Shown: positions 1 through 43,144 of the stretch, in pieces
Position numbering within the stretch: the first letter of the stretch is position 1
How the letters are laid out: every line of letters begins with the position of its first letter
Assembly: GCA_027336365.1 (NCBI GenBank)
Contig: DAHWFY010000001.1
Coordinates: forward strand, 25,338 to 68,481
Length of the DNA: 43,144 nucleotides
Origin: Bacillota bacterium
GTDB lineage: Bacteria > Bacillota > Bacilli > Alicyclobacillales > Alicyclobacillaceae
Reading direction: 5' to 3'
Position numbers and translations under genes: made by a program
The notes under the pieces: model-generated
What the model was told of the DNA's origin: nothing
Database searches by the model: none
What the model saw: only the letters and a program-made list of their open reading frames with translations

Positions 1-172
1 ATCTTACGCAGAGGCTTGATTGGACGTGCTGGGTCCGTGTATTGTGGAGAATAACCAAATACACAGAAAAACTGAGGGTAGAGGGCCCTTATGCCAGGGG
101 ATGGATTTGCAGTGTCGTACTTTTGCCCGGTGACTTATGATGAGACCGGGCGTGGAAAGGGGGGCAACAGGC

Positions 173-343
173 ATGGAACAGACCCGCGTTTTTGAAACCT
201 ACACCCTGTCCCGGTCTCAACTCATTGAGTGGCCGTCCATTCTCGGCCAAATTAGGGCACTTGTGGAGCAGTCTGAGATAAAAATTGTCGATATTAAACG
301 CCACGAGGATCGACTCACGATTATTTTTCGGAGACTTCGTTGA
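173..343 (+). CDS. small hypothetical protein (56 aa)
   Basis: I do not recognise this protein. The reading frame encodes 56 residues from an ATG preceded by a purine-rich AAAGGGGGG ribosome binding site about 8 nt upstream, which is why this start was chosen over the longer frame opening at 137. The product is charged and mixed hydrophilic/hydrophobic, ends in a basic tail (FRRLR), and has no signal peptide, membrane segment or cysteine. It lies alone at the window edge, 30 bp before a decayed second small frame. It could be a genuine small cytosolic protein or a chance ORF; the good ribosome binding site is the main argument for it. Confidence 0.45.
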   Translation: MEQTRVFETYTLSRSQLIEWPSILGQIRALVEQSEIKIVDIKRHEDRLTIIFRRLR

Positions 344-373
344 GTGCAGAGACTTCGTTGAGTGAGTGGAAAC

Positions 374-500
374 GTGACTTATTCATACAGTTCTTATTGG
401 GCGCGCGATGGACGGGTTGTAGGAGTCGACGACATCGGGTCGGATTTTTGAGCAGACTCTTATCGGTGACCCACGTTACCCACTATCCAACCTGGACTGA
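374..500 (+). pseudogene. possible frameshifted small ORF
   Basis: A GTG at 374 opens a frame whose last residues read VVGVDDIGSDF before a TGA at 449-451. Removing one T from the run of five T at 445-449 lets the frame continue as EQTLIGDPRYPLSNLD to a stop at 498-500. The joined product (about 41 aa) has protein-like composition on both sides of the break, which suggests a one-base slip, either a real mutation or a homopolymer sequencing error. No family is recognised and no strong ribosome binding site is present, so this is tentative. Confidence 0.25.
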
Positions 501-600
501 ACTGGACTTGACGAGGGGATAAGACAGGTTGATGATAAAAGCTATCTTGTAGCGGTTGCCCGAAAAGGGGACAGAACTCTCCGGAACATGGGTTCGGAAA

Positions 601-754
601 GGCTCCAAATGCTCTTTGACGTACCGAAAACGGATGGTATGGGGCTCATGCCCGGTCTACACTCTCCTCAGCGGGAGCAGGCTCGATGCGCATTTTGGAG
701 CTGACTTCCTTGCACTGCTTGGGTCTTACCTGACCCCTTGTCGGACACGCACTT
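601..754 (+). repeat. dispersed repeat family B, copy 1
   Basis: This stretch aligns by eye with 21977-22119: both contain AAATGCTC, then ACGTACC and AAAACG, a GGTA.G.GGCTCA block, a central GC-rich hairpin region, GACTTC, and both end in GGACACGCAC. The ACGTACC/GGTA block forms a short inverted repeat in both copies. The copy ends less than 30 bp before the ABC-F start codon and fills most of the 501-781 gap, in which I see no gene. Confidence 0.55.
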
Positions 755-781
755 GTTGGGAAGGTGCGGTGATTTTTACTC

Positions 782-2734
782 ATGAACATTCTGTCTGCCG
801 AAAACGTCTCCAAGAGTTACGGCGAAAAGACGTTGCTGGACCGCATCTCCTTTGGGATAGCAGAGGGAGACCGCATTGGGTTGATTGGCGTGAACGGAGT
901 TGGCAAGTCGACTTTGCTCAAACTGGTAGCGGGCATTGAAAACCCAGAAGCCGGGAGTTTTATCCGGGGGAGCGGTGTTACAGTCCATTATCTACCTCAA
1001 GAACCCGTGTTTGATTTGAAATCCAAAATCCTACAACAAGTGTTTCAGGGAGATGCACCCGTTCTAAAGCTGTTGCGTCAATATGAGGAGACGTTGGACC
1101 TGCTGGAGAACTCGCCTGAATCGAGAGCTTACTCCACAAGGCTGTTTCAGCTACAGACTCAACTGGATGCGCTGGATGCCTGGCAATTGGAGCATGACGC
1201 GAAGGCTATCCTGACGAGATTGGGGATTGTGGATTTTGAGGCGGTGGTGGGGCAGATGTCTGGTGGTCAACGCAAGCGCATCGCCTTGGCCCAGGCTTTG
1301 ATTCAATCCTCCACTTTGTTGATTTTGGACGAACCCACGAATCACATTGATGATGAGAGTGTGGAGTGGCTAGAGGGATATTTGCGCAAACGCAAGGGAT
1401 CTCTGTTGATGGTCACTCATGATCGATATTTCTTGGATAGGGTGGTTAATCGTATTTTTGAACTTGATGGCGGTCAGTTGTATCACTACCCGGGGAACTA
1501 CGATGCGTTTTTGACAGCTAAATGGGCACGGGAGGCAGAGCAGAGGGCAACGGAAGAAAAACGACAGAATTTCTTGCGAAACGAAGTGGAGTGGATTAAG
1601 CGGGGACCCAAGGCGCGGGGTACCAAGCAGAAGGCTCGGACCGAACGCTATTATGAAGTATTGGAACGGACGTCGGAGGAGACATCGACAGTCTTGGAGT
1701 TGTCCTTTGCCAAGACCCGACTGGGTAAGTCGGTTATCCGTCTCGACCATGTCAGCAAAGGCTACGTGGATCGGCAGGTGATTGAAGGGTTCAGTTACAT
1801 CGTGTCGAGAACGGATCGTATAGGAATCATTGGTCCAAATGGCAGTGGTAAGTCCACTTTATTGAAGCTGATGGCGGGAAGGTTGATACCGGACAAGGGG
1901 TCGGTAGAGATTGGAACTACGGTGAAAATCGGATACTTTTCCCAGGAGTATGAGGACTTGGATGGCTCTCTGCGGGCTTTGGAGTACATTCGCGAGACTG
2001 CGGAATTCATTGAGACCAGCGACGGGCAGAGAGTGACGGCATCCCAAATGATGGAGCGTTTTTTGTTTCCTGGGTCTTTACAGTGGACTGCTATTGCCAG
2101 ATTGTCCGGGGGAGAAAGACGCCGCCTGGTTCTGTTGCGGGTATTGATGGAGGCTCCCAACGTGCTTTTACTTGATGAGCCTACCAATGATTTGGACATT
2201 TCCACGTTAAACGTGCTCGAGGATTATCTGAATGATTTTCCGGGTGCTGTAATTGTGGTATCTCATGACCGTTATTTCTTGGACCGGGTGGTGGAGAAGG
2301 TATTTGTTTTGTCAGGTCATGGGGACATCTCGCAATACCTTGGCAATTTCTCTGACTACCTGAAAAAACGACCAGAGCGGGACGAGGCTGTTCAGAGATC
2401 GGACGTGCAAAGCACGGGGGGGCGGCGAGCAATAGGGTCTCACACAGCAGAAATAAAATCCCGCGAGGAGCCTGGAGATGGGCCGGAACGGGCGATGCCC
2501 AGGTTTACGTTCAAGGAACAAAAGGAATTTGCTGAAATTGACGGGAAAATTGCGGCTGTTGAGCAGGCTCTGCGAGATATTGATGAACAGATGAAGGCAG
2601 CGGCCAGCGACTACACACGCTTGCAGGTATTGTATGACCAACAGCAGAAACTGGAATCTCAGTTGGATGAAATGTTGGAGCGTTGGGCCTATCTAAACGA
2701 AATTGACGAGGCCATCGTGCGCAGTCGCGAGTGA
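782..2734 (+). CDS. ABC-F family ATPase (Uup/YfmR-like)
   Basis: This 650-residue soluble protein carries two ABC ATPase domains in tandem and no membrane segments, the ABC-F layout. Domain 1 has Walker A GVNGVGKST near residue 38, signature MSGGQRKR and Walker B LLILDEPTNHID. Domain 2 has GPNGSGKST, signature LSGGERRR and VLLLDEPTNDLD. A linker of about 80 residues with many Arg, Lys and Glu separates them, and the last 100 residues look like the coiled coil found in Uup-type proteins. ABC-F proteins act on the ribosome, relieving stalled or antibiotic-bound translation; the Uup/YfmR subgroup is linked to polyproline and ribosome maturation. The ATG is supported by GGGAAGG, though the spacing of about 15 nt is long. 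The exact subgroup is not settled. Confidence 0.9.
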   Translation: MNILSAENVSKSYGEKTLLDRISFGIAEGDRIGLIGVNGVGKSTLLKLVAGIENPEAGSFIRGSGVTVHYLPQEPVFDLKSKILQQVFQGDAPVLKLLRQYEETLDLLENSPESRAYSTRLFQLQTQLDALDAWQLEHDAKAILTRLGIVDFEAVVGQMSGGQRKRIALAQALIQSSTLLILDEPTNHIDDESVEWLEGYLRKRKGSLLMVTHDRYFLDRVVNRIFELDGGQLYHYPGNYDAFLTAKWAREAEQRATEEKRQNFLRNEVEWIKRGPKARGTKQKARTERYYEVLERTSEETSTVLELSFAKTRLGKSVIRLDHVSKGYVDRQVIEGFSYIVSRTDRIGIIGPNGSGKSTLLKLMAGRLIPDKGSVEIGTTVKIGYFSQEYEDLDGSLRALEYIRETAEFIETSDGQRVTASQMMERFLFPGSLQWTAIARLSGGERRRLVLLRVLMEAPNVLLLDEPTNDLDISTLNVLEDYLNDFPGAVIVVSHDRYFLDRVVEKVFVLSGHGDISQYLGNFSDYLKKRPERDEAVQRSDVQSTGGRRAIGSHTAEIKSREEPGDGPERAMPRFTFKEQKEFAEIDGKIAAVEQALRDIDEQMKAAASDYTRLQVLYDQQQKLESQLDEMLERWAYLNEIDEAIVRSRE

Positions 2735-2852
2735 TGAAAGAGGATTCATGGTGATGGACTTTCAAACACTGAGTTGAGTCGCACGGTCTCTTACAATGGG
2801 ACCCATCGTTGGAGTTGTGGATATTCATGGAGATTGCGGGGAGGCGAGGGGA

Positions 2853-3404
2853 GTGGGAAAGGGCTTGTTCAGGCTGGACTTGCGAAAACTTTCTCACGCC
2901 TTACTTATGGGCATCGCAATGTCCTTGCTGTTTTTTCTGTCTGCAATGTGGCTGGGGCTGGCGCACGGTGGGCCGACTCTGACCCTGTCCTTGATTGGCG
3001 TTTCTCTGCTTCTTGAGGCTCAACCGGCTGCGGTTGCAAGCATCCCTCTTGGGTTCAGTCCATTCATGGGGGCTGCCATCAGTATTCTGGCAAATCTTAT
3101 TCCTATCCCTCTGATGATGTTAACCTTTGACCAAGTGATTCGGAATTGGCCCTGGATGCGCCGCAGGTTGCGACGAGCGGACAGATGGTCCAGTAAATAC
3201 GGTCGTTACGGAGTTTGGGTGTTGAGTGTGCTGACTCCTTTTCTAGGTGCTTATTTGTGTGTGGTTGTTGGATTTGGCTTGCGCTGGCACGCCATTAGGA
3301 TTTTTGCCAGTGTGACCTTGGGTGTTGTTGCTTCCACCTTTTTGATTGCCTACGGAGGACATTGGCTTGTTCGGCTGGCACATTTGGGTCCCTTTCATAT
3401 TTAG
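2853..3404 (+). CDS. small multi-pass membrane protein, small multidrug-export-like family
   Basis: The protein has about 183 residues and four or five hydrophobic segments, with a basic cytoplasmic loop (WMRRRLRRADRW) in the middle. Layout and sequence resemble the PF06695 family named after a putative small multidrug export protein, whose substrate is not really known. The chosen GTG has an excellent GGGGAGG ribosome binding site 8 nt upstream; an ATG at 2796 is in frame but has no such site and would add a hydrophilic leader. It follows the ABC-F gene in the same direction with about 118 bp between, so co-transcription is possible but not shown. Function is unknown. Confidence 0.7.
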   Translation: MGKGLFRLDLRKLSHALLMGIAMSLLFFLSAMWLGLAHGGPTLTLSLIGVSLLLEAQPAAVASIPLGFSPFMGAAISILANLIPIPLMMLTFDQVIRNWPWMRRRLRRADRWSSKYGRYGVWVLSVLTPFLGAYLCVVVGFGLRWHAIRIFASVTLGVVASTFLIAYGGHWLVRLAHLGPFHI

Positions 3405-3639
3405 AGATTGTCTGTCACGAATTTGCTCTATTTTCTTGTGCCCATTTCTGACCTCAGAATGTTCGTAGGTGTATGATGGGTACGTTACGGAGTGTATTTT
3501 CTTAAGTGGATGAGAGAATGCTGTCAAAGTGGAAAATTTTCAAATGTCTGGGGTGGAGGGGTGGTCTGACAAGGAAGGCGTTCAGATTGGGTGATGGTTG
3601 TACGGTCTTTCAATACCATGCGTACAGAGGCGATGAGAA

Positions 3640-5121
3640 ATGTTAGAGAATGCAGTTCGTCTTATTTCGACAGAACTTGTGGAAGAATCCATTCGCCGTC
3701 AGGAAGTCGCGTTATTGGCAAACGGTGCGGTAGATGCGCACACGGGAAAATTTACCGGAAGGTCTCCACGAGACAAGTATTTTGTCGATTATCCAGGTTG
3801 TCCTTTGCCACGGGAAATGCATCAGTGGTTGTCAGAGGAGCAGTTTGAAGAGCTGTATGTCCTGACCCGTCAACACTTACAGGACAAGGGCTCTTTTTTA
3901 TTTGACGGGGCTGTAAATCAACACCCTGACTTCACCATTCCGGTCCGCTTTTATACGGAATTTGCATGGCACAACCTATTTGTTCAACGCCTGTTTTTGA
4001 CGGCGGATGGAAGTCAGGAACCCGTTTACACGGTGTATGTAGCTCCTACCTTGCGTGCTGACCCATCCCATCATGGAACCCGCAGTGAGACGTTCATCGT
4101 GCTGCACCCGCAACGGCGCATTGTCCTTATTGGCGGTACGGGCTATGCAGGCGAGATAAAGAAATCTATTTTTACTTTGATGCACTATCACCTGGCACAA
4201 AACGATGTCATGCCCATGCACTGTTCCGCTTCAATGGGGAACCAGGGGGATGTGGCTTTATTTTTTGGGCTGTCGGGCACAGGTAAAACCACCCTATCTG
4301 CGGATCCAAGTCGTCGCTTGATTGGTGATGATGAACACGGCTGGAGTGACCAGGGTGTATTTAACATGGAGAATGGGTGTTATGCTAAGTGTATTGACTT
4401 GTCTGAAGAGAGGGAACCTGATATTTACCATGCCATTCGCTTCGGAACGGTACTGGAGAATGTAGGATATGACCAAAAACGCAATCCTCTGTATGAGGAC
4501 CGTTCGTTGACGGAAAATACCCGCGCCGCGTATCCTCTGGAGTTTATACAGAATCGAGTGCCAGAGGGGTATGGGGGGCATCCCAGTGCGGTGGTATTTC
4601 TCTCCGCCGATGCCACGGGTGTATTGCCAGCGGTGGCCCGGCTGTCGCCCGATGATGCTCGACGGCACTATTTATTGGGTTATACCAGCAAACTGGCAGG
4701 CACGGAACGGGGTGTTATTCAACCAGAAGCAACTTTCTCGGCGTGTTTTGCTCAACCCTTTCTAACTTACCTTCCCATCTACTACGCGGACATGCTGATG
4801 GAGCGACTGGCACGTTATCATGTTCCTGTGTATCTGCTCAACACCGGCTGGGTAGGGGGTGGTTATGGGGAAGTTCCTCGGATGCCGTTGAAAATTACCC
4901 GACATCTAGTCCACCTTGCCTTATCCGGGCAGTTGGAGGATGTTCCAACTTATCGTGATGAGGAATTGGCTATCACGGTGCCTGAGCATATTCCGGATGT
5001 GCCGGATGAATTTCTGAATCCCCGTATTGCTTTTGCAAATGCAGAGGTGTACGACAAACGTCGCCAAGAATTGGTGGCCTCATTTCGGGCCGCTTGGGAC
5101 CCTATAAATTTGCAAAAGTAA
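3640..5121 (+). CDS. pckA: phosphoenolpyruvate carboxykinase (ATP)
   Basis: This cytosolic enzyme converts oxaloacetate and ATP to phosphoenolpyruvate, ADP and CO2, the entry step of gluconeogenesis. It is recognised by GRSPRDKYFV near residue 40, the kinase-1a P-loop GLSGTGKTTLSAD at about 210-222, the metal-binding block IGDDEHGWSDQGVFN after it, ENTRAAYP, and GYTSKLAGTERGV with NTGWVGGGYG in the C-terminal half. At 493 residues it is slightly shorter than Bacillus PckA (about 527), losing roughly 20 residues at each end and nothing catalytic. The ATG has AGAGG 9 nt upstream. It stands alone, followed by a long inverted repeat at 5129-5185. It fits a host growing on acetone, fatty acids or formate. 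Confidence 0.96.
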   Translation: MLENAVRLISTELVEESIRRQEVALLANGAVDAHTGKFTGRSPRDKYFVDYPGCPLPREMHQWLSEEQFEELYVLTRQHLQDKGSFLFDGAVNQHPDFTIPVRFYTEFAWHNLFVQRLFLTADGSQEPVYTVYVAPTLRADPSHHGTRSETFIVLHPQRRIVLIGGTGYAGEIKKSIFTLMHYHLAQNDVMPMHCSASMGNQGDVALFFGLSGTGKTTLSADPSRRLIGDDEHGWSDQGVFNMENGCYAKCIDLSEEREPDIYHAIRFGTVLENVGYDQKRNPLYEDRSLTENTRAAYPLEFIQNRVPEGYGGHPSAVVFLSADATGVLPAVARLSPDDARRHYLLGYTSKLAGTERGVIQPEATFSACFAQPFLTYLPIYYADMLMERLARYHVPVYLLNTGWVGGGYGEVPRMPLKITRHLVHLALSGQLEDVPTYRDEELAITVPEHIPDVPDEFLNPRIAFANAEVYDKRRQELVASFRAAWDPINLQK

Positions 5122-5122
5122 T

Positions 5123-5185
5123 AGTGCGTGTCCGGAAAGGGACAACGGCGGTATGTGATGGGGAGTTATGGTCCCTTTCCGGACA
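5123..5185. repeat. 15-bp perfect inverted repeat after pckA; related to repeat family B end
   Basis: Arms at 5129-5143 and 5171-5185 are perfectly complementary (left arm TGTCCGGAAAGGGAC) and separated by 27 nt. The hairpin starts 8 bp after the pckA stop and may end transcription, although no T-run follows. The left side, AGTGCGTGTCCG, is the reverse complement of the end shared by the two family B repeats, so it may instead be a remnant of that element. Confidence 0.6.
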
Positions 5186-5336
5186 ACCTCAAATAAATCA
5201 AAACTGACAGATTCTCTGTATTTGGTTTAGATATTATATATTGACTTATCACTCCACCGCCTCTTGGTCACGCATAGGTCTCCGAAACATCGCCCATAAT
5301 ACTGTAGAATTCTGAGTGGGCAGGGAGGCAACGGAG

Positions 5337-7037
5337 ATGTCAATACAAATCAGCAGCCCAAGCGAGGGCGTTCCAAGCCATCCAAATGATTCCAATGAAA
5401 GGCATAAGCTTCGACAGATGGAACGGGATTATGAAAAAATCAGTCCATTTGAGTTTAAGAACAAACTCATTCACTTAGCCAAAGGAAAGGATAAAAAGAG
5501 CACACACATACTCCTTAACGCGGGTCGGGGAAATCCAAATTGGACGGCGGTCACACCCAGACAGGCGTTTTTCACCTTGGGTCACTTTGCCGTGACGGAA
5601 ACGCAACGGGTGTGGAGCCAGGGCGATTTGGCTGGAAAGCCGCGAAAACCGGGCATTGCACAGCGATTGCGGGACTTCCTTCGGGAGAATTCAGGCCTGC
5701 CCGGTCGAGACCTTTTAGAGAAAATTGTGGATGATGGGACCGTGGCCCGGGGATTTACTCCTGACGACTGGGTGTTTGAATTGGTGGACGGATTGATTGG
5801 AGATAACTATCCAGTCCCGGATCGCATGTTGGTTCATGTGGAGCGAGTGGTCCACGACTATTTGATGCAGGAGATGTGTGACAACAATCCACCCCCAGGT
5901 CGTTTTGAACTGTTTGCTGTGGAGGGCGCCACGGCCGCCATGTGTTACATTTTTGATTCTTTGACGGCCAACTTTCTGCTGACATCCGGGGACAAGGTGG
6001 CTCTGATGGTCCCGATTTTCCCGCCCTACGTTGAGATTCCGCAGTTGGACTCGTATGGTTTCGACGTGGTGGAAATCAGAGCCACGGCCGTTGACGAGGA
6101 AGGGAATCATACTTGGCAATACCCCTTTACTGAATTGGATAAATTGAAGGACCCCGCTGTGAAGGCTCTATTTTTGGTGAATCCCAGCAACCCGCCATCG
6201 GTGGCCATGGGGAATCAGACGATACGGCATTTAATCCAGATTGTTCGTAATCATAACCCGAATTTAATCATTATTTCAGACGATGTGTATGGCACGTTTG
6301 TAGAACACTACCGTTCTTTGCTGGCGGACCTGCCCTTCAATACACTGGGAGTGTACTCTTTTTCCAAGTATTTTGGCGTTACAGGTTGGCGACTGGGCGT
6401 CATTTCGCTGCACGAGACAAATGTCTTGGACAAGCTTTTGCGCCATCTTTCGTCGGACCGGATTGCCATTTTGCAAGATCGTTATGAGTCCCTATCCCTG
6501 CATCCTGAGCAACTTAGATTTATGGACCGTTTGGTGGCAGACAGCCGTCAGGTGGCTTTAAATCACACCGCAGGGTTGTCTACGCCACAACAGGTGCAGA
6601 TGGCATTGTTTGCCGAGTTTGCCTTGCTGGACATGGACAACCGATACAAAAGGATGACTCAGGAGGTTTGTCACCGACGCAAAAGGTTGCTGTTTGCAGG
6701 ACTGGGCCTGCAGATGGTGGAAAATCCTCACGATGCAGCCTACTACACCGAATTCGATTTAGCGGAGTGGGCCAGCCATCACTTTGGCCAGGAGTTCACC
6801 CGCTATCTGCAGGCCCACTATGAACCAGTGGACATTCTATTTCGCCTAGCTGAGAAGTTTTCAATTGTCCTGCTTAACGGGGGAGGATTTCACGGACCTC
6901 AGTGGTCGATTCGCGTTTCACTGGCTAATCTGGAAGATGAGGCCTACGCAAAAATTGGTCAGGCCATTCATGAGACCCTGCAGGAGTACGTTACAGAATG
7001 GTCAAAGGCAGAATCGCCTCATCCCGACGTGCGGTGA
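5337..7037 (+). CDS. aspD: bifunctional aspartate aminotransferase / aspartate 4-decarboxylase
   Basis: This PLP enzyme decarboxylates L-aspartate at the beta carbon to give L-alanine and CO2, and also has aspartate transaminase activity. The 566-residue product has the fold type I core: YSFSKYFGVTGWRLG contains the PLP lysine (K344 from this start), with NPSNPPS before it. The block NHTAGLSTPQQVQMALF and the long N-terminal extension are typical of AspD and separate it from ordinary aspartate aminotransferases. The ATG at 5337 follows GGGAGG by 8 nt; a GTG 21 nt upstream overlaps that site and is less likely. A small DsrE-like gene follows after 6 bp and is probably co-translated. In several bacteria AspD works with an aspartate:alanine exchanger to make proton motive force; no exchanger gene is seen here. 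Confidence 0.9.
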   Translation: MSIQISSPSEGVPSHPNDSNERHKLRQMERDYEKISPFEFKNKLIHLAKGKDKKSTHILLNAGRGNPNWTAVTPRQAFFTLGHFAVTETQRVWSQGDLAGKPRKPGIAQRLRDFLRENSGLPGRDLLEKIVDDGTVARGFTPDDWVFELVDGLIGDNYPVPDRMLVHVERVVHDYLMQEMCDNNPPPGRFELFAVEGATAAMCYIFDSLTANFLLTSGDKVALMVPIFPPYVEIPQLDSYGFDVVEIRATAVDEEGNHTWQYPFTELDKLKDPAVKALFLVNPSNPPSVAMGNQTIRHLIQIVRNHNPNLIIISDDVYGTFVEHYRSLLADLPFNTLGVYSFSKYFGVTGWRLGVISLHETNVLDKLLRHLSSDRIAILQDRYESLSLHPEQLRFMDRLVADSRQVALNHTAGLSTPQQVQMALFAEFALLDMDNRYKRMTQEVCHRRKRLLFAGLGLQMVENPHDAAYYTEFDLAEWASHHFGQEFTRYLQAHYEPVDILFRLAEKFSIVLLNGGGFHGPQWSIRVSLANLEDEAYAKIGQAIHETLQEYVTEWSKAESPHPDVR

Positions 7038-7043
7038 GCCAAG

Positions 7044-7298
7044 GTGAGCCAAGACGATGGAGATATGGCTGCCGAAATGATGAGGTTGATGCAAGAAAAG
7101 AAAGTGCCTTCTTGGTATGACACGTTAAAAAACGCCCAAGAAATGGACGATGTTCACGTTCACGCCTGCGCTATGATAGCGGATTTGTTTGGGCTGGGTA
7201 AGGAGGAACTGGACCCCATCGTGGACGACATCATGGGTGTGGGCGAATTCATGGACATGGCGGTAGATTCCAATGCCACGTTGTATTTAGGTGAATGA
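7044..7298 (+). CDS. DsrE/DsrF/DrsH-like protein, C-terminal half only
   Basis: The 84-residue product matches from memory the C-terminal half of the DsrE_2 family (PF13686), whose members read like MMKKIMKKKNV...IIACTMSMDVMGI...ELIDGV. Here the corresponding blocks are EMMRLMQEKKV, HACAMIADLFGLGKEEL and VGEFMDMAVDSNATLYL, with the family cysteine kept in HACAM. The first 70-80 residues of a normal family member are absent, and the sequence just upstream is the aspD coding end. The GTG start lies 6 bp after the aspD stop with GGTGAG upstream, so translation is probably coupled. Family members are thought to handle persulfide sulfur or act as peroxiredoxin-like accessory proteins. Whether this short form works is unknown. 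Confidence 0.6.
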   Translation: MSQDDGDMAAEMMRLMQEKKVPSWYDTLKNAQEMDDVHVHACAMIADLFGLGKEELDPIVDDIMGVGEFMDMAVDSNATLYLGE

Positions 7299-7304
7299 AT
7301 AATC

Positions 7305-7353
7305 GATAGCGGCATCCATCAAGATTGTAAATCCACGCAATTGCATTTACTGA
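7305..7353 (+). repeat. 67-nt two-hairpin repeat (family A), partial copy 1
   Basis: This copy keeps the right half of hairpin 1 (AGCGGCA) and all of hairpin 2 (GTAAAT at 7327 pairing with ATTTAC at 7345) and ends in TGA instead of the usual TGG. The left arm of hairpin 1 is lost. It sits in the gap between the DsrE-like gene and the MerR promoter. Confidence 0.75.
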
Positions 7354-7461
7354 ACAAGAATCACAAACATCACTGTAGGTGAATGTAGGTGAATTGGGAA
7401 GGATGTAGAGGACCGGATGAAAGCATGACGGTTCTCTTTATTATCTTTTCAACCCTGTAAT

Positions 7462-7496
7462 ATTCCGTTGACGTCAACGGAATTAGAGGTTACATT
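7462..7496 (+). promoter_or_regulatory. sigma-A promoter overlapped by a 22-bp perfect palindrome (candidate MerR/LiuR-type operator)
   Basis: Positions 7462-7483 form a perfect 22-bp palindrome centred on GTTGACGTCAAC. Its middle supplies a -35 box TTGACG (7468-7473), and 17 nt later TACATT (7491-7496) serves as -10 box. A palindrome on the -35 box directly upstream of a regulator gene is a natural autoregulatory site. LiuR/FadP-type MerR regulators of acyl-CoA degradation bind sites of the general form TTGACGT..ACGTCAA (family knowledge), which this resembles. Confidence 0.65.
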
Positions 7497-7561
7497 CATA
7501 GTTGTCAGAGTTATATTTTGGCCGTTAACGAATCATTGCGACGGGGGGATCTGACCGTTTT

Positions 7562-8017
7562 GTGGGAACTATTGTAAAATCGGAGAAATGTGATGATGAA
7601 ATTTTTTGGAGGTGGTTTGTCACGCAGCGTACTTACACGATATCTGATTTAACCTCCCTGTTTGACGTCACCACCCGCACCCTGCGTTATTACGAGGAGA
7701 TGGGGTTACTGACGCCGCAACGACGGGGCACTCAGCGTCTGTACAGCGAACGGGACAGAGTGCGCATTCAACTCATCTTGCGGGGGCGGCGGTTAGGTTT
7801 CAGCTTGGAGGAGGTTCGCGACATGCTCAGTCTGTATGACGCAGACCCCACCGAGATCACGCAACTGCGAGAGGTCATTCACCGTGGCGACGAAAAATTG
7901 GCGCAGGTGGAGGAACAAATTCGAGAACTGCAAGCGGTGCGGAAAGAACTGTTGGAGTGGCGAGGAAAAATGCAGCAGACCTTGGCAAGCAAAATGAAGG
8001 GGGAGCAACAGGCATGA
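7562..8017 (+). CDS. MerR family transcriptional regulator of the acyl-CoA operon
   Basis: Residues around 26-50 (YTISDLTSLFDVTTRTLRYYEEMGLL) are the winged helix-turn-helix of MerR proteins, followed by RLYSERDRVRIQLILRGRRLGFSLEEV and a C-terminal coiled coil for dimerisation. There is no cysteine cluster for metal sensing, which together with the neighbours points to the acyl-CoA-responsive (LiuR-like) branch. The gene heads an operon with an acyl-CoA dehydrogenase (4-nt ATGA overlap) and an acyl-CoA synthetase. The start is awkward: the GTG at 7562 has GGGGGG 12 nt upstream and gives a 24-residue leader, while the best ribosome binding site (GGAGGTGG near 7609) has no in-frame start codon behind it. 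The family assignment is firm; the start and ligand are not. Confidence 0.85.
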   Translation: MGTIVKSEKCDDEIFWRWFVTQRTYTISDLTSLFDVTTRTLRYYEEMGLLTPQRRGTQRLYSERDRVRIQLILRGRRLGFSLEEVRDMLSLYDADPTEITQLREVIHRGDEKLAQVEEQIRELQAVRKELLEWRGKMQQTLASKMKGEQQA

Positions 8018-9684
8018 AGGATACGGACCTGGAGTTTATTTCCTACGCCTATGGACAAAACCACTTTGAGCGGGACGCGGATCTGCAAGCGGTGCTGCGA
8101 CACTTCTGGTCAGACTACGCAGACCATGTGGAAGAACTGCGAGACTTTGGCGCCTATGCGGGTTGTGAAGTTTATGAAAGCGTTTACCATATCGATCACG
8201 ATGCACCCCCCGTCTTGGTGGCACACGATTTAGACGGCAATCGGGTGGACAGGGTACGACTGAGTCCCAGTGAACAGGCGGTCCTACAGGCCACCACACG
8301 AGCCATCCGTCCTCCCTATGAAGGGGGCAGCTGGCATCATCACTATGCCCTGCTGTACCTGTTGGCAGACCCGGGTTTAGGCTGTGTGCTCACCATCACC
8401 GGGCAAACGGTGTACGCCCTGCACAAGTACGCCGCACCTAGCGGTGGACCCGCAAGCCTAGCAAACGAAGAGCATGCCGCGATGGAGCCCCATTTCACAG
8501 AGTGGCAAGCCCAGTTGCTGGACGGTGTTGCCTTTGGTGCCACTTGGTTCACCGAATCTCAGGGGGGCAGCGACTTGGGCGCCAATGAAACCGAGGCCGT
8601 ACAAAGAGACGGAGTGTGGTTGTTGACCGGGGAAAAGTACTTTGCCAGTGGGGCGGGCTTGGCCGATTACGCCATTGTCACCGCCCGACTCGATGGAGCC
8701 AGGTCCGGTCCAAAGGGGCTATCCCTGTTCCTGTTGCCGCGGCTCAATCGAGCCGGAGCATTGAATTACCACGTCCGTCGTTTGAAAGACAAGAGCGCCA
8801 CCCGTGCCGTTCCTTCTGGCGAGGTGGAACTGGTTGATAGCGAGGCTTACCTGATAGGCAAGGCAGAGGAAGGGATTTACTATACCCTAGAGAATTTAAA
8901 TGTTTCTCGCCTAGCCAACTCCGTGGCGGCCATGGCCACGGGGAAAAAAGCCCATCTGGAGGTGCTGGGCAGGGTTGTGCACCGACACAGTTTTGGCAAA
9001 GCCCTCGTGGAACATCCCCTTATTCGTCGCGATCTAACCGACTTGGCGGTCCGATCCGCTGGTGGGCTGGCTCTGGCCTTTCATGCCATCGACAAATTTG
9101 ACCATGCCTGGAGTGTTCGCCCGCCTTACACGCCCGCCTATCATCACGCCCGTTTTCTCACCCATTTGGCCAAAAATCGCACATCCGATCACGCGGCAGC
9201 CATGACGGCTTTGGGGATGGAATTGTTTGGTGGACTTGGCTTTTTGGAGGAATACGCTGTAGCCCGTTGGCACCGGGAGGCTTTGATTACCCCCATCTGG
9301 GAGGGACCGAGCAATATTCAGGCTCTAGACTTTCTGGAGACCCTTCACAAACAGCGTGCTCACGAGTCTTTCTTGGCAGAAATGGTCCCCCTGCTGGAAT
9401 CGGTGGGCACCGCGGAGTCGGCCCTCGCTTTGCAGGTGATGGAGCAAACCCTGACTCACCTTGTCTCACTACCGTCAGAGCAGGCTCAGTGGCATGCCAA
9501 GTTTGGCCTGCAAAAAGTGGCCGATGCTGCACAGGTGGCGCTGCTATATGACCTGGCCAAAGACCAGGGCGGGCGCTATGAAAAACTGGCGCAACTGTAC
9601 GCTCGGCATTTTCTGGGTAATGAGGAGTATCCCGACTGGGCATTGAAAGATTCTGCAGTGTGGGGGGACGGAGGCAATGCATAA
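8014..9684 (+). CDS. acyl-CoA dehydrogenase, AidB-like
   Basis: This flavoenzyme of 556 residues should insert a trans-2 double bond into an acyl-CoA and pass electrons to ETF. FTESQGGSDLGANET with the following WLLTGEKYFASGAG is the flavin-binding middle domain, and ITPIWEGPSNIQALDFLE carries the Glu in the place of the catalytic base of short/branched-chain enzymes. The N-terminal region (SWHHHYALLYLLADPGLGC) and length resemble the AidB group rather than the 380-residue beta-oxidation enzymes. The ATG at 8014 overlaps the MerR stop and follows GGGGGAG. The downstream synthetase overlaps its end by 8 nt, so the three genes form one unit. The etfBA-fixCX cluster about 8 kb away is a likely electron acceptor. 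The substrate is not known; an AidB-like repair role is less likely in this operon. Confidence 0.87.
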   Translation: MKDTDLEFISYAYGQNHFERDADLQAVLRHFWSDYADHVEELRDFGAYAGCEVYESVYHIDHDAPPVLVAHDLDGNRVDRVRLSPSEQAVLQATTRAIRPPYEGGSWHHHYALLYLLADPGLGCVLTITGQTVYALHKYAAPSGGPASLANEEHAAMEPHFTEWQAQLLDGVAFGATWFTESQGGSDLGANETEAVQRDGVWLLTGEKYFASGAGLADYAIVTARLDGARSGPKGLSLFLLPRLNRAGALNYHVRRLKDKSATRAVPSGEVELVDSEAYLIGKAEEGIYYTLENLNVSRLANSVAAMATGKKAHLEVLGRVVHRHSFGKALVEHPLIRRDLTDLAVRSAGGLALAFHAIDKFDHAWSVRPPYTPAYHHARFLTHLAKNRTSDHAAAMTALGMELFGGLGFLEEYAVARWHREALITPIWEGPSNIQALDFLETLHKQRAHESFLAEMVPLLESVGTAESALALQVMEQTLTHLVSLPSEQAQWHAKFGLQKVADAAQVALLYDLAKDQGGRYEKLAQLYARHFLGNEEYPDWALKDSAVWGDGGNA

Positions 9685-11323
9685 GTGGGTGGTTCATGAA
9701 GTACTGGCCGACGCCGCGTACCAGTATCCTTTGGTCGAAGTGGTGAGTGGTGGTCATCGGTATACCTATGCACAGGAGTATGAACGGGTTCTCCGGTTGG
9801 CCAATAGTTTGCAAAAATTAGGCATTGCGCAGGGGACCGTGGTGGGTGTGATGGATGTCAACAGCCACCGTTATCTGGAGCTGAAGTATGCCCTGTCCAT
9901 GCTGGGCGCGGTGATTCATACCATCAACTTTCGCCTGCCCGCAGAGGATTTGGTCTACACGATTCAACACGCGAAAGATGAGTGGCTGTTTTTGTGGGCT
10001 GGATTTGGCGACGGTGCGATTCGACTGGCCGCTTTATTTCCGCAGGTAGTCTGGCTGGAAGATGAGAACGGCGGGGATATTCCACCGGAACATGCGCTGG
10101 TTTTTGAAAAATTGGTGGCGACTGGGCAGGTAGTTGAACCGCCACAGGCATCCCGGGTGGATGAAACGGACCCTTATTCAATTTTTTACACCACCGGGAC
10201 AACGGGACGACCGAAAGGAATGCTGTATCGCCACCGCGACATGCTCATGGCTTCCTTACAAATTGCCCATCATCTGGCCATTCACGACACGGGGGCGAGG
10301 GTGGATGCAGAGAGTGTTGTGATGCCGCTAATTCCCTTTTTTCACATTCATGGCTGGGGTGTCCCCTTTTTTGCACCGTATTTGGGAGCTAAGCTGGTCT
10401 TGCCAGAGCGAGCCAATGCAAAAGAGCAACTGGAATTGATCCGACAGGAGGAAGTCACCTGGAGCAATATGGTGCCCACACAGCTACAGATGCTCTTAAC
10501 GGAGATGTCACCCCAGATGGAGCAAAGTCAACATGCGCCGTCGGGTGGAGATTTGGGCTCCGAGCAAGGGCGGCACGTTTTGCGCGTGCTCACGGGGGGC
10601 AGTCCCCTATCTACCGGACTGGCGAAGCGGGCGGCAGAGGCAGGGGTGACCTACGCCCTGATATATGGGGGTTCTGACCAATTGGGTACAAGCATTACCA
10701 CCGCAGCCGGACTTACTGGTGCACAGAGGCTGTCGCGTCTGGCCACGCGGATGACGCCCTTTCCCATGGTGCGAGTGGAAGTACGGGATGGAGACAACCA
10801 TTTGGTGCCGTGGGATGGAGCAAGTTTGGGTGAAATGTGGGTACAAAGCCCATGGCTGCCCACGGGATATTTGCACGATCCCGAACGTAGTCGCGGAGTT
10901 TATAAGGATGGCTGGTTTCGTAGTGGCGACCTCGCTGTGCGTTACCCGGATGGTAGCTTCTACGTGGCGGATAGGGTAAAAGACGCAGTGAAAAGTGGGG
11001 GTGAGTGGATTGCCACCAGCGTGATTGAGGCGGTGTTGTCTGAGGTGCCGGGGATTCAAGCGGCCGCCGTGGTGGCGGCTCCGGATGAACGCTGGGGGGA
11101 GCGGCCAGTGGCGGTGGTCCAGGCAGATCCCCGTGTGGAAGAGGCCACTGTAAGGGCACACCTGCAGGCGGCCGTGACCAGTGGCCGGTTGGCCAAATTT
11201 TGGGTTCCAGACCGCATTGAGTTTGTAACGGCTCTACCCATCACCAGTGCGGGTAAAATTCACAAGGTTCAACTGCGCCAGAACTTGGGGTTGACATCGC
11301 AGGGGAGCATAGATACGTTGTAG
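9677..11323 (+). CDS. acyl-CoA synthetase (AMP-forming), medium/long-chain type
   Basis: This enzyme activates a carboxylic acid with ATP and CoA through an acyl-adenylate. The 548-residue sequence has the ANL-family motifs in order: YTTGTTGRPKGMLYRHRD (P-loop), IPFFHIHGWGVPF, YGGSDQLG, GWFRSGDLAVRYPDGSFYVADRVKD with SGGEWI (hinge), and the catalytic lysine in TSAGKIHK near the C terminus. It starts at an ATG inside the end of the dehydrogenase gene, so the two are translationally coupled. Pairing with an acyl-CoA dehydrogenase under a MerR regulator suggests uptake and first oxidation of one class of acid; the chain length cannot be read from sequence. The formate dehydrogenase genes begin 50 bp downstream and may be read through. 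Confidence 0.87.
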   Translation: MHKWVVHEVLADAAYQYPLVEVVSGGHRYTYAQEYERVLRLANSLQKLGIAQGTVVGVMDVNSHRYLELKYALSMLGAVIHTINFRLPAEDLVYTIQHAKDEWLFLWAGFGDGAIRLAALFPQVVWLEDENGGDIPPEHALVFEKLVATGQVVEPPQASRVDETDPYSIFYTTGTTGRPKGMLYRHRDMLMASLQIAHHLAIHDTGARVDAESVVMPLIPFFHIHGWGVPFFAPYLGAKLVLPERANAKEQLELIRQEEVTWSNMVPTQLQMLLTEMSPQMEQSQHAPSGGDLGSEQGRHVLRVLTGGSPLSTGLAKRAAEAGVTYALIYGGSDQLGTSITTAAGLTGAQRLSRLATRMTPFPMVRVEVRDGDNHLVPWDGASLGEMWVQSPWLPTGYLHDPERSRGVYKDGWFRSGDLAVRYPDGSFYVADRVKDAVKSGGEWIATSVIEAVLSEVPGIQAAAVVAAPDERWGERPVAVVQADPRVEEATVRAHLQAAVTSGRLAKFWVPDRIEFVTALPITSAGKIHKVQLRQNLGLTSQGSIDTL

Positions 11324-11373
11324 TTGTATGCCCTCTTGTTGTGCAGTCTTTACATCAGAGGAGATGGAATACA

Positions 11374-13290
11374 ATGGCAGTGTTGGGGCAAAAGCGGCGT
11401 CCGCGATTGACCACACCTTGGGTACGCAAGGGAGCTAGGCTTGAGCCGACCTCATGGGATGTGGCCCTCAAACGGGCTGCCGAACTTTTTGAACAGGTGA
11501 AAAACCAAGCTGGTTCTGATGCATTGGGAGTATTCAGTTCATCGAAATCGACCAATGAGTTGAACTACCTCGCATCCAAATTTGCCCGTGTGGTGTTTGG
11601 AACACACAATATTGATTCCTGTAATCGCACTTGACACGCACCCTCGGTCGTCGGTCTGACGACCATTTTTGGCACGGGTGCAAGCACAAGCTCATATGCG
11701 GATTTTCATGAAACCGATTTTATTCTGTTGGTAGGGTCCAATGCAGCAGAGGCTCATCCTATTATTTTTCAACACATCCTGCGTGGGGTTCATCAGGGTG
11801 CGAAACTGGTGGTGGTAGATCCACGGGCTACTTTGACTGCCAAGCGGGCGCATGAACACTATGCATTGGAAATTGGGTCTGATATTGCTTTGTTCAACAG
11901 TCTCGCTCATGTCATCATTCGCGACAAGTTGCAAAATCAATCCTTCATTGAAAGAGCGACGACGGGGTTTGCGGCGCTCCAGGCGGAGGTGACACAGTGG
12001 CCACCGGAGCGGGCGGCGGCAATTACGGGCATTGACGCAAGCCGGATTGAACACTTGGCCCATGCGTACGCATCCGCAAAGCGGGCCATGATTTGCTGGA
12101 CACTTGGCATTACCGAGCACCATAACGCGGTGGATAATGTCTTTGCGCTCATCAACCTGGCTCTTCTCCGGGGGAACGTCGGTCGCCCAGGGGCTGGGCT
12201 GAATCCATTGCGTGGACAGAATAACGTCCAGGGCGGTGGAGATATGGGGGCATTGCCCAACCGTCTGCCGGGTTTTCAAGACCTGACAGACGCTGCCGTG
12301 AGAAACAGGTTTGAGCTGGCCTGGGGAGTTCCTCTCTCTCCCAAACCGGGTTGGAACCAGACGCAAATGTTTGAAGCCATGGCGGATGGCCGTTTGAAGG
12401 GACTGTACGTCATTGGGGAGAATCCCCTGGAGTCGGAGGCAAACAGCCATCATATAGAGCGAATTTTTGATAAATTGGATGCATTGGTGGTACAGGATCT
12501 GTTTTTGACTCCAACCGCGGAACGTGCCGATGTGGTCTTCCCTGCGGCAGCATCTTTTGCGGAGAGTGAAGGCACATACACCAATTCTGAGCGGCGGGTT
12601 CAACTTGTGCGTTCGGCTTTGACCCCGCCGGGTGAGGCGCGGGATGATGTGTGGATTGTGCAAGCACTGGCGCGGGCTATGGGACATCCTTGGATTGACA
12701 AGTCGGCCGAGGAGGTGTTTGCCGAAGTACGGGAGTTGGCCCCTAATTTTCGGGGGATCACATACGCTCGTTTGGCTATGGCCCAGGGCTTGCAATGGCC
12801 GGTGCCCCATAAAGACCATCCGGGCACAGCCGTGCTGCACACCCGTCTGTGGCAAGACCCGGTGGATCCACGAGTACCGTTTATGCCAGTTGACTTCAGC
12901 CCGCCCGTTGAGCGGCCTACGGTCGATTACCCTCTCCTGCTAACGACGGGCCGTCGCCTGGCCTTTTACAACACCGGTGTGCAATCGAATGTGTACGCCC
13001 ACCCTCATAATCAGGGAGAGCAGGTGGAGGTAGCGCTGGCAGATGCTGAACGGTTGGAATTGACCGAGGGGATGTGGGTACGGGTCACTTCGCGACGAGG
13101 ATGGATTACTGGGCCTGTGCACATTTCTGCGTCGCTACCGCCGGGAGTGGTGTTTCTGTCTTTTCACTTTCCAGACCAGGTTCGAACCAATGTGTTGTCC
13201 ATTGATGCCACAGACCCTCGGGCTGGGACGGCAGAATTTAAGGCGGCGGCGGTACGTGTGGAAAAATGGTCCCCGTCACAGGAGGCTTGA
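11374..13290 (+). CDS. fdhA: formate dehydrogenase, catalytic C-terminal half of alpha subunit, selenocysteine-containing
   Basis: The frame runs through a TGA at 11632-11634, read as selenocysteine (codon 87). The context CNRT-Sec-HAPSVVGL matches the Sec-His active site of FdhA/FdhF proteins, and a SECIS hairpin follows the UGA. The protein (638 aa) starts abruptly at the point where a normal FdhA continues after its Mo-[4Fe-4S] domain (RLTTPWVRKGARLEPTSWDVAL), and carries the molybdopterin domains: LLVGSNAAEAHP, VVDPRATLTAKRA, GRPGAGLNPLRGQNNVQGGGDMG, and the C-terminal domain LLLTTGRRLAFYNTG. The missing N-terminal half is a separate gene at 14987. The ATG has GAGGAGA 10 nt upstream. It should bind bis-MGD with Mo or W and oxidise formate to CO2, or the reverse. 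Following genes overlap or abut. Selenocysteine machinery must be elsewhere in the genome. Confidence 0.92.
11632..11664 (+). promoter_or_regulatory. selenocysteine UGA codon and SECIS hairpin
   Basis: UGA at 11632-11634 is followed after 11 nt by a perfect 7-bp stem, GGTCGTC (11646-11652) with GACGACC (11658-11664), closing a GGTCT loop. From memory, the E. coli fdhF SECIS has the same 11-nt distance from the UGA and the same GGTC loop recognised by SelB. The bulged U of the E. coli stem is absent here. Confidence 0.9.
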
Positions 13291-13292
13291 TG

Positions 13293-13730
13293 ATGTTAGA
13301 ACCCACGACAGAGGAGATACGTCGAACCATCGGTGATGTGGACAATGATTCCAGTCAGTTGTTACCCATCCTATGGCGGCTGGTGGATAGGTATGGCTGG
13401 GTGTCGCCATCCATGATGAATTCGGTCAGTGAAGTTCTGCGTCGTCCCTTTGCTGAAATCTATGGGGTGGCATCTTTTTATCAACTCATTCCCACAGAAC
13501 CCGTGACACACCCCAGAGTCGGCATTTGTCTGGATGTGACGTGTAAAATGGCGGGCAGTCAAGCCGTTGCGAATGCATTGAATCAGACGGCGGCGAGGGA
13601 TTCCATTCATCCAGTGGCTTGTCTGGGCCACTGTGAACAGGCACCTGTCGCCTGGGCCGAAAATCGTGTTCTGACTCACATCACACAAGACTCTGTGCTG
13701 CGGGTGCTGGGTAAGGAGACACAGCCATGA
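13293..13730 (+). CDS. NuoE-like [2Fe-2S] subunit of NAD-dependent formate dehydrogenase
   Basis: The 145-residue protein is a thioredoxin-like ferredoxin of the NuoE/HoxE/FdhG family. Its four cluster ligands are C79, C84, C110 and C114, with the canonical C-x4-C and C-x3-C spacing in ICLDVTC and CLGHCEQAP. The upstream helical domain (EIYGVASFYQLIP) is also typical. It passes electrons between the FMN subunit encoded next door and the Fe-S chain of the alpha subunit. Two ATGs lie in tandem at 13290 and 13293; the second is better spaced (7 nt) from GGAGG. The gene touches the fdhA stop and overlaps the start of the NuoF-like gene. Confidence 0.92.
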   Translation: MLEPTTEEIRRTIGDVDNDSSQLLPILWRLVDRYGWVSPSMMNSVSEVLRRPFAEIYGVASFYQLIPTEPVTHPRVGICLDVTCKMAGSQAVANALNQTAARDSIHPVACLGHCEQAPVAWAENRVLTHITQDSVLRVLGKETQP

Positions 13731-14986
13731 GTCCACAACACAGAGTCCCGCAAAGACTGTTGCCGGACCCAAAAATTGTCGCCCAAAGTGGTCCAATCAG
13801 TCCCCAACGATTGCAATTGCGTGGCTTAGATCAGGCGCTGAGACGCGCGTGGGGCATGACGGTAACGAGGATGATTCAGGAGGTCCAGGCCAGTGGCATC
13901 TTGGGCCGGGGTGGAGCCGCTTTTCCTGCCAGCGTGAAGTGGCAAAGTGTCCGTGATGCGGACGCTGCGGGGAAATTGAAATACGGGGTGATGAACGCGG
14001 ACGAAAGTGAGCCGGGCACATTTAAAGACCGGGTCTTATTGGAGACGGACCCGTTATTGCCCCTGACCGGATTGGCCATCGCTGCTCGCGGAGTTGGGGC
14101 GGACAAGGTGTACGTATATCTGCGCGGCGAATATCGGCATCTTTTACTTCCTATACAACGCGCTTGGGAAGTGGTGGAAGGAACTGTGCCGGAGGCCGTC
14201 ATTCCTCTTGAAGTTCGGTTGGGAGGTGGGGCTTACATTGCCGGAGAAGAGACCGCACTGTTTAACAGTATTGAGGGCAAACGTCCGGAGCCAAGGCTGA
14301 AACCGCCCTTTCCGACGGTCAAGGGGCTGTTTTCGCAACCAACCCTGATTCATAACGTGGAGACTTTGGCGAATATCGCCTTGGCATTTCGAGATGGGGC
14401 CGGCCCATTCAGGAAATACGGGTCCGCGAGTACACCGGGGACGAAATTGGTGTCCATTTCGGGACGGGTGAACAGACCTGGGGTTTATGAGGTACCTTTT
14501 GGAATTCCTCTCACGGAGATTATTGAGGGAGAGGATACGGCTCAGGGCATGCAGAATGGGCAACGTTTGCAGGCAGTGCTTCTTGGCGGCGCGGCAGGCA
14601 CCTTTCTCACTTCGCTGGAAGTAGCCGAGGCTGCGTATGACTATCCCGCATTGCGCCGTTTCGGTGCCAGCATTGGTTCTGGTGCTTTGGTGGTTTTTGG
14701 GGAAACTGATTCGCTGCCAGAAGTGGCACAAACCCTGGCAAATTTTTTTGCGGAAGAGTCTTGTGGGCAGTGCGTTCCGTGCCGGATTGGCACGGTTCGC
14801 ATCAAGGAAATGCTGGAGCAATTCTCCTTGTCGGAAAGACAAGTGGATTTACGGGATTTAGCGCAAACCATGAGAGACGCCTCCATTTGCGGCCTGGGAC
14901 AAAGTGCAACCACTGCGCTGATGTCACTGCTTGATCGACCTGTTTTATGGTCAAAAAATGTTGACCGAGGAAAGGGGGCGGTCTAA
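13727..14986 (+). CDS. NuoF-like FMN/NADH-binding subunit of formate dehydrogenase
   Basis: This 419-residue subunit binds NAD(H) and FMN and one [4Fe-4S] cluster, making the formate dehydrogenase NAD-linked. Visible motifs are GRGGAAFPASVKW (FMN/NADH site), NADESEPGTFKDR, GGGAYIAGEETALFNSIEG, the SLBB segment SISGRVNRPGVYEVPFG, and the cluster ligands in SCGQCVPCRIGT with the fourth cysteine in ASICGLGQ. The ATG overlaps the previous stop as ATGA and follows AAGGAGA. The next gene begins directly after its stop codon. Relatives without the N-terminal ferredoxin extension, as here, are common in diaphorase modules of formate dehydrogenases and NAD-reducing hydrogenases; this context decides for formate dehydrogenase. 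Confidence 0.93.
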   Translation: MSPQHRVPQRLLPDPKIVAQSGPISPQRLQLRGLDQALRRAWGMTVTRMIQEVQASGILGRGGAAFPASVKWQSVRDADAAGKLKYGVMNADESEPGTFKDRVLLETDPLLPLTGLAIAARGVGADKVYVYLRGEYRHLLLPIQRAWEVVEGTVPEAVIPLEVRLGGGAYIAGEETALFNSIEGKRPEPRLKPPFPTVKGLFSQPTLIHNVETLANIALAFRDGAGPFRKYGSASTPGTKLVSISGRVNRPGVYEVPFGIPLTEIIEGEDTAQGMQNGQRLQAVLLGGAAGTFLTSLEVAEAAYDYPALRRFGASIGSGALVVFGETDSLPEVAQTLANFFAEESCGQCVPCRIGTVRIKEMLEQFSLSERQVDLRDLAQTMRDASICGLGQSATTALMSLLDRPVLWSKNVDRGKGAV

Positions 14987-15847
14987 ATGGAAATAGAGGA
15001 GTCTCGGCAATTGACGATTGATGGAGAGGTGTGCCAGGTGCCAGCTGGGACCACCCTCCGGGAGGCCTGTCTGCAAGTGGGCAAAGAAATTCCGGCCTTG
15101 TGTTGGCATGAACGACTGACTCCTGCCAATACTTGTCGGGCGTGCGTCGTTGAGTTGGAAGGGTCTAGGACACTTGTGTCTTCCTGTTCGCGGATGGTTG
15201 AAGATGGAATGGTTGTTCATACCGACACTCCACGCGTTCTGCACGCTCGCAAAGGAGTCGCAGAGCTTCTGCTGTCCACGATGATGGATGACGTAAATGC
15301 TCCTGAACTGCAGAAACTTGCTCAGGCCACAGAAGCAGACCCCGCCCACTTTCGGGTGGGCGAGACCTTGGTGCAGCCGATTCGGGACGATAATGACTTG
15401 TACGTGCGGGATTATAGCCAGTGCATTTTGTGTTACCGCTGTGTGGCGGTCTGCGGGGAGGACGCGCAGAACACCTTTGCCATTCACGTCGCCGGAAGAG
15501 GATTACAGGCACACATTGACACCGGATTTGACCGCAGTCTCCCAGACTCGGATTGCGTGTTTTGCGGAAATTGCGTCCAGGTTTGTCCCACCGGGGCTCT
15601 CATCGGTAAAACCGAATGGAGTCTGCGTCAAGAGAATGAGTGGGATGAGAAGAAAATCCAAGTCACAGAAACCACCTGCTCGTATTGTGGCGTGGGATGT
15701 TCATTGGACTTGCACGTCCTAAACGGACGCATTGTGAAGGTGACCAGCCCGTACAATCACCCGGTCACTCAGGGGATGCTTTGTGTCAAGGGACGTTATG
15801 GATATGAGTATGTTCAGGCTGATGTTGCGCACTTACAGGGTTCCTGA
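14987..15847 (+). CDS. formate dehydrogenase, Fe-S N-terminal half of alpha subunit (separate gene)
   Basis: The 286-residue product equals the N-terminal third of a NAD-type FdhA. It contains a [2Fe-2S] domain (C39, C50, C53, C67 with spacing 10-2-13), two [4Fe-4S] ferredoxin clusters (C146, C149, C152, C156 and C190, C193, C196, C200), and the Mo-adjacent [4Fe-4S] domain (C231, C234, C238, C266, with K269 in CVKGR). It stops right after this domain, where the separately encoded catalytic half begins. The usual His-Cys [4Fe-4S] motif expected around residues 86-115 is missing: H86 is present but no cysteine follows before C146. The gene starts at the base after the NuoF-like stop, with AAAGGGGG upstream. 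It presumably joins the product of 11374-13290 to rebuild one alpha subunit. Confidence 0.9.
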   Translation: MEIEESRQLTIDGEVCQVPAGTTLREACLQVGKEIPALCWHERLTPANTCRACVVELEGSRTLVSSCSRMVEDGMVVHTDTPRVLHARKGVAELLLSTMMDDVNAPELQKLAQATEADPAHFRVGETLVQPIRDDNDLYVRDYSQCILCYRCVAVCGEDAQNTFAIHVAGRGLQAHIDTGFDRSLPDSDCVFCGNCVQVCPTGALIGKTEWSLRQENEWDEKKIQVTETTCSYCGVGCSLDLHVLNGRIVKVTSPYNHPVTQGMLCVKGRYGYEYVQADVAHLQGS

Positions 15848-15874
15848 TGCGTATCGGGAATTCGCGAAACCTTT

Positions 15875-15905
15875 GCGGGCCATGTCCTTCACAGGGATGG
15901 CCCGC
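15875..15905 (+). terminator. hairpin after formate dehydrogenase operon
   Basis: A perfect 9-bp stem, GCGGGCCAT (15875-15883) with ATGGCCCGC (15897-15905), starts 27 bp after the last fdh stop codon. Its position suits a terminator, but only a few scattered T residues follow, so it may act as an mRNA-stabilising stem or need Rho. Confidence 0.5.
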
Positions 15906-16079
15906 ATTGCTATTCCATAGCTAATGAATTGTCCGGAAGAAAAATAAATTGTATGAGGTTGTCCGAAACATCCATGGCTTGACGGTCACCACCAGAGATG
16001 AAAATGGCCAAAGGGTCAGAACCAGGCTATTTTCATATAAAAAGGGCCAAAACTCCCCAGCGCATTGCATCATCATTGC

Positions 16080-16127
16080 CCAAAATGCTCCTTCATGGTC
16101 TGAAAACGTACGGCACGAGGCTCATGT
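16080..16127 (+). repeat. dispersed repeat family B, fragment
   Basis: The block AAAATGCTCCTTCA, then GAAAACGTACGGCACG and AGGCTCATG aligns with the left part of the copies at 601 and 21977. The inverted repeat inside the block is decayed here and the right end is absent or unrecognisable. Confidence 0.5.
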
Positions 16128-16146
16128 CGGTTTCAACGTTCTCCAC

Positions 16147-16203
16147 ATGCCGCTGTTAGCAGCACCAGCAGGGAGTGTAAATCCACGTTATTGTATTTAC
16201 TGG
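16147..16203 (+). repeat. family A two-hairpin repeat, copy 2
   Basis: Single copy with hairpin 1 (TGCCGCT, loop GTT, AGCAGCA with one mismatch) and hairpin 2 (GTAAAT/ATTTAC) followed by the conserved CTGG end. It lies just downstream of the family B fragment. Confidence 0.85.
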
Positions 16204-16362
16204 TTAGGATCCGTGCCTGACCTCCATGAAATCACGGGTAGATAGTTTCGATATAGGTGAAAATTGAATATAATTACTCCATTGAATTAGCATTTAAATT
16301 GAATTAGCATTTATTGGAGGGAGAATGTATTGGCAAGTAACCCTGCCTCAGGAGGTCCACGG

Positions 16363-17523
16363 ATGTTGGCGTCTTACGCTTTTTTTGCCTTTACGTTGGG
16401 ATTTTCCTGGTTTTTATTGGCGCCTCTGGTGCCCACTCTCGTGGGTCAACTGCACGTGGGTCTCGGTGCAGTCATTTTGTTTATTTCGTTTTACGGGTAT
16501 GCAATGATTTTTGGTTCTCTGTTTGCTGGTTGGTGGGTTGCTCGCAGAGGTCCAAGGCGTGTTCTTGTCACTTCTGTACTTTTGTCTGTGCTCGGTTTAT
16601 TGCTACGGGCATGGAGTCATTCCTACGGTCTGTTCTTTGTGGGTCAGGGTTTGGCAGCCTTGGCTTATCCTTTGCTGATTTCGCCGATTGGATCAATACT
16701 GCGGATGGCTGGTATCACACGGCGCAAAGCAGCGACTGGATTGACCATTGGGTCGTTATTTTTTGGTATGTCTGTAGGCGCTTTCTTAGGAGGGAGATTG
16801 GGACTACCCATGGCCTTCTGGCTAGGGTGGGTTCTCAACGTGTTGGCGGGAATCTGGTTGGTGATTCGGGCTCCAAAAAAATCCTCGCTTGGGGGCAAAA
16901 AAGAGTCTTTTCAAGTCCACTTTCATCCTTCCTCCTGGTGGTTGGTGGGTTTTGCAGTAGCTTCCACCAGTGTGATGATGGGAGGGATAGCGACTCCCGT
17001 GTTGGCACATATGCACGTGGCCAAACCCGAGGTAGTTGGGGGAATGCTCGGCGGTTTGACATTTCTAGGGTCTGGTGTGGGAGCGAGCTTGTTTGGGGCT
17101 CTTGGTGAGCGAGGAACACAGGGAATTGGTTTGCAGCGCATGCTTGCAGTGTTCACTTGGCTATTCTTGTTGGGGGTGGTCTTGGAGTTCAGCGGAGCGG
17201 TCAGTATGCCGATTGTGGGACTGGAAGTGCTGTTTTTTTTACTTGGGGCCTTTGGAAACGGTTGGTATTCTCTTGCCTTGGAGGAGTCCGCACGAACGGC
17301 GGTGGATGTGGGCAATGCGGGTCTGAATACTGCTGGCTTTAGCATGGCTTCCAATATTGGTGTCGCCGTAATTCCTACTTATCTGGGAGTGATGGTGTTT
17401 ACTCATGCTGGATGGTGGGCCATTTTGACTCTCGTTCTTGGTCTTCTGGGACTGTGGGTTCCTTTCTCTGTAAAGAGGCGCGTAACGCTGGGCAACCGTC
17501 CCGTGCATACCGTACGGCGTTAA
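16363..17523 (+). CDS. MFS transporter (CynX/NarK-like 12-TM)
   Basis: The 386-residue protein is almost wholly hydrophobic with about 12 membrane segments and the loop-2 MFS motif as GWWVARRGPRRVL, placing it in the major facilitator superfamily. The central loop (RAPKKSSLGGKKESF) is short and basic. Substrate cannot be read; its position after formate dehydrogenase might suggest an organic acid or anion, but an apparent terminator and repeats lie between. Two starts compete: ATG 16363 preceded by a perfect GGAGGT 6 nt upstream (chosen), and TTG 16330 preceded by GGAGGGAGA, which would add 11 residues. A strong GC hairpin follows the gene. Confidence 0.82.
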   Translation: MLASYAFFAFTLGFSWFLLAPLVPTLVGQLHVGLGAVILFISFYGYAMIFGSLFAGWWVARRGPRRVLVTSVLLSVLGLLLRAWSHSYGLFFVGQGLAALAYPLLISPIGSILRMAGITRRKAATGLTIGSLFFGMSVGAFLGGRLGLPMAFWLGWVLNVLAGIWLVIRAPKKSSLGGKKESFQVHFHPSSWWLVGFAVASTSVMMGGIATPVLAHMHVAKPEVVGGMLGGLTFLGSGVGASLFGALGERGTQGIGLQRMLAVFTWLFLLGVVLEFSGAVSMPIVGLEVLFFLLGAFGNGWYSLALEESARTAVDVGNAGLNTAGFSMASNIGVAVIPTYLGVMVFTHAGWWAILTLVLGLLGLWVPFSVKRRVTLGNRPVHTVRR

Positions 17524-17570
17524 ATAAATTGCTCACATGTTCAGGTCTTACGGACGATGTCCATTTTCAC

Positions 17571-17596
17571 CAAGGGGGTCCCTCCGGACCCCCTTG
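17571..17596 (+). terminator. GC-rich hairpin after MFS gene
   Basis: An 11-bp perfect stem CAAGGGGGTCC (17571-17581) with GGACCCCCTTG (17586-17596) closes a 4-nt loop about 50 bp after the MFS stop. The stem is very stable, but there is no T-run behind it. Confidence 0.6.
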
Positions 17597-17626
17597 ACAT
17601 GTTCGGAAATTATCTTGCGGGATGTC

Positions 17627-17676
17627 GAGTCTAGTCTTTTCAACACCGTAAAGGGTTGGCTCAATAGACTAGTCTA
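17627..17676 (+). promoter_or_regulatory. palindromic candidate operator upstream of etf operon
   Basis: TAGACTAGTCTA at 17665-17676 is a perfect 12-bp palindrome, and a related half-type site (AGTCTAGTCT) occurs about 39 bp earlier near 17627-17636. Paired sites of this size ahead of an ETF operon would suit a TetR- or FadR-like repressor, but no such regulator gene is in the window. Confidence 0.35.
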
Positions 17677-17781
17677 ACTTTCTCTCAGATCTGCCCCGTT
17701 TGGGTGTTGGACCTTCCTTGAGGCGATGTTAACTTGAACCTGGTAGAAACTAAGCGCTTGCCAGCAGTGAGGGATGGGAGC

Positions 17782-18624
17782 ATGTTACATATTGCCGTTT
17801 GCATTAAGCAAGTCCCAGACAGTCGTGAAATGCGCATTGATCCGAAAACCAACACCTTGATTCGGCAAGGGGCTCCAGCCATTGTGAATTATTTTGATTT
17901 GCGTGGATTGGAGGCGGCGCTGCAGCTCAAAGATGAGTTTGGCGCGCGGGTAACCGTGTTGACCATGGGGCCCCCGTCGGCGGACAAGGCCATCAAAGAG
18001 TGCATTGCCATGGGAGCGGATGAGGGGATTCTGGTCAGTGACCGGGGATTTGCCGGAGCGGATACTCTGGCCACCTCCTATGTGGTGGGACAAACGATAG
18101 ACAAGGCCGGCGAGGTGTGGGGGCCGGTGGACCTGGTGTTTTGCGGGAAGCAGACGATTGACGGGGATACCGGTCAGGTGGGCCCAGGAGTGGCCTGTCG
18201 GTTGGACTACGAGCAGTTGACCTATGTGGAAAAAGTGGAGTCATTTGACCCGAATACAAGGGAGATTGTGGTCCATCGTCATCTGGAAGACGGAGTGGAG
18301 CGGGTGCAAGCCAAGTTGCCTGCGTTGATTACGGCCTTAGCGGAGATGAACAAACCGCGACGGGCGAGCTTGCCCGGGGTGTTGCGGGCGGCTCGGTACC
18401 AACCCATCGTGTGGACCACGAACGATTTTACCGATTTGGACCGTTCAAAAATAGGGTTGCGGGGTTCACCGACGGTGGTGGGACGCAGTTGGGTACCGGA
18501 GCAAAAGCCGGTGAACACGAAGATACTGACAGGAGACACGGTCAATCAGGTGGCAGAGGACCTGTTTACGGCGTTGTTTGCCACCGAGTTGCCTGGGAAA
18601 TTGGGCTGGGTGCAGGAGGGATAA
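17782..18624 (+). CDS. etfB: electron transfer flavoprotein beta subunit (FixA-like)
   Basis: The 280-residue protein begins with AVCIKQVPD, the ETF beta signature, continues with GAPAIVNYFDLRGLEAAL and GKQTIDGDTGQVGPG (nucleotide/FAD contact) and ends in the recognition-loop region. It forms a heterodimer with the etfA product and carries FAD and either AMP or a second FAD. The ATG at 17782 is preferred because the conserved start follows it and GGGATGG lies upstream; a 16-residue extension from 17734 is possible. The gene is followed at 3 bp by etfA and then by fixC and fixX, so this is the FixABCX type of ETF that feeds quinone and may reduce ferredoxin by electron bifurcation in some organisms. 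Confidence 0.93.
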   Translation: MLHIAVCIKQVPDSREMRIDPKTNTLIRQGAPAIVNYFDLRGLEAALQLKDEFGARVTVLTMGPPSADKAIKECIAMGADEGILVSDRGFAGADTLATSYVVGQTIDKAGEVWGPVDLVFCGKQTIDGDTGQVGPGVACRLDYEQLTYVEKVESFDPNTREIVVHRHLEDGVERVQAKLPALITALAEMNKPRRASLPGVLRAARYQPIVWTTNDFTDLDRSKIGLRGSPTVVGRSWVPEQKPVNTKILTGDTVNQVAEDLFTALFATELPGKLGWVQEG

Positions 18625-18627
18625 GCC

Positions 18628-19692
18628 ATGGCAGAGGAAAAGAAAAGCAGGCCGGCGGTGGGACTGCAACCCGAGGGAGATGTGGACTGGTCGCAGTACC
18701 GCGGGATTCTGGTGGTGGTGGAGCAGCGGGATGGAGTGGCCAAGAAAGTCTCCTGGCAGTTGTTGGGGGAAGCCCGACGCATGGCGGATAAGTTGCAGGC
18801 ACCCTTGATGGCGCTGGTTCTCGGGCATCAGGTGGGGCATTTGGTCAAAGAGGCGTTTGCCTATGGAGCGGACCAGGTGTTTCTTTCGGATGCGCCGATT
18901 TTACAGGATTACCGTACCCGTTCTTACAGTCGGGTGTGTCTGCAGGTGATTCGGGAATACAAGCCAGAAATCGTCCTCATTGGGGCCACTTACACGGGGC
19001 GGGACTTGGCGGGGGCGATTGCCACGCATGTGCCGACGGGGCTGACGGCCGACTGCACGCAGTTGGATGTGGACGAGAACCGTTTGTTGAATGCGACCCG
19101 GCCCGCCTTCTCGGAGAAGATGGTGGCCACGATTTTGTGCAAACAGTTTAAGCCGCAAATGGCCACGGCTCGGCCGGGGGTGTTTGCGGCGTTGCCCCGG
19201 GATGACGCGCGCAGCGGCCAGGTGATAGAGATTCCGCCGCAAATTGAGGAGTCGGAAATTGGCACGCGGGTGTTGGAGTTCATTCAGGAGCGACAAGGAA
19301 TTAACCTGGAAGATGCGGAAGTCATCGTAGCGGGCGGCCGGGGTGTGGGCAGTCCGGAGGGCTTCCGGCTGTTGCAAGAACTGGCGGACGTCTTGGGCGG
19401 AGTGGTGGGAGCCACCCGACCGGTGGTGGAGGCTGGGTGGATTGGCCATGAGCACCAAGTGGGACAGACGGGCAGTACGGTGCGGCCCAAGCTGTACATT
19501 GCCGCAGGCATTTCGGGGGCGGTGCAGCACGTGGTGGGGATGCAGCATTCGGATTACATTGTGGCCATCAACAAGGACCCGGAGGCGCCTATTTTCTCCG
19601 GGGCTCACTATGGGATTGTGGGGGACTTGTTTGAAGTGATTCCAGCGTTGATTACCGCGGCGAAGGCCCGCAAGACGACGCATGTGTCGTAA
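18628..19692 (+). CDS. etfA: electron transfer flavoprotein alpha subunit (FixB-like)
   Basis: The 354-residue protein has a variable N-terminal domain and the conserved FAD-binding C-terminal domain: GRGVGSPEGFRLLQELAD, then ATRPVVEAGW, QVGQTGSTVRPKLYIAAGISGAVQH and IVAINKDPEAPIF. The N-terminal extension of about 30 residues before the first ETF strand (GILVVVEQRDG) resembles FixB proteins. It pairs with EtfB, from which it is separated by 3 bp, and should take electrons from acyl-CoA dehydrogenases such as the one at 8014. Base composition in this cluster is visibly more GC-rich, with few rare codons, than in the neighbouring genes, fitting high expression. Confidence 0.93.
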   Translation: MAEEKKSRPAVGLQPEGDVDWSQYRGILVVVEQRDGVAKKVSWQLLGEARRMADKLQAPLMALVLGHQVGHLVKEAFAYGADQVFLSDAPILQDYRTRSYSRVCLQVIREYKPEIVLIGATYTGRDLAGAIATHVPTGLTADCTQLDVDENRLLNATRPAFSEKMVATILCKQFKPQMATARPGVFAALPRDDARSGQVIEIPPQIEESEIGTRVLEFIQERQGINLEDAEVIVAGGRGVGSPEGFRLLQELADVLGGVVGATRPVVEAGWIGHEHQVGQTGSTVRPKLYIAAGISGAVQHVVGMQHSDYIVAINKDPEAPIFSGAHYGIVGDLFEVIPALITAAKARKTTHVS

Positions 19693-19708
19693 GGAGGGGG
19701 GAGTCTGA

Positions 19709-21013
19709 ATGGCAGAGGAGCGGTTTGACTGTGTGGTGGTGGGAGGCGGCCCGGCGGGAGCGGCGGCAGCGTACACCATGGCCAAGGCAGGATTGAAGGT
19801 GGCCCTGATAGACCGGGGAGAGTTTCCCGGGGCAAAAAATGTGTTTGGCGGCGTGCTGTTCCGCTCGCAACTAGAAGACCTGCTTCCTGAGTTTTGGAAA
19901 GAAGCTCCCCTGGAGCGGTTGATTGTGGAAGAGCGGTTGATGCTGCTGGATGAACAGGGAATGGTGACGCTGAGTCACCGGAATCCGGGGTTTGCGGACC
20001 CGCCCAACTCTTGGTCGGCGATGCGGGCTCAGTTTGACGCTTGGTTTGCGGGGAAGGCGGAGAAGGCAGGAGCGGTGCCGGTCTACCAGACCACGGTGAC
20101 GGAACTGCTGCAGGAAGGAGACCGGGTGGTGGGGGTGCGCACCGACCGGGAAGACGGAGACCTGTATGCGGACATCGTGATTGTGGCGGATGGAGTGAAC
20201 TCCTTGTTGGGCAAGGCGTTGGGAGTGCACCGGGAGTGGCAGCCGGATGAGGTGTCTCTGGGAGTCAAAGAGATCATCCATCTGCCTAGGAATGTGATTG
20301 AGAGTCGGTTCAACCTAGAGGGCAATGAAGGGGCGTCCATTGAGTTTCTTGGCGATACCCTGGGCATGACGGGGTTGGGCTTTTTATACACGAACAAGGA
20401 GAGCATCTCCATTGGTGTGGGCATCATGGTCAATGACTTACAGAAAGCCCGGGTGAAGCCCTATGCGGTGTTAGACCATGTGAAGCAGCACCCGTATATC
20501 CGCAAGCTGATTGCCGGGGGAGAAGTGGAAGAGTATGCGGCTCACCTGATACCCGAGGGAGGATTTCACTCCATGCCTCCACTGGCGGGCAATGGCTGGA
20601 TGATTTGCGGAGACGCTGCACAAATGGTGAATGCGGTGAATGGCGAGGGGACCAACTTGGCGGTGTTGTCGGGCAGATTGGCTGGAGAAACGGCCATCTT
20701 GGCCCATGTTCGGGGAGATTACAGCCTCGGAATGCTAGATCACTACAATGAGTCCATTCGAGCTTCCATCGTGTTCAAAGACCTGAAGAAATATAGTGGT
20801 ATCCATGGATTGTTGAGTGGCCCGGAGCGGCGGGTGTTGTTTGGCAAGTTGCCCGGCGTGTTGAATGAGTCCATTTCCGACTACATGTCTGTGAATGGGA
20901 TAACGAAAGAAGAGAAACAGAAAATGTTGATTCATCAGTTGCGGGACGCGGCCGGTGGCAATGTGGAGTTGTTGCGCCTCGGCTTAAAGGGATGGAGGGC
21001 GATCAACCGATGA
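19709..21013 (+). CDS. fixC: FixC-type ETF:quinone oxidoreductase flavoprotein
   Basis: This 434-residue flavoprotein is the quinone-side partner of the ETF. The N terminus VVVGGGPAGAAAAYTMAKAG is a Rossmann FAD motif and is followed by the FixC-type GAKNVFGGVLF. The middle has DIVIVADGVNSLLGKALG and the later FAD contact GWMICGDAAQMVNAVNGEGTNLAVLSGRLA. Unlike mitochondrial ETF-QO it lacks the C-terminal ferredoxin domain, which is encoded separately by fixX. The ATG follows GGAGGGGGG. It is tightly linked to etfA (16 bp) and overlaps fixX by 4 nt, so all four subunits should be made together. It is a peripheral membrane enzyme by family knowledge. Confidence 0.93.
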   Translation: MAEERFDCVVVGGGPAGAAAAYTMAKAGLKVALIDRGEFPGAKNVFGGVLFRSQLEDLLPEFWKEAPLERLIVEERLMLLDEQGMVTLSHRNPGFADPPNSWSAMRAQFDAWFAGKAEKAGAVPVYQTTVTELLQEGDRVVGVRTDREDGDLYADIVIVADGVNSLLGKALGVHREWQPDEVSLGVKEIIHLPRNVIESRFNLEGNEGASIEFLGDTLGMTGLGFLYTNKESISIGVGIMVNDLQKARVKPYAVLDHVKQHPYIRKLIAGGEVEEYAAHLIPEGGFHSMPPLAGNGWMICGDAAQMVNAVNGEGTNLAVLSGRLAGETAILAHVRGDYSLGMLDHYNESIRASIVFKDLKKYSGIHGLLSGPERRVLFGKLPGVLNESISDYMSVNGITKEEKQKMLIHQLRDAAGGNVELLRLGLKGWRAINR

Positions 21014-21294
21014 GTGCGAGCATTGAAGAGCGGCTGTACACGATTCGCTACAAGGCGGATGAGCAGTCTCACCTCATTGTCAAGGACCAAGAGGTGTGCG
21101 CTCAGTGTCCATCAAAGGACTGTCTTTTCTTCTGCCCGGCCGACGTGTACGACTGGGATGAAGGAACACGCACCCTATCCATTGCGTATGAAAACTGCGT
21201 GGAGTGCGGGACCTGTCGGTTGGGGTGTTCAGAACAAAATATTGAATGGAAGTATCCCATGGGTGGATACGGAATTGCGTACAAACTCGGCTAG
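21010..21294 (+). CDS. fixX: FixX ferredoxin-like protein
   Basis: The 94-residue protein is the small iron-sulfur subunit of FixABCX. Cysteines occur in CAQCPSKDC, FFCPADVY and CVECGTCRLGC, and the family end NIEWKYPMGGYGI is present. It corresponds to the detached C-terminal domain of ETF:quinone oxidoreductase and relays electrons to quinone. The ATG overlaps the fixC stop as ATGA and has GGAGGG 9 nt upstream, which makes this start better than the GTG 18 nt earlier. The cysteine in RLGC is extra relative to many FixX proteins, which have a non-cysteine there; whether it binds a cluster is unknown. Confidence 0.93.
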   Translation: MSASIEERLYTIRYKADEQSHLIVKDQEVCAQCPSKDCLFFCPADVYDWDEGTRTLSIAYENCVECGTCRLGCSEQNIEWKYPMGGYGIAYKLG

Positions 21295-21377
21295 CATCTG
21301 AAAGGACCTTCCCTGGATAATCTATCAGCGTGTACGAAAGGGTCATAGTAATCTGCGAGCAGGGCGAGGAGGAACCA

Positions 21378-21878
21378 ATGGTGGCCATGGAAGTGGAGAA
21401 ACTGTCGCAAGGTGAAGGTTTGATAGAGGGGTTAGAGACTGCAGACCCATTGGAGCGATTGTTGGACGTGGTTGTGGGACGGGAAGAGACTCTTGGAAAG
21501 GCGTTGCATGTGTTGGAGTTGGCGGATAAGCGGGGCATCTTAAACTTGACTGCCGACCTTCTGGAGGATTTTGACGAAATTCTCGAGACGTTGATAGGAT
21601 TTCTCACTAAGCCAGATCCAGATAAACTGTTCATGAATGGTGAAGCGCTGATGAAAGCAGCTAAGGCTTTTGATGTCGCTTCTCTGCCAACGTTGGCTCA
21701 AGGTGCCGCAGAAGCTATGAAGCACATGGTGGAACCAGACCCTAAGCCGCAGATTCACGGTGCCTGGGATCTTATGAAAGTGCTCAAGGACCCGGATGTC
21801 AGCCGAGCACTCTCCGCCTTGATGGCGGGTCTCAAAGGCATGGGTGCTGCTTTACGGGCGGCTGACCACGGTGAGTGA
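21378..21878 (+). CDS. DUF1641 family protein
   Basis: The 166-residue acidic protein carries the DUF1641 core (LHVLELADKRGILNLTADLLEDFDEIL) in the middle and an Ala/Leu-rich helical tail. Its function is unknown. In Bacillus subtilis members (YjgD, YrhD) lie next to formate dehydrogenase genes, so a link to the split formate dehydrogenase 6 kb upstream is plausible, but here the gene follows fixX. The ATG at 21378 has GAGGAGG 5 nt upstream and removes a 16-residue leader that would otherwise be read. The gene is probably the last of the etf-fix unit, because a long hairpin follows it. Confidence 0.8.
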   Translation: MVAMEVEKLSQGEGLIEGLETADPLERLLDVVVGREETLGKALHVLELADKRGILNLTADLLEDFDEILETLIGFLTKPDPDKLFMNGEALMKAAKAFDVASLPTLAQGAAEAMKHMVEPDPKPQIHGAWDLMKVLKDPDVSRALSALMAGLKGMGAALRAADHGE

Positions 21879-21915
21879 AGTTCATCGGTGATGAATCATT
21901 AGCTCTTGATGCTTG

Positions 21916-21960
21916 TGGCCAAAGGTGCAGTGAACGATATGTTCGCTGCACCTTTGGCCA
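21916..21960. terminator. 20-bp hairpin after the etf-fix-DUF1641 operon
   Basis: The left arm starts at 21916 (TGGCCAAAGGTGCAG) and pairs with the right arm ending at 21960, giving 20 pairs including one T-G pair around a GATAT loop. It stands 37 bp after the DUF1641 stop, between convergent operons, so it may stop both. There is no T-run. Confidence 0.6.
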
Positions 21961-21976
21961 TTCGTATCACTTGAGT

Positions 21977-22119
21977 CGCTCAAAATGCTCCCTCACGTAC
22001 CAAAAACGTACGGTACGTGGCTCACACCCACCCCCAACCCTCCCCGGTGGGGAGCAGAACCAGAGTGGGGAGAGTGGGCAGACTTCTCGCTCCGTTTGGG
22101 GCTAACCGGACACGCACCT
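21977..22119 (+). repeat. dispersed repeat family B, copy 2
   Basis: The best preserved copy. It has an 8-bp inverted repeat CACGTACC/GGTACGTG (21994-22001, 22012-22019), a second GC hairpin around CTCCCCGGTGGGGAG, and ends in CCGGACACGCACCT. Its last two bases fall in the fabV stop codon, so the element reached exactly to the end of that gene. Confidence 0.6.
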
Positions 22120-23302
22120 AAAGCGTCATCTGTACTTCGGGATTGACCTCTTCATTGTAATCAATCTCGTCGATGTCAAAGCCAAACAGACCCAGAAATT
22201 CCTGTCGGTATTCATCCAAATTGGCCAGAGCAGTCAGATTTTCTTGATTGATGGAGTTCCAAGCGTGGAGAACTTCCGACTGCACATCTGGCCGCATTTC
22301 TTTATCGTCAATCCGAATGCGTCCTTTCTCATCTACGGACTCCGTATCCTTGGCGTACAATCTGTCCGCAAATAGCCGGTACATCTGCTCCACACAACCC
22401 TCGTACAATCCCTTCTCATGCATCACCTTGTACAGGATAGAGATGTACAAGGGAACGACAGGAATGGCGGAACTGGACTGGGTGACCACGGCCTTATTGA
22501 TGGACACAAAAGCTCGCCCACCGATGTTCTGCAGGGAGGCATTCAGGCGGTCGGCAGTGGCCTCCAGGTGGTCTTTTGCTTTTCCAATGGTCCCTTCGCG
22601 GTACATGGGAAAAGTAATTTCCGGTCCAATGTAGGAGTAGGCGACTGTGATGGCGTTATTAGCTAAAACTCCAGCCTCACTCAGTGCCCTGATCCATAGT
22701 TCCCAATCTTCCCCACCCATCACACCGATTGTTTGGCGAATCTCATCGTCATTGGCCGGCTCAAGCGTGACTTGTGAAAGTTTTCCCGTGTTGATGTCAA
22801 TGGTCTTGCTGGTAAACGGCTTACCAATCGGTTTGATAACTGAGAAAAGGGACTCGCCCGTTAGAGGATGAGTTCGTCGAGGGGACGCCAGACTGTAGAC
22901 CACCAGATCTACGGTGCCAAACTGTTTCCGGATGAGGTCAATGGCCTGTTCTTTGATGGCGGTTGAAAAAGCGTCTCCATTGATGTTGAGGGCCACGCGC
23001 CCTGCCACTTTTGCAGCCTGCTCAAAGGCGGCCGTGTTGTACCATCCGGCCGTGGCGGTACGTTTGTCGGTGGCGGGTTTTTCAAAGAAAACGCCTAGCG
23101 TGTCTGCTTTTGCCGCGAAGGTGGCGACAATTCTTGAGGCTAGGCCATAGCCTGTGGAACTGCCAATGACTAAAACCTTTTTGGGTCCTTGTACAGTTTT
23201 CTGTTCACGAGCGTACTGGATTTGACGTTGTACCTGTTTGGCACAGCCGAGAGGGTGGGCGGTGGTGCAGATAAACCCGCGGATTTTTGGCTTGATAATC
23301 AT
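22118..23302 (-). CDS. fabV: trans-2-enoyl-ACP/CoA reductase (NADH), FabV type
   Basis: The 394-residue protein starts MIIKPKIRGFICTTAHPLGC, the FabV family signature, followed by the NADH-binding GSSTGYGLASRI and SLASPRRTHPLTGE. The active site Tyr-x8-Lys appears in MYREGTIGKAK after SYIGPE. FabV reduces trans-2-enoyl thioesters, completing fatty acid elongation, or in some anaerobes works on crotonyl-CoA. The start at 23302 was chosen because AAGGA lies 8 nt upstream and the conserved N terminus begins there; an ATG two codons earlier is too close to that site. The gene stands alone on the minus strand between two plus-strand operons. FabV enzymes are generally resistant to triclosan. Confidence 0.95.
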   Translation of the reverse strand: MIIKPKIRGFICTTAHPLGCAKQVQRQIQYAREQKTVQGPKKVLVIGSSTGYGLASRIVATFAAKADTLGVFFEKPATDKRTATAGWYNTAAFEQAAKVAGRVALNINGDAFSTAIKEQAIDLIRKQFGTVDLVVYSLASPRRTHPLTGESLFSVIKPIGKPFTSKTIDINTGKLSQVTLEPANDDEIRQTIGVMGGEDWELWIRALSEAGVLANNAITVAYSYIGPEITFPMYREGTIGKAKDHLEATADRLNASLQNIGGRAFVSINKAVVTQSSSAIPVVPLYISILYKVMHEKGLYEGCVEQMYRLFADRLYAKDTESVDEKGRIRIDDKEMRPDVQSEVLHAWNSINQENLTALANLDEYRQEFLGLFGFDIDEIDYNEEVNPEVQMTL

Positions 23303-23532
23303 TTTCATTGTCCTTTCCAGTGGCAATATCGACATCCTGAATATCTATTCAATCTTGATAACCATAGTTCCTGAAAGAGGAACGGAGGTTTTCTGAGCCG
23401 ATACTTTAATGCCAATTATACAGGAAGTTCTCCACACTCTGTCCAACAAAACTTCTGTCTGTCATGATTTTGAGCCAAAGTCACTCTCAGGACACAGGGT
23501 GCCTTGCCCTCTGAAGCGGCTTGGGCCTATTG

Positions 23533-23617
23533 TGCAGCTAGCTGCATATTGCGATATTCACCACGCGGTGCAGGAAAATGCTACATTGTAGCGCCGCTGT
23601 AGCGATACATCTGTAGC
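23533..23617 (+). promoter_or_regulatory. candidate upstream activating sites for AcxR
   Basis: TGCAGCTAGCTGCA (23533-23546) and GCTACATTGTAGC (23580-23592) are perfect palindromes, and CTGTAGC is repeated at 23597-23603 and 23611-23617. They lie 65-150 bp upstream of the -24 element, the normal distance for enhancer sites of a sigma-54 activator. Confidence 0.5.
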
Positions 23618-23681
23618 ATAGTCCTCGTAAAAGAGGAAGATGGATCGAGTTCATTCCCAGGGTGGAGTGTGTACTTCTAAA

Positions 23682-23697
23682 TGGCACGGATTTTGCT
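23682..23697 (+). promoter_or_regulatory. sigma-54 (-24/-12) promoter of acxABC
   Basis: TGGCAC (23682-23687), five bases, then TTGCT (23693-23697) matches the sigma-54 consensus, with the invariant GG and GC separated by exactly 10 bases. It lies about 100 bp upstream of the acxA start and in the right orientation. The only sigma-54 activator gene in the window is at the other end of this operon. Confidence 0.88.
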
Positions 23698-23805
23698 AGT
23701 GGTAAGGTAAGCGATTTCAATCGCGGCTCTGACGTGTTCGATTGAGGATAGCCAGTCACCAACGCTTTGCGCATTACTGACCTTGCTTTGAAAGGAGAGA
23801 ATATT

Positions 23806-25956
23806 GTGGGTAACAGGAAAACTCAGATTTTAGCGATTGATGCAGGCGGCACGATGACAGACACTTTTATTATTGATGACAGGGGGGAATTTGTCGTCGG
23901 CAAAGCCCAGACAACTCCTGGGGATGAATCTGTAGGATTACTGTACTCGGCTGAGGACGCCTTGAGTTTATGGAACATGAAAGTTGAGGACGCATTTCCT
24001 CAGTTGCTAACCGGGGTCTATTCCGGCACGGCAATGCTGAACCGCTTGGTGTCCAGAAAAGGACGGAAGGTGGGTTTGATTGTCAATCGGGGCTTGGAGG
24101 ATTTTCATCGTATGGGCCGATCTATTCAATCGTACTTAGGCTACTCTTATTCAGATAGACTGCACATTAACACCCATCGGTATGACCCGCCATTGGTTCC
24201 CAGGGAGTGGACCCGGGGTGTGACAGAGCGGGTGGACCTGTTTGGCAACGTGGTTATTCCGCTGTATGAACAGGAAGTGGCACCAGCGGTGCGAGAACTG
24301 GTAGCTGCGGGTGTAGAAGCCATTGTTATCTCGTTCTTGCACTCTTATAAAAACCCTATCCATGAACGGAGAGCGCGGGATATCGTCCAGGAGACCTTGG
24401 ACACTTTGGAGTCAGACATTCCGATTTTTGCTTCTGTAGACTATTACCCAGTACGCAAGGAAACGCCTCGGACCAATACCACCATTATTGAAGCTTATGC
24501 GGCAGACCCTTCTCGCCGCACGTTGGAACTGGTGAATGAAAGGGTCAAGGAAAAGGGAGCAAACTTTGACATTCGGGTCATGGCGAGCCATGGCGGCACC
24601 ATTAGTATTAAAGCCAACGAACTGGCGCGTACCCTGGTTTCGGGACCCATCGGCGGTGTGGTGGGTGGAAGGTACTTGGGGCAGTCTCTCGGTTTAAAAA
24701 ACATTGTTTGTTCTGACATCGGTGGCACCAGTTTTGACATTGCTCTGATTAATCAAGGGGATTTCAGCATTGATACCAGCCCCGATATGGCTCGTCTGGT
24801 GCTCTCCCTGCCGCTTGTGGCGATGGATTCTGTCGGCGCTGGAACAGGAAGCTTTGTGCGGGTGGACCCCTATACAAAATCTATCGTACTCGGTCCAGAC
24901 AGTGCCGGTTATCGGGTGGGAGTGTGCTATCCAGATGGGGGGTTGGACACCATCACCGTATCCGATTGTCACGTTGTGCTGGGTCTGATTAACCCAAATA
25001 ACTTTCTCGGTGGGCAGGTAAAATTGGACCGTCAACGGGCTTATGACGCAGTCAAAGCGCAATTAGCGGCACCCCTTGGCTTGTCGGTCGAAGCGGCCTC
25101 TTTTGGAGTGATTGAACTACTGGAGGCGCAATTGCGCAATTACCTGGAATCACTGGTCATGGGGAAAGGATATTCTCCCACCCAATTCTCCTGCTTTTCG
25201 TATGGCGGCGGTGGTCCACTACACACGGCAGGTTATGTCAAAGGGTTAGGATTTGAGGACGTGTTGGTACCAGCCTGGGCCGCCGGATTCTCAGCTTTTG
25301 GATGTGGTGCTGCAGACTTCGAGTATCGGTATGACAAGACCCTGGATATTAATGTGGGTTATCAGGCTACGGAAAATGTGCGGGCCGATGCGGCAGAAGC
25401 GTTGCAAGGGGCATGGGACGAACTCACGGAAAAGGTTCGTGATGAGTTTGACAAAAATGGATTTGCAAGTTCGGCTGTCCAATTGAGATTGAATTTTCGC
25501 ATGCAGTACCAGGGTCAGCTGAATGACCTGGAAATTGAATCTCCCCTGGCTGCCTTAAGCGGTGCTACCGATTGGGACAAACTTGCGGACACTTTCGAGG
25601 ATGTTTACGCACGAGTGTACGCCCGTGCTGCACGGTCTCCGGAATTGGGGTATACCGTGACAGGTGCGATTGTACGGGGTTCTGTCGAGATCCCTAAACC
25701 GAAGATTCCAGAAGAACCGTACGAGGGTGAAATTCCGAATACAGCGGCCTTTCAGGGGCAACGCCAGGTGTATTGGGATGGAGAGTTTCTGATGGCGGAT
25801 ATTTGGGAGATGGAGGCTTTAAAAGCGGGCAATCGCGTTCGCGCTTTTGCGGTGATTGAATCCCCGGCCACCACATTTGTGATACCTCCAGGTTTTGAAG
25901 CGGTTCTCGATACACATCGGATATTTCATTTGCGCCAGGTCAGTGAAGGACGATAA
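23806..25956 (+). CDS. acxA: acetone carboxylase beta subunit (HyuA-type hydantoinase/oxoprolinase family)
   Basis: The 716-residue protein is an ASKHA-fold ATPase subunit: phosphate-1 motif ILAIDAGGTMTDTFI at the N terminus and phosphate-2 motif CSDIGGTSFDIALI in the middle, with GRKVGLIVNRGLEDFHRMGR between. In acetone carboxylase this subunit uses ATP (to AMP and two phosphates) to activate bicarbonate and acetone, which condense to acetoacetate. The GTG start at 23806 has AAAGGAGAG 7 nt upstream; the frame is open further upstream but lacks such a site. Order and sizes of the three genes match Xanthobacter acxABC. Acetophenone carboxylase and hydantoinases are relatives, but the downstream acxC settles the acetone carboxylase type. 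Confidence 0.9.
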   Translation: MGNRKTQILAIDAGGTMTDTFIIDDRGEFVVGKAQTTPGDESVGLLYSAEDALSLWNMKVEDAFPQLLTGVYSGTAMLNRLVSRKGRKVGLIVNRGLEDFHRMGRSIQSYLGYSYSDRLHINTHRYDPPLVPREWTRGVTERVDLFGNVVIPLYEQEVAPAVRELVAAGVEAIVISFLHSYKNPIHERRARDIVQETLDTLESDIPIFASVDYYPVRKETPRTNTTIIEAYAADPSRRTLELVNERVKEKGANFDIRVMASHGGTISIKANELARTLVSGPIGGVVGGRYLGQSLGLKNIVCSDIGGTSFDIALINQGDFSIDTSPDMARLVLSLPLVAMDSVGAGTGSFVRVDPYTKSIVLGPDSAGYRVGVCYPDGGLDTITVSDCHVVLGLINPNNFLGGQVKLDRQRAYDAVKAQLAAPLGLSVEAASFGVIELLEAQLRNYLESLVMGKGYSPTQFSCFSYGGGGPLHTAGYVKGLGFEDVLVPAWAAGFSAFGCGAADFEYRYDKTLDINVGYQATENVRADAAEALQGAWDELTEKVRDEFDKNGFASSAVQLRLNFRMQYQGQLNDLEIESPLAALSGATDWDKLADTFEDVYARVYARAARSPELGYTVTGAIVRGSVEIPKPKIPEEPYEGEIPNTAAFQGQRQVYWDGEFLMADIWEMEALKAGNRVRAFAVIESPATTFVIPPGFEAVLDTHRIFHLRQVSEGR

Positions 25957-26028
25957 GGGAACAAAGGAAGCAAGTACGCCTGATGATTTATCAACCTGAC
26001 GATTTATCAATAAGAGGGAGGAAATGTT

Positions 26029-28347
26029 ATGGCCATGCAATCGTCTGATGTCAATCTTAAGCAGGAGGAATTGCTGAATCAGCAGTACAGGCAATCCATT
26101 GGATGGAATGGGAAAACGCTTAAGGAGATGCGCGAAGAAACGGATCGGCTCACAGCGCAGTCCGGGTATTATGCGGGACTTCGCGAATTGGAGTTTAAAC
26201 AATCTGAACCCATTCGTTACGAGAAAATATTTTCTAAGCTGCGGGGTGGGTTGGTCCACGCCCGGGAAACGGCTAAGCGGGTAGCGGCTTCGCCTATTGT
26301 GGAACAGGAAGGGGAGTTGTGTTTTACCCTGTACACTCCGGAGGGGGACAGCATTGTCACTTCCACTGGCATCATCATTCACGTGGGGACCATGGGGTCT
26401 GCCATCAAGTATATGGTGAACCACAACTACGAGGAGAATCCAGGGATTGAACCGGGGGATATCTTTTGCAATAACGATTGCCACATTGGGAATGTTCACC
26501 CCTGTGATGTCCACACCATCGTACCGATTTTTTGGGCTGGTGAGGTGATTGGCTGGGTGGGGGGCGTGACCCACGTCATCGATACAGGTGCCACCGGTCC
26601 TGGCAGTATGACGGTTGGACCTGTCACTCGGTATGACGACGGGTATCAGATTGCCTGTCGCAAAATTGGGCATGACGACATGCTGTTTCAGGATTGGTTG
26701 ATTGAAAGTCAGCGATCCGTCCGCACCACCAAATACTGGTTGCTGGATGAACGCACTCGGATTGCAGGTTGTCACATGATTCGTGACCTCGTGCTTGGTG
26801 TCATCGCTGAAGAGGGTGTGGACACCTACAAGCATTTTTCACGCGAGGTGATTGAAGAAGGGCGTAGGGGTTTGATTAATCGGATCAAGGCGATGACGAT
26901 TCCAGGTCGCTACCGTCAGGTTGGTTTTGTCGATGTACCTTACCGTCACGAGGATGTCGAGGTTCCCCCCTATGCCAAGGTGGATACCATCATGCACGCA
27001 CCTTCAGAAATTGTGATTGACCGCAGTGGCAAAATGTCCTTGGATTTTGATGGCTCGAGCCGCTGGGGTTGGCACAGTTACAACGCGACACCGGTGTCTT
27101 TCACCAGCGGAATTTGGGTGATGATGACGCAAACGCTGATACCGAATGACCGCATTAACGACGGCGCTTACTATGCCACCCAGTTCAACTTGCCCTATGG
27201 GTCTTGGATGAACCCGGACGACATTCGCACGGCGCACAGTTACGCGTGGCACTTCTTAGTGACTGGTTGGAGCCCGTTGTGGCGGGGATTGAGCCGGGCT
27301 TACTTCGCTCGGGGATATTTGGAAGAGGTCAATTCCGGCAATGCAAATACCAGCAATTGGCTACAGGGGGGTGGCTATAACCAGTACGACGAGATGCATG
27401 CGGTAAACAGTTTTGAGGCCGCAGCAGAGGGGACCGGCGCCAGTGCGGTGAAGGATGGGTTGGACAATGCAGCGGCCATCTGGAATCCAGAGGGTGACAT
27501 GGGTGATATGGAAATTTGGGAGTATGCAGAGCCTTTGTTGTATCTGGGCAGAAACTCAAAACCCAATACAGGCGGTTTTGGCAAGTATCGTGGCGGCAAT
27601 GGATATGAGACATTGCGCATGGTGTGGGGGGCCAAAGACTGGACCATGTTTTTCATGGGCAATGGGTATGTGAGCAGTGACTGCGGCATGATGGGTGGAT
27701 ATCCTGCTGCCACCGGTTATCGATTCGAAGCACACCATACGGATTTGGCTGAGCGGTTTGCCAAGCAGTTGTCGTTCCCTCGCGGGGGTGACCCGCGTCC
27801 GGCAGAAAAAGTCTACGAAAAAGACTTGAAGGCGGACGTAAAGCGCGACAAACAGGCAATTACAACTGAGGCTATTTTCGAAAATTACGACCTTTACTTG
27901 AACTATCTGCGGGGAGGTCCGGGTTTTGGCGACCCACTGGAACGCCGACCACAGGACGTGGAAAAGGACCTCAATGGGAACTATTTGTTACCGGAGTTTG
28001 CGCTGAAGGTGTATGGCGTGGTGTTTCAACAGGAGAAAAACGGTCATTATCGCGTTGATGTCGAGCAGACTGCGGCCAAACGCCTGGAAATGCGGCGGGA
28101 GCGTTTGCAGCGGGGTCGTCCGACACACGAATGGATGCGAGAGGAACGGGGGCGGATTTTGAAAGACCAAGCATCGACACAGGTCCGTCACATGTATGCA
28201 ACCAGCTTCGAACTCAGCGAAAGGTTTTTACAGGAGTTCCGCGATTTTTGGGACCTACCCGAGGACTGGAATTTGTACGAAAAGGACTTGGATATGCCGA
28301 CTTTTGGCTCCCATCACCGGGCAGTGAATTCCAATAAAATAGTGTAA
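26029..28347 (+). CDS. acxB: acetone carboxylase alpha subunit (HyuB family)
   Basis: The 772-residue catalytic subunit belongs to the HyuB/oxoprolinase beta family. H157 and D160 in NVHPCDVHT and H182 in GVTHVIDTG have exactly the spacing of the manganese ligands H150, D153 and H175 that I recall for the Xanthobacter enzyme, so the metal site is intact. Other family blocks are GGLNxx-type NSGNANTSNWLQGGGYN and GGFGKYRGGNGYETLRMVW, and the C-terminal YLRGGPGFGDPLERRP. ATG with GGGAGG upstream, 72 bp after acxA. The subunit forms the hexameric complex with AcxA and AcxC, where acetone is carboxylated to acetoacetate. Confidence 0.93.
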   Translation: MAMQSSDVNLKQEELLNQQYRQSIGWNGKTLKEMREETDRLTAQSGYYAGLRELEFKQSEPIRYEKIFSKLRGGLVHARETAKRVAASPIVEQEGELCFTLYTPEGDSIVTSTGIIIHVGTMGSAIKYMVNHNYEENPGIEPGDIFCNNDCHIGNVHPCDVHTIVPIFWAGEVIGWVGGVTHVIDTGATGPGSMTVGPVTRYDDGYQIACRKIGHDDMLFQDWLIESQRSVRTTKYWLLDERTRIAGCHMIRDLVLGVIAEEGVDTYKHFSREVIEEGRRGLINRIKAMTIPGRYRQVGFVDVPYRHEDVEVPPYAKVDTIMHAPSEIVIDRSGKMSLDFDGSSRWGWHSYNATPVSFTSGIWVMMTQTLIPNDRINDGAYYATQFNLPYGSWMNPDDIRTAHSYAWHFLVTGWSPLWRGLSRAYFARGYLEEVNSGNANTSNWLQGGGYNQYDEMHAVNSFEAAAEGTGASAVKDGLDNAAAIWNPEGDMGDMEIWEYAEPLLYLGRNSKPNTGGFGKYRGGNGYETLRMVWGAKDWTMFFMGNGYVSSDCGMMGGYPAATGYRFEAHHTDLAERFAKQLSFPRGGDPRPAEKVYEKDLKADVKRDKQAITTEAIFENYDLYLNYLRGGPGFGDPLERRPQDVEKDLNGNYLLPEFALKVYGVVFQQEKNGHYRVDVEQTAAKRLEMRRERLQRGRPTHEWMREERGRILKDQASTQVRHMYATSFELSERFLQEFRDFWDLPEDWNLYEKDLDMPTFGSHHRAVNSNKIV

Positions 28348-28378
28348 TAAACTCTTATGAGAAAATGAGGTGAGTCGT

Positions 28379-28891
28379 TTGGCAAAATATGACAAAGCAA
28401 CGATTGAAGAGTTAATAGACGGAACCATTGATTTCTTTCAACTCAAGGAGATGCTGTCTTCTTTTAAAGACCCGGGACGGTTTGACACTTACCTGGAAAT
28501 TTTGCAGGAACGAGTGCCCTGGGAAGACCGCATTCTATTGCCATACAGTTTGCACCTGTATGTGGTACAAAAGTCAAACGGTCAGCGTATCATCAAGTGC
28601 GATTGCGGGCATGAGTTTTGCGAGGCACATGACAACTGGAAACTCCATGCTTTGATACATGTGCGGGAAACCGACGAGAAATTGCAGGTGCTGTATCCCG
28701 AACTACTGGCACCAGATCCACAGTGGCAAGTTATTCGGGAATACTATTGCCCTGGTTGCGCCTCCCAGTTAGAGGTGGAGTCGGTAACCCCATGGTATCC
28801 AGTGCTGCATGATTTTGATCCCGATATTGATGGGTTTTATGAGGAATGGTTGGGTCGCCCTGTACCCCAACCTAGCGGAAAGAGTCGGTGA
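28379..28891 (+). CDS. acxC: acetone carboxylase gamma subunit
   Basis: The 170-residue protein matches the acetone carboxylase gamma family along its length: FKDPGRFDTYLEILQERVPWEDRILLP, the cysteine pair region CDCGHEFCEAHDNWKLHA, REYYCPGC, and the conserved end TPWYPVLHDFDPDIDGFYEEWLG. The CxC...C and CxxC groups could bind a zinc ion. The gamma subunit is what separates acetone carboxylases from other HyuA/HyuB enzymes. The TTG at 28379 gives the family N terminus (MAKYDKATIEEL) and follows GAGGTGA by 5 nt; a GTG at 28370 lies inside that site. The operon ends with a clear terminator 83 bp later. Confidence 0.93.
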   Translation: MAKYDKATIEELIDGTIDFFQLKEMLSSFKDPGRFDTYLEILQERVPWEDRILLPYSLHLYVVQKSNGQRIIKCDCGHEFCEAHDNWKLHALIHVRETDEKLQVLYPELLAPDPQWQVIREYYCPGCASQLEVESVTPWYPVLHDFDPDIDGFYEEWLGRPVPQPSGKSR

Positions 28892-28973
28892 AGGCGAACC
28901 ACCGCGCTGTCAGTTATTCTGTGACGGCGACGAGAGAGATGTGGAAGACAGTTTGCCCAGGAGTGTCAAAGTG

Positions 28974-29011
28974 GAGAAGGCGGCAACTTGCCGCCTTCTC
29001 ACTGTTTTTTT
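28974..29011 (+). terminator. Rho-independent terminator of acxABC
   Basis: A perfect 11-bp stem GAGAAGGCGGC (28974-28984) with GCCGCCTTCTC (28990-29000) and loop AACTT, followed by a run of seven T. It lies between acxC and the convergent acxR. Confidence 0.93.
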
Positions 29012-29064
29012 GATCTCTAAAACGTTGATTGTTTAACCTTGGCGAACGAGTCACTGAGGAACAT

Positions 29065-31128
29065 TCAGGACTTTTCAGTGAGTAACCCATATTTGCGTAA
29101 ACGGCGATAAACCGTTGTTCGCGCAACGCCAAGACGTCGGCTGAGTTCGGACAAGTTTCCTTGGCTTTCTGCTAATAATAGGGATAATCGCTCTCGTTCT
29201 CCGTTGGTATCCGCGACCAACATGCGAAAATTTACATTCTCTTGTGGCAGTGTAAGTGATAAGTTATGAATGCGAGTTGAACCGAAGTCGGCAGGAGTTT
29301 CTTTTCCATCTGGGAGTAGGCCACGGTTTTTCCTGACTTTGTACGATTGGAGTGAGTCGGGAATGTCAGACCAGGTGACCATTCCGTGGTGGCAAAACAG
29401 TACAGCGTGTTCCAAAACATTCCAGAGTTCTCGCACATTACCGGGCCAAGGATACTCATCCCGCAGGAAAGAAAACACATCCGGGCTGAGTAAGGGGGCG
29501 TCCTTTCCGTGTTTATGAGCCAGCACCCGCAGGGCGTGGCGCATCAGCAGCGAAATGTCGTCTCTTCTGTCGCGCAGGGCGGGGAGATTAATAGTGACCA
29601 CATTCAGTCGGTAGTACAGGTCTAAGCGAAAACTCCCTTCGCGAACCTGCTGTTCCAGACTGCGGTGAGTTGCGGCAACAATTCGAACATCCAGGGACAG
29701 AGGACGAGCACCGCCCAAACGTACCACTTCTTTTTCTTGCAAAACCCTCAGCAAATAAACTTGAGCATCCAAAGGTAGCTCGCCAATTTCATCTAGAAGC
29801 AGGGTTCCCCCTTGAGCTTCTTCAAACTTTCCCTTGCGTCCATTACGGACTCCCCCGGTGAAAGTTCCGGGTTCATAGCCGAATAATTCGCTTGCCATCA
29901 ATTCCTTTGGAATGGCTCCGCAATTAACTGCCACGAACGCCTTCGTACGGCGGACCCCGCTTTCGTGAATGGCATGAGCGAATAATTCTTTTCCAGTTCC
30001 ACTTTCCCCTTGAAGGAGAACAGGCACCTCTGATTGAGCCACAACATCTCCCTGCTTGATGGCAGACAATAAGGATGGACTTTCGCCGATGACCTGTGCC
30101 CAAGGCCCTTGTTTCTGTATCGTCTTCGACACCAGATGTTGTGGAGAAATGACGAGAATGAATCCAGCACGATGATTTGCATAGGGTACGGAGAATAGGT
30201 GAGCAGCCACCCAGTCCAACGCCGGAAGAGGAACAATGTCGGATTGATTTTCACCCTGGCTGAGATGTTGTTGTAGGATGCGTTGGTGTAATTGGACGGC
30301 ATCCCACACTTGAGACAGGGGTATCCCCTTTCTTTCCACAGCGAATTGTTGGGCAATCTGATTGGATTCAACCAGTCGACACGTGGCGTCAATGGCGATA
30401 ACGCCGTTGCCCGGGTAACGACGGCAAGTGTCTAGATATTGGTCTATTAACTGCATGCGAGTTTGCACGGACTGGTAATACAGGCGCTCTTCAATCAGCT
30501 TAGAAGCTGTTCCGACAAATCCAGCCGTATGGGTCTGAGCATGATGCCACAGTCCAGTGACATCAATGACTCCCAACAATGTGTGAGTCAAAGGGTCACG
30601 GACGGGAGCAGCCGAACACACCCAATCGTGAACACCGCTGCAAAAGTGTTCGGCGGCGAAAACCTGCACGGGTTGTTTCAGAGTCAAACAGGTCCCAATG
30701 GCATTGGTACCGATGGCCTCCTCGCTCCAATCGGCACCCACTGCGAAATTCATCAAAGCAGCTTGACGCAACACTTGAGGATCTCCGTCAAGGTACAGGA
30801 TTCTACCCTTGCGGTCACTGAGTGTCAGCAAATACCCGGTGTGCTGAGCGTGAGTACTCATTTCCCGCAGAACAGGTAGGGCATACTCATACAGGTGAGA
30901 AGTTTGCAGAAGAGCTCTCACTTCTTCGGAATTCAGTGACGTATCCGTTTGAGTTTTGAGAGGATTAAGTCCCTGAGCAAGACAGCGCTTCCAGGAAGTT
31001 TGCACAAAGGAGCGCACTCGCAGTGAGGTCTCCGAGTTTTCAAGAAATCGAATCCAGTTCTTTTCAGTGCTTTGGCGGTGTTCTTGCAAGTTGTCAGGTT
31101 TCAGGTCAAGAAACTCCGAAAACGGCAT
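29065..31128 (-). CDS. acxR: sigma-54-dependent activator, AcoR/AcxR type
   Basis: The 687-residue protein has an AcoR-like N-terminal region with a GAF-type sensor (HTGYLLTLSDRKGRILYLDGDPQVL and GTNAIGTCLTLKQPVQVFAAEHFC), a central AAA+ domain, and a C-terminal Fis-type helix-turn-helix (LSELSRRLGVARTTVYRRLRKYGLL). The AAA+ part shows Walker A GESGTGKE (about residue 372) and Walker B GGTLLLDEIGELP. The sigma-54 contact loop reads GTFTGG instead of the usual GAFTGA. It is convergent with acxABC and probably activates the sigma-54 promoter at 23682, as AcxR does in Xanthobacter. The ATG at 31128 follows AAGGAG; 28 extra upstream residues are open but lack a ribosome binding site. Confidence 0.92.
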   Translation of the reverse strand: MPFSEFLDLKPDNLQEHRQSTEKNWIRFLENSETSLRVRSFVQTSWKRCLAQGLNPLKTQTDTSLNSEEVRALLQTSHLYEYALPVLREMSTHAQHTGYLLTLSDRKGRILYLDGDPQVLRQAALMNFAVGADWSEEAIGTNAIGTCLTLKQPVQVFAAEHFCSGVHDWVCSAAPVRDPLTHTLLGVIDVTGLWHHAQTHTAGFVGTASKLIEERLYYQSVQTRMQLIDQYLDTCRRYPGNGVIAIDATCRLVESNQIAQQFAVERKGIPLSQVWDAVQLHQRILQQHLSQGENQSDIVPLPALDWVAAHLFSVPYANHRAGFILVISPQHLVSKTIQKQGPWAQVIGESPSLLSAIKQGDVVAQSEVPVLLQGESGTGKELFAHAIHESGVRRTKAFVAVNCGAIPKELMASELFGYEPGTFTGGVRNGRKGKFEEAQGGTLLLDEIGELPLDAQVYLLRVLQEKEVVRLGGARPLSLDVRIVAATHRSLEQQVREGSFRLDLYYRLNVVTINLPALRDRRDDISLLMRHALRVLAHKHGKDAPLLSPDVFSFLRDEYPWPGNVRELWNVLEHAVLFCHHGMVTWSDIPDSLQSYKVRKNRGLLPDGKETPADFGSTRIHNLSLTLPQENVNFRMLVADTNGERERLSLLLAESQGNLSELSRRLGVARTTVYRRLRKYGLLTEKS

Positions 31129-31592
31129 AGAAACGCACTCCTTGTCACACGATTCAACTGGGACGATGATTTCGGTAGAGGCAGCAGCAATTTGTGCGGG
31201 ACAGGCCATCATGCCGCTACTAGCGGCATCAACAGAGAACGCAAATATACGTGACCGTATTTACTGGCTAGAGACGGACATTCATCAGAAGTGATTGAAA
31301 ATATTTAGATAATTATCGATGTAACTTCAAGAAGTAAACAAAGATTCTGTGCTGATGATTGTTCTAATACAGGGATCATATCATAGATACAATTTTCTGA
31401 ACAGACTCTGTCACATTACTCCTGCTTTTGGGATCGATTCGTGCGTAAAAATCAAGAAAATTATCTGTACACGCCGCACTTATGAAAAACTTCCCCATGC
31501 CAAGGGAGAGTACAAAGGATTTCCCCCTTGGCGGTTACTTATTTTCACGGTTGTATGGCTTCTTCGTGTGTGTCCAACAGCCAACCTGTGGC
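31129..31592. other. intergenic region upstream of acxR
   Basis: AT-rich region with no convincing gene. It carries a family A repeat at 31211-31267, in what should be the acxR leader, and a GCCAAGGG/CCCTTGGC stem at 31499-31532. Confidence 0.6.
31211..31267 (+). repeat. family A two-hairpin repeat, copy 3
   Basis: Full copy with hairpin 1 TGCCGCT, loop ACT, AGCGGCA. Hairpin 2 is weaker (GCAAAT against ATTTAC). It ends in CTGG like the other copies. It lies 82 bp upstream of the acxR start codon. Confidence 0.85.
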
Positions 31593-31604
31593 TTACAGGT
31601 TGGC
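31580..31604 (+). terminator. hairpin overlapping the PAP2 stop codon
   Basis: Perfect 10-bp stem GCCAACCTGT (31580-31589) with ACAGGTTGGC (31595-31604), loop GGCTT, followed on the plus strand by GGAGTTTTT. On the minus strand it overlaps the PAP2 stop codon (31593-31595) and lacks a T-run, so its orientation suggests blocking plus-strand transcription into the PAP2 gene. Confidence 0.6.
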
Positions 31605-32204
31605 GGAGTTTTTCTGATTTTGACGGAAAAGCCACATGCCTATTTTAGTAATGGGTAGGGTAATTGGACGGAATGAATGGCTGAGGAGGCCACATAGGGT
31701 ACCGATGACAAACCCGCCCAGTACGTCGGTGGGCCAATGCAAACCAACAAATACCCGGGCAATCATCACTAGCACGGCCACCAGAGTAAACACCCACTGC
31801 ACCCACCGCGGGCCAGCACCCCAAACACCGGCCGCGAAGCCAAAGCTGCCAGCAGCGTGATCGCTCGGAAAAGAGGCATCGGCAGGGTGTGATACCAGTT
31901 GTGTGAAAGTATGGGGAGGTAGGGTGACGAAGGGACGGGGGCGAAACCACAGGTGAGCTACAAGTACGTTGATGACTAAGGCCAGGATTCCGGCTAGGGC
32001 CGCTCTCACCAACACCTCGCGTTTGGTGACTTCACCTTTGGGCAGGGCAAACCAAGAAACAATAAATAACAAGGCATAGGTTTCTGGAGCATAGGATGCA
32101 AAAAACACCATTATGCCATCTAATAGGGCATTATGTCCGGCAAATTGGTTGATGGCATGAAATACTGAGACATCAAAAGGGTTTTCCCATACGGCATGGA
32201 ACAT
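31593..32204 (-). CDS. PAP2 family phosphatase (BcrC-like undecaprenyl-diphosphatase)
   Basis: This 203-residue integral membrane protein has five or six membrane segments and the three PAP2 motifs: LWFRPRPF (motif 1, shortened), SFPSDHAAG (motif 2, catalytic His) and ARVFVGLHWPTDVLGG (motif 3, second catalytic His and Asp). The family removes a phosphate from lipid phosphates; the bacterial BcrC type recycles undecaprenyl pyrophosphate for cell wall synthesis and gives bacitracin tolerance. The ATG at 32204 follows AAGGAG by 9 nt. It is downstream of the ABC exporter genes in the same direction, which would fit an envelope-stress or antimicrobial-export role, but this is only inference. Confidence 0.87.
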   Translation of the reverse strand: MFHAVWENPFDVSVFHAINQFAGHNALLDGIMVFFASYAPETYALLFIVSWFALPKGEVTKREVLVRAALAGILALVINVLVAHLWFRPRPFVTLPPHTFTQLVSHPADASFPSDHAAGSFGFAAGVWGAGPRWVQWVFTLVAVLVMIARVFVGLHWPTDVLGGFVIGTLCGLLSHSFRPITLPITKIGMWLFRQNQKNSANL

Positions 32205-32223
32205 AAACAATCACTCCTTGGAA

Positions 32224-32237
32224 ATTGTATTTACTGG
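32224..32237 (+). repeat. family A repeat, 14-nt right-end fragment
   Basis: ATTGTATTTACTGG followed by ATA is the conserved right end of family A units without the hairpins. It lies just upstream of the PAP2 gene. At this length chance cannot be excluded. Confidence 0.4.
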
Positions 32238-32272
32238 ATACATGCGTGCACTACTCACACGGCTGATTTTCT

Positions 32273-32893
32273 TCACAGGGTGCGCTGATATAGCCAATTG
32301 GCCGATCCGATGGCTGATTGAACGCCCAGCAGTCCCATAAACAGCATCAACCATTTGACGTCATACCAAGGGACAGTGGAGATATTCCAACGGTAGGCAA
32401 ACGTGTCCAGCAACTGCAAGGGGGGAAAGGCAGAGAATGCCCCCAGAATACGCAAGATGAGGTCGGCAACGGGCAAGCCAATTGCAACCAAGTACCCGAC
32501 AGCCACTCTGCCAGATAAAGTTGCGCTCCAGACCGCGAGGGCAGTTAAAAACAGGGAAGGTCCCAGAGCGGCTAGCACACCGCGCCAGAATAGAACGGGT
32601 CCCCATACCAGATTCATCCCTTCCAAGCTGGCCAGCAGGAACCCCCAACAGGACATCCACAACAGCAGCCAGCGCAATTGCAATATGTTTCTCTTCGGCA
32701 AAGTAGCCCCCAATTCTACCATGCCAGCCTCGCTGTCCACCAACAGCAATGGCGTGGTGATTAGAGCCAAGGTCAATGGGATAAATGACTCGCAGTTTTC
32801 AACGAAGTGCCTTTGCCAGTTGCTGGCCAGTTCAAGAATACCATGAGTTAAGGCAATAAACAGGATGGCCAGAGGGAGGAGCAACAACGCCAA
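32273..32893 (-). CDS. small ABC-2-like membrane subunit; start unclear
   Basis: The protein has at least 206 residues and about six membrane segments, like ABC-2 permeases of bacteriocin or antibiotic exporters. It is the last gene of a four-gene unit with two ATPases and a large permease. The TTG at 32893 is used only because it is the first recognised start. The frame stays open to 32950 and reads RRLWILSWYEVHIFWGL before it, which looks like a genuine permease N terminus, yet no ATG, GTG or TTG is in frame there. An ATG with GAGGTG in the neighbouring frame near 32950 suggests a one-base deletion just after the start codon, or a non-standard start. The substrate is unknown. Confidence 0.6.
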   Translation of the reverse strand: MALLLLPLAILFIALTHGILELASNWQRHFVENCESFIPLTLALITTPLLLVDSEAGMVELGATLPKRNILQLRWLLLWMSCWGFLLASLEGMNLVWGPVLFWRGVLAALGPSLFLTALAVWSATLSGRVAVGYLVAIGLPVADLILRILGAFSAFPPLQLLDTFAYRWNISTVPWYDVKWLMLFMGLLGVQSAIGSANWLYQRTL

Positions 32894-33020
32894 TCCCCAA
32901 AAAATGTGTACTTCGTACCAGGATAAGATCCACAGTCGCCGTATGGCATTTCACCTCGCTGTCTTCACCTTGACATAAACTGACTCTTAGGGTAATAGCC
33001 TCGGAGTGGGTGTGCAATGG

Positions 33021-35273
33021 TTACGGAGTTTGGAACAGAACCGCATCCAATTGGGGCCACCTGATTTGACGGTTCGCTAGGAACACAGCCAAACGGCGCC
33101 GGGTTTGTGCCCACTGAAGGGCGGACATGGTGCGCACTCGTGGCCACTCGTCCAAAACTTGTTGAATCTGAGTGTGGTTCAACCTCCCGATTCCCGGAAT
33201 ATTGCCATGATACACTTCTCCAACCAGGTTGGCTTGGGAGAGCCCGTGGGACAAGTACAATAGGTCCAACGTCGCCATCACTCCACAGGCTTGATTCTGA
33301 GTTGTCGTTTCTGCTGGAGCAAACACCCCAGTGAGTGGGGAAGCAACCTCCTGCCACCACAGGAAGCTCAGAGTTCCCAGGGCAGACTCAGGAGTCGCGC
33401 GGTCGGTGGAACCGGTGACCGGATCTGCTGGCCGCTGATAAGGATGGACTTCAGAAATTAACAGAATGTTCCCAGTCAGTGTCGGAGACGAGGTGACGGG
33501 AGAAGTAATCACTTTTAAAATTCCTAATTTATGGGTGTTTGCAGATCCAGATCTCTTCACCGTTGCAGGGAAAGGGCTGGAAGCGGATGGAGATCTTATG
33601 GACCCCATATCGTGTATCAGCACATGCAGTTGACTCCAGGCCTGCTGGTATGGGTCATAAGCGGTCAGGTCTGTCGGCGCGAGGGGTCTGCGGCTGTAAA
33701 TTTGCAGCCCGTTCAGTGGCGTGGTTACGTAGGGTGCCGTCAAAAATACAGCGGTCTGCAGGGACCCCTGATAAGTGTGGGTGTGGATGTTGTATCGTAA
33801 GTTGCTGATAACAGGAGTGGTTAATTTGGCTGTTGTCCCCAGGGGAGTGGCCGCATTTTGCAGAGTCAGGATTCCTTGGGGCAAGGTCAGTACGGGTTGC
33901 TCTCCTGTTTGGAGAAACAAAGGCATCCAAGTCCCCGGGCCTACCAGAAAGATTCGGCCTTGACCGGCGTCCATGGAGTCATACACATGGTTCACGGTAA
34001 AGGGTGGATAGGGTAGAGTAGAGGCTCGCGGAAACAGGGTTCCCTGGTAACGAAGGGTGATGGGACTTTTAATCTTCCCTTCATTTTGTATTCGCCACAG
34101 GGTTGCGGCCGTACCGGGCAGGACCGCATTCTGGTGCACAGCATGCATCACCAGCAAGTGACCGTAACGGTCCACGGCAGAGACAGGCTGTAACCCAACG
34201 TTGAGCGCAAACTCAGTATCAGATGATGACAGGGCAGGGTAAGTCGCCGTTCCCACAATTCGGCCCGTTCCAGGGTTAACCGTTAATTTAACCTGAACTC
34301 CCATCTGGGCCACAACTGTCTGTGGGTTCATGCTGGACCCCGTGCCTTCAATGGGGAGAATGGGGGTTCCACTCAGGACCACAGGGGACAGGGAACGGGT
34401 GACCAGAGCAAACACAATGGCAACTCCAATCACGCCCAACGACAACAAGGCGAATAGTGCACGGTGGGTACGTCGTTTTTGCAAGGGATAAGAGGCGCCA
34501 TATTTTCCCGGCCAGCCTATGGCCAAGGTGAGGAACAGCAGGCCAATCTCGCCATAAATGAGTCGATTCCACCAAATCCAATGTGATATCGGGACACTCC
34601 CTAACAGGCCAGGCGGCAAGGCTAAACCGAGAGTCAGAAAGCCGGGGAACGGGTTCCAAAAGGCCAAGTGGGGGGTGGACTGGGACAAAGCCTGCCACTT
34701 ATACCCAGCAAAAGCCATTACCAGCGACAATAGGATGGCAGGCGTAAAGTAACGGATACCAGGACCAAACCGCTGCAACAGTAGCAGGCATCCACCAATC
34801 AGGGTCACAAGGCTAGGTGCTGCGGCGAGCAGAAACCAAAAACTCCACATCAAACTGCTAACTACGGACAGATGGGCAATGGCACTCATCAGCAGAGTTC
34901 CCAACCCGCCGATGATTCCCAATAGACCTGCACCCACTCCTAAATACCCCAAAAAACGTCCGGCATAGTATTGACTGCGGGAGACGGGACGACTCCACCA
35001 GGCTACCTCATTAGCGCCACCGCGAGCAATTTGGCCAATGATGAGGACCAAGGCAAAGGGCGTCACGGTGTAACTGATGGCAAACATTTGAATGGCTCCA
35101 TCTCCTGCAGTGGGAGATCCAATGGTGGCTATGGCTGAAAATAGAGCGAGCAGAGCGAGCATTCCCAATTCCAGTCGGGTCAATGGATCTCGCCAAGACA
35201 GATACCAGGTATTTCGGGCAATAATGCGGGTGGTGGCGAACCAACCTGGTTGCGAGGGGTCAGTTCCGTGCAC
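33021..35273 (-). CDS. large ABC-2-like permease with extracytoplasmic domain
   Basis: About 750 residues: seven predicted membrane segments in the first 310 residues, then a large hydrophilic part of roughly 430 residues rich in Thr, Ser, Pro and beta-type segments that should face outside. Similar fusions of an ABC-2 membrane part with an M1-peptidase-like domain exist in Gram-positive exporters; here I find no HExxH motif, so if the C-terminal part is related it is catalytically dead. The end (IQQVLDEWPRVRTMSALQWAQTRRRLAVF) looks helical. GTG 35273 follows GGGGAGG by 8 nt and overlaps the end of the upstream ATPase gene; an ATG at 35309 would give a 50-bp overlap. Transport direction is presumably export; the substrate is unknown. 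Confidence 0.65.
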   Translation of the reverse strand: MHGTDPSQPGWFATTRIIARNTWYLSWRDPLTRLELGMLALLALFSAIATIGSPTAGDGAIQMFAISYTVTPFALVLIIGQIARGGANEVAWWSRPVSRSQYYAGRFLGYLGVGAGLLGIIGGLGTLLMSAIAHLSVVSSLMWSFWFLLAAAPSLVTLIGGCLLLLQRFGPGIRYFTPAILLSLVMAFAGYKWQALSQSTPHLAFWNPFPGFLTLGLALPPGLLGSVPISHWIWWNRLIYGEIGLLFLTLAIGWPGKYGASYPLQKRRTHRALFALLSLGVIGVAIVFALVTRSLSPVVLSGTPILPIEGTGSSMNPQTVVAQMGVQVKLTVNPGTGRIVGTATYPALSSSDTEFALNVGLQPVSAVDRYGHLLVMHAVHQNAVLPGTAATLWRIQNEGKIKSPITLRYQGTLFPRASTLPYPPFTVNHVYDSMDAGQGRIFLVGPGTWMPLFLQTGEQPVLTLPQGILTLQNAATPLGTTAKLTTPVISNLRYNIHTHTYQGSLQTAVFLTAPYVTTPLNGLQIYSRRPLAPTDLTAYDPYQQAWSQLHVLIHDMGSIRSPSASSPFPATVKRSGSANTHKLGILKVITSPVTSSPTLTGNILLISEVHPYQRPADPVTGSTDRATPESALGTLSFLWWQEVASPLTGVFAPAETTTQNQACGVMATLDLLYLSHGLSQANLVGEVYHGNIPGIGRLNHTQIQQVLDEWPRVRTMSALQWAQTRRRLAVFLANRQIRWPQLDAVLFQTP

Positions 35274-36156
35274 TGTCGTCACCTCCCCTGACCAGCCAGA
35301 GGTATCCATCCAGCAAGTCTGCCTGGCGAGGTTTCCAGGTGGACTGGGGAGCTTCGGAACTTAACACGGCATGCCACCCGTCGGACACCCGTCCGGTATC
35401 AATACCCATGGAGACGCTTGTAAGGGAGCCGACCCAGTAGGACTTATCTTGAGCCAACCGAGACAACTCGGCAATACTTCCCGACAGACGCACCTGTCCA
35501 TCTTGCAAGAAAACCAGATGGGAACAGTAGGCCTCTGCCTCGGACAACAGGTGAGTGGTTATCAAGTAAGATAAAGGGCTGTCGGGAGAGCGAGAGAGTT
35601 CATACAGTTCCTGCCAAAAATTCAAGCGTTCCTGCGCATCCAGTCCGGCTGTGGGTTCGTCAAGCAGTACCACGGCCACCTCACGGATCCACAGGGAGGC
35701 TAAGGCCAAGCGGCGGCGTTGACCAGAGTGCAAGGTATGCCCATGGGCATCGGCCACGGAAGACAGGTGTAGTTTCTCCATGACCGCATCAATGCGGGTT
35801 CTCAGTTCAGGGCCGTCCTGCATTTTGCTCCACAGCGCGGTGCGATGGAGGAATTGCCTGGACGTCAAATGGGGGTAAATGCCTGGAAACTGAGGAATAT
35901 ACCCGATCTGAAAGGAGATACCTGGGCGCAAAGCCTCGTCAAACAGATAGACTTGTCCTCCATCCGCTGGCAAAAGACCGCATACCGTCCGCAATAGGGT
36001 GCTTTTGCCTGCCCCATTAGGTCCCAGCAAAGCGGTGAATCCTCGTGGCAGGGTGAAGGAGCAGTTGTGAAGAAGCCAACGTTTTCCTGTTTGATGACTG
36101 AGGTTTTCAACCGTGAGAACGATTCGCTGGGACGCTTGGCTCTGCCATGGTGACAT
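35260..36156 (-). CDS. ABC transporter ATP-binding protein 2
   Basis: A 298-residue ATPase with Walker A LLGPNGAGKSTLLR near residue 45, Q-loop region IPQFPG, a degenerate signature LHSGQRRRLALA in place of LSGGQ, and Walker B VVLLDEPTAGLD. The switch histidine is in LITTHLLSEAE. It pairs with the second ATPase encoded immediately upstream (50-bp overlap of reading frames) and the permeases downstream. The ATG at 36156 follows GAGGAGG. Having two different ATPases of the ABC-2 export type side by side suggests a heterodimer in which this subunit has the degenerate signature. Function of the transporter is unknown. Confidence 0.87.
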   Translation of the reverse strand: MSPWQSQASQRIVLTVENLSHQTGKRWLLHNCSFTLPRGFTALLGPNGAGKSTLLRTVCGLLPADGGQVYLFDEALRPGISFQIGYIPQFPGIYPHLTSRQFLHRTALWSKMQDGPELRTRIDAVMEKLHLSSVADAHGHTLHSGQRRRLALASLWIREVAVVLLDEPTAGLDAQERLNFWQELYELSRSPDSPLSYLITTHLLSEAEAYCSHLVFLQDGQVRLSGSIAELSRLAQDKSYWVGSLTSVSMGIDTGRVSDGWHAVLSSEAPQSTWKPRQADLLDGYLWLVRGGDDSARN

Positions 36157-37033
36157 CAACTTGACTCCTCCTCAGCCTTTCCATCAACCACAGGTAAGCG
36201 TCTTCCACAGTGGGTGCCAATGGTTCCACGGGGTTCCCAGGTTGACCGGACAGGTCCAGTTGTTCACCAATGACCTTCACGGTGTGACCGTCTGACATAG
36301 GCATCCACAACCGACTGGTGGTGAGAATGGGTTGGACGTCCTGAGGCTGCAAGGCGAAAACGTGTCCCTGAGTTTCATCCAGGAGACGCTGTGGAGTGGT
36401 GTCCGTCACTAACTGACCGTGGTTCAATACTAGCCACTGATTGGGCAGAGCCAAGGCATCTGCCACCACCTGGGTGGCCATCACCACCTGATGGGTAAGA
36501 CTTAACTCACGCAACAGGGTCAATAGGGTTGCTTGCTCATCGGGATCGAGCCCAGCCGTGGGTTCGTCAATCAACAGCACTGGACAAGGTCGTAATAGGG
36601 CACCGGCTACCAGAGCACGTCTTTTCATACCTCCGGAAAAGTGTTTGAGGCGTTGTTTTATGGCAGATTCCAAGTGTACAAAGGCGATGGTTTGCATCAC
36701 TTTGTCTCTTGTCTGTACGCCCCACCCGTCTAGATGAGCCAGTTCCGTCAAGTATTCGCGCAAAGTTAACTCCAGGGGCAGTTGATTTTCCTGAGGAACG
36801 TATGCCACGCGGTGGCGGGCTTGCAAAGGATGGGAAATCGGGTCCACCCCCCAAATAGATATATTACCCATTCTAGGTGTCAAGTACCCAGCCAATAATT
36901 TTAACAGGGTACTTTTTCCGGCTCCACTAGGCCCCAGGATGGATGCGGAAGAGGGAATTCTAAAAGATAAACGTTGAAAACCCCAATCTGCTCCCTTTTT
37001 ATAGCGAAACGAAACGTGATTCAGCGCAATCAT
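36107..37033 (-). CDS. ABC transporter ATP-binding protein 1
   Basis: A 308-residue ATPase with Walker A LGPSGAGKSTLLKLLAG, Q-loop VPQENQLP, canonical signature FSGGMKRRALVAGAL and Walker B VLLIDEPTAGLDPDE, followed by a C-terminal extension of about 90 residues that may contact the partner. Signature and Walker motifs are all canonical, unlike in the partner ATPase. ATG 37033 is chosen because the family start (ALNHVSFRYKKG) follows it; AAAGGAG is 14 nt upstream, rather far. It appears to be the first gene of the exporter operon; the 237 bp upstream to the ene-reductase gene hold no obvious operator. Confidence 0.87.
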   Translation of the reverse strand: MIALNHVSFRYKKGADWGFQRLSFRIPSSASILGPSGAGKSTLLKLLAGYLTPRMGNISIWGVDPISHPLQARHRVAYVPQENQLPLELTLREYLTELAHLDGWGVQTRDKVMQTIAFVHLESAIKQRLKHFSGGMKRRALVAGALLRPCPVLLIDEPTAGLDPDEQATLLTLLRELSLTHQVVMATQVVADALALPNQWLVLNHGQLVTDTTPQRLLDETQGHVFALQPQDVQPILTTSRLWMPMSDGHTVKVIGEQLDLSGQPGNPVEPLAPTVEDAYLWLMERLRRSQVDVTMAEPSVPANRSHG

Positions 37034-37270
37034 GAGGTTTACTTCTTCTCCTTTCGCATCGTGGGCTGGGGCGGATGGAGTCGAAAGACAGGGGTGTCCA
37101 CATTCTTGAGCAACCCTATACAAACTGGGTGGTAGATACCATCCATTATGGACGGCAATCAAGGTGTAGAAGTTCATTGTGTCGCAGAGTAGGCCGGGAA
37201 AAGACCAATTTTCTCGCAAATTTTTTACTGATTTTCTTGCTGGAGAAGATTTCTGGCTGTGTCACTCAGG

Positions 37271-38296
37271 TCAACGAAAAGCCCGCACATACGGCTCTGG
37301 CACGTCGGGTTTGACACGCAGGGCGACGGCAGCATGCAACGCCCAGTAAGGGTCTCTCAACATACCTCGAGCAATGGCTACCAAGTCGGCATCTTGATTG
37401 CCAATAACGGACTCTGCTAGGGCCGGGTCTTCCAGAATACCCACAGCAACGACTGGTGTATGAAGAGATTGTTTGACGGTTCGGGCAAAGGGAACTTGGT
37501 ATCCGGGAAAGTTGCCTGGACGCCGTTGGCCTGCTGGGCCTTCTCCACCTGAACTCATATGAAACACGTCCACTCCAGCCTTTTGGTATTGTTGGCAAAT
37601 TTCCAGTATACGATGTAGATCATAACCACCGTCCGCATATTCCATTGCAGAGACCCGCATAAACAAAGGCATGGAGCTGGGCAATTCTTGTTTGACGGCC
37701 TGAATGACTTCCACGCCAAACTGCGCCAGGTTTTGTCCATATACGTCCGTGCGCTGATTGGTTAGGGGTGAGTGAAACTGATGGATCAGGTAACCGTGGG
37801 CGCCGTGTAGTTCTATCATATCCGCCCCGGCCTTCACCGCGCGGCGCGCAGCTTGTGCAAACTTCTCCACCATTACATGGACCTCATCTGTGGTCAGTTC
37901 CCTGGGGATTTTGTAGCCCTCTTCCGGATATTGAATAGGGGAAGGTGCCACAGGCAATGCTGCATCCTCCGCTTTGCGTCCAGCGTGGGCGATTTGAATA
38001 CCAATTTTTGCTCCGTGTTGGTGACTGGCGTCTATGATTCGAGAGAAAGCGGGAATTTGCTCGTCAGACCATAAACCTAAGTCATAGTCTGTGATACGTC
38101 CATCAGGTTCCACATCTGTCATTTCCATAATAATGAGACCCGTTCCCCCGATGGCACGACTGGTGTAATGCACAAAGTGCCAATCATTAGGCTTCCCATC
38201 TTTGGTTGTGACCGAATATTGGCACATTGGAGCCATGACAATACGGTTTTTTAAGTGAAGTTGTTTCACGGAGAAGGAGTCAAATAAGTGTGTCAT
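37271..38296 (-). CDS. Old Yellow Enzyme family NAD(P)H ene-reductase (YqjM-like)
   Basis: The 341-residue TIM-barrel flavoprotein resembles Bacillus YqjM along its length: KNRIVMAPMCQYS keeps the redox-tuning Cys and Tyr, GIQIAHAGRKAE, IELHGAHGYLIHQFHSPLTNQRTD with the substrate-binding histidines, and ADLVAIARGMLRDPYWALHAA at the end. These enzymes bind FMN and reduce activated C=C bonds with NADPH. One oddity: the usual GGS.ENR.RF block after RTD-YG is shortened to YGQNLAQF, so the conserved Glu-Asn-Arg is missing and about three residues are deleted. ATG 38296 with AGGAG 11 nt upstream is used; an ATG 9 nt earlier is too close to that site. It stands alone. Confidence 0.88.
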   Translation of the reverse strand: MTHLFDSFSVKQLHLKNRIVMAPMCQYSVTTKDGKPNDWHFVHYTSRAIGGTGLIIMEMTDVEPDGRITDYDLGLWSDEQIPAFSRIIDASHQHGAKIGIQIAHAGRKAEDAALPVAPSPIQYPEEGYKIPRELTTDEVHVMVEKFAQAARRAVKAGADMIELHGAHGYLIHQFHSPLTNQRTDVYGQNLAQFGVEVIQAVKQELPSSMPLFMRVSAMEYADGGYDLHRILEICQQYQKAGVDVFHMSSGGEGPAGQRRPGNFPGYQVPFARTVKQSLHTPVVAVGILEDPALAESVIGNQDADLVAIARGMLRDPYWALHAAVALRVKPDVPEPYVRAFR

Positions 38297-38924
38297 AAAA
38301 TTCATCACTCCTGTGTGTTATGACTTGAATTCATTCTCGTATAACATTGGTAGTAACTATATTACCGAAAGTAGTAGCTCAAATGCAAATCTAAATCCCC
38401 ATGCCTCTGCGGAGCACAAGATTATAGTGAAAATAATGGACAGCTACTTTCTCATCAAAAGTTACATTCACACGTCTTGTTTGAACGGTGGACTGGTTTT
38501 TGACAAGTCCTCACAGAGTGTGTGACCAAAGTTCTGAGTGGCACTTCTGACTCGATTGAGGCATTGACGAGGTTCCCAGAAATGAGTAGACTAGTCGGCG
38601 GAACATGAACTCGTATAATGCCAAGAATGTGGCTTGGCAGTTTCTACCGGTCGACCGTGAATCGTCCGACTACGAGGCTGATGTCGATGGTTAAACACAA
38701 CGAGGCAGTTTCCCCATACGTCCTTACGTCTCATCTCAGTAGGATTCATATCAGAATTTCGGGTGGGATTGGCGGACGATAGGAACACTGCTTATTTTCG
38801 TTGATAGGACAACCTGGCACCTCGAGTCGCGACTTCCTTCGCTTTGCAAGGAGTCCCTTCGGGAGCCGGGTTTTGTTGTTTTTGCAAGTTGTGGGTAAGA
38901 ATAGATTGAGGAGGAATGGAGAAG
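38297..38924. other. long intergenic region upstream of NCS1 permease
   Basis: About 630 bases between divergent genes without a convincing ORF. The part from 38800 to 38900 shows a bulged stem (GACTTCCTT with AAGGAGTC), a small CCCTTCGGG hairpin and a T-rich tail (GGGTTTTGTTGTTTTT), about 35 bp before the permease start, which could be an attenuator-like leader. Nothing else is recognised. Confidence 0.5.
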
Positions 38925-40433
38925 ATGTCACGGGGAAAGCCCAATGTTCGACAGTTTGTCACCAGAGATGTGACTGTCCCAGGTGAGAGGACGACTTCAC
39001 AGGTAGATGCAGCGTTTCGTCTCGAGACAGAGGGAACCGGCGTGATTATTCAGGAGCGTCGACACGGTCACCCGCGGGAACTGTTTTTTGTTTGGTTTGC
39101 GGCCGTCCTCACATTTACAGGCGTTATCATGGGACAATTATTTACGAGTCTTGGACTGAATATCTGGGAGTCCTTATTGGCCGCAGTGTTGTGTTCTGTT
39201 TCGTTTGTGGCTTTAGGTTGGGTGGCCGCCACTGGACCCAAGGCGGGCACCGTTACTCTGACGATTTCCCGAGCCGCCTTTGGTACCCGAGGCAATCGAG
39301 TACCCGCCTTTTTCAGTTGGCTTTCAGCCGTGGGGTGGGAAAGTGTCACGATGGTCTTGACCGTCTGGGCTCTACTCAGTTTGGCTCAATTTGTGGGATT
39401 GCCTTCTCAAGGTACTGTGGCCACGGTGCTTGCGCTTTTACTGACCATTGCTTTCACCTATTTCGTTCCCATTATGGGTCATGCCACAGTTATCACCATG
39501 CAGAAGTGGTTAGCCATAGCCCTGGGTGTGTTTGGAATTGTGTTGGTGATTGCTGTGTTTCCTCATGTGAATTGGCACTTTGCACCTCCTGTGAAAGACA
39601 TGGCGGCCGATGGAGCTTTTCCCACCTTCCTGCTGGCGTTGTCTGTGGGACTTATTACCACCGTGTACGGGTGGATTAACTTTGCGGCAGATTATTCCCG
39701 ATACTTGCCGGAGCATACTTCCTCTCGGAAGATTGTTGGCTGGACTTTGGTGGGCGGCGGCATTGCTTCTATGGTTGTCATGACCATCGGGGTGTTGTTG
39801 GGAACTTACATTAGCAACTCGGCGTTTTCCGCCAATCCGGTCATGGCGATTGCCAAGGCGGTGCCTGCTTGGGCTGCCATTCCATTTTTACTGGTGGTGG
39901 TGATTGGGGACATCACGGCCAATTATCTCAATGCGTACAGTTCGGGAATGAGTTTTTTGTCCATGGGAGTGCCCATGAAACGATTCTTGGCTGTGGTTTT
40001 GGATGGAACGCTGTCCACCTTAATTGCTCTATATGCCTTATTCCTGTCTCCGGGATTTGTAAATTTCTTCGAGAACTTCTTGAGTTTAAACATCTTGGTC
40101 ATCGGTCCTTGGGCAACTATCTATTTGATTCATCACCGGATGATTGGGGGTAAGTATGATACGGCTGGGCTGATGAACAATGGATCTACGGGTACCTATT
40201 GGTACAGAAATGGAATTAATTGGAGAGCAATGACTGCTTTTATCATCGGGGTTGCGGGGACGTTTTGGACTGTGAACAGCGCTCTATGGGTAAGTCCTTT
40301 GAGCAAAGATTTATTTGGTGGAGCCGATCTTAGTGCATACGCTGCTCCTGTAATTACCGGTCTGATTTATTATTTACTGAATCTCAAACGGCAACCCACG
40401 GTCACTGTTGCCAAGAAGTCTTACAACGCCTAA
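38925..40433 (+). CDS. NCS1 family permease (cytosine/purine/hydantoin type)
   Basis: The 502-residue protein has about 12 membrane segments and the NCS1 layout: a hydrophilic N terminus, then FFVWFAAVLTFTGVIMGQLF in segment 1, an Ala-rich ISRAAFGTRGNRVPAFFSWLSAVGWESV around segment 3, the NFAADYSRYLPEHTSSRKIVGWT loop, and LNAYSSGMSFLSMGVPMKR later. NCS1 carriers import nucleobases, allantoin, hydantoins or thiamine with H+ or Na+; the substrate cannot be read. The next gene is a class V aminotransferase that could be an ureidoglycine- or alanine-glyoxylate enzyme, a weak hint of purine or allantoin catabolism. ATG 38925 has GGAGG 10 nt upstream; an ATG at 38916 is too close to that site. Confidence 0.88.
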   Translation: MSRGKPNVRQFVTRDVTVPGERTTSQVDAAFRLETEGTGVIIQERRHGHPRELFFVWFAAVLTFTGVIMGQLFTSLGLNIWESLLAAVLCSVSFVALGWVAATGPKAGTVTLTISRAAFGTRGNRVPAFFSWLSAVGWESVTMVLTVWALLSLAQFVGLPSQGTVATVLALLLTIAFTYFVPIMGHATVITMQKWLAIALGVFGIVLVIAVFPHVNWHFAPPVKDMAADGAFPTFLLALSVGLITTVYGWINFAADYSRYLPEHTSSRKIVGWTLVGGGIASMVVMTIGVLLGTYISNSAFSANPVMAIAKAVPAWAAIPFLLVVVIGDITANYLNAYSSGMSFLSMGVPMKRFLAVVLDGTLSTLIALYALFLSPGFVNFFENFLSLNILVIGPWATIYLIHHRMIGGKYDTAGLMNNGSTGTYWYRNGINWRAMTAFIIGVAGTFWTVNSALWVSPLSKDLFGGADLSAYAAPVITGLIYYLLNLKRQPTVTVAKKSYNA

Positions 40434-40470
40434 CCTCTGTTGTGGAGATGAACCTTTCTGCGTTGCCTAT

Positions 40471-40670
40471 CCAGTAAATACAAGTTTGTGGATTTACATT
40501 CCCTGTTGGTGCCGCTATCAGCGGCATGGCGGTCTATCCAGTAAATACAGGTTCGTGGATTTACCTTCCCTGCTGGTGCCGCTATCAGCGGCATGACGGT
40601 CTATCCAGTAAAACAATTGCGTGGATTTACATCCCTTGCTGATGCCGCTCACAGCGGCATGTGGGTCTAT
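40471..40670 (-). repeat. family A array: three tandem 67-nt units
   Basis: Units at 40471-40537 (67 nt), 40538-40604 (67 nt) and 40605-40670 (66 nt) follow one another without spacers. On the minus strand each reads ATAGACCGCC-like, then hairpin 1 (TGCCGCT, 3-nt loop, AGCGGCA), a linker CAGCAGGGAA, and hairpin 2 (GTAAAT, about 12-nt loop, ATTTAC) ending CTGG. The loop bases differ between units (GAT, GAT, GTG in hairpin 1) while the stem bases do not. Confidence 0.95.
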
Positions 40671-40705
40671 TTGCAAAATACTTACCTGCCAAGGCCAAAT
40701 ATCCA

Positions 40706-40751
40706 TGGCAAAAGTCCTCCAATCCGCATGCGGGTCGGAGGACTTTTGCCA
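40706..40751. terminator. 15-bp perfect hairpin between convergent genes
   Basis: TGGCAAAAGTCCTCC (40706-40720) pairs perfectly with 40737-40751; the loop contains CCGCATGCGG, which can fold on itself. It stands between the NCS1 gene and the end of the aminotransferase gene and probably ends both transcripts. No T-run is present on either side. Confidence 0.65.
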
Positions 40752-40792
40752 AGAGGGACTTTTCAACTAAGCCAGAGTGCCTTGATGGTGGT

Positions 40793-41962
40793 TCAAGACA
40801 GAAATTGAGTATATACTTCGGCGAATGTGTCTATGGCTGCCTGAGGGTTGACCGAATGACCCAATTCCTGAAGAGTTTCGCCCATCAAACGTATGGCCTT
40901 GATGAAATCTATGTCTGTAACGTTACCCATGTGGCCGATACGAAAGGCCTTGCCCGCCAATTCAGCCAGGGCGCCTGCCACCACAACACCCTTATGGGCA
41001 AGGGCTTGGCGAAAGGCCATGTCATTCACTCCCGCTGGATAGCGAATGCAGCTCAGGGTGGGTGCGGCGATGGGCTCCTCCGCAAGAGCTCGCATGCCAT
41101 AAGTATGGAGGGCTGCCCGTACTGCCTTACCGAGGGCCTGGTGCCGTTGATAGCGGGCGGGGAGACCCTCTTGAAACACCAATTCGAGTCCCCGGTGGTA
41201 CGCATTCACCATGTTCACTGGCGGTGTTGCAAAATAACGCGCCGGATTGTCCATAATCGGTCGCCAGTTGGCAATGTCCAAGAAATAGGCAGGCACCTGG
41301 TTGCGTGCGGATCGAGCTGCTAGGGCTTGGGGACCAAAGGCAACGATGCCGAGACCGGGGGGAACACCGAGTGCTTTCTGGGAGGCTGTCAGCACAAGAT
41401 CGATTTTGTAATCCGGATGTCCATAGGTTTTTTGCATATCTTCTTCGATAGCTGCCGATGCACACACTCCGTCGAGCAAAAATAGAGCACCTTTTTCTTT
41501 CACCAGGGGCACCAGAGCATCTAGGTTGGCCATCACTCCTGTGGAGGTATCCACATGAGTGACGGTCACAGCCTTGAAGGTTCCCTCAGAAAGGACGTGT
41601 CTGATCTGCTCTAAATCGGCGTGTTGCCCCCAGGGTGCCTGAATTGTTTTCACTTCTATGCCGTAAGCCTGGGCAAGGGGCGTGAAACGGTCACCAAAAT
41701 ACCCATGACTGACCACTAGCAATTTTTCGCCAGGTGCCACGGTGTTGACAATTGCCATTTCCATCGCTAAGGTTCCAGACCCTGCAAAGACGTAAACTTC
41801 ACCATTCGTATTGAATAAGGACTGAGTGTGTTGGAGACTTTCTTTAAAAATGGATACAAAGCGGGGGTCCGTGTGGGCCAGGGTTTCGCTGGCTAGGGCC
41901 TCGTAAATCTCGTCAACCACGGGCGTGGGACCTGGAATTAGTAACAATTCTTTGTTTGGCAA
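40793..41962 (-). CDS. class V aminotransferase (alanine/serine/ureidoglycine-glyoxylate type)
   Basis: The 389-residue PLP enzyme starts LLLIPGPTPV and has FAGSGTLAMEMA, LFLLDGVCASAA (Asp for the PLP nitrogen), the PLP lysine in LTASQKALGVPPG, and FRIGHMGN near the C terminus, all typical of the alanine-glyoxylate/serine-pyruvate/PucG group. It would move an amino group from alanine, serine or ureidoglycine to glyoxylate or pyruvate. The true start is probably TTG 41962, because AAAGGAGG lies 8 nt upstream inside the longer frame that opens at ATG 41992. It is read with the thioesterase gene upstream (79 bp apart). The donor cannot be decided by eye; the adjacent NCS1 permease makes PucG worth testing. 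Confidence 0.87.
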   Translation of the reverse strand: MPNKELLLIPGPTPVVDEIYEALASETLAHTDPRFVSIFKESLQHTQSLFNTNGEVYVFAGSGTLAMEMAIVNTVAPGEKLLVVSHGYFGDRFTPLAQAYGIEVKTIQAPWGQHADLEQIRHVLSEGTFKAVTVTHVDTSTGVMANLDALVPLVKEKGALFLLDGVCASAAIEEDMQKTYGHPDYKIDLVLTASQKALGVPPGLGIVAFGPQALAARSARNQVPAYFLDIANWRPIMDNPARYFATPPVNMVNAYHRGLELVFQEGLPARYQRHQALGKAVRAALHTYGMRALAEEPIAAPTLSCIRYPAGVNDMAFRQALAHKGVVVAGALAELAGKAFRIGHMGNVTDIDFIKAIRLMGETLQELGHSVNPQAAIDTFAEVYTQFLS

Positions 41963-42041
41963 AGAGGACTCCTCCTTTGAGTACGTGTCCATCTTTGCTC
42001 ATTATAGTTCAATGGTCAGGGCTTTGCGTGCATGCTCGCGT

Positions 42042-42599
42042 CTACTCCCAGGGGAAACCGGTTCCGAGGGAACCAATGATGTGGATTTGTTCGGTTCTTC
42101 GTTGCTGCCGATGGGCCATGCGAGTCGCGGCCGACTCATACAACTGTTTTTCCATGGAACTTTGAGGGACAATGCGGGGTACCGCAGTGGGTCTATTCTG
42201 CTCATCCAACGCCACAAAAGTCAAAAAGGCTGTGGTGGTCACCTCTCGTTTTCCGGTCAACAGTTCCTCAGTGGTCACTTTAACAAAGACCTCCATGGAG
42301 GTGCGCCCTGCGAAAGTAACAAATGATTCCAGACAAACGGTGTTGCCCAAACGAACCGGGCGAATAAAGTCAACAGAATCGGTGGAAGCGGTCACCACCG
42401 CACGACGGGCGTGGCGGGCAGCTGAAATGGTGGCCACATCGTCAATATAAGCCATCAATCGCCCTCCGAACATGGTGCCATGATGGTTAGTGTCCGGCGG
42501 CAATACCATGCTCACCTTAATGGCGCGACTTTCGATGGGATGACGCGACTCCACTTCCGTCGCGTGTTCGTCGGCTTGTGTTTGTTTTTCATTAGACAA
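42042..42599 (-). CDS. acyl-CoA thioesterase, YkhA/YciA-type hotdog fold
   Basis: The 185-residue protein is a single hotdog-domain thioesterase: MVLPPDTNHHGTMFGGRLMAYIDDVATISAARHARRAVVTAS contains the conserved GG-x-Mxx-D helix, and VDFIRPVRLGNTVCLESFVT the following strand. It hydrolyses acyl-CoA to free acid and CoA, probably as a hexamer and on a broad range of chains. The TTG start has GGGGAGG 7 nt upstream. A hydrophilic C-terminal tail of about 45 residues (RQQRRTEQIHIIGSLG) is longer than in many relatives. It is the first gene of a two-gene unit with the aminotransferase, although the functional link is not obvious. Confidence 0.9.
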   Translation of the reverse strand: MSNEKQTQADEHATEVESRHPIESRAIKVSMVLPPDTNHHGTMFGGRLMAYIDDVATISAARHARRAVVTASTDSVDFIRPVRLGNTVCLESFVTFAGRTSMEVFVKVTTEELLTGKREVTTTAFLTFVALDEQNRPTAVPRIVPQSSMEKQLYESAATRMAHRQQRRTEQIHIIGSLGTGFPWE

Positions 42600-43018
42600 T
42601 GAAAATCCTCCCCTCGCTCGTAAGTTTATTGCAAGTAGAAAATGGAATCAAGAGTGTGGAGGCGTGCGGGAGGGTGTGGTCATCGTGTGGGGGAGGGCAG
42701 AAAAGCGTGGGGATAGACTCTCATGCCGCTGTTAGCGGCATCAGCAAGGGACGTAAATGCACGTTATTGTATTTACTGGGATAGACCGCCATGCCGCTGA
42801 TAGCGGCACCAGCAGGGAAGGTAAATCCACGTGATTGTATTTACTGGTTAGGAGAGTAGGTTCAGGTCAAGTGCATCTCTTTCCAGTGCAGATAAGCTTT
42901 TCAAACTTGTATAAGTTTCCCCAAGTGGGAACAGGTGAGTTACGTTAAAAAGGCGAACTTTTTCATCGTGGGAAAAGCATGTTTAAAAAAACATGAGCAC
43001 GAGGAAGGAGTTCCACCT
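42600..43018. other. intergenic region with two family A repeats and AT-rich palindromes
   Basis: No gene is seen. After the two repeats come AAACTTGTATAAGTTT (42904-42919), an interrupted GTTTCCC/GGGAAC repeat just behind it, and CATGTTTAAAAAAACATG (42979-42996). These lie upstream of the lipoprotein gene and may be promoter or operator parts. Confidence 0.6.
42713..42847 (+). repeat. family A array: two 67-nt units
   Basis: Units at 42713-42779 and 42781-42847, both 67 nt and separated by one G. They have the same parts as the array at 40471 but in the opposite orientation. Hairpin 1 loops are GTT and GAT. Confidence 0.95.
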
Positions 43019-43144
43019 GTGAACTGTCGTCGCAAAGTCCATCCGTTTAGACACCGCCCTATTCTTCTGACTGTCTTGAGCATTCTGATGACCGCTTTTT
43101 TCTCGGTGTCCTGTGGGTATCCTCGGGAATTCCACCAGTCTCCT
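43019..43144 (+). CDS. putative lipoprotein, N terminus only (cut by window end)
   Basis: A GTG preceded by AAGGAG at 8 nt opens a frame of 42 codons that runs off the window. The first residues are basic (CRRKVHPFRHRP), followed by a hydrophobic stretch ILLTVLSILMTAFF and a lipobox SVSC just before GYPREF: a signal peptide for lipid attachment, so the product should be anchored on the outer face of the membrane. No family can be named from this fragment. Confidence 0.75.
   Translation, partial: MNCRRKVHPFRHRPILLTVLSILMTAFFSVSCGYPREFHQSP

Follow-up and report, generated by a model that had tools for sequence, protein, structure and literature searches.

The acetone carboxylase locus

We analysed a stretch of 43,144 nucleotides (the window) from a Bacillota bacterium of the family Alicyclobacillaceae. 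It carries three acetone carboxylase subunit genes in the order acxA, acxB, acxC, which match acx loci of other bacteria over nearly their full length. The fabV gene is divergent from acxA, and the 470-base intergenic region between them holds TGGCACGGATTTTGCT. Downstream of acxC, in convergent orientation, lies acxR, which bears out the first-pass annotation in placing the activator gene within the locus. The features are as follows:

22118-23335, minus strand: fabV, divergent from acxA
23579-23593, plus strand: predicted AcxR operator A, TGCTACATTGTAGCG; half sites perfect, centre one base under consensus length
23598-23604, plus strand: lone operator half site TGTAGCG, from the sequence
23603-23618, plus strand: predicted AcxR operator B, CGATACATCTGTAGCA; differs from CGCTACANNTGTAGCG at two positions and begins 79 bp ahead of the -24 box
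23682-23697, plus strand: -24/-12 (sigma-54) promoter TGGCACGGATTTTGCT, from reading of the sequence, script and comparison
23706-23724, plus strand: predicted transcription start (~23707-23708), placed from the -12 position, and the conserved first transcribed bases GTAAGCGATTTCA, from alignment with I2511
23786 to ~28965: apparent recombination tract, aligned with 3091 to ~8250 of locus L019 (strain I2511); acxABC nearly identical, flanking fabV, control region and acxR diverged
23806-25956, plus strand: acxA, acetone carboxylase subunit, hydantoinase A family (PF01968); GTG start backed by homologue alignment
26029-28347, plus strand: acxB, acetone carboxylase subunit, hydantoinase B family (PF02538), by family match
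28370-28891, plus strand: acxC, acetone carboxylase gamma subunit (PF08882), by family match
29065-31212, minus strand: acxR, sigma-54 activator with a DhaR-like N-terminal stretch, an AAA+ domain (GTFTGG loop) and a Fis-type helix-turn-helix (HTH)

Among the matches listed, Alicyclobacillaceae bacterium I2511 has the closest named acx locus. Identity to this strain is 93.5% over the 5.4 kb of acxABC, against 76-78% in fabV and acxR; the high identity starts at the acxA ribosome-binding site and fades ~70 bases past acxC. At four-fold sites the two strains are 82% identical in acxA, 88% in acxB, 91% in acxC and 49% in acxR, and in acxA and acxB either strain shares only 29-35% with A. contaminans. 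A recent recombination thus seems, from these alignments, to have replaced the enzyme genes acxABC while the control region and regulator remained native. Separately, a 16-base unit stands in two tandem copies between acxA and acxB (25979-26010).

A probable sigma-54 promoter upstream of acxA

A consensus -24/-12 promoter with a 10-base GG-to-GC spacing had been proposed about 100 bp before acxA, and it was confirmed both by direct reading and by script. The motif TGGCAC-N5-TTGC occupies 23682-23696, with GG at 23683-23684, GC at 23695-23696 and exactly 10 bases between them. The full consensus TGGCACGGATTTTGCT lies 109-124 bp 5′ of the acxA start codon (GTG, 23806). Exact TGGCAC-N5-TTGC occurs only once across both strands of the window, and one further site has a single mismatch. 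When the 400 bp upstream of acxA were shuffled 200 times, no shuffle equalled their top -24/-12 score. No riboswitch or other known RNA was found in the acxA leader with Rfam.

The promoter is also widely conserved. For comparison, 80 of 266 relatives were retained; three loci in which acxA was missing or truncated (L021, L038, L062) were then removed, giving a set of 78 acx loci whose acxA start is intact: 34 Firmicute loci, window included, and 44 others, a split assigned from record titles. The promoter scan ran without the short loci L009-L018, among which L015-L018 are the acx genes of genomes not otherwise covered. With a weight table whose bit values are approximate, a -24/-12 site scoring 10 bits or more was found 5′ of acxA in 33 of the 34 Firmicute loci and 41 of the 44 others, the exceptions being L027, L041, L046 and L079. 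Most of these sites are exact or near-exact copies of TGGCA[CT]-N5-TTGC. In the same-genus strain I2511, TGGCAC and TTGCTA are both kept and aligned within intergenic DNA that is otherwise only 41-49% identical. The proposal that a Firmicute carries a circuit similar to the Proteobacterial one is supported, and the circuit is no lone oddity: the promoter recurs in 33/34 Firmicute loci and the operator described below in 26/34.

Predicted operators upstream of the promoter

The first-pass annotation had also pointed to perfect palindromes and CTGTAGC repeats 65-150 bp upstream of the promoter. All are present, at 65-149 bp from the -24 box: the palindromes TGCAGCTAGCTGCA (23533-23546) and GCTACATTGTAGC (23580-23592), and CTGTAGC at 23597-23603 and 23611-23617. 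Perfect palindromes are common in the window (14-bp palindromes five times, 13-bp odd ones 18 times). By themselves they would thus be weak evidence, and their weight comes only from comparison with other loci.

This comparison yielded the consensus CGCTACANNTGTAGCG, drawn from the upstream regions of I2511, A. contaminans, A. pomorum and Sulfoacidibacillus, where it often stands in tandem. Within 400 bp of the promoter and with up to three mismatches, CGCTACANNTGTAGCG occurs in 26 of 34 Firmicute upstream regions vs 1 of 44 others. Removing the four loci that defined the consensus leaves 22 of 30, and each of 20 shuffled sets gave only 0-1 of 34. When the search was widened to 700 bp, two of the other loci qualified (L074 and L088). 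A de novo dyad search independently returned CTACA-N2-TGTAG in 12 of 34 Firmicute upstream regions, with a maximum of four in 20 shuffled sets. Non-Firmicute acxA upstream regions have a different leading dyad, GTCCG-N5-CGGAC (9/44), possibly the operator of Proteobacterial AcxR.

Read against this consensus, the CTGTAGC repeats and one palindrome appear as degenerate copies of the operator, which we designate the predicted operators A and B. Their offset of ~24 bp is that of the two I2511 operators (226 and 202 bases before acxA). The window's operators are poorer than those in most relatives, with two mismatches in B and a centre one base short in A, and a chance match to CGCTACANNTGTAGCG at up to three mismatches is expected in a window of such size (mean 0.87). 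The palindrome at 23580-23592 matches the operator. The one at 23533-23546 is not conserved (in each of the 30 other Firmicute upstream regions tested, its best match has at least three mismatches) and probably lies outside the circuit. A genome-wide search for GCTACANNTGTAGC with up to one mismatch found five places vs nine for the control, giving no sign of further AcxR targets.

Operator position provides a further line of evidence. In 17 loci, operator-to-promoter distances were 67, 67, 77, 78, 78, 79, 79, 88, 88, 89, 99, 100, 100, 112, 112, 112 and 137 bp. This set comprised loci with at most two mismatches and distances up to 150 bp, leaving out L020 (215), L029 (286), L067 (170) and L068 (276), as well as L027 (promoter below 10 bits). 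The distances cluster in ~11 bp steps (R=0.87), and none of 20,000 random sets was as high when related rows are counted as independent. The period that fits best, 11.25-11.5, exceeds 10.5, and the window's own distance of 79 bp falls on a step.

The activator AcxR

AcxR exceeds the cut-off for two domains, the AAA+ sigma-54 interaction domain (PF00158, 219.9 bits) and the Fis-type HTH (PF02954, 31.6 bits). Residues 129-208 match DhaR (4lrx, E 3.6e-5), and the DhaR model can be aligned over most of the protein. Unlike DhaR, however, AcxR scores 310 bits against a model cut-off of 551 and is linked to acxABC rather than to dihydroxyacetone kinase. From the linked enzyme, we infer that its signal is acetone or isopropanol. 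Over GNLSELSRRLGVARTTVYRRLRK[YH]GLL, the HTH ends of AcxR from the window and from I2511 differ by one residue.

The sigma-54-contact loop of AcxR reads GTFTGG, a double variant of GAFTGA. Among 32 Firmicute AcxR rows, GTFTGG occurs in 19, GTFTGA in four, GAFTGA in three, GAFTGG in three and three other forms once each. Of 44 non-Firmicute rows, 43 have GAFTGA, as do all eight paralogues read from the window's genome. As a control, 40 activator domains from the family were hand-picked from listed places, one of which gave no readable loop; the only GTFTGG and GTFTGA among them belong to the two beside acx in genomes G001 and G023, and two further activator domains close to acx, in G010 and G028, carry GAFTGA. 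PMC4641369, in the parts available, describes GAFTGA variants including GAFTGG and GSFTGA as compatible with function. Neither GTFTGG nor GTFTGA turned up in the literature text searched.

In a tree of AcxR, the 30 Firmicute rows group in a clade of their own, as do the 36 Pseudomonadota rows. The two clades sit together, as orthology with the Xanthobacter-type AcxR would have it, in a tree with long branches and one paralogue as the sole close outgroup. The tree was made without L029, L031, L086, L090 and L091, plus paralogues L118 and L124; L123 is the window's own gene. A recent transfer of the circuit from Proteobacteria is not favoured, because Firmicute AcxR forms its own clade. A bolder reading of the same data is that Firmicute AcxR is a distinct sub-lineage with an altered sigma-54-contact loop and its own phased operator, the loop perhaps being tuned to the Bacillota sigma-54 or to the acx promoter in a way that avoids cross-activation of other sigma-54 genes. 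We regard this as an unlikely account.

Sigma-54 capacity of the genome

A check for rpoN had been set beforehand as a refuting test, and its outcome was divided. On one side, no rpoN match was found in the assembly, either by sigma-54 family or by a same-genus protein. On the other, the assembly is 83% complete in 366 contigs (3.14 Mb), and 52 of 61 genomes searched have an rpoN match, the same-genus genome G001 included. In G001, rpoN directly precedes a conserved block; in the window's genome, contig C353 carries this block from base 197 onward. The first 47 bases of C353 are a dispersed repeat, the contig break adjoins the usual place of rpoN, and the first 196 bases encode no rpoN tail. 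Either a repeat was inserted at C353 or gene order changed there.

The rest of the assembly speaks to sigma-54 function. It holds 12 sigma-54 activator domains, and TGGCACN5TTGCW occurs 19 times vs twice for the reversed control. Six of these 19 consensus promoters lie 0.5-0.9 kb from an activator domain (contigs C45, C122, C155, C188, C316 and C364), two lie 2.3-2.6 kb away (C301), the window's own 5.9 kb and one 8.5 kb (C188); the remaining nine are on contigs without any of the 12 domains. Together, these sequence counts argue for a working sigma-54. The missing rpoN is best explained by assembly gaps, and we infer its presence in the window's genome itself.

It is improbable that rpoN has been lost and that the control region is a relic, with acxABC either silent or transcribed from an unrecognised housekeeping promoter. 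Such a loss would fit the failure of both searches and a contig beside the place of rpoN that opens with repeat DNA not encoding the gene. The family may also have seen such losses: neither an rpoN match nor an activator is present in G006 or G011, and G019, which is 100% complete, has no sigma-54 match, yet retains three activator domains, possibly through recent rpoN loss or an assembly gap. However, the window's genome has 12 activator domains where the rpoN-less G006 and G011 have none, its consensus promoters far outnumber the control, and rpoN is present in the same genus. The incomplete assembly also breaks at a dispersed repeat exactly at rpoN's place, and no sigma-70-type promoter was found in 23300-23830.

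A model for acxABC control and its relation to known systems

We consider it very probable, on the sequence comparisons above, that a sigma-54 switch run by the linked activator AcxR stands before acxABC. The sigma-54 promoter for acxABC would be the one in the fabV-acxA intergenic region. The N-terminal sensor of AcxR would detect the substrate or a related signal, and AcxR would bind the operator pair A (23579-23593) and B (23603-23618), ~65-105 bp upstream and always on the same side of the helix. From there, it could reach the sigma-54 polymerase at 23682-23697 via DNA looping and melt the promoter by ATP hydrolysis, such that acetone carboxylase would be made only when needed. That the operators instead serve another gene, such as the divergent fabV, and that only the promoter belongs to acxA is very improbable: fabV and acxA do share the intergenic space, but the same operator is found 5′ of acxA across Firmicutes whether the regulator gene is upstream or downstream, and its distances are phased to the acxA promoter.

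Sigma-54 control of acxABC in Proteobacteria, which the first-pass annotation took as known, was reportedly first described for Xanthobacter in a 2002 paper by Sluis. The switch proposed here would combine sigma-54, an AcxR activator and the same enzyme genes.

For Xanthobacter autotrophicus Py2, AcxR/sigma-54 control of these genes is indeed stated in the available text of PMC2244623. Firmicute AcxR differs from that of Xanthobacter in forming a separate clade, mostly with a GTFTGG loop, and in its operator CGCTACANNTGTAGCG, absent from 43/44 non-Firmicute upstream regions. For acxRABC of Cupriavidus metallidurans CH34, the sections available of PMC2864759 deduce sigma-54 control from a GAFTGA motif together with a promoter. 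That system likewise has a promoter, TGGCATGNNNNTTGC, before its acxA and a linked sigma-54 activator; there, however, the regulator gene stands ahead of acxABC, is oriented the opposite way and has a GAFTGA loop, whereas in the window it is convergent and downstream with GTFTGG. Within Firmicutes, the sigma-54 regulons of Clostridiales (PMC6615313, as far as its text was available) offer Fis-HTH activators and dyad operators of a similar kind. In that survey AcoR targets acoABCL, and the word acetone is absent from the main text as available. In a 2025 survey of sigma-54 regulons (PMC12316311), acetone is absent as a word start.

No Firmicute acetone-carboxylase sigma-54 circuit was seen in literature searches, in which most papers were represented by their listings. 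Thus, the kind of circuit is known in Proteobacteria, and its widespread Firmicute form, with its own operator and loop, is new as far as searched. Sigma-54 control of acetone carboxylase would then span at least two phyla, and Firmicute acetone carboxylase genes gain a concrete, testable circuit of promoter, operator and activator. In another vein, the conserved double change in the AcxR loop is a natural variant for mechanism studies.

Other features of the window

A purine riboswitch (38591-38692, 71 bits), the sole Rfam match in the window, lies upstream of an open reading frame at 38916-40433. A dispersed repeat of ~67 bases, parts of which are self-complementary, forms short tandem runs at 40467-40670 and 42710-42847 and also opens contig C353. 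A 200-base query holding the 47-base part of this repeat gave 59 matches in the genome in all.

What the first reader, a model, noticed from the sequence alone, without database searches (positions are those of the whole stretch)
40471..42847. New-looking 67-nt two-hairpin repeat family (A), single and in tandem
At least seven full or near-full copies and two fragments occur at 7305, 16147, 31211, 32224 (fragment), 40471 (x3) and 42713 (x2), all between genes. Each has a 7-bp GC-rich hairpin with a variable 3-nt loop and a second hairpin GTAAAT/ATTTAC with a variable loop, plus conserved flanks (ATAGACC at one end, CTGG at the other). Stems are conserved and loops vary, which points to selection for DNA or RNA structure. 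This resembles REP/BIME elements mobilised by IS200/IS605-like or RAYT transposases.
Basis: partly seen in the sequence, partly recalled or inferred. Interest (0 to 1): 0.7.

Follow-up and report, generated by a model that had tools for sequence, protein, structure and literature searches.

The report
Miniature elements derived from bridge-RNA transposons
A 67-base hairpin repeat scattered about 400 times through a bacterial genome of the Alicyclobacillus group appears to be a stripped-down version of an IS110-family transposon, the kind that chooses its landing site with a guide ("bridge") RNA; such miniature hitch-hikers do not seem to have been described for that family.

Summary
The repeat is real: eight copies in the window, one of them degenerate, and roughly 390-440 units genome-wide. 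They are nearly all intergenic, and about one locus in six is a head-to-tail tandem with a 67-68 nt period. Both hairpins show compensatory changes. In relatives the same structure is the left end of an IS110-family insertion sequence. It sits at a fixed place and orientation 5' of the recombinase gene, directly upstream of a predicted bridge RNA whose target guide matches each element's own insertion site (0 of 20,000 permutations as good). The other end of the repeat matches the IS110 right end (ATTTTCAGGATA). Empty sites and end statistics show insertion by exchange at a TA dinucleotide, with no longer duplication. Best reading: non-autonomous miniature IS110 elements, mobilised in trans by a bridge-RNA-guided recombinase. 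The insertion recreates a target at its own edge, which gives head-to-tail arrays. No cognate intact IS110 or bridge RNA was found in the assembled 83% of this genome; a relic left end survives in a congener. Trans mobilisation is therefore inferred, not shown.

The parts
40467..40470 (+). left junction tetranucleotide CTAT of the three-unit array (core TA 40468-40469)
   Evidence: sequence; junction logic
40471..40537 (+). unit 1 of the three-unit array; top strand is the reverse complement of the IS110 reading direction
40538..40604 (+). unit 2 of the array
40605..40670 (+). unit 3 of the array, ending GGTCTAT (core TA 40668-40669)
42713..42779 (-). unit of the two-unit array; on the + strand it starts ATAGACT (IS110 left-end type)
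42781..42847 (-). second unit of the two-unit array; on the + strand it ends ATTTACTGG followed by TTAG (IS110 right-end type)
16141..16206 (-). near-full single copy, left-end terminus worn
31201..31270 (-). near-full single copy
7263..7356 (-). degenerate copy; only the right-end half (7323-7352) is well kept

Best explanation
The repeat is a non-autonomous miniature element (MITE-like) of an IS110-family, bridge-RNA-type insertion sequence. Read in the IS110 sense it is WTAGACCnnCATGCCGC-loop-GCGGCACCAGCAGGGAAnGTAAAT-loop-ATTTACTGG(G)ATAR. The first part is the IS110 left end (terminus plus first hairpin). The last ~12 nt are the IS110 right end. The recombinase gene and the guide loops between them are gone. 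Shown here: likeness of both ends to the IS110 clade, and insertion at a TA core with no longer duplication. Inferred: a recombinase and bridge RNA made elsewhere excise the miniature element as a circle through its right-end/left-end junction (CTGG(G)A-TA-GACC) and insert it at G-R-W-TA-G-R targets, leaving TA at both sides. Each right junction again reads like a target, so new copies land beside old ones in the same orientation and form head-to-tail arrays. In this genome the burst is old, or the partner lies in the unassembled part.
For: A model built only from the window copies hits G048 and G003 at the left end of IS110 elements, 994-997 bp before the Transposase_20 domain. The same place and orientation is found in G062, G063, G022, G018, G053, G034 and a decayed copy in G027. 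The protein is NF033542, IS110 family RNA-guided transposase. IS boundaries were fixed by 18 G062 copies with differing flanks. Right ends ATTTTCAGGATA (IS) against ATTTACTGGATA, ATTTTCTGGGATA and ATTTTCAGGATA (miniature elements). Bridge-RNA target guides match own target flanks: 0.84 vs 0.32 permuted, 0 of 20,000. Donor guide CAGGATAG equals the right-end junction. Empty sites in the congener. Left and right tetranucleotides independent; the outer base of the right junction follows the element's own right-end variant (p 0.0003), that of the left junction does not (p 0.75). Reconstructed target GRW-TA-GR resembles the G062 IS110 target GAT-TA-GG. Head-to-tail arrays only. A 22-bp donor suffices for IS621 with the bridge RNA in trans (PMC11208160).
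Against: No cognate bridge RNA or close recombinase in the assembled 83% of G000, nor in G024 or G028; only relics in G001 and G027. No movement was observed. The kept hairpins are not explained by a minimal-donor model. Right-end likeness rests on about 12 nt.
Confidence: 0.82

Rival explanations
1. REP/BIME-like or IS200/IS605 (Y1, HUH) derived element moved as single-stranded DNA next to a tetranucleotide.
For: Hairpins, no terminal inverted repeats, no target duplication beyond 2 bp, insertion next to YTAW. An IS605-type TnpA is present.
Against: The resident IS605 ends abut TTAC, not CTAW. No copy-gene association at Y1 loci. G048 and G018 carry the structure with no Y1 gene. Outer bases at both junctions behave as expected for exchange inside TA. 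The strand bias is opposite to the lagging-template preference I recall for IS608.
Confidence: 0.05
2. The repeat is an independent REP-like family that IS110 elements use as landing site, and the IS110 copies merely carry a captured copy.
For: IS621 lands in REP elements (PMC11208160). In L118 a second copy lies directly after an IS110 right end.
Against: In 18 G062 copies the element lies inside the IS, with different flanks starting exactly at its outer end. Position and orientation are fixed over many genera. The miniature elements also end like the IS110 right end.
Confidence: 0.06
3. The repeat is kept by the cell as an RNA element (for example a transcript-end or stability hairpin), its spread being secondary.
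For: Compensatory changes inside one genome (10 of 15 pairs; 20 double-change cells vs 2.9 shuffled). 140 of 143 loci mainly intergenic. Orientation bias 92:50.
Against: Copies occur in all intergenic contexts, including divergent promoter regions. Patchy bursts between related species. At least two sites are empty in the congener. Intergenic location also follows from counter-selection in genes.
Confidence: 0.07

Closest known systems
IS110-family insertion sequences with bridge RNA (IS621 and relatives, PMC11208160)
   Same: Left-end terminus and hairpin, right-end sequence, dinucleotide core, no terminal inverted repeats, no long duplication, target read by RNA in the parent clade
   Different: 67 nt, no recombinase gene, no target or donor loops; core TA rather than CT; high copy number; tandem arrays
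MITEs of other IS families (for example MITEPye1 of IS1182, PMC11578231)
   Same: Gene-less derivative keeping both ends, intergenic, presumably moved in trans
   Different: No terminal inverted repeats; parent is an RNA-guided recombinase family; exchange at a TA core
REP/REPIN with RAYT (PMC2817692)
   Same: Small palindromic intergenic repeats at more than 100 copies
   Different: No RAYT association, no inverted pairs; ends and target logic are those of IS110

Membership tests
IS110-family derived miniature element | Left terminus and left-end hairpin shared with an IS110 element | tested here: met
   Window-only model R1 hits IS110 left ends in G048 and G003; broader model in many genera
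IS110-family derived miniature element | Right terminus shared with the IS110 right end | tested here: met
   ATTTTCAGGATA in G048, G003, G062 IS; identical in g20 (L177) and G002 (L171) miniature copies; 10 of 12 in G000
IS110-family derived miniature element | Insertion by exchange at a short core, element flanked by the core | tested here: met
   Empty sites and junction statistics
IS110-family derived miniature element | Cognate recombinase and bridge RNA present in the same genome | tested here: not met
   None in the assembled 83% of G000; relic in G001. Lowers the claim of present activity, not of origin
IS110-family derived miniature element | Circle formation and movement in trans | not testable with these tools
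   Needs an experiment
REP/BIME with RAYT | Y1 (RAYT) gene flanked by copies | tested here: not met
REP/BIME with RAYT | Copies in alternating (inverted) orientation | tested here: not met
   All real tandems head-to-tail
IS200/IS605 miniature element | Ends and target motif shared with a resident IS200/IS605 | tested here: not met
   Resident IS605 starts after TTAC with different end hairpins
Named Rfam family | Match at gathering threshold | tested here: not met

The most novel reading that the evidence does not exclude
These are RNA-guided MITEs: gene-less elements that use another element's bridge RNA and recombinase for both excision and targeting. They have spread to high copy number more than once in one bacterial order, and their own RNA or DNA hairpins, kept by compensatory changes, take part in the process (for example by binding the recombinase or titrating the bridge RNA).
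Probability: 0.4. Interest if true: 0.85.

Novelty: new variant of a known kind. Interest (0 to 1): 0.72.

Why it matters
IS110 elements are the source of bridge-RNA recombination tools. A natural, gene-less, 67-nt substrate amplified to about 400 copies would show that the donor need only be tiny and can be supplied in trans in nature. It gives a large natural data set of donor and target pairs, and raises a testable question: what are the conserved hairpins for? It also explains a class of head-to-tail intergenic repeats that would otherwise be filed as REP-like. Five literature searches of the held library found no IS110-derived miniature element; subscription papers and ISfinder were not searchable.

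Tried and rejected
RAYT/IS605 link. Target-site duplication of CTAW: left and right tetranucleotides are independent, later explained by a TA core. Search for an autonomous element flanked by split halves of the repeat in the sampled G000 sequence: none. The third structure model (bridge-RNA part) found no partner in G000. Model R2 was trained partly on IS110 left ends; the link does not rest on it, since R1 (window copies only) found them first.

Full report
Observation. The window holds eight copies of a 67-nt unit, one of them degenerate, three in one head-to-tail array and two in another. Chance does not explain them. In 1.21 Mb taken from the same assembly (apparently a metagenome-assembled genome: 3.14 Mb, 366 contigs, 83% complete) there are 170 units at 143 loci, which extrapolates to roughly 390-440 units, about 0.9% of the genome. 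All genuine tandems are head-to-tail with a period of 67-68 nt. Neighbouring units are 86% alike against 83% for random pairs, so arrays grow mainly by separate insertions. By a simple coding-potential gene call, 140 of 143 loci lie mainly between genes although 82% of the sequence is coding; 16 of these overlap a predicted gene in part. The copies lie more often against the G-rich strand (92 vs 50).

Structure. Both hairpins are kept with changes on both sides. In G000 alone 10 of 15 pairs show this (20 cells vs 2.9 in shuffles). In the related genus g20 one stem appears as GCCGC/GCGGC, GCTGC/GCAGC and GGCGC/GCGCC. The alignments were fitted to the model, so the counts lean towards it. In the sliding controls cells paired drop from 95% to 30-45% and the score drops too, but the counts of double changes come close at +3, so the double-change count is supportive rather than conclusive.

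Insertion. Left and right YTAW tetranucleotides are independent (19 identical of 44 against 18.2 expected), so they are not a target duplication. Two orthologous sites are empty in the congener Alicyclobacillaceae bacterium I2511 (= G001), for example CTAT^CTGTGT against CTAT-CCCAG...GGTCTAT-CTGTGT. Read in the opposite (IS110) sense, the outer base of the right-junction tetranucleotide follows the element's own right-end variant (p 0.0003). That of the left junction does not (p 0.75), and it differs in copies sitting in repeat family B (p 0.035). This fits exchange at a TA dinucleotide, with the outer bases at each end coming from the target. The reconstructed target is G-R-W-TA-G-R. Because the right end of a copy reads GG(G)ATA-R, it resembles the target, which accounts for same-direction tandems.

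Identity. The model made from the window copies alone also hit other genera. In G048 and G003 the hits are the left end of an IS110-family element, 994-997 bp before the Transposase_20 domain; one further G048 hit is a second left-end copy placed directly after the right end of such an element. The same holds, at the left end and in one orientation, in G062, G063, G022, G018, G053, G034 and, with a broken gene, G027. In G052 the hit lies on the other side of a partial gene and in G037 it is too weak to count. The protein is NF033542, an IS110 family RNA-guided transposase. Comparing copies fixes the IS boundaries at TAGAC(C) on the left and ATTTTCAGGATA on the right. The miniature elements end in ATTTACTGGATA (G000), ATTTTCTGGGATA or ATTTTCAGGATA (g20), and ATTTTCAGGATA (G002). 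They therefore carry both ends of the IS and little else. The first hairpin is the left end's own. The second pairs the left-end GAAAAT or GTAAAT with the right-end ATTTTC or ATTTAC. One way to make such an element is a deletion between the similar stretches TTTTTCTGG in the left end and TTTTCAGG in the right end (inference).

Bridge RNA of the parent clade. Downstream of the shared part, the left end folds into two loops. The first holds a segment equal to the top strand of the left target: GCTCAATAG with flank GTCAATAG, GCCGAATAG with GTCGAATAG, GCAGGGTAG with GCAGGGTAG. Over 11 guide types the variable part matches its own flank at 0.84 against 0.32 permuted, 0 of 20,000 permutations as good. 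The second holds CAGGATAG or ACGGTAG, equal to the right-end junction. This is the arrangement described for IS621, where left guides pair with the bottom strand, so that guide equals top strand, and the core is included (PMC11208160). In that work a 22-bp donor is enough when the bridge RNA is supplied in trans, so trans use of a 67-nt element is plausible. The bridge-RNA model rings in 30 of 249 Bacillota genomes and four loci with it or its relatives gave no Rfam match for it.

Missing link. No cognate bridge RNA or close recombinase is in the assembled part of G000. The congener G001 keeps a relic left end with both loops but no gene (L324). G027 keeps a broken copy. The burst may be old, or the partner may be unassembled. 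The step 'moved in trans by an IS110 recombinase and bridge RNA' is inferred.

Verdict. The mobile, structured nature is correct. No IS110-derived miniature element was found in the papers searched.

Noticed in passing
window ~600-760, 16078-16124, 21978-22024; many loci in L034-L241: A second abundant repeat family (B, about 100 nt or more...CTGCTTGGGTCTGACCGGACCCCTTTCCGGACACGCACT), over 50 copies in 1.2 Mb, which hosts at least ten insertions of family A at one position.
   Followed up: partly
L324 1434-1620 (G001 C221): Relic IS110 left end with both bridge-RNA loops but no recombinase gene, in the congener I2511.
   Followed up: partly
L001 1194-1331 (G000 C327): A dimer of the miniature element interrupts the tnpB of a decayed IS605-like element whose left end abuts TTAC.
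   Followed up: partly
G000 sampled contigs: Copies lie against the G-rich (leading) strand 92 to 50, more than the strand bias of the YTAW motif explains.
   Followed up: partly
L114 against L219 and L189: Stretches of 98% identity between G000 and G001 where other shared regions are mostly about 75-90% identical; possible recent exchange.
   Followed up: no
L171 left flank (G002): The left end of a miniature element is preceded by tandem copies of the 9-mer CTAGACCGC.
   Followed up: no
window 38591-38692: Purine riboswitch upstream of a purine/cytosine-type permease gene.
   Followed up: no
30 of 249 Bacillota genomes: The bridge-RNA model R3 rings widely across the phylum and has no Rfam family among the loci tested.
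   Followed up: partly
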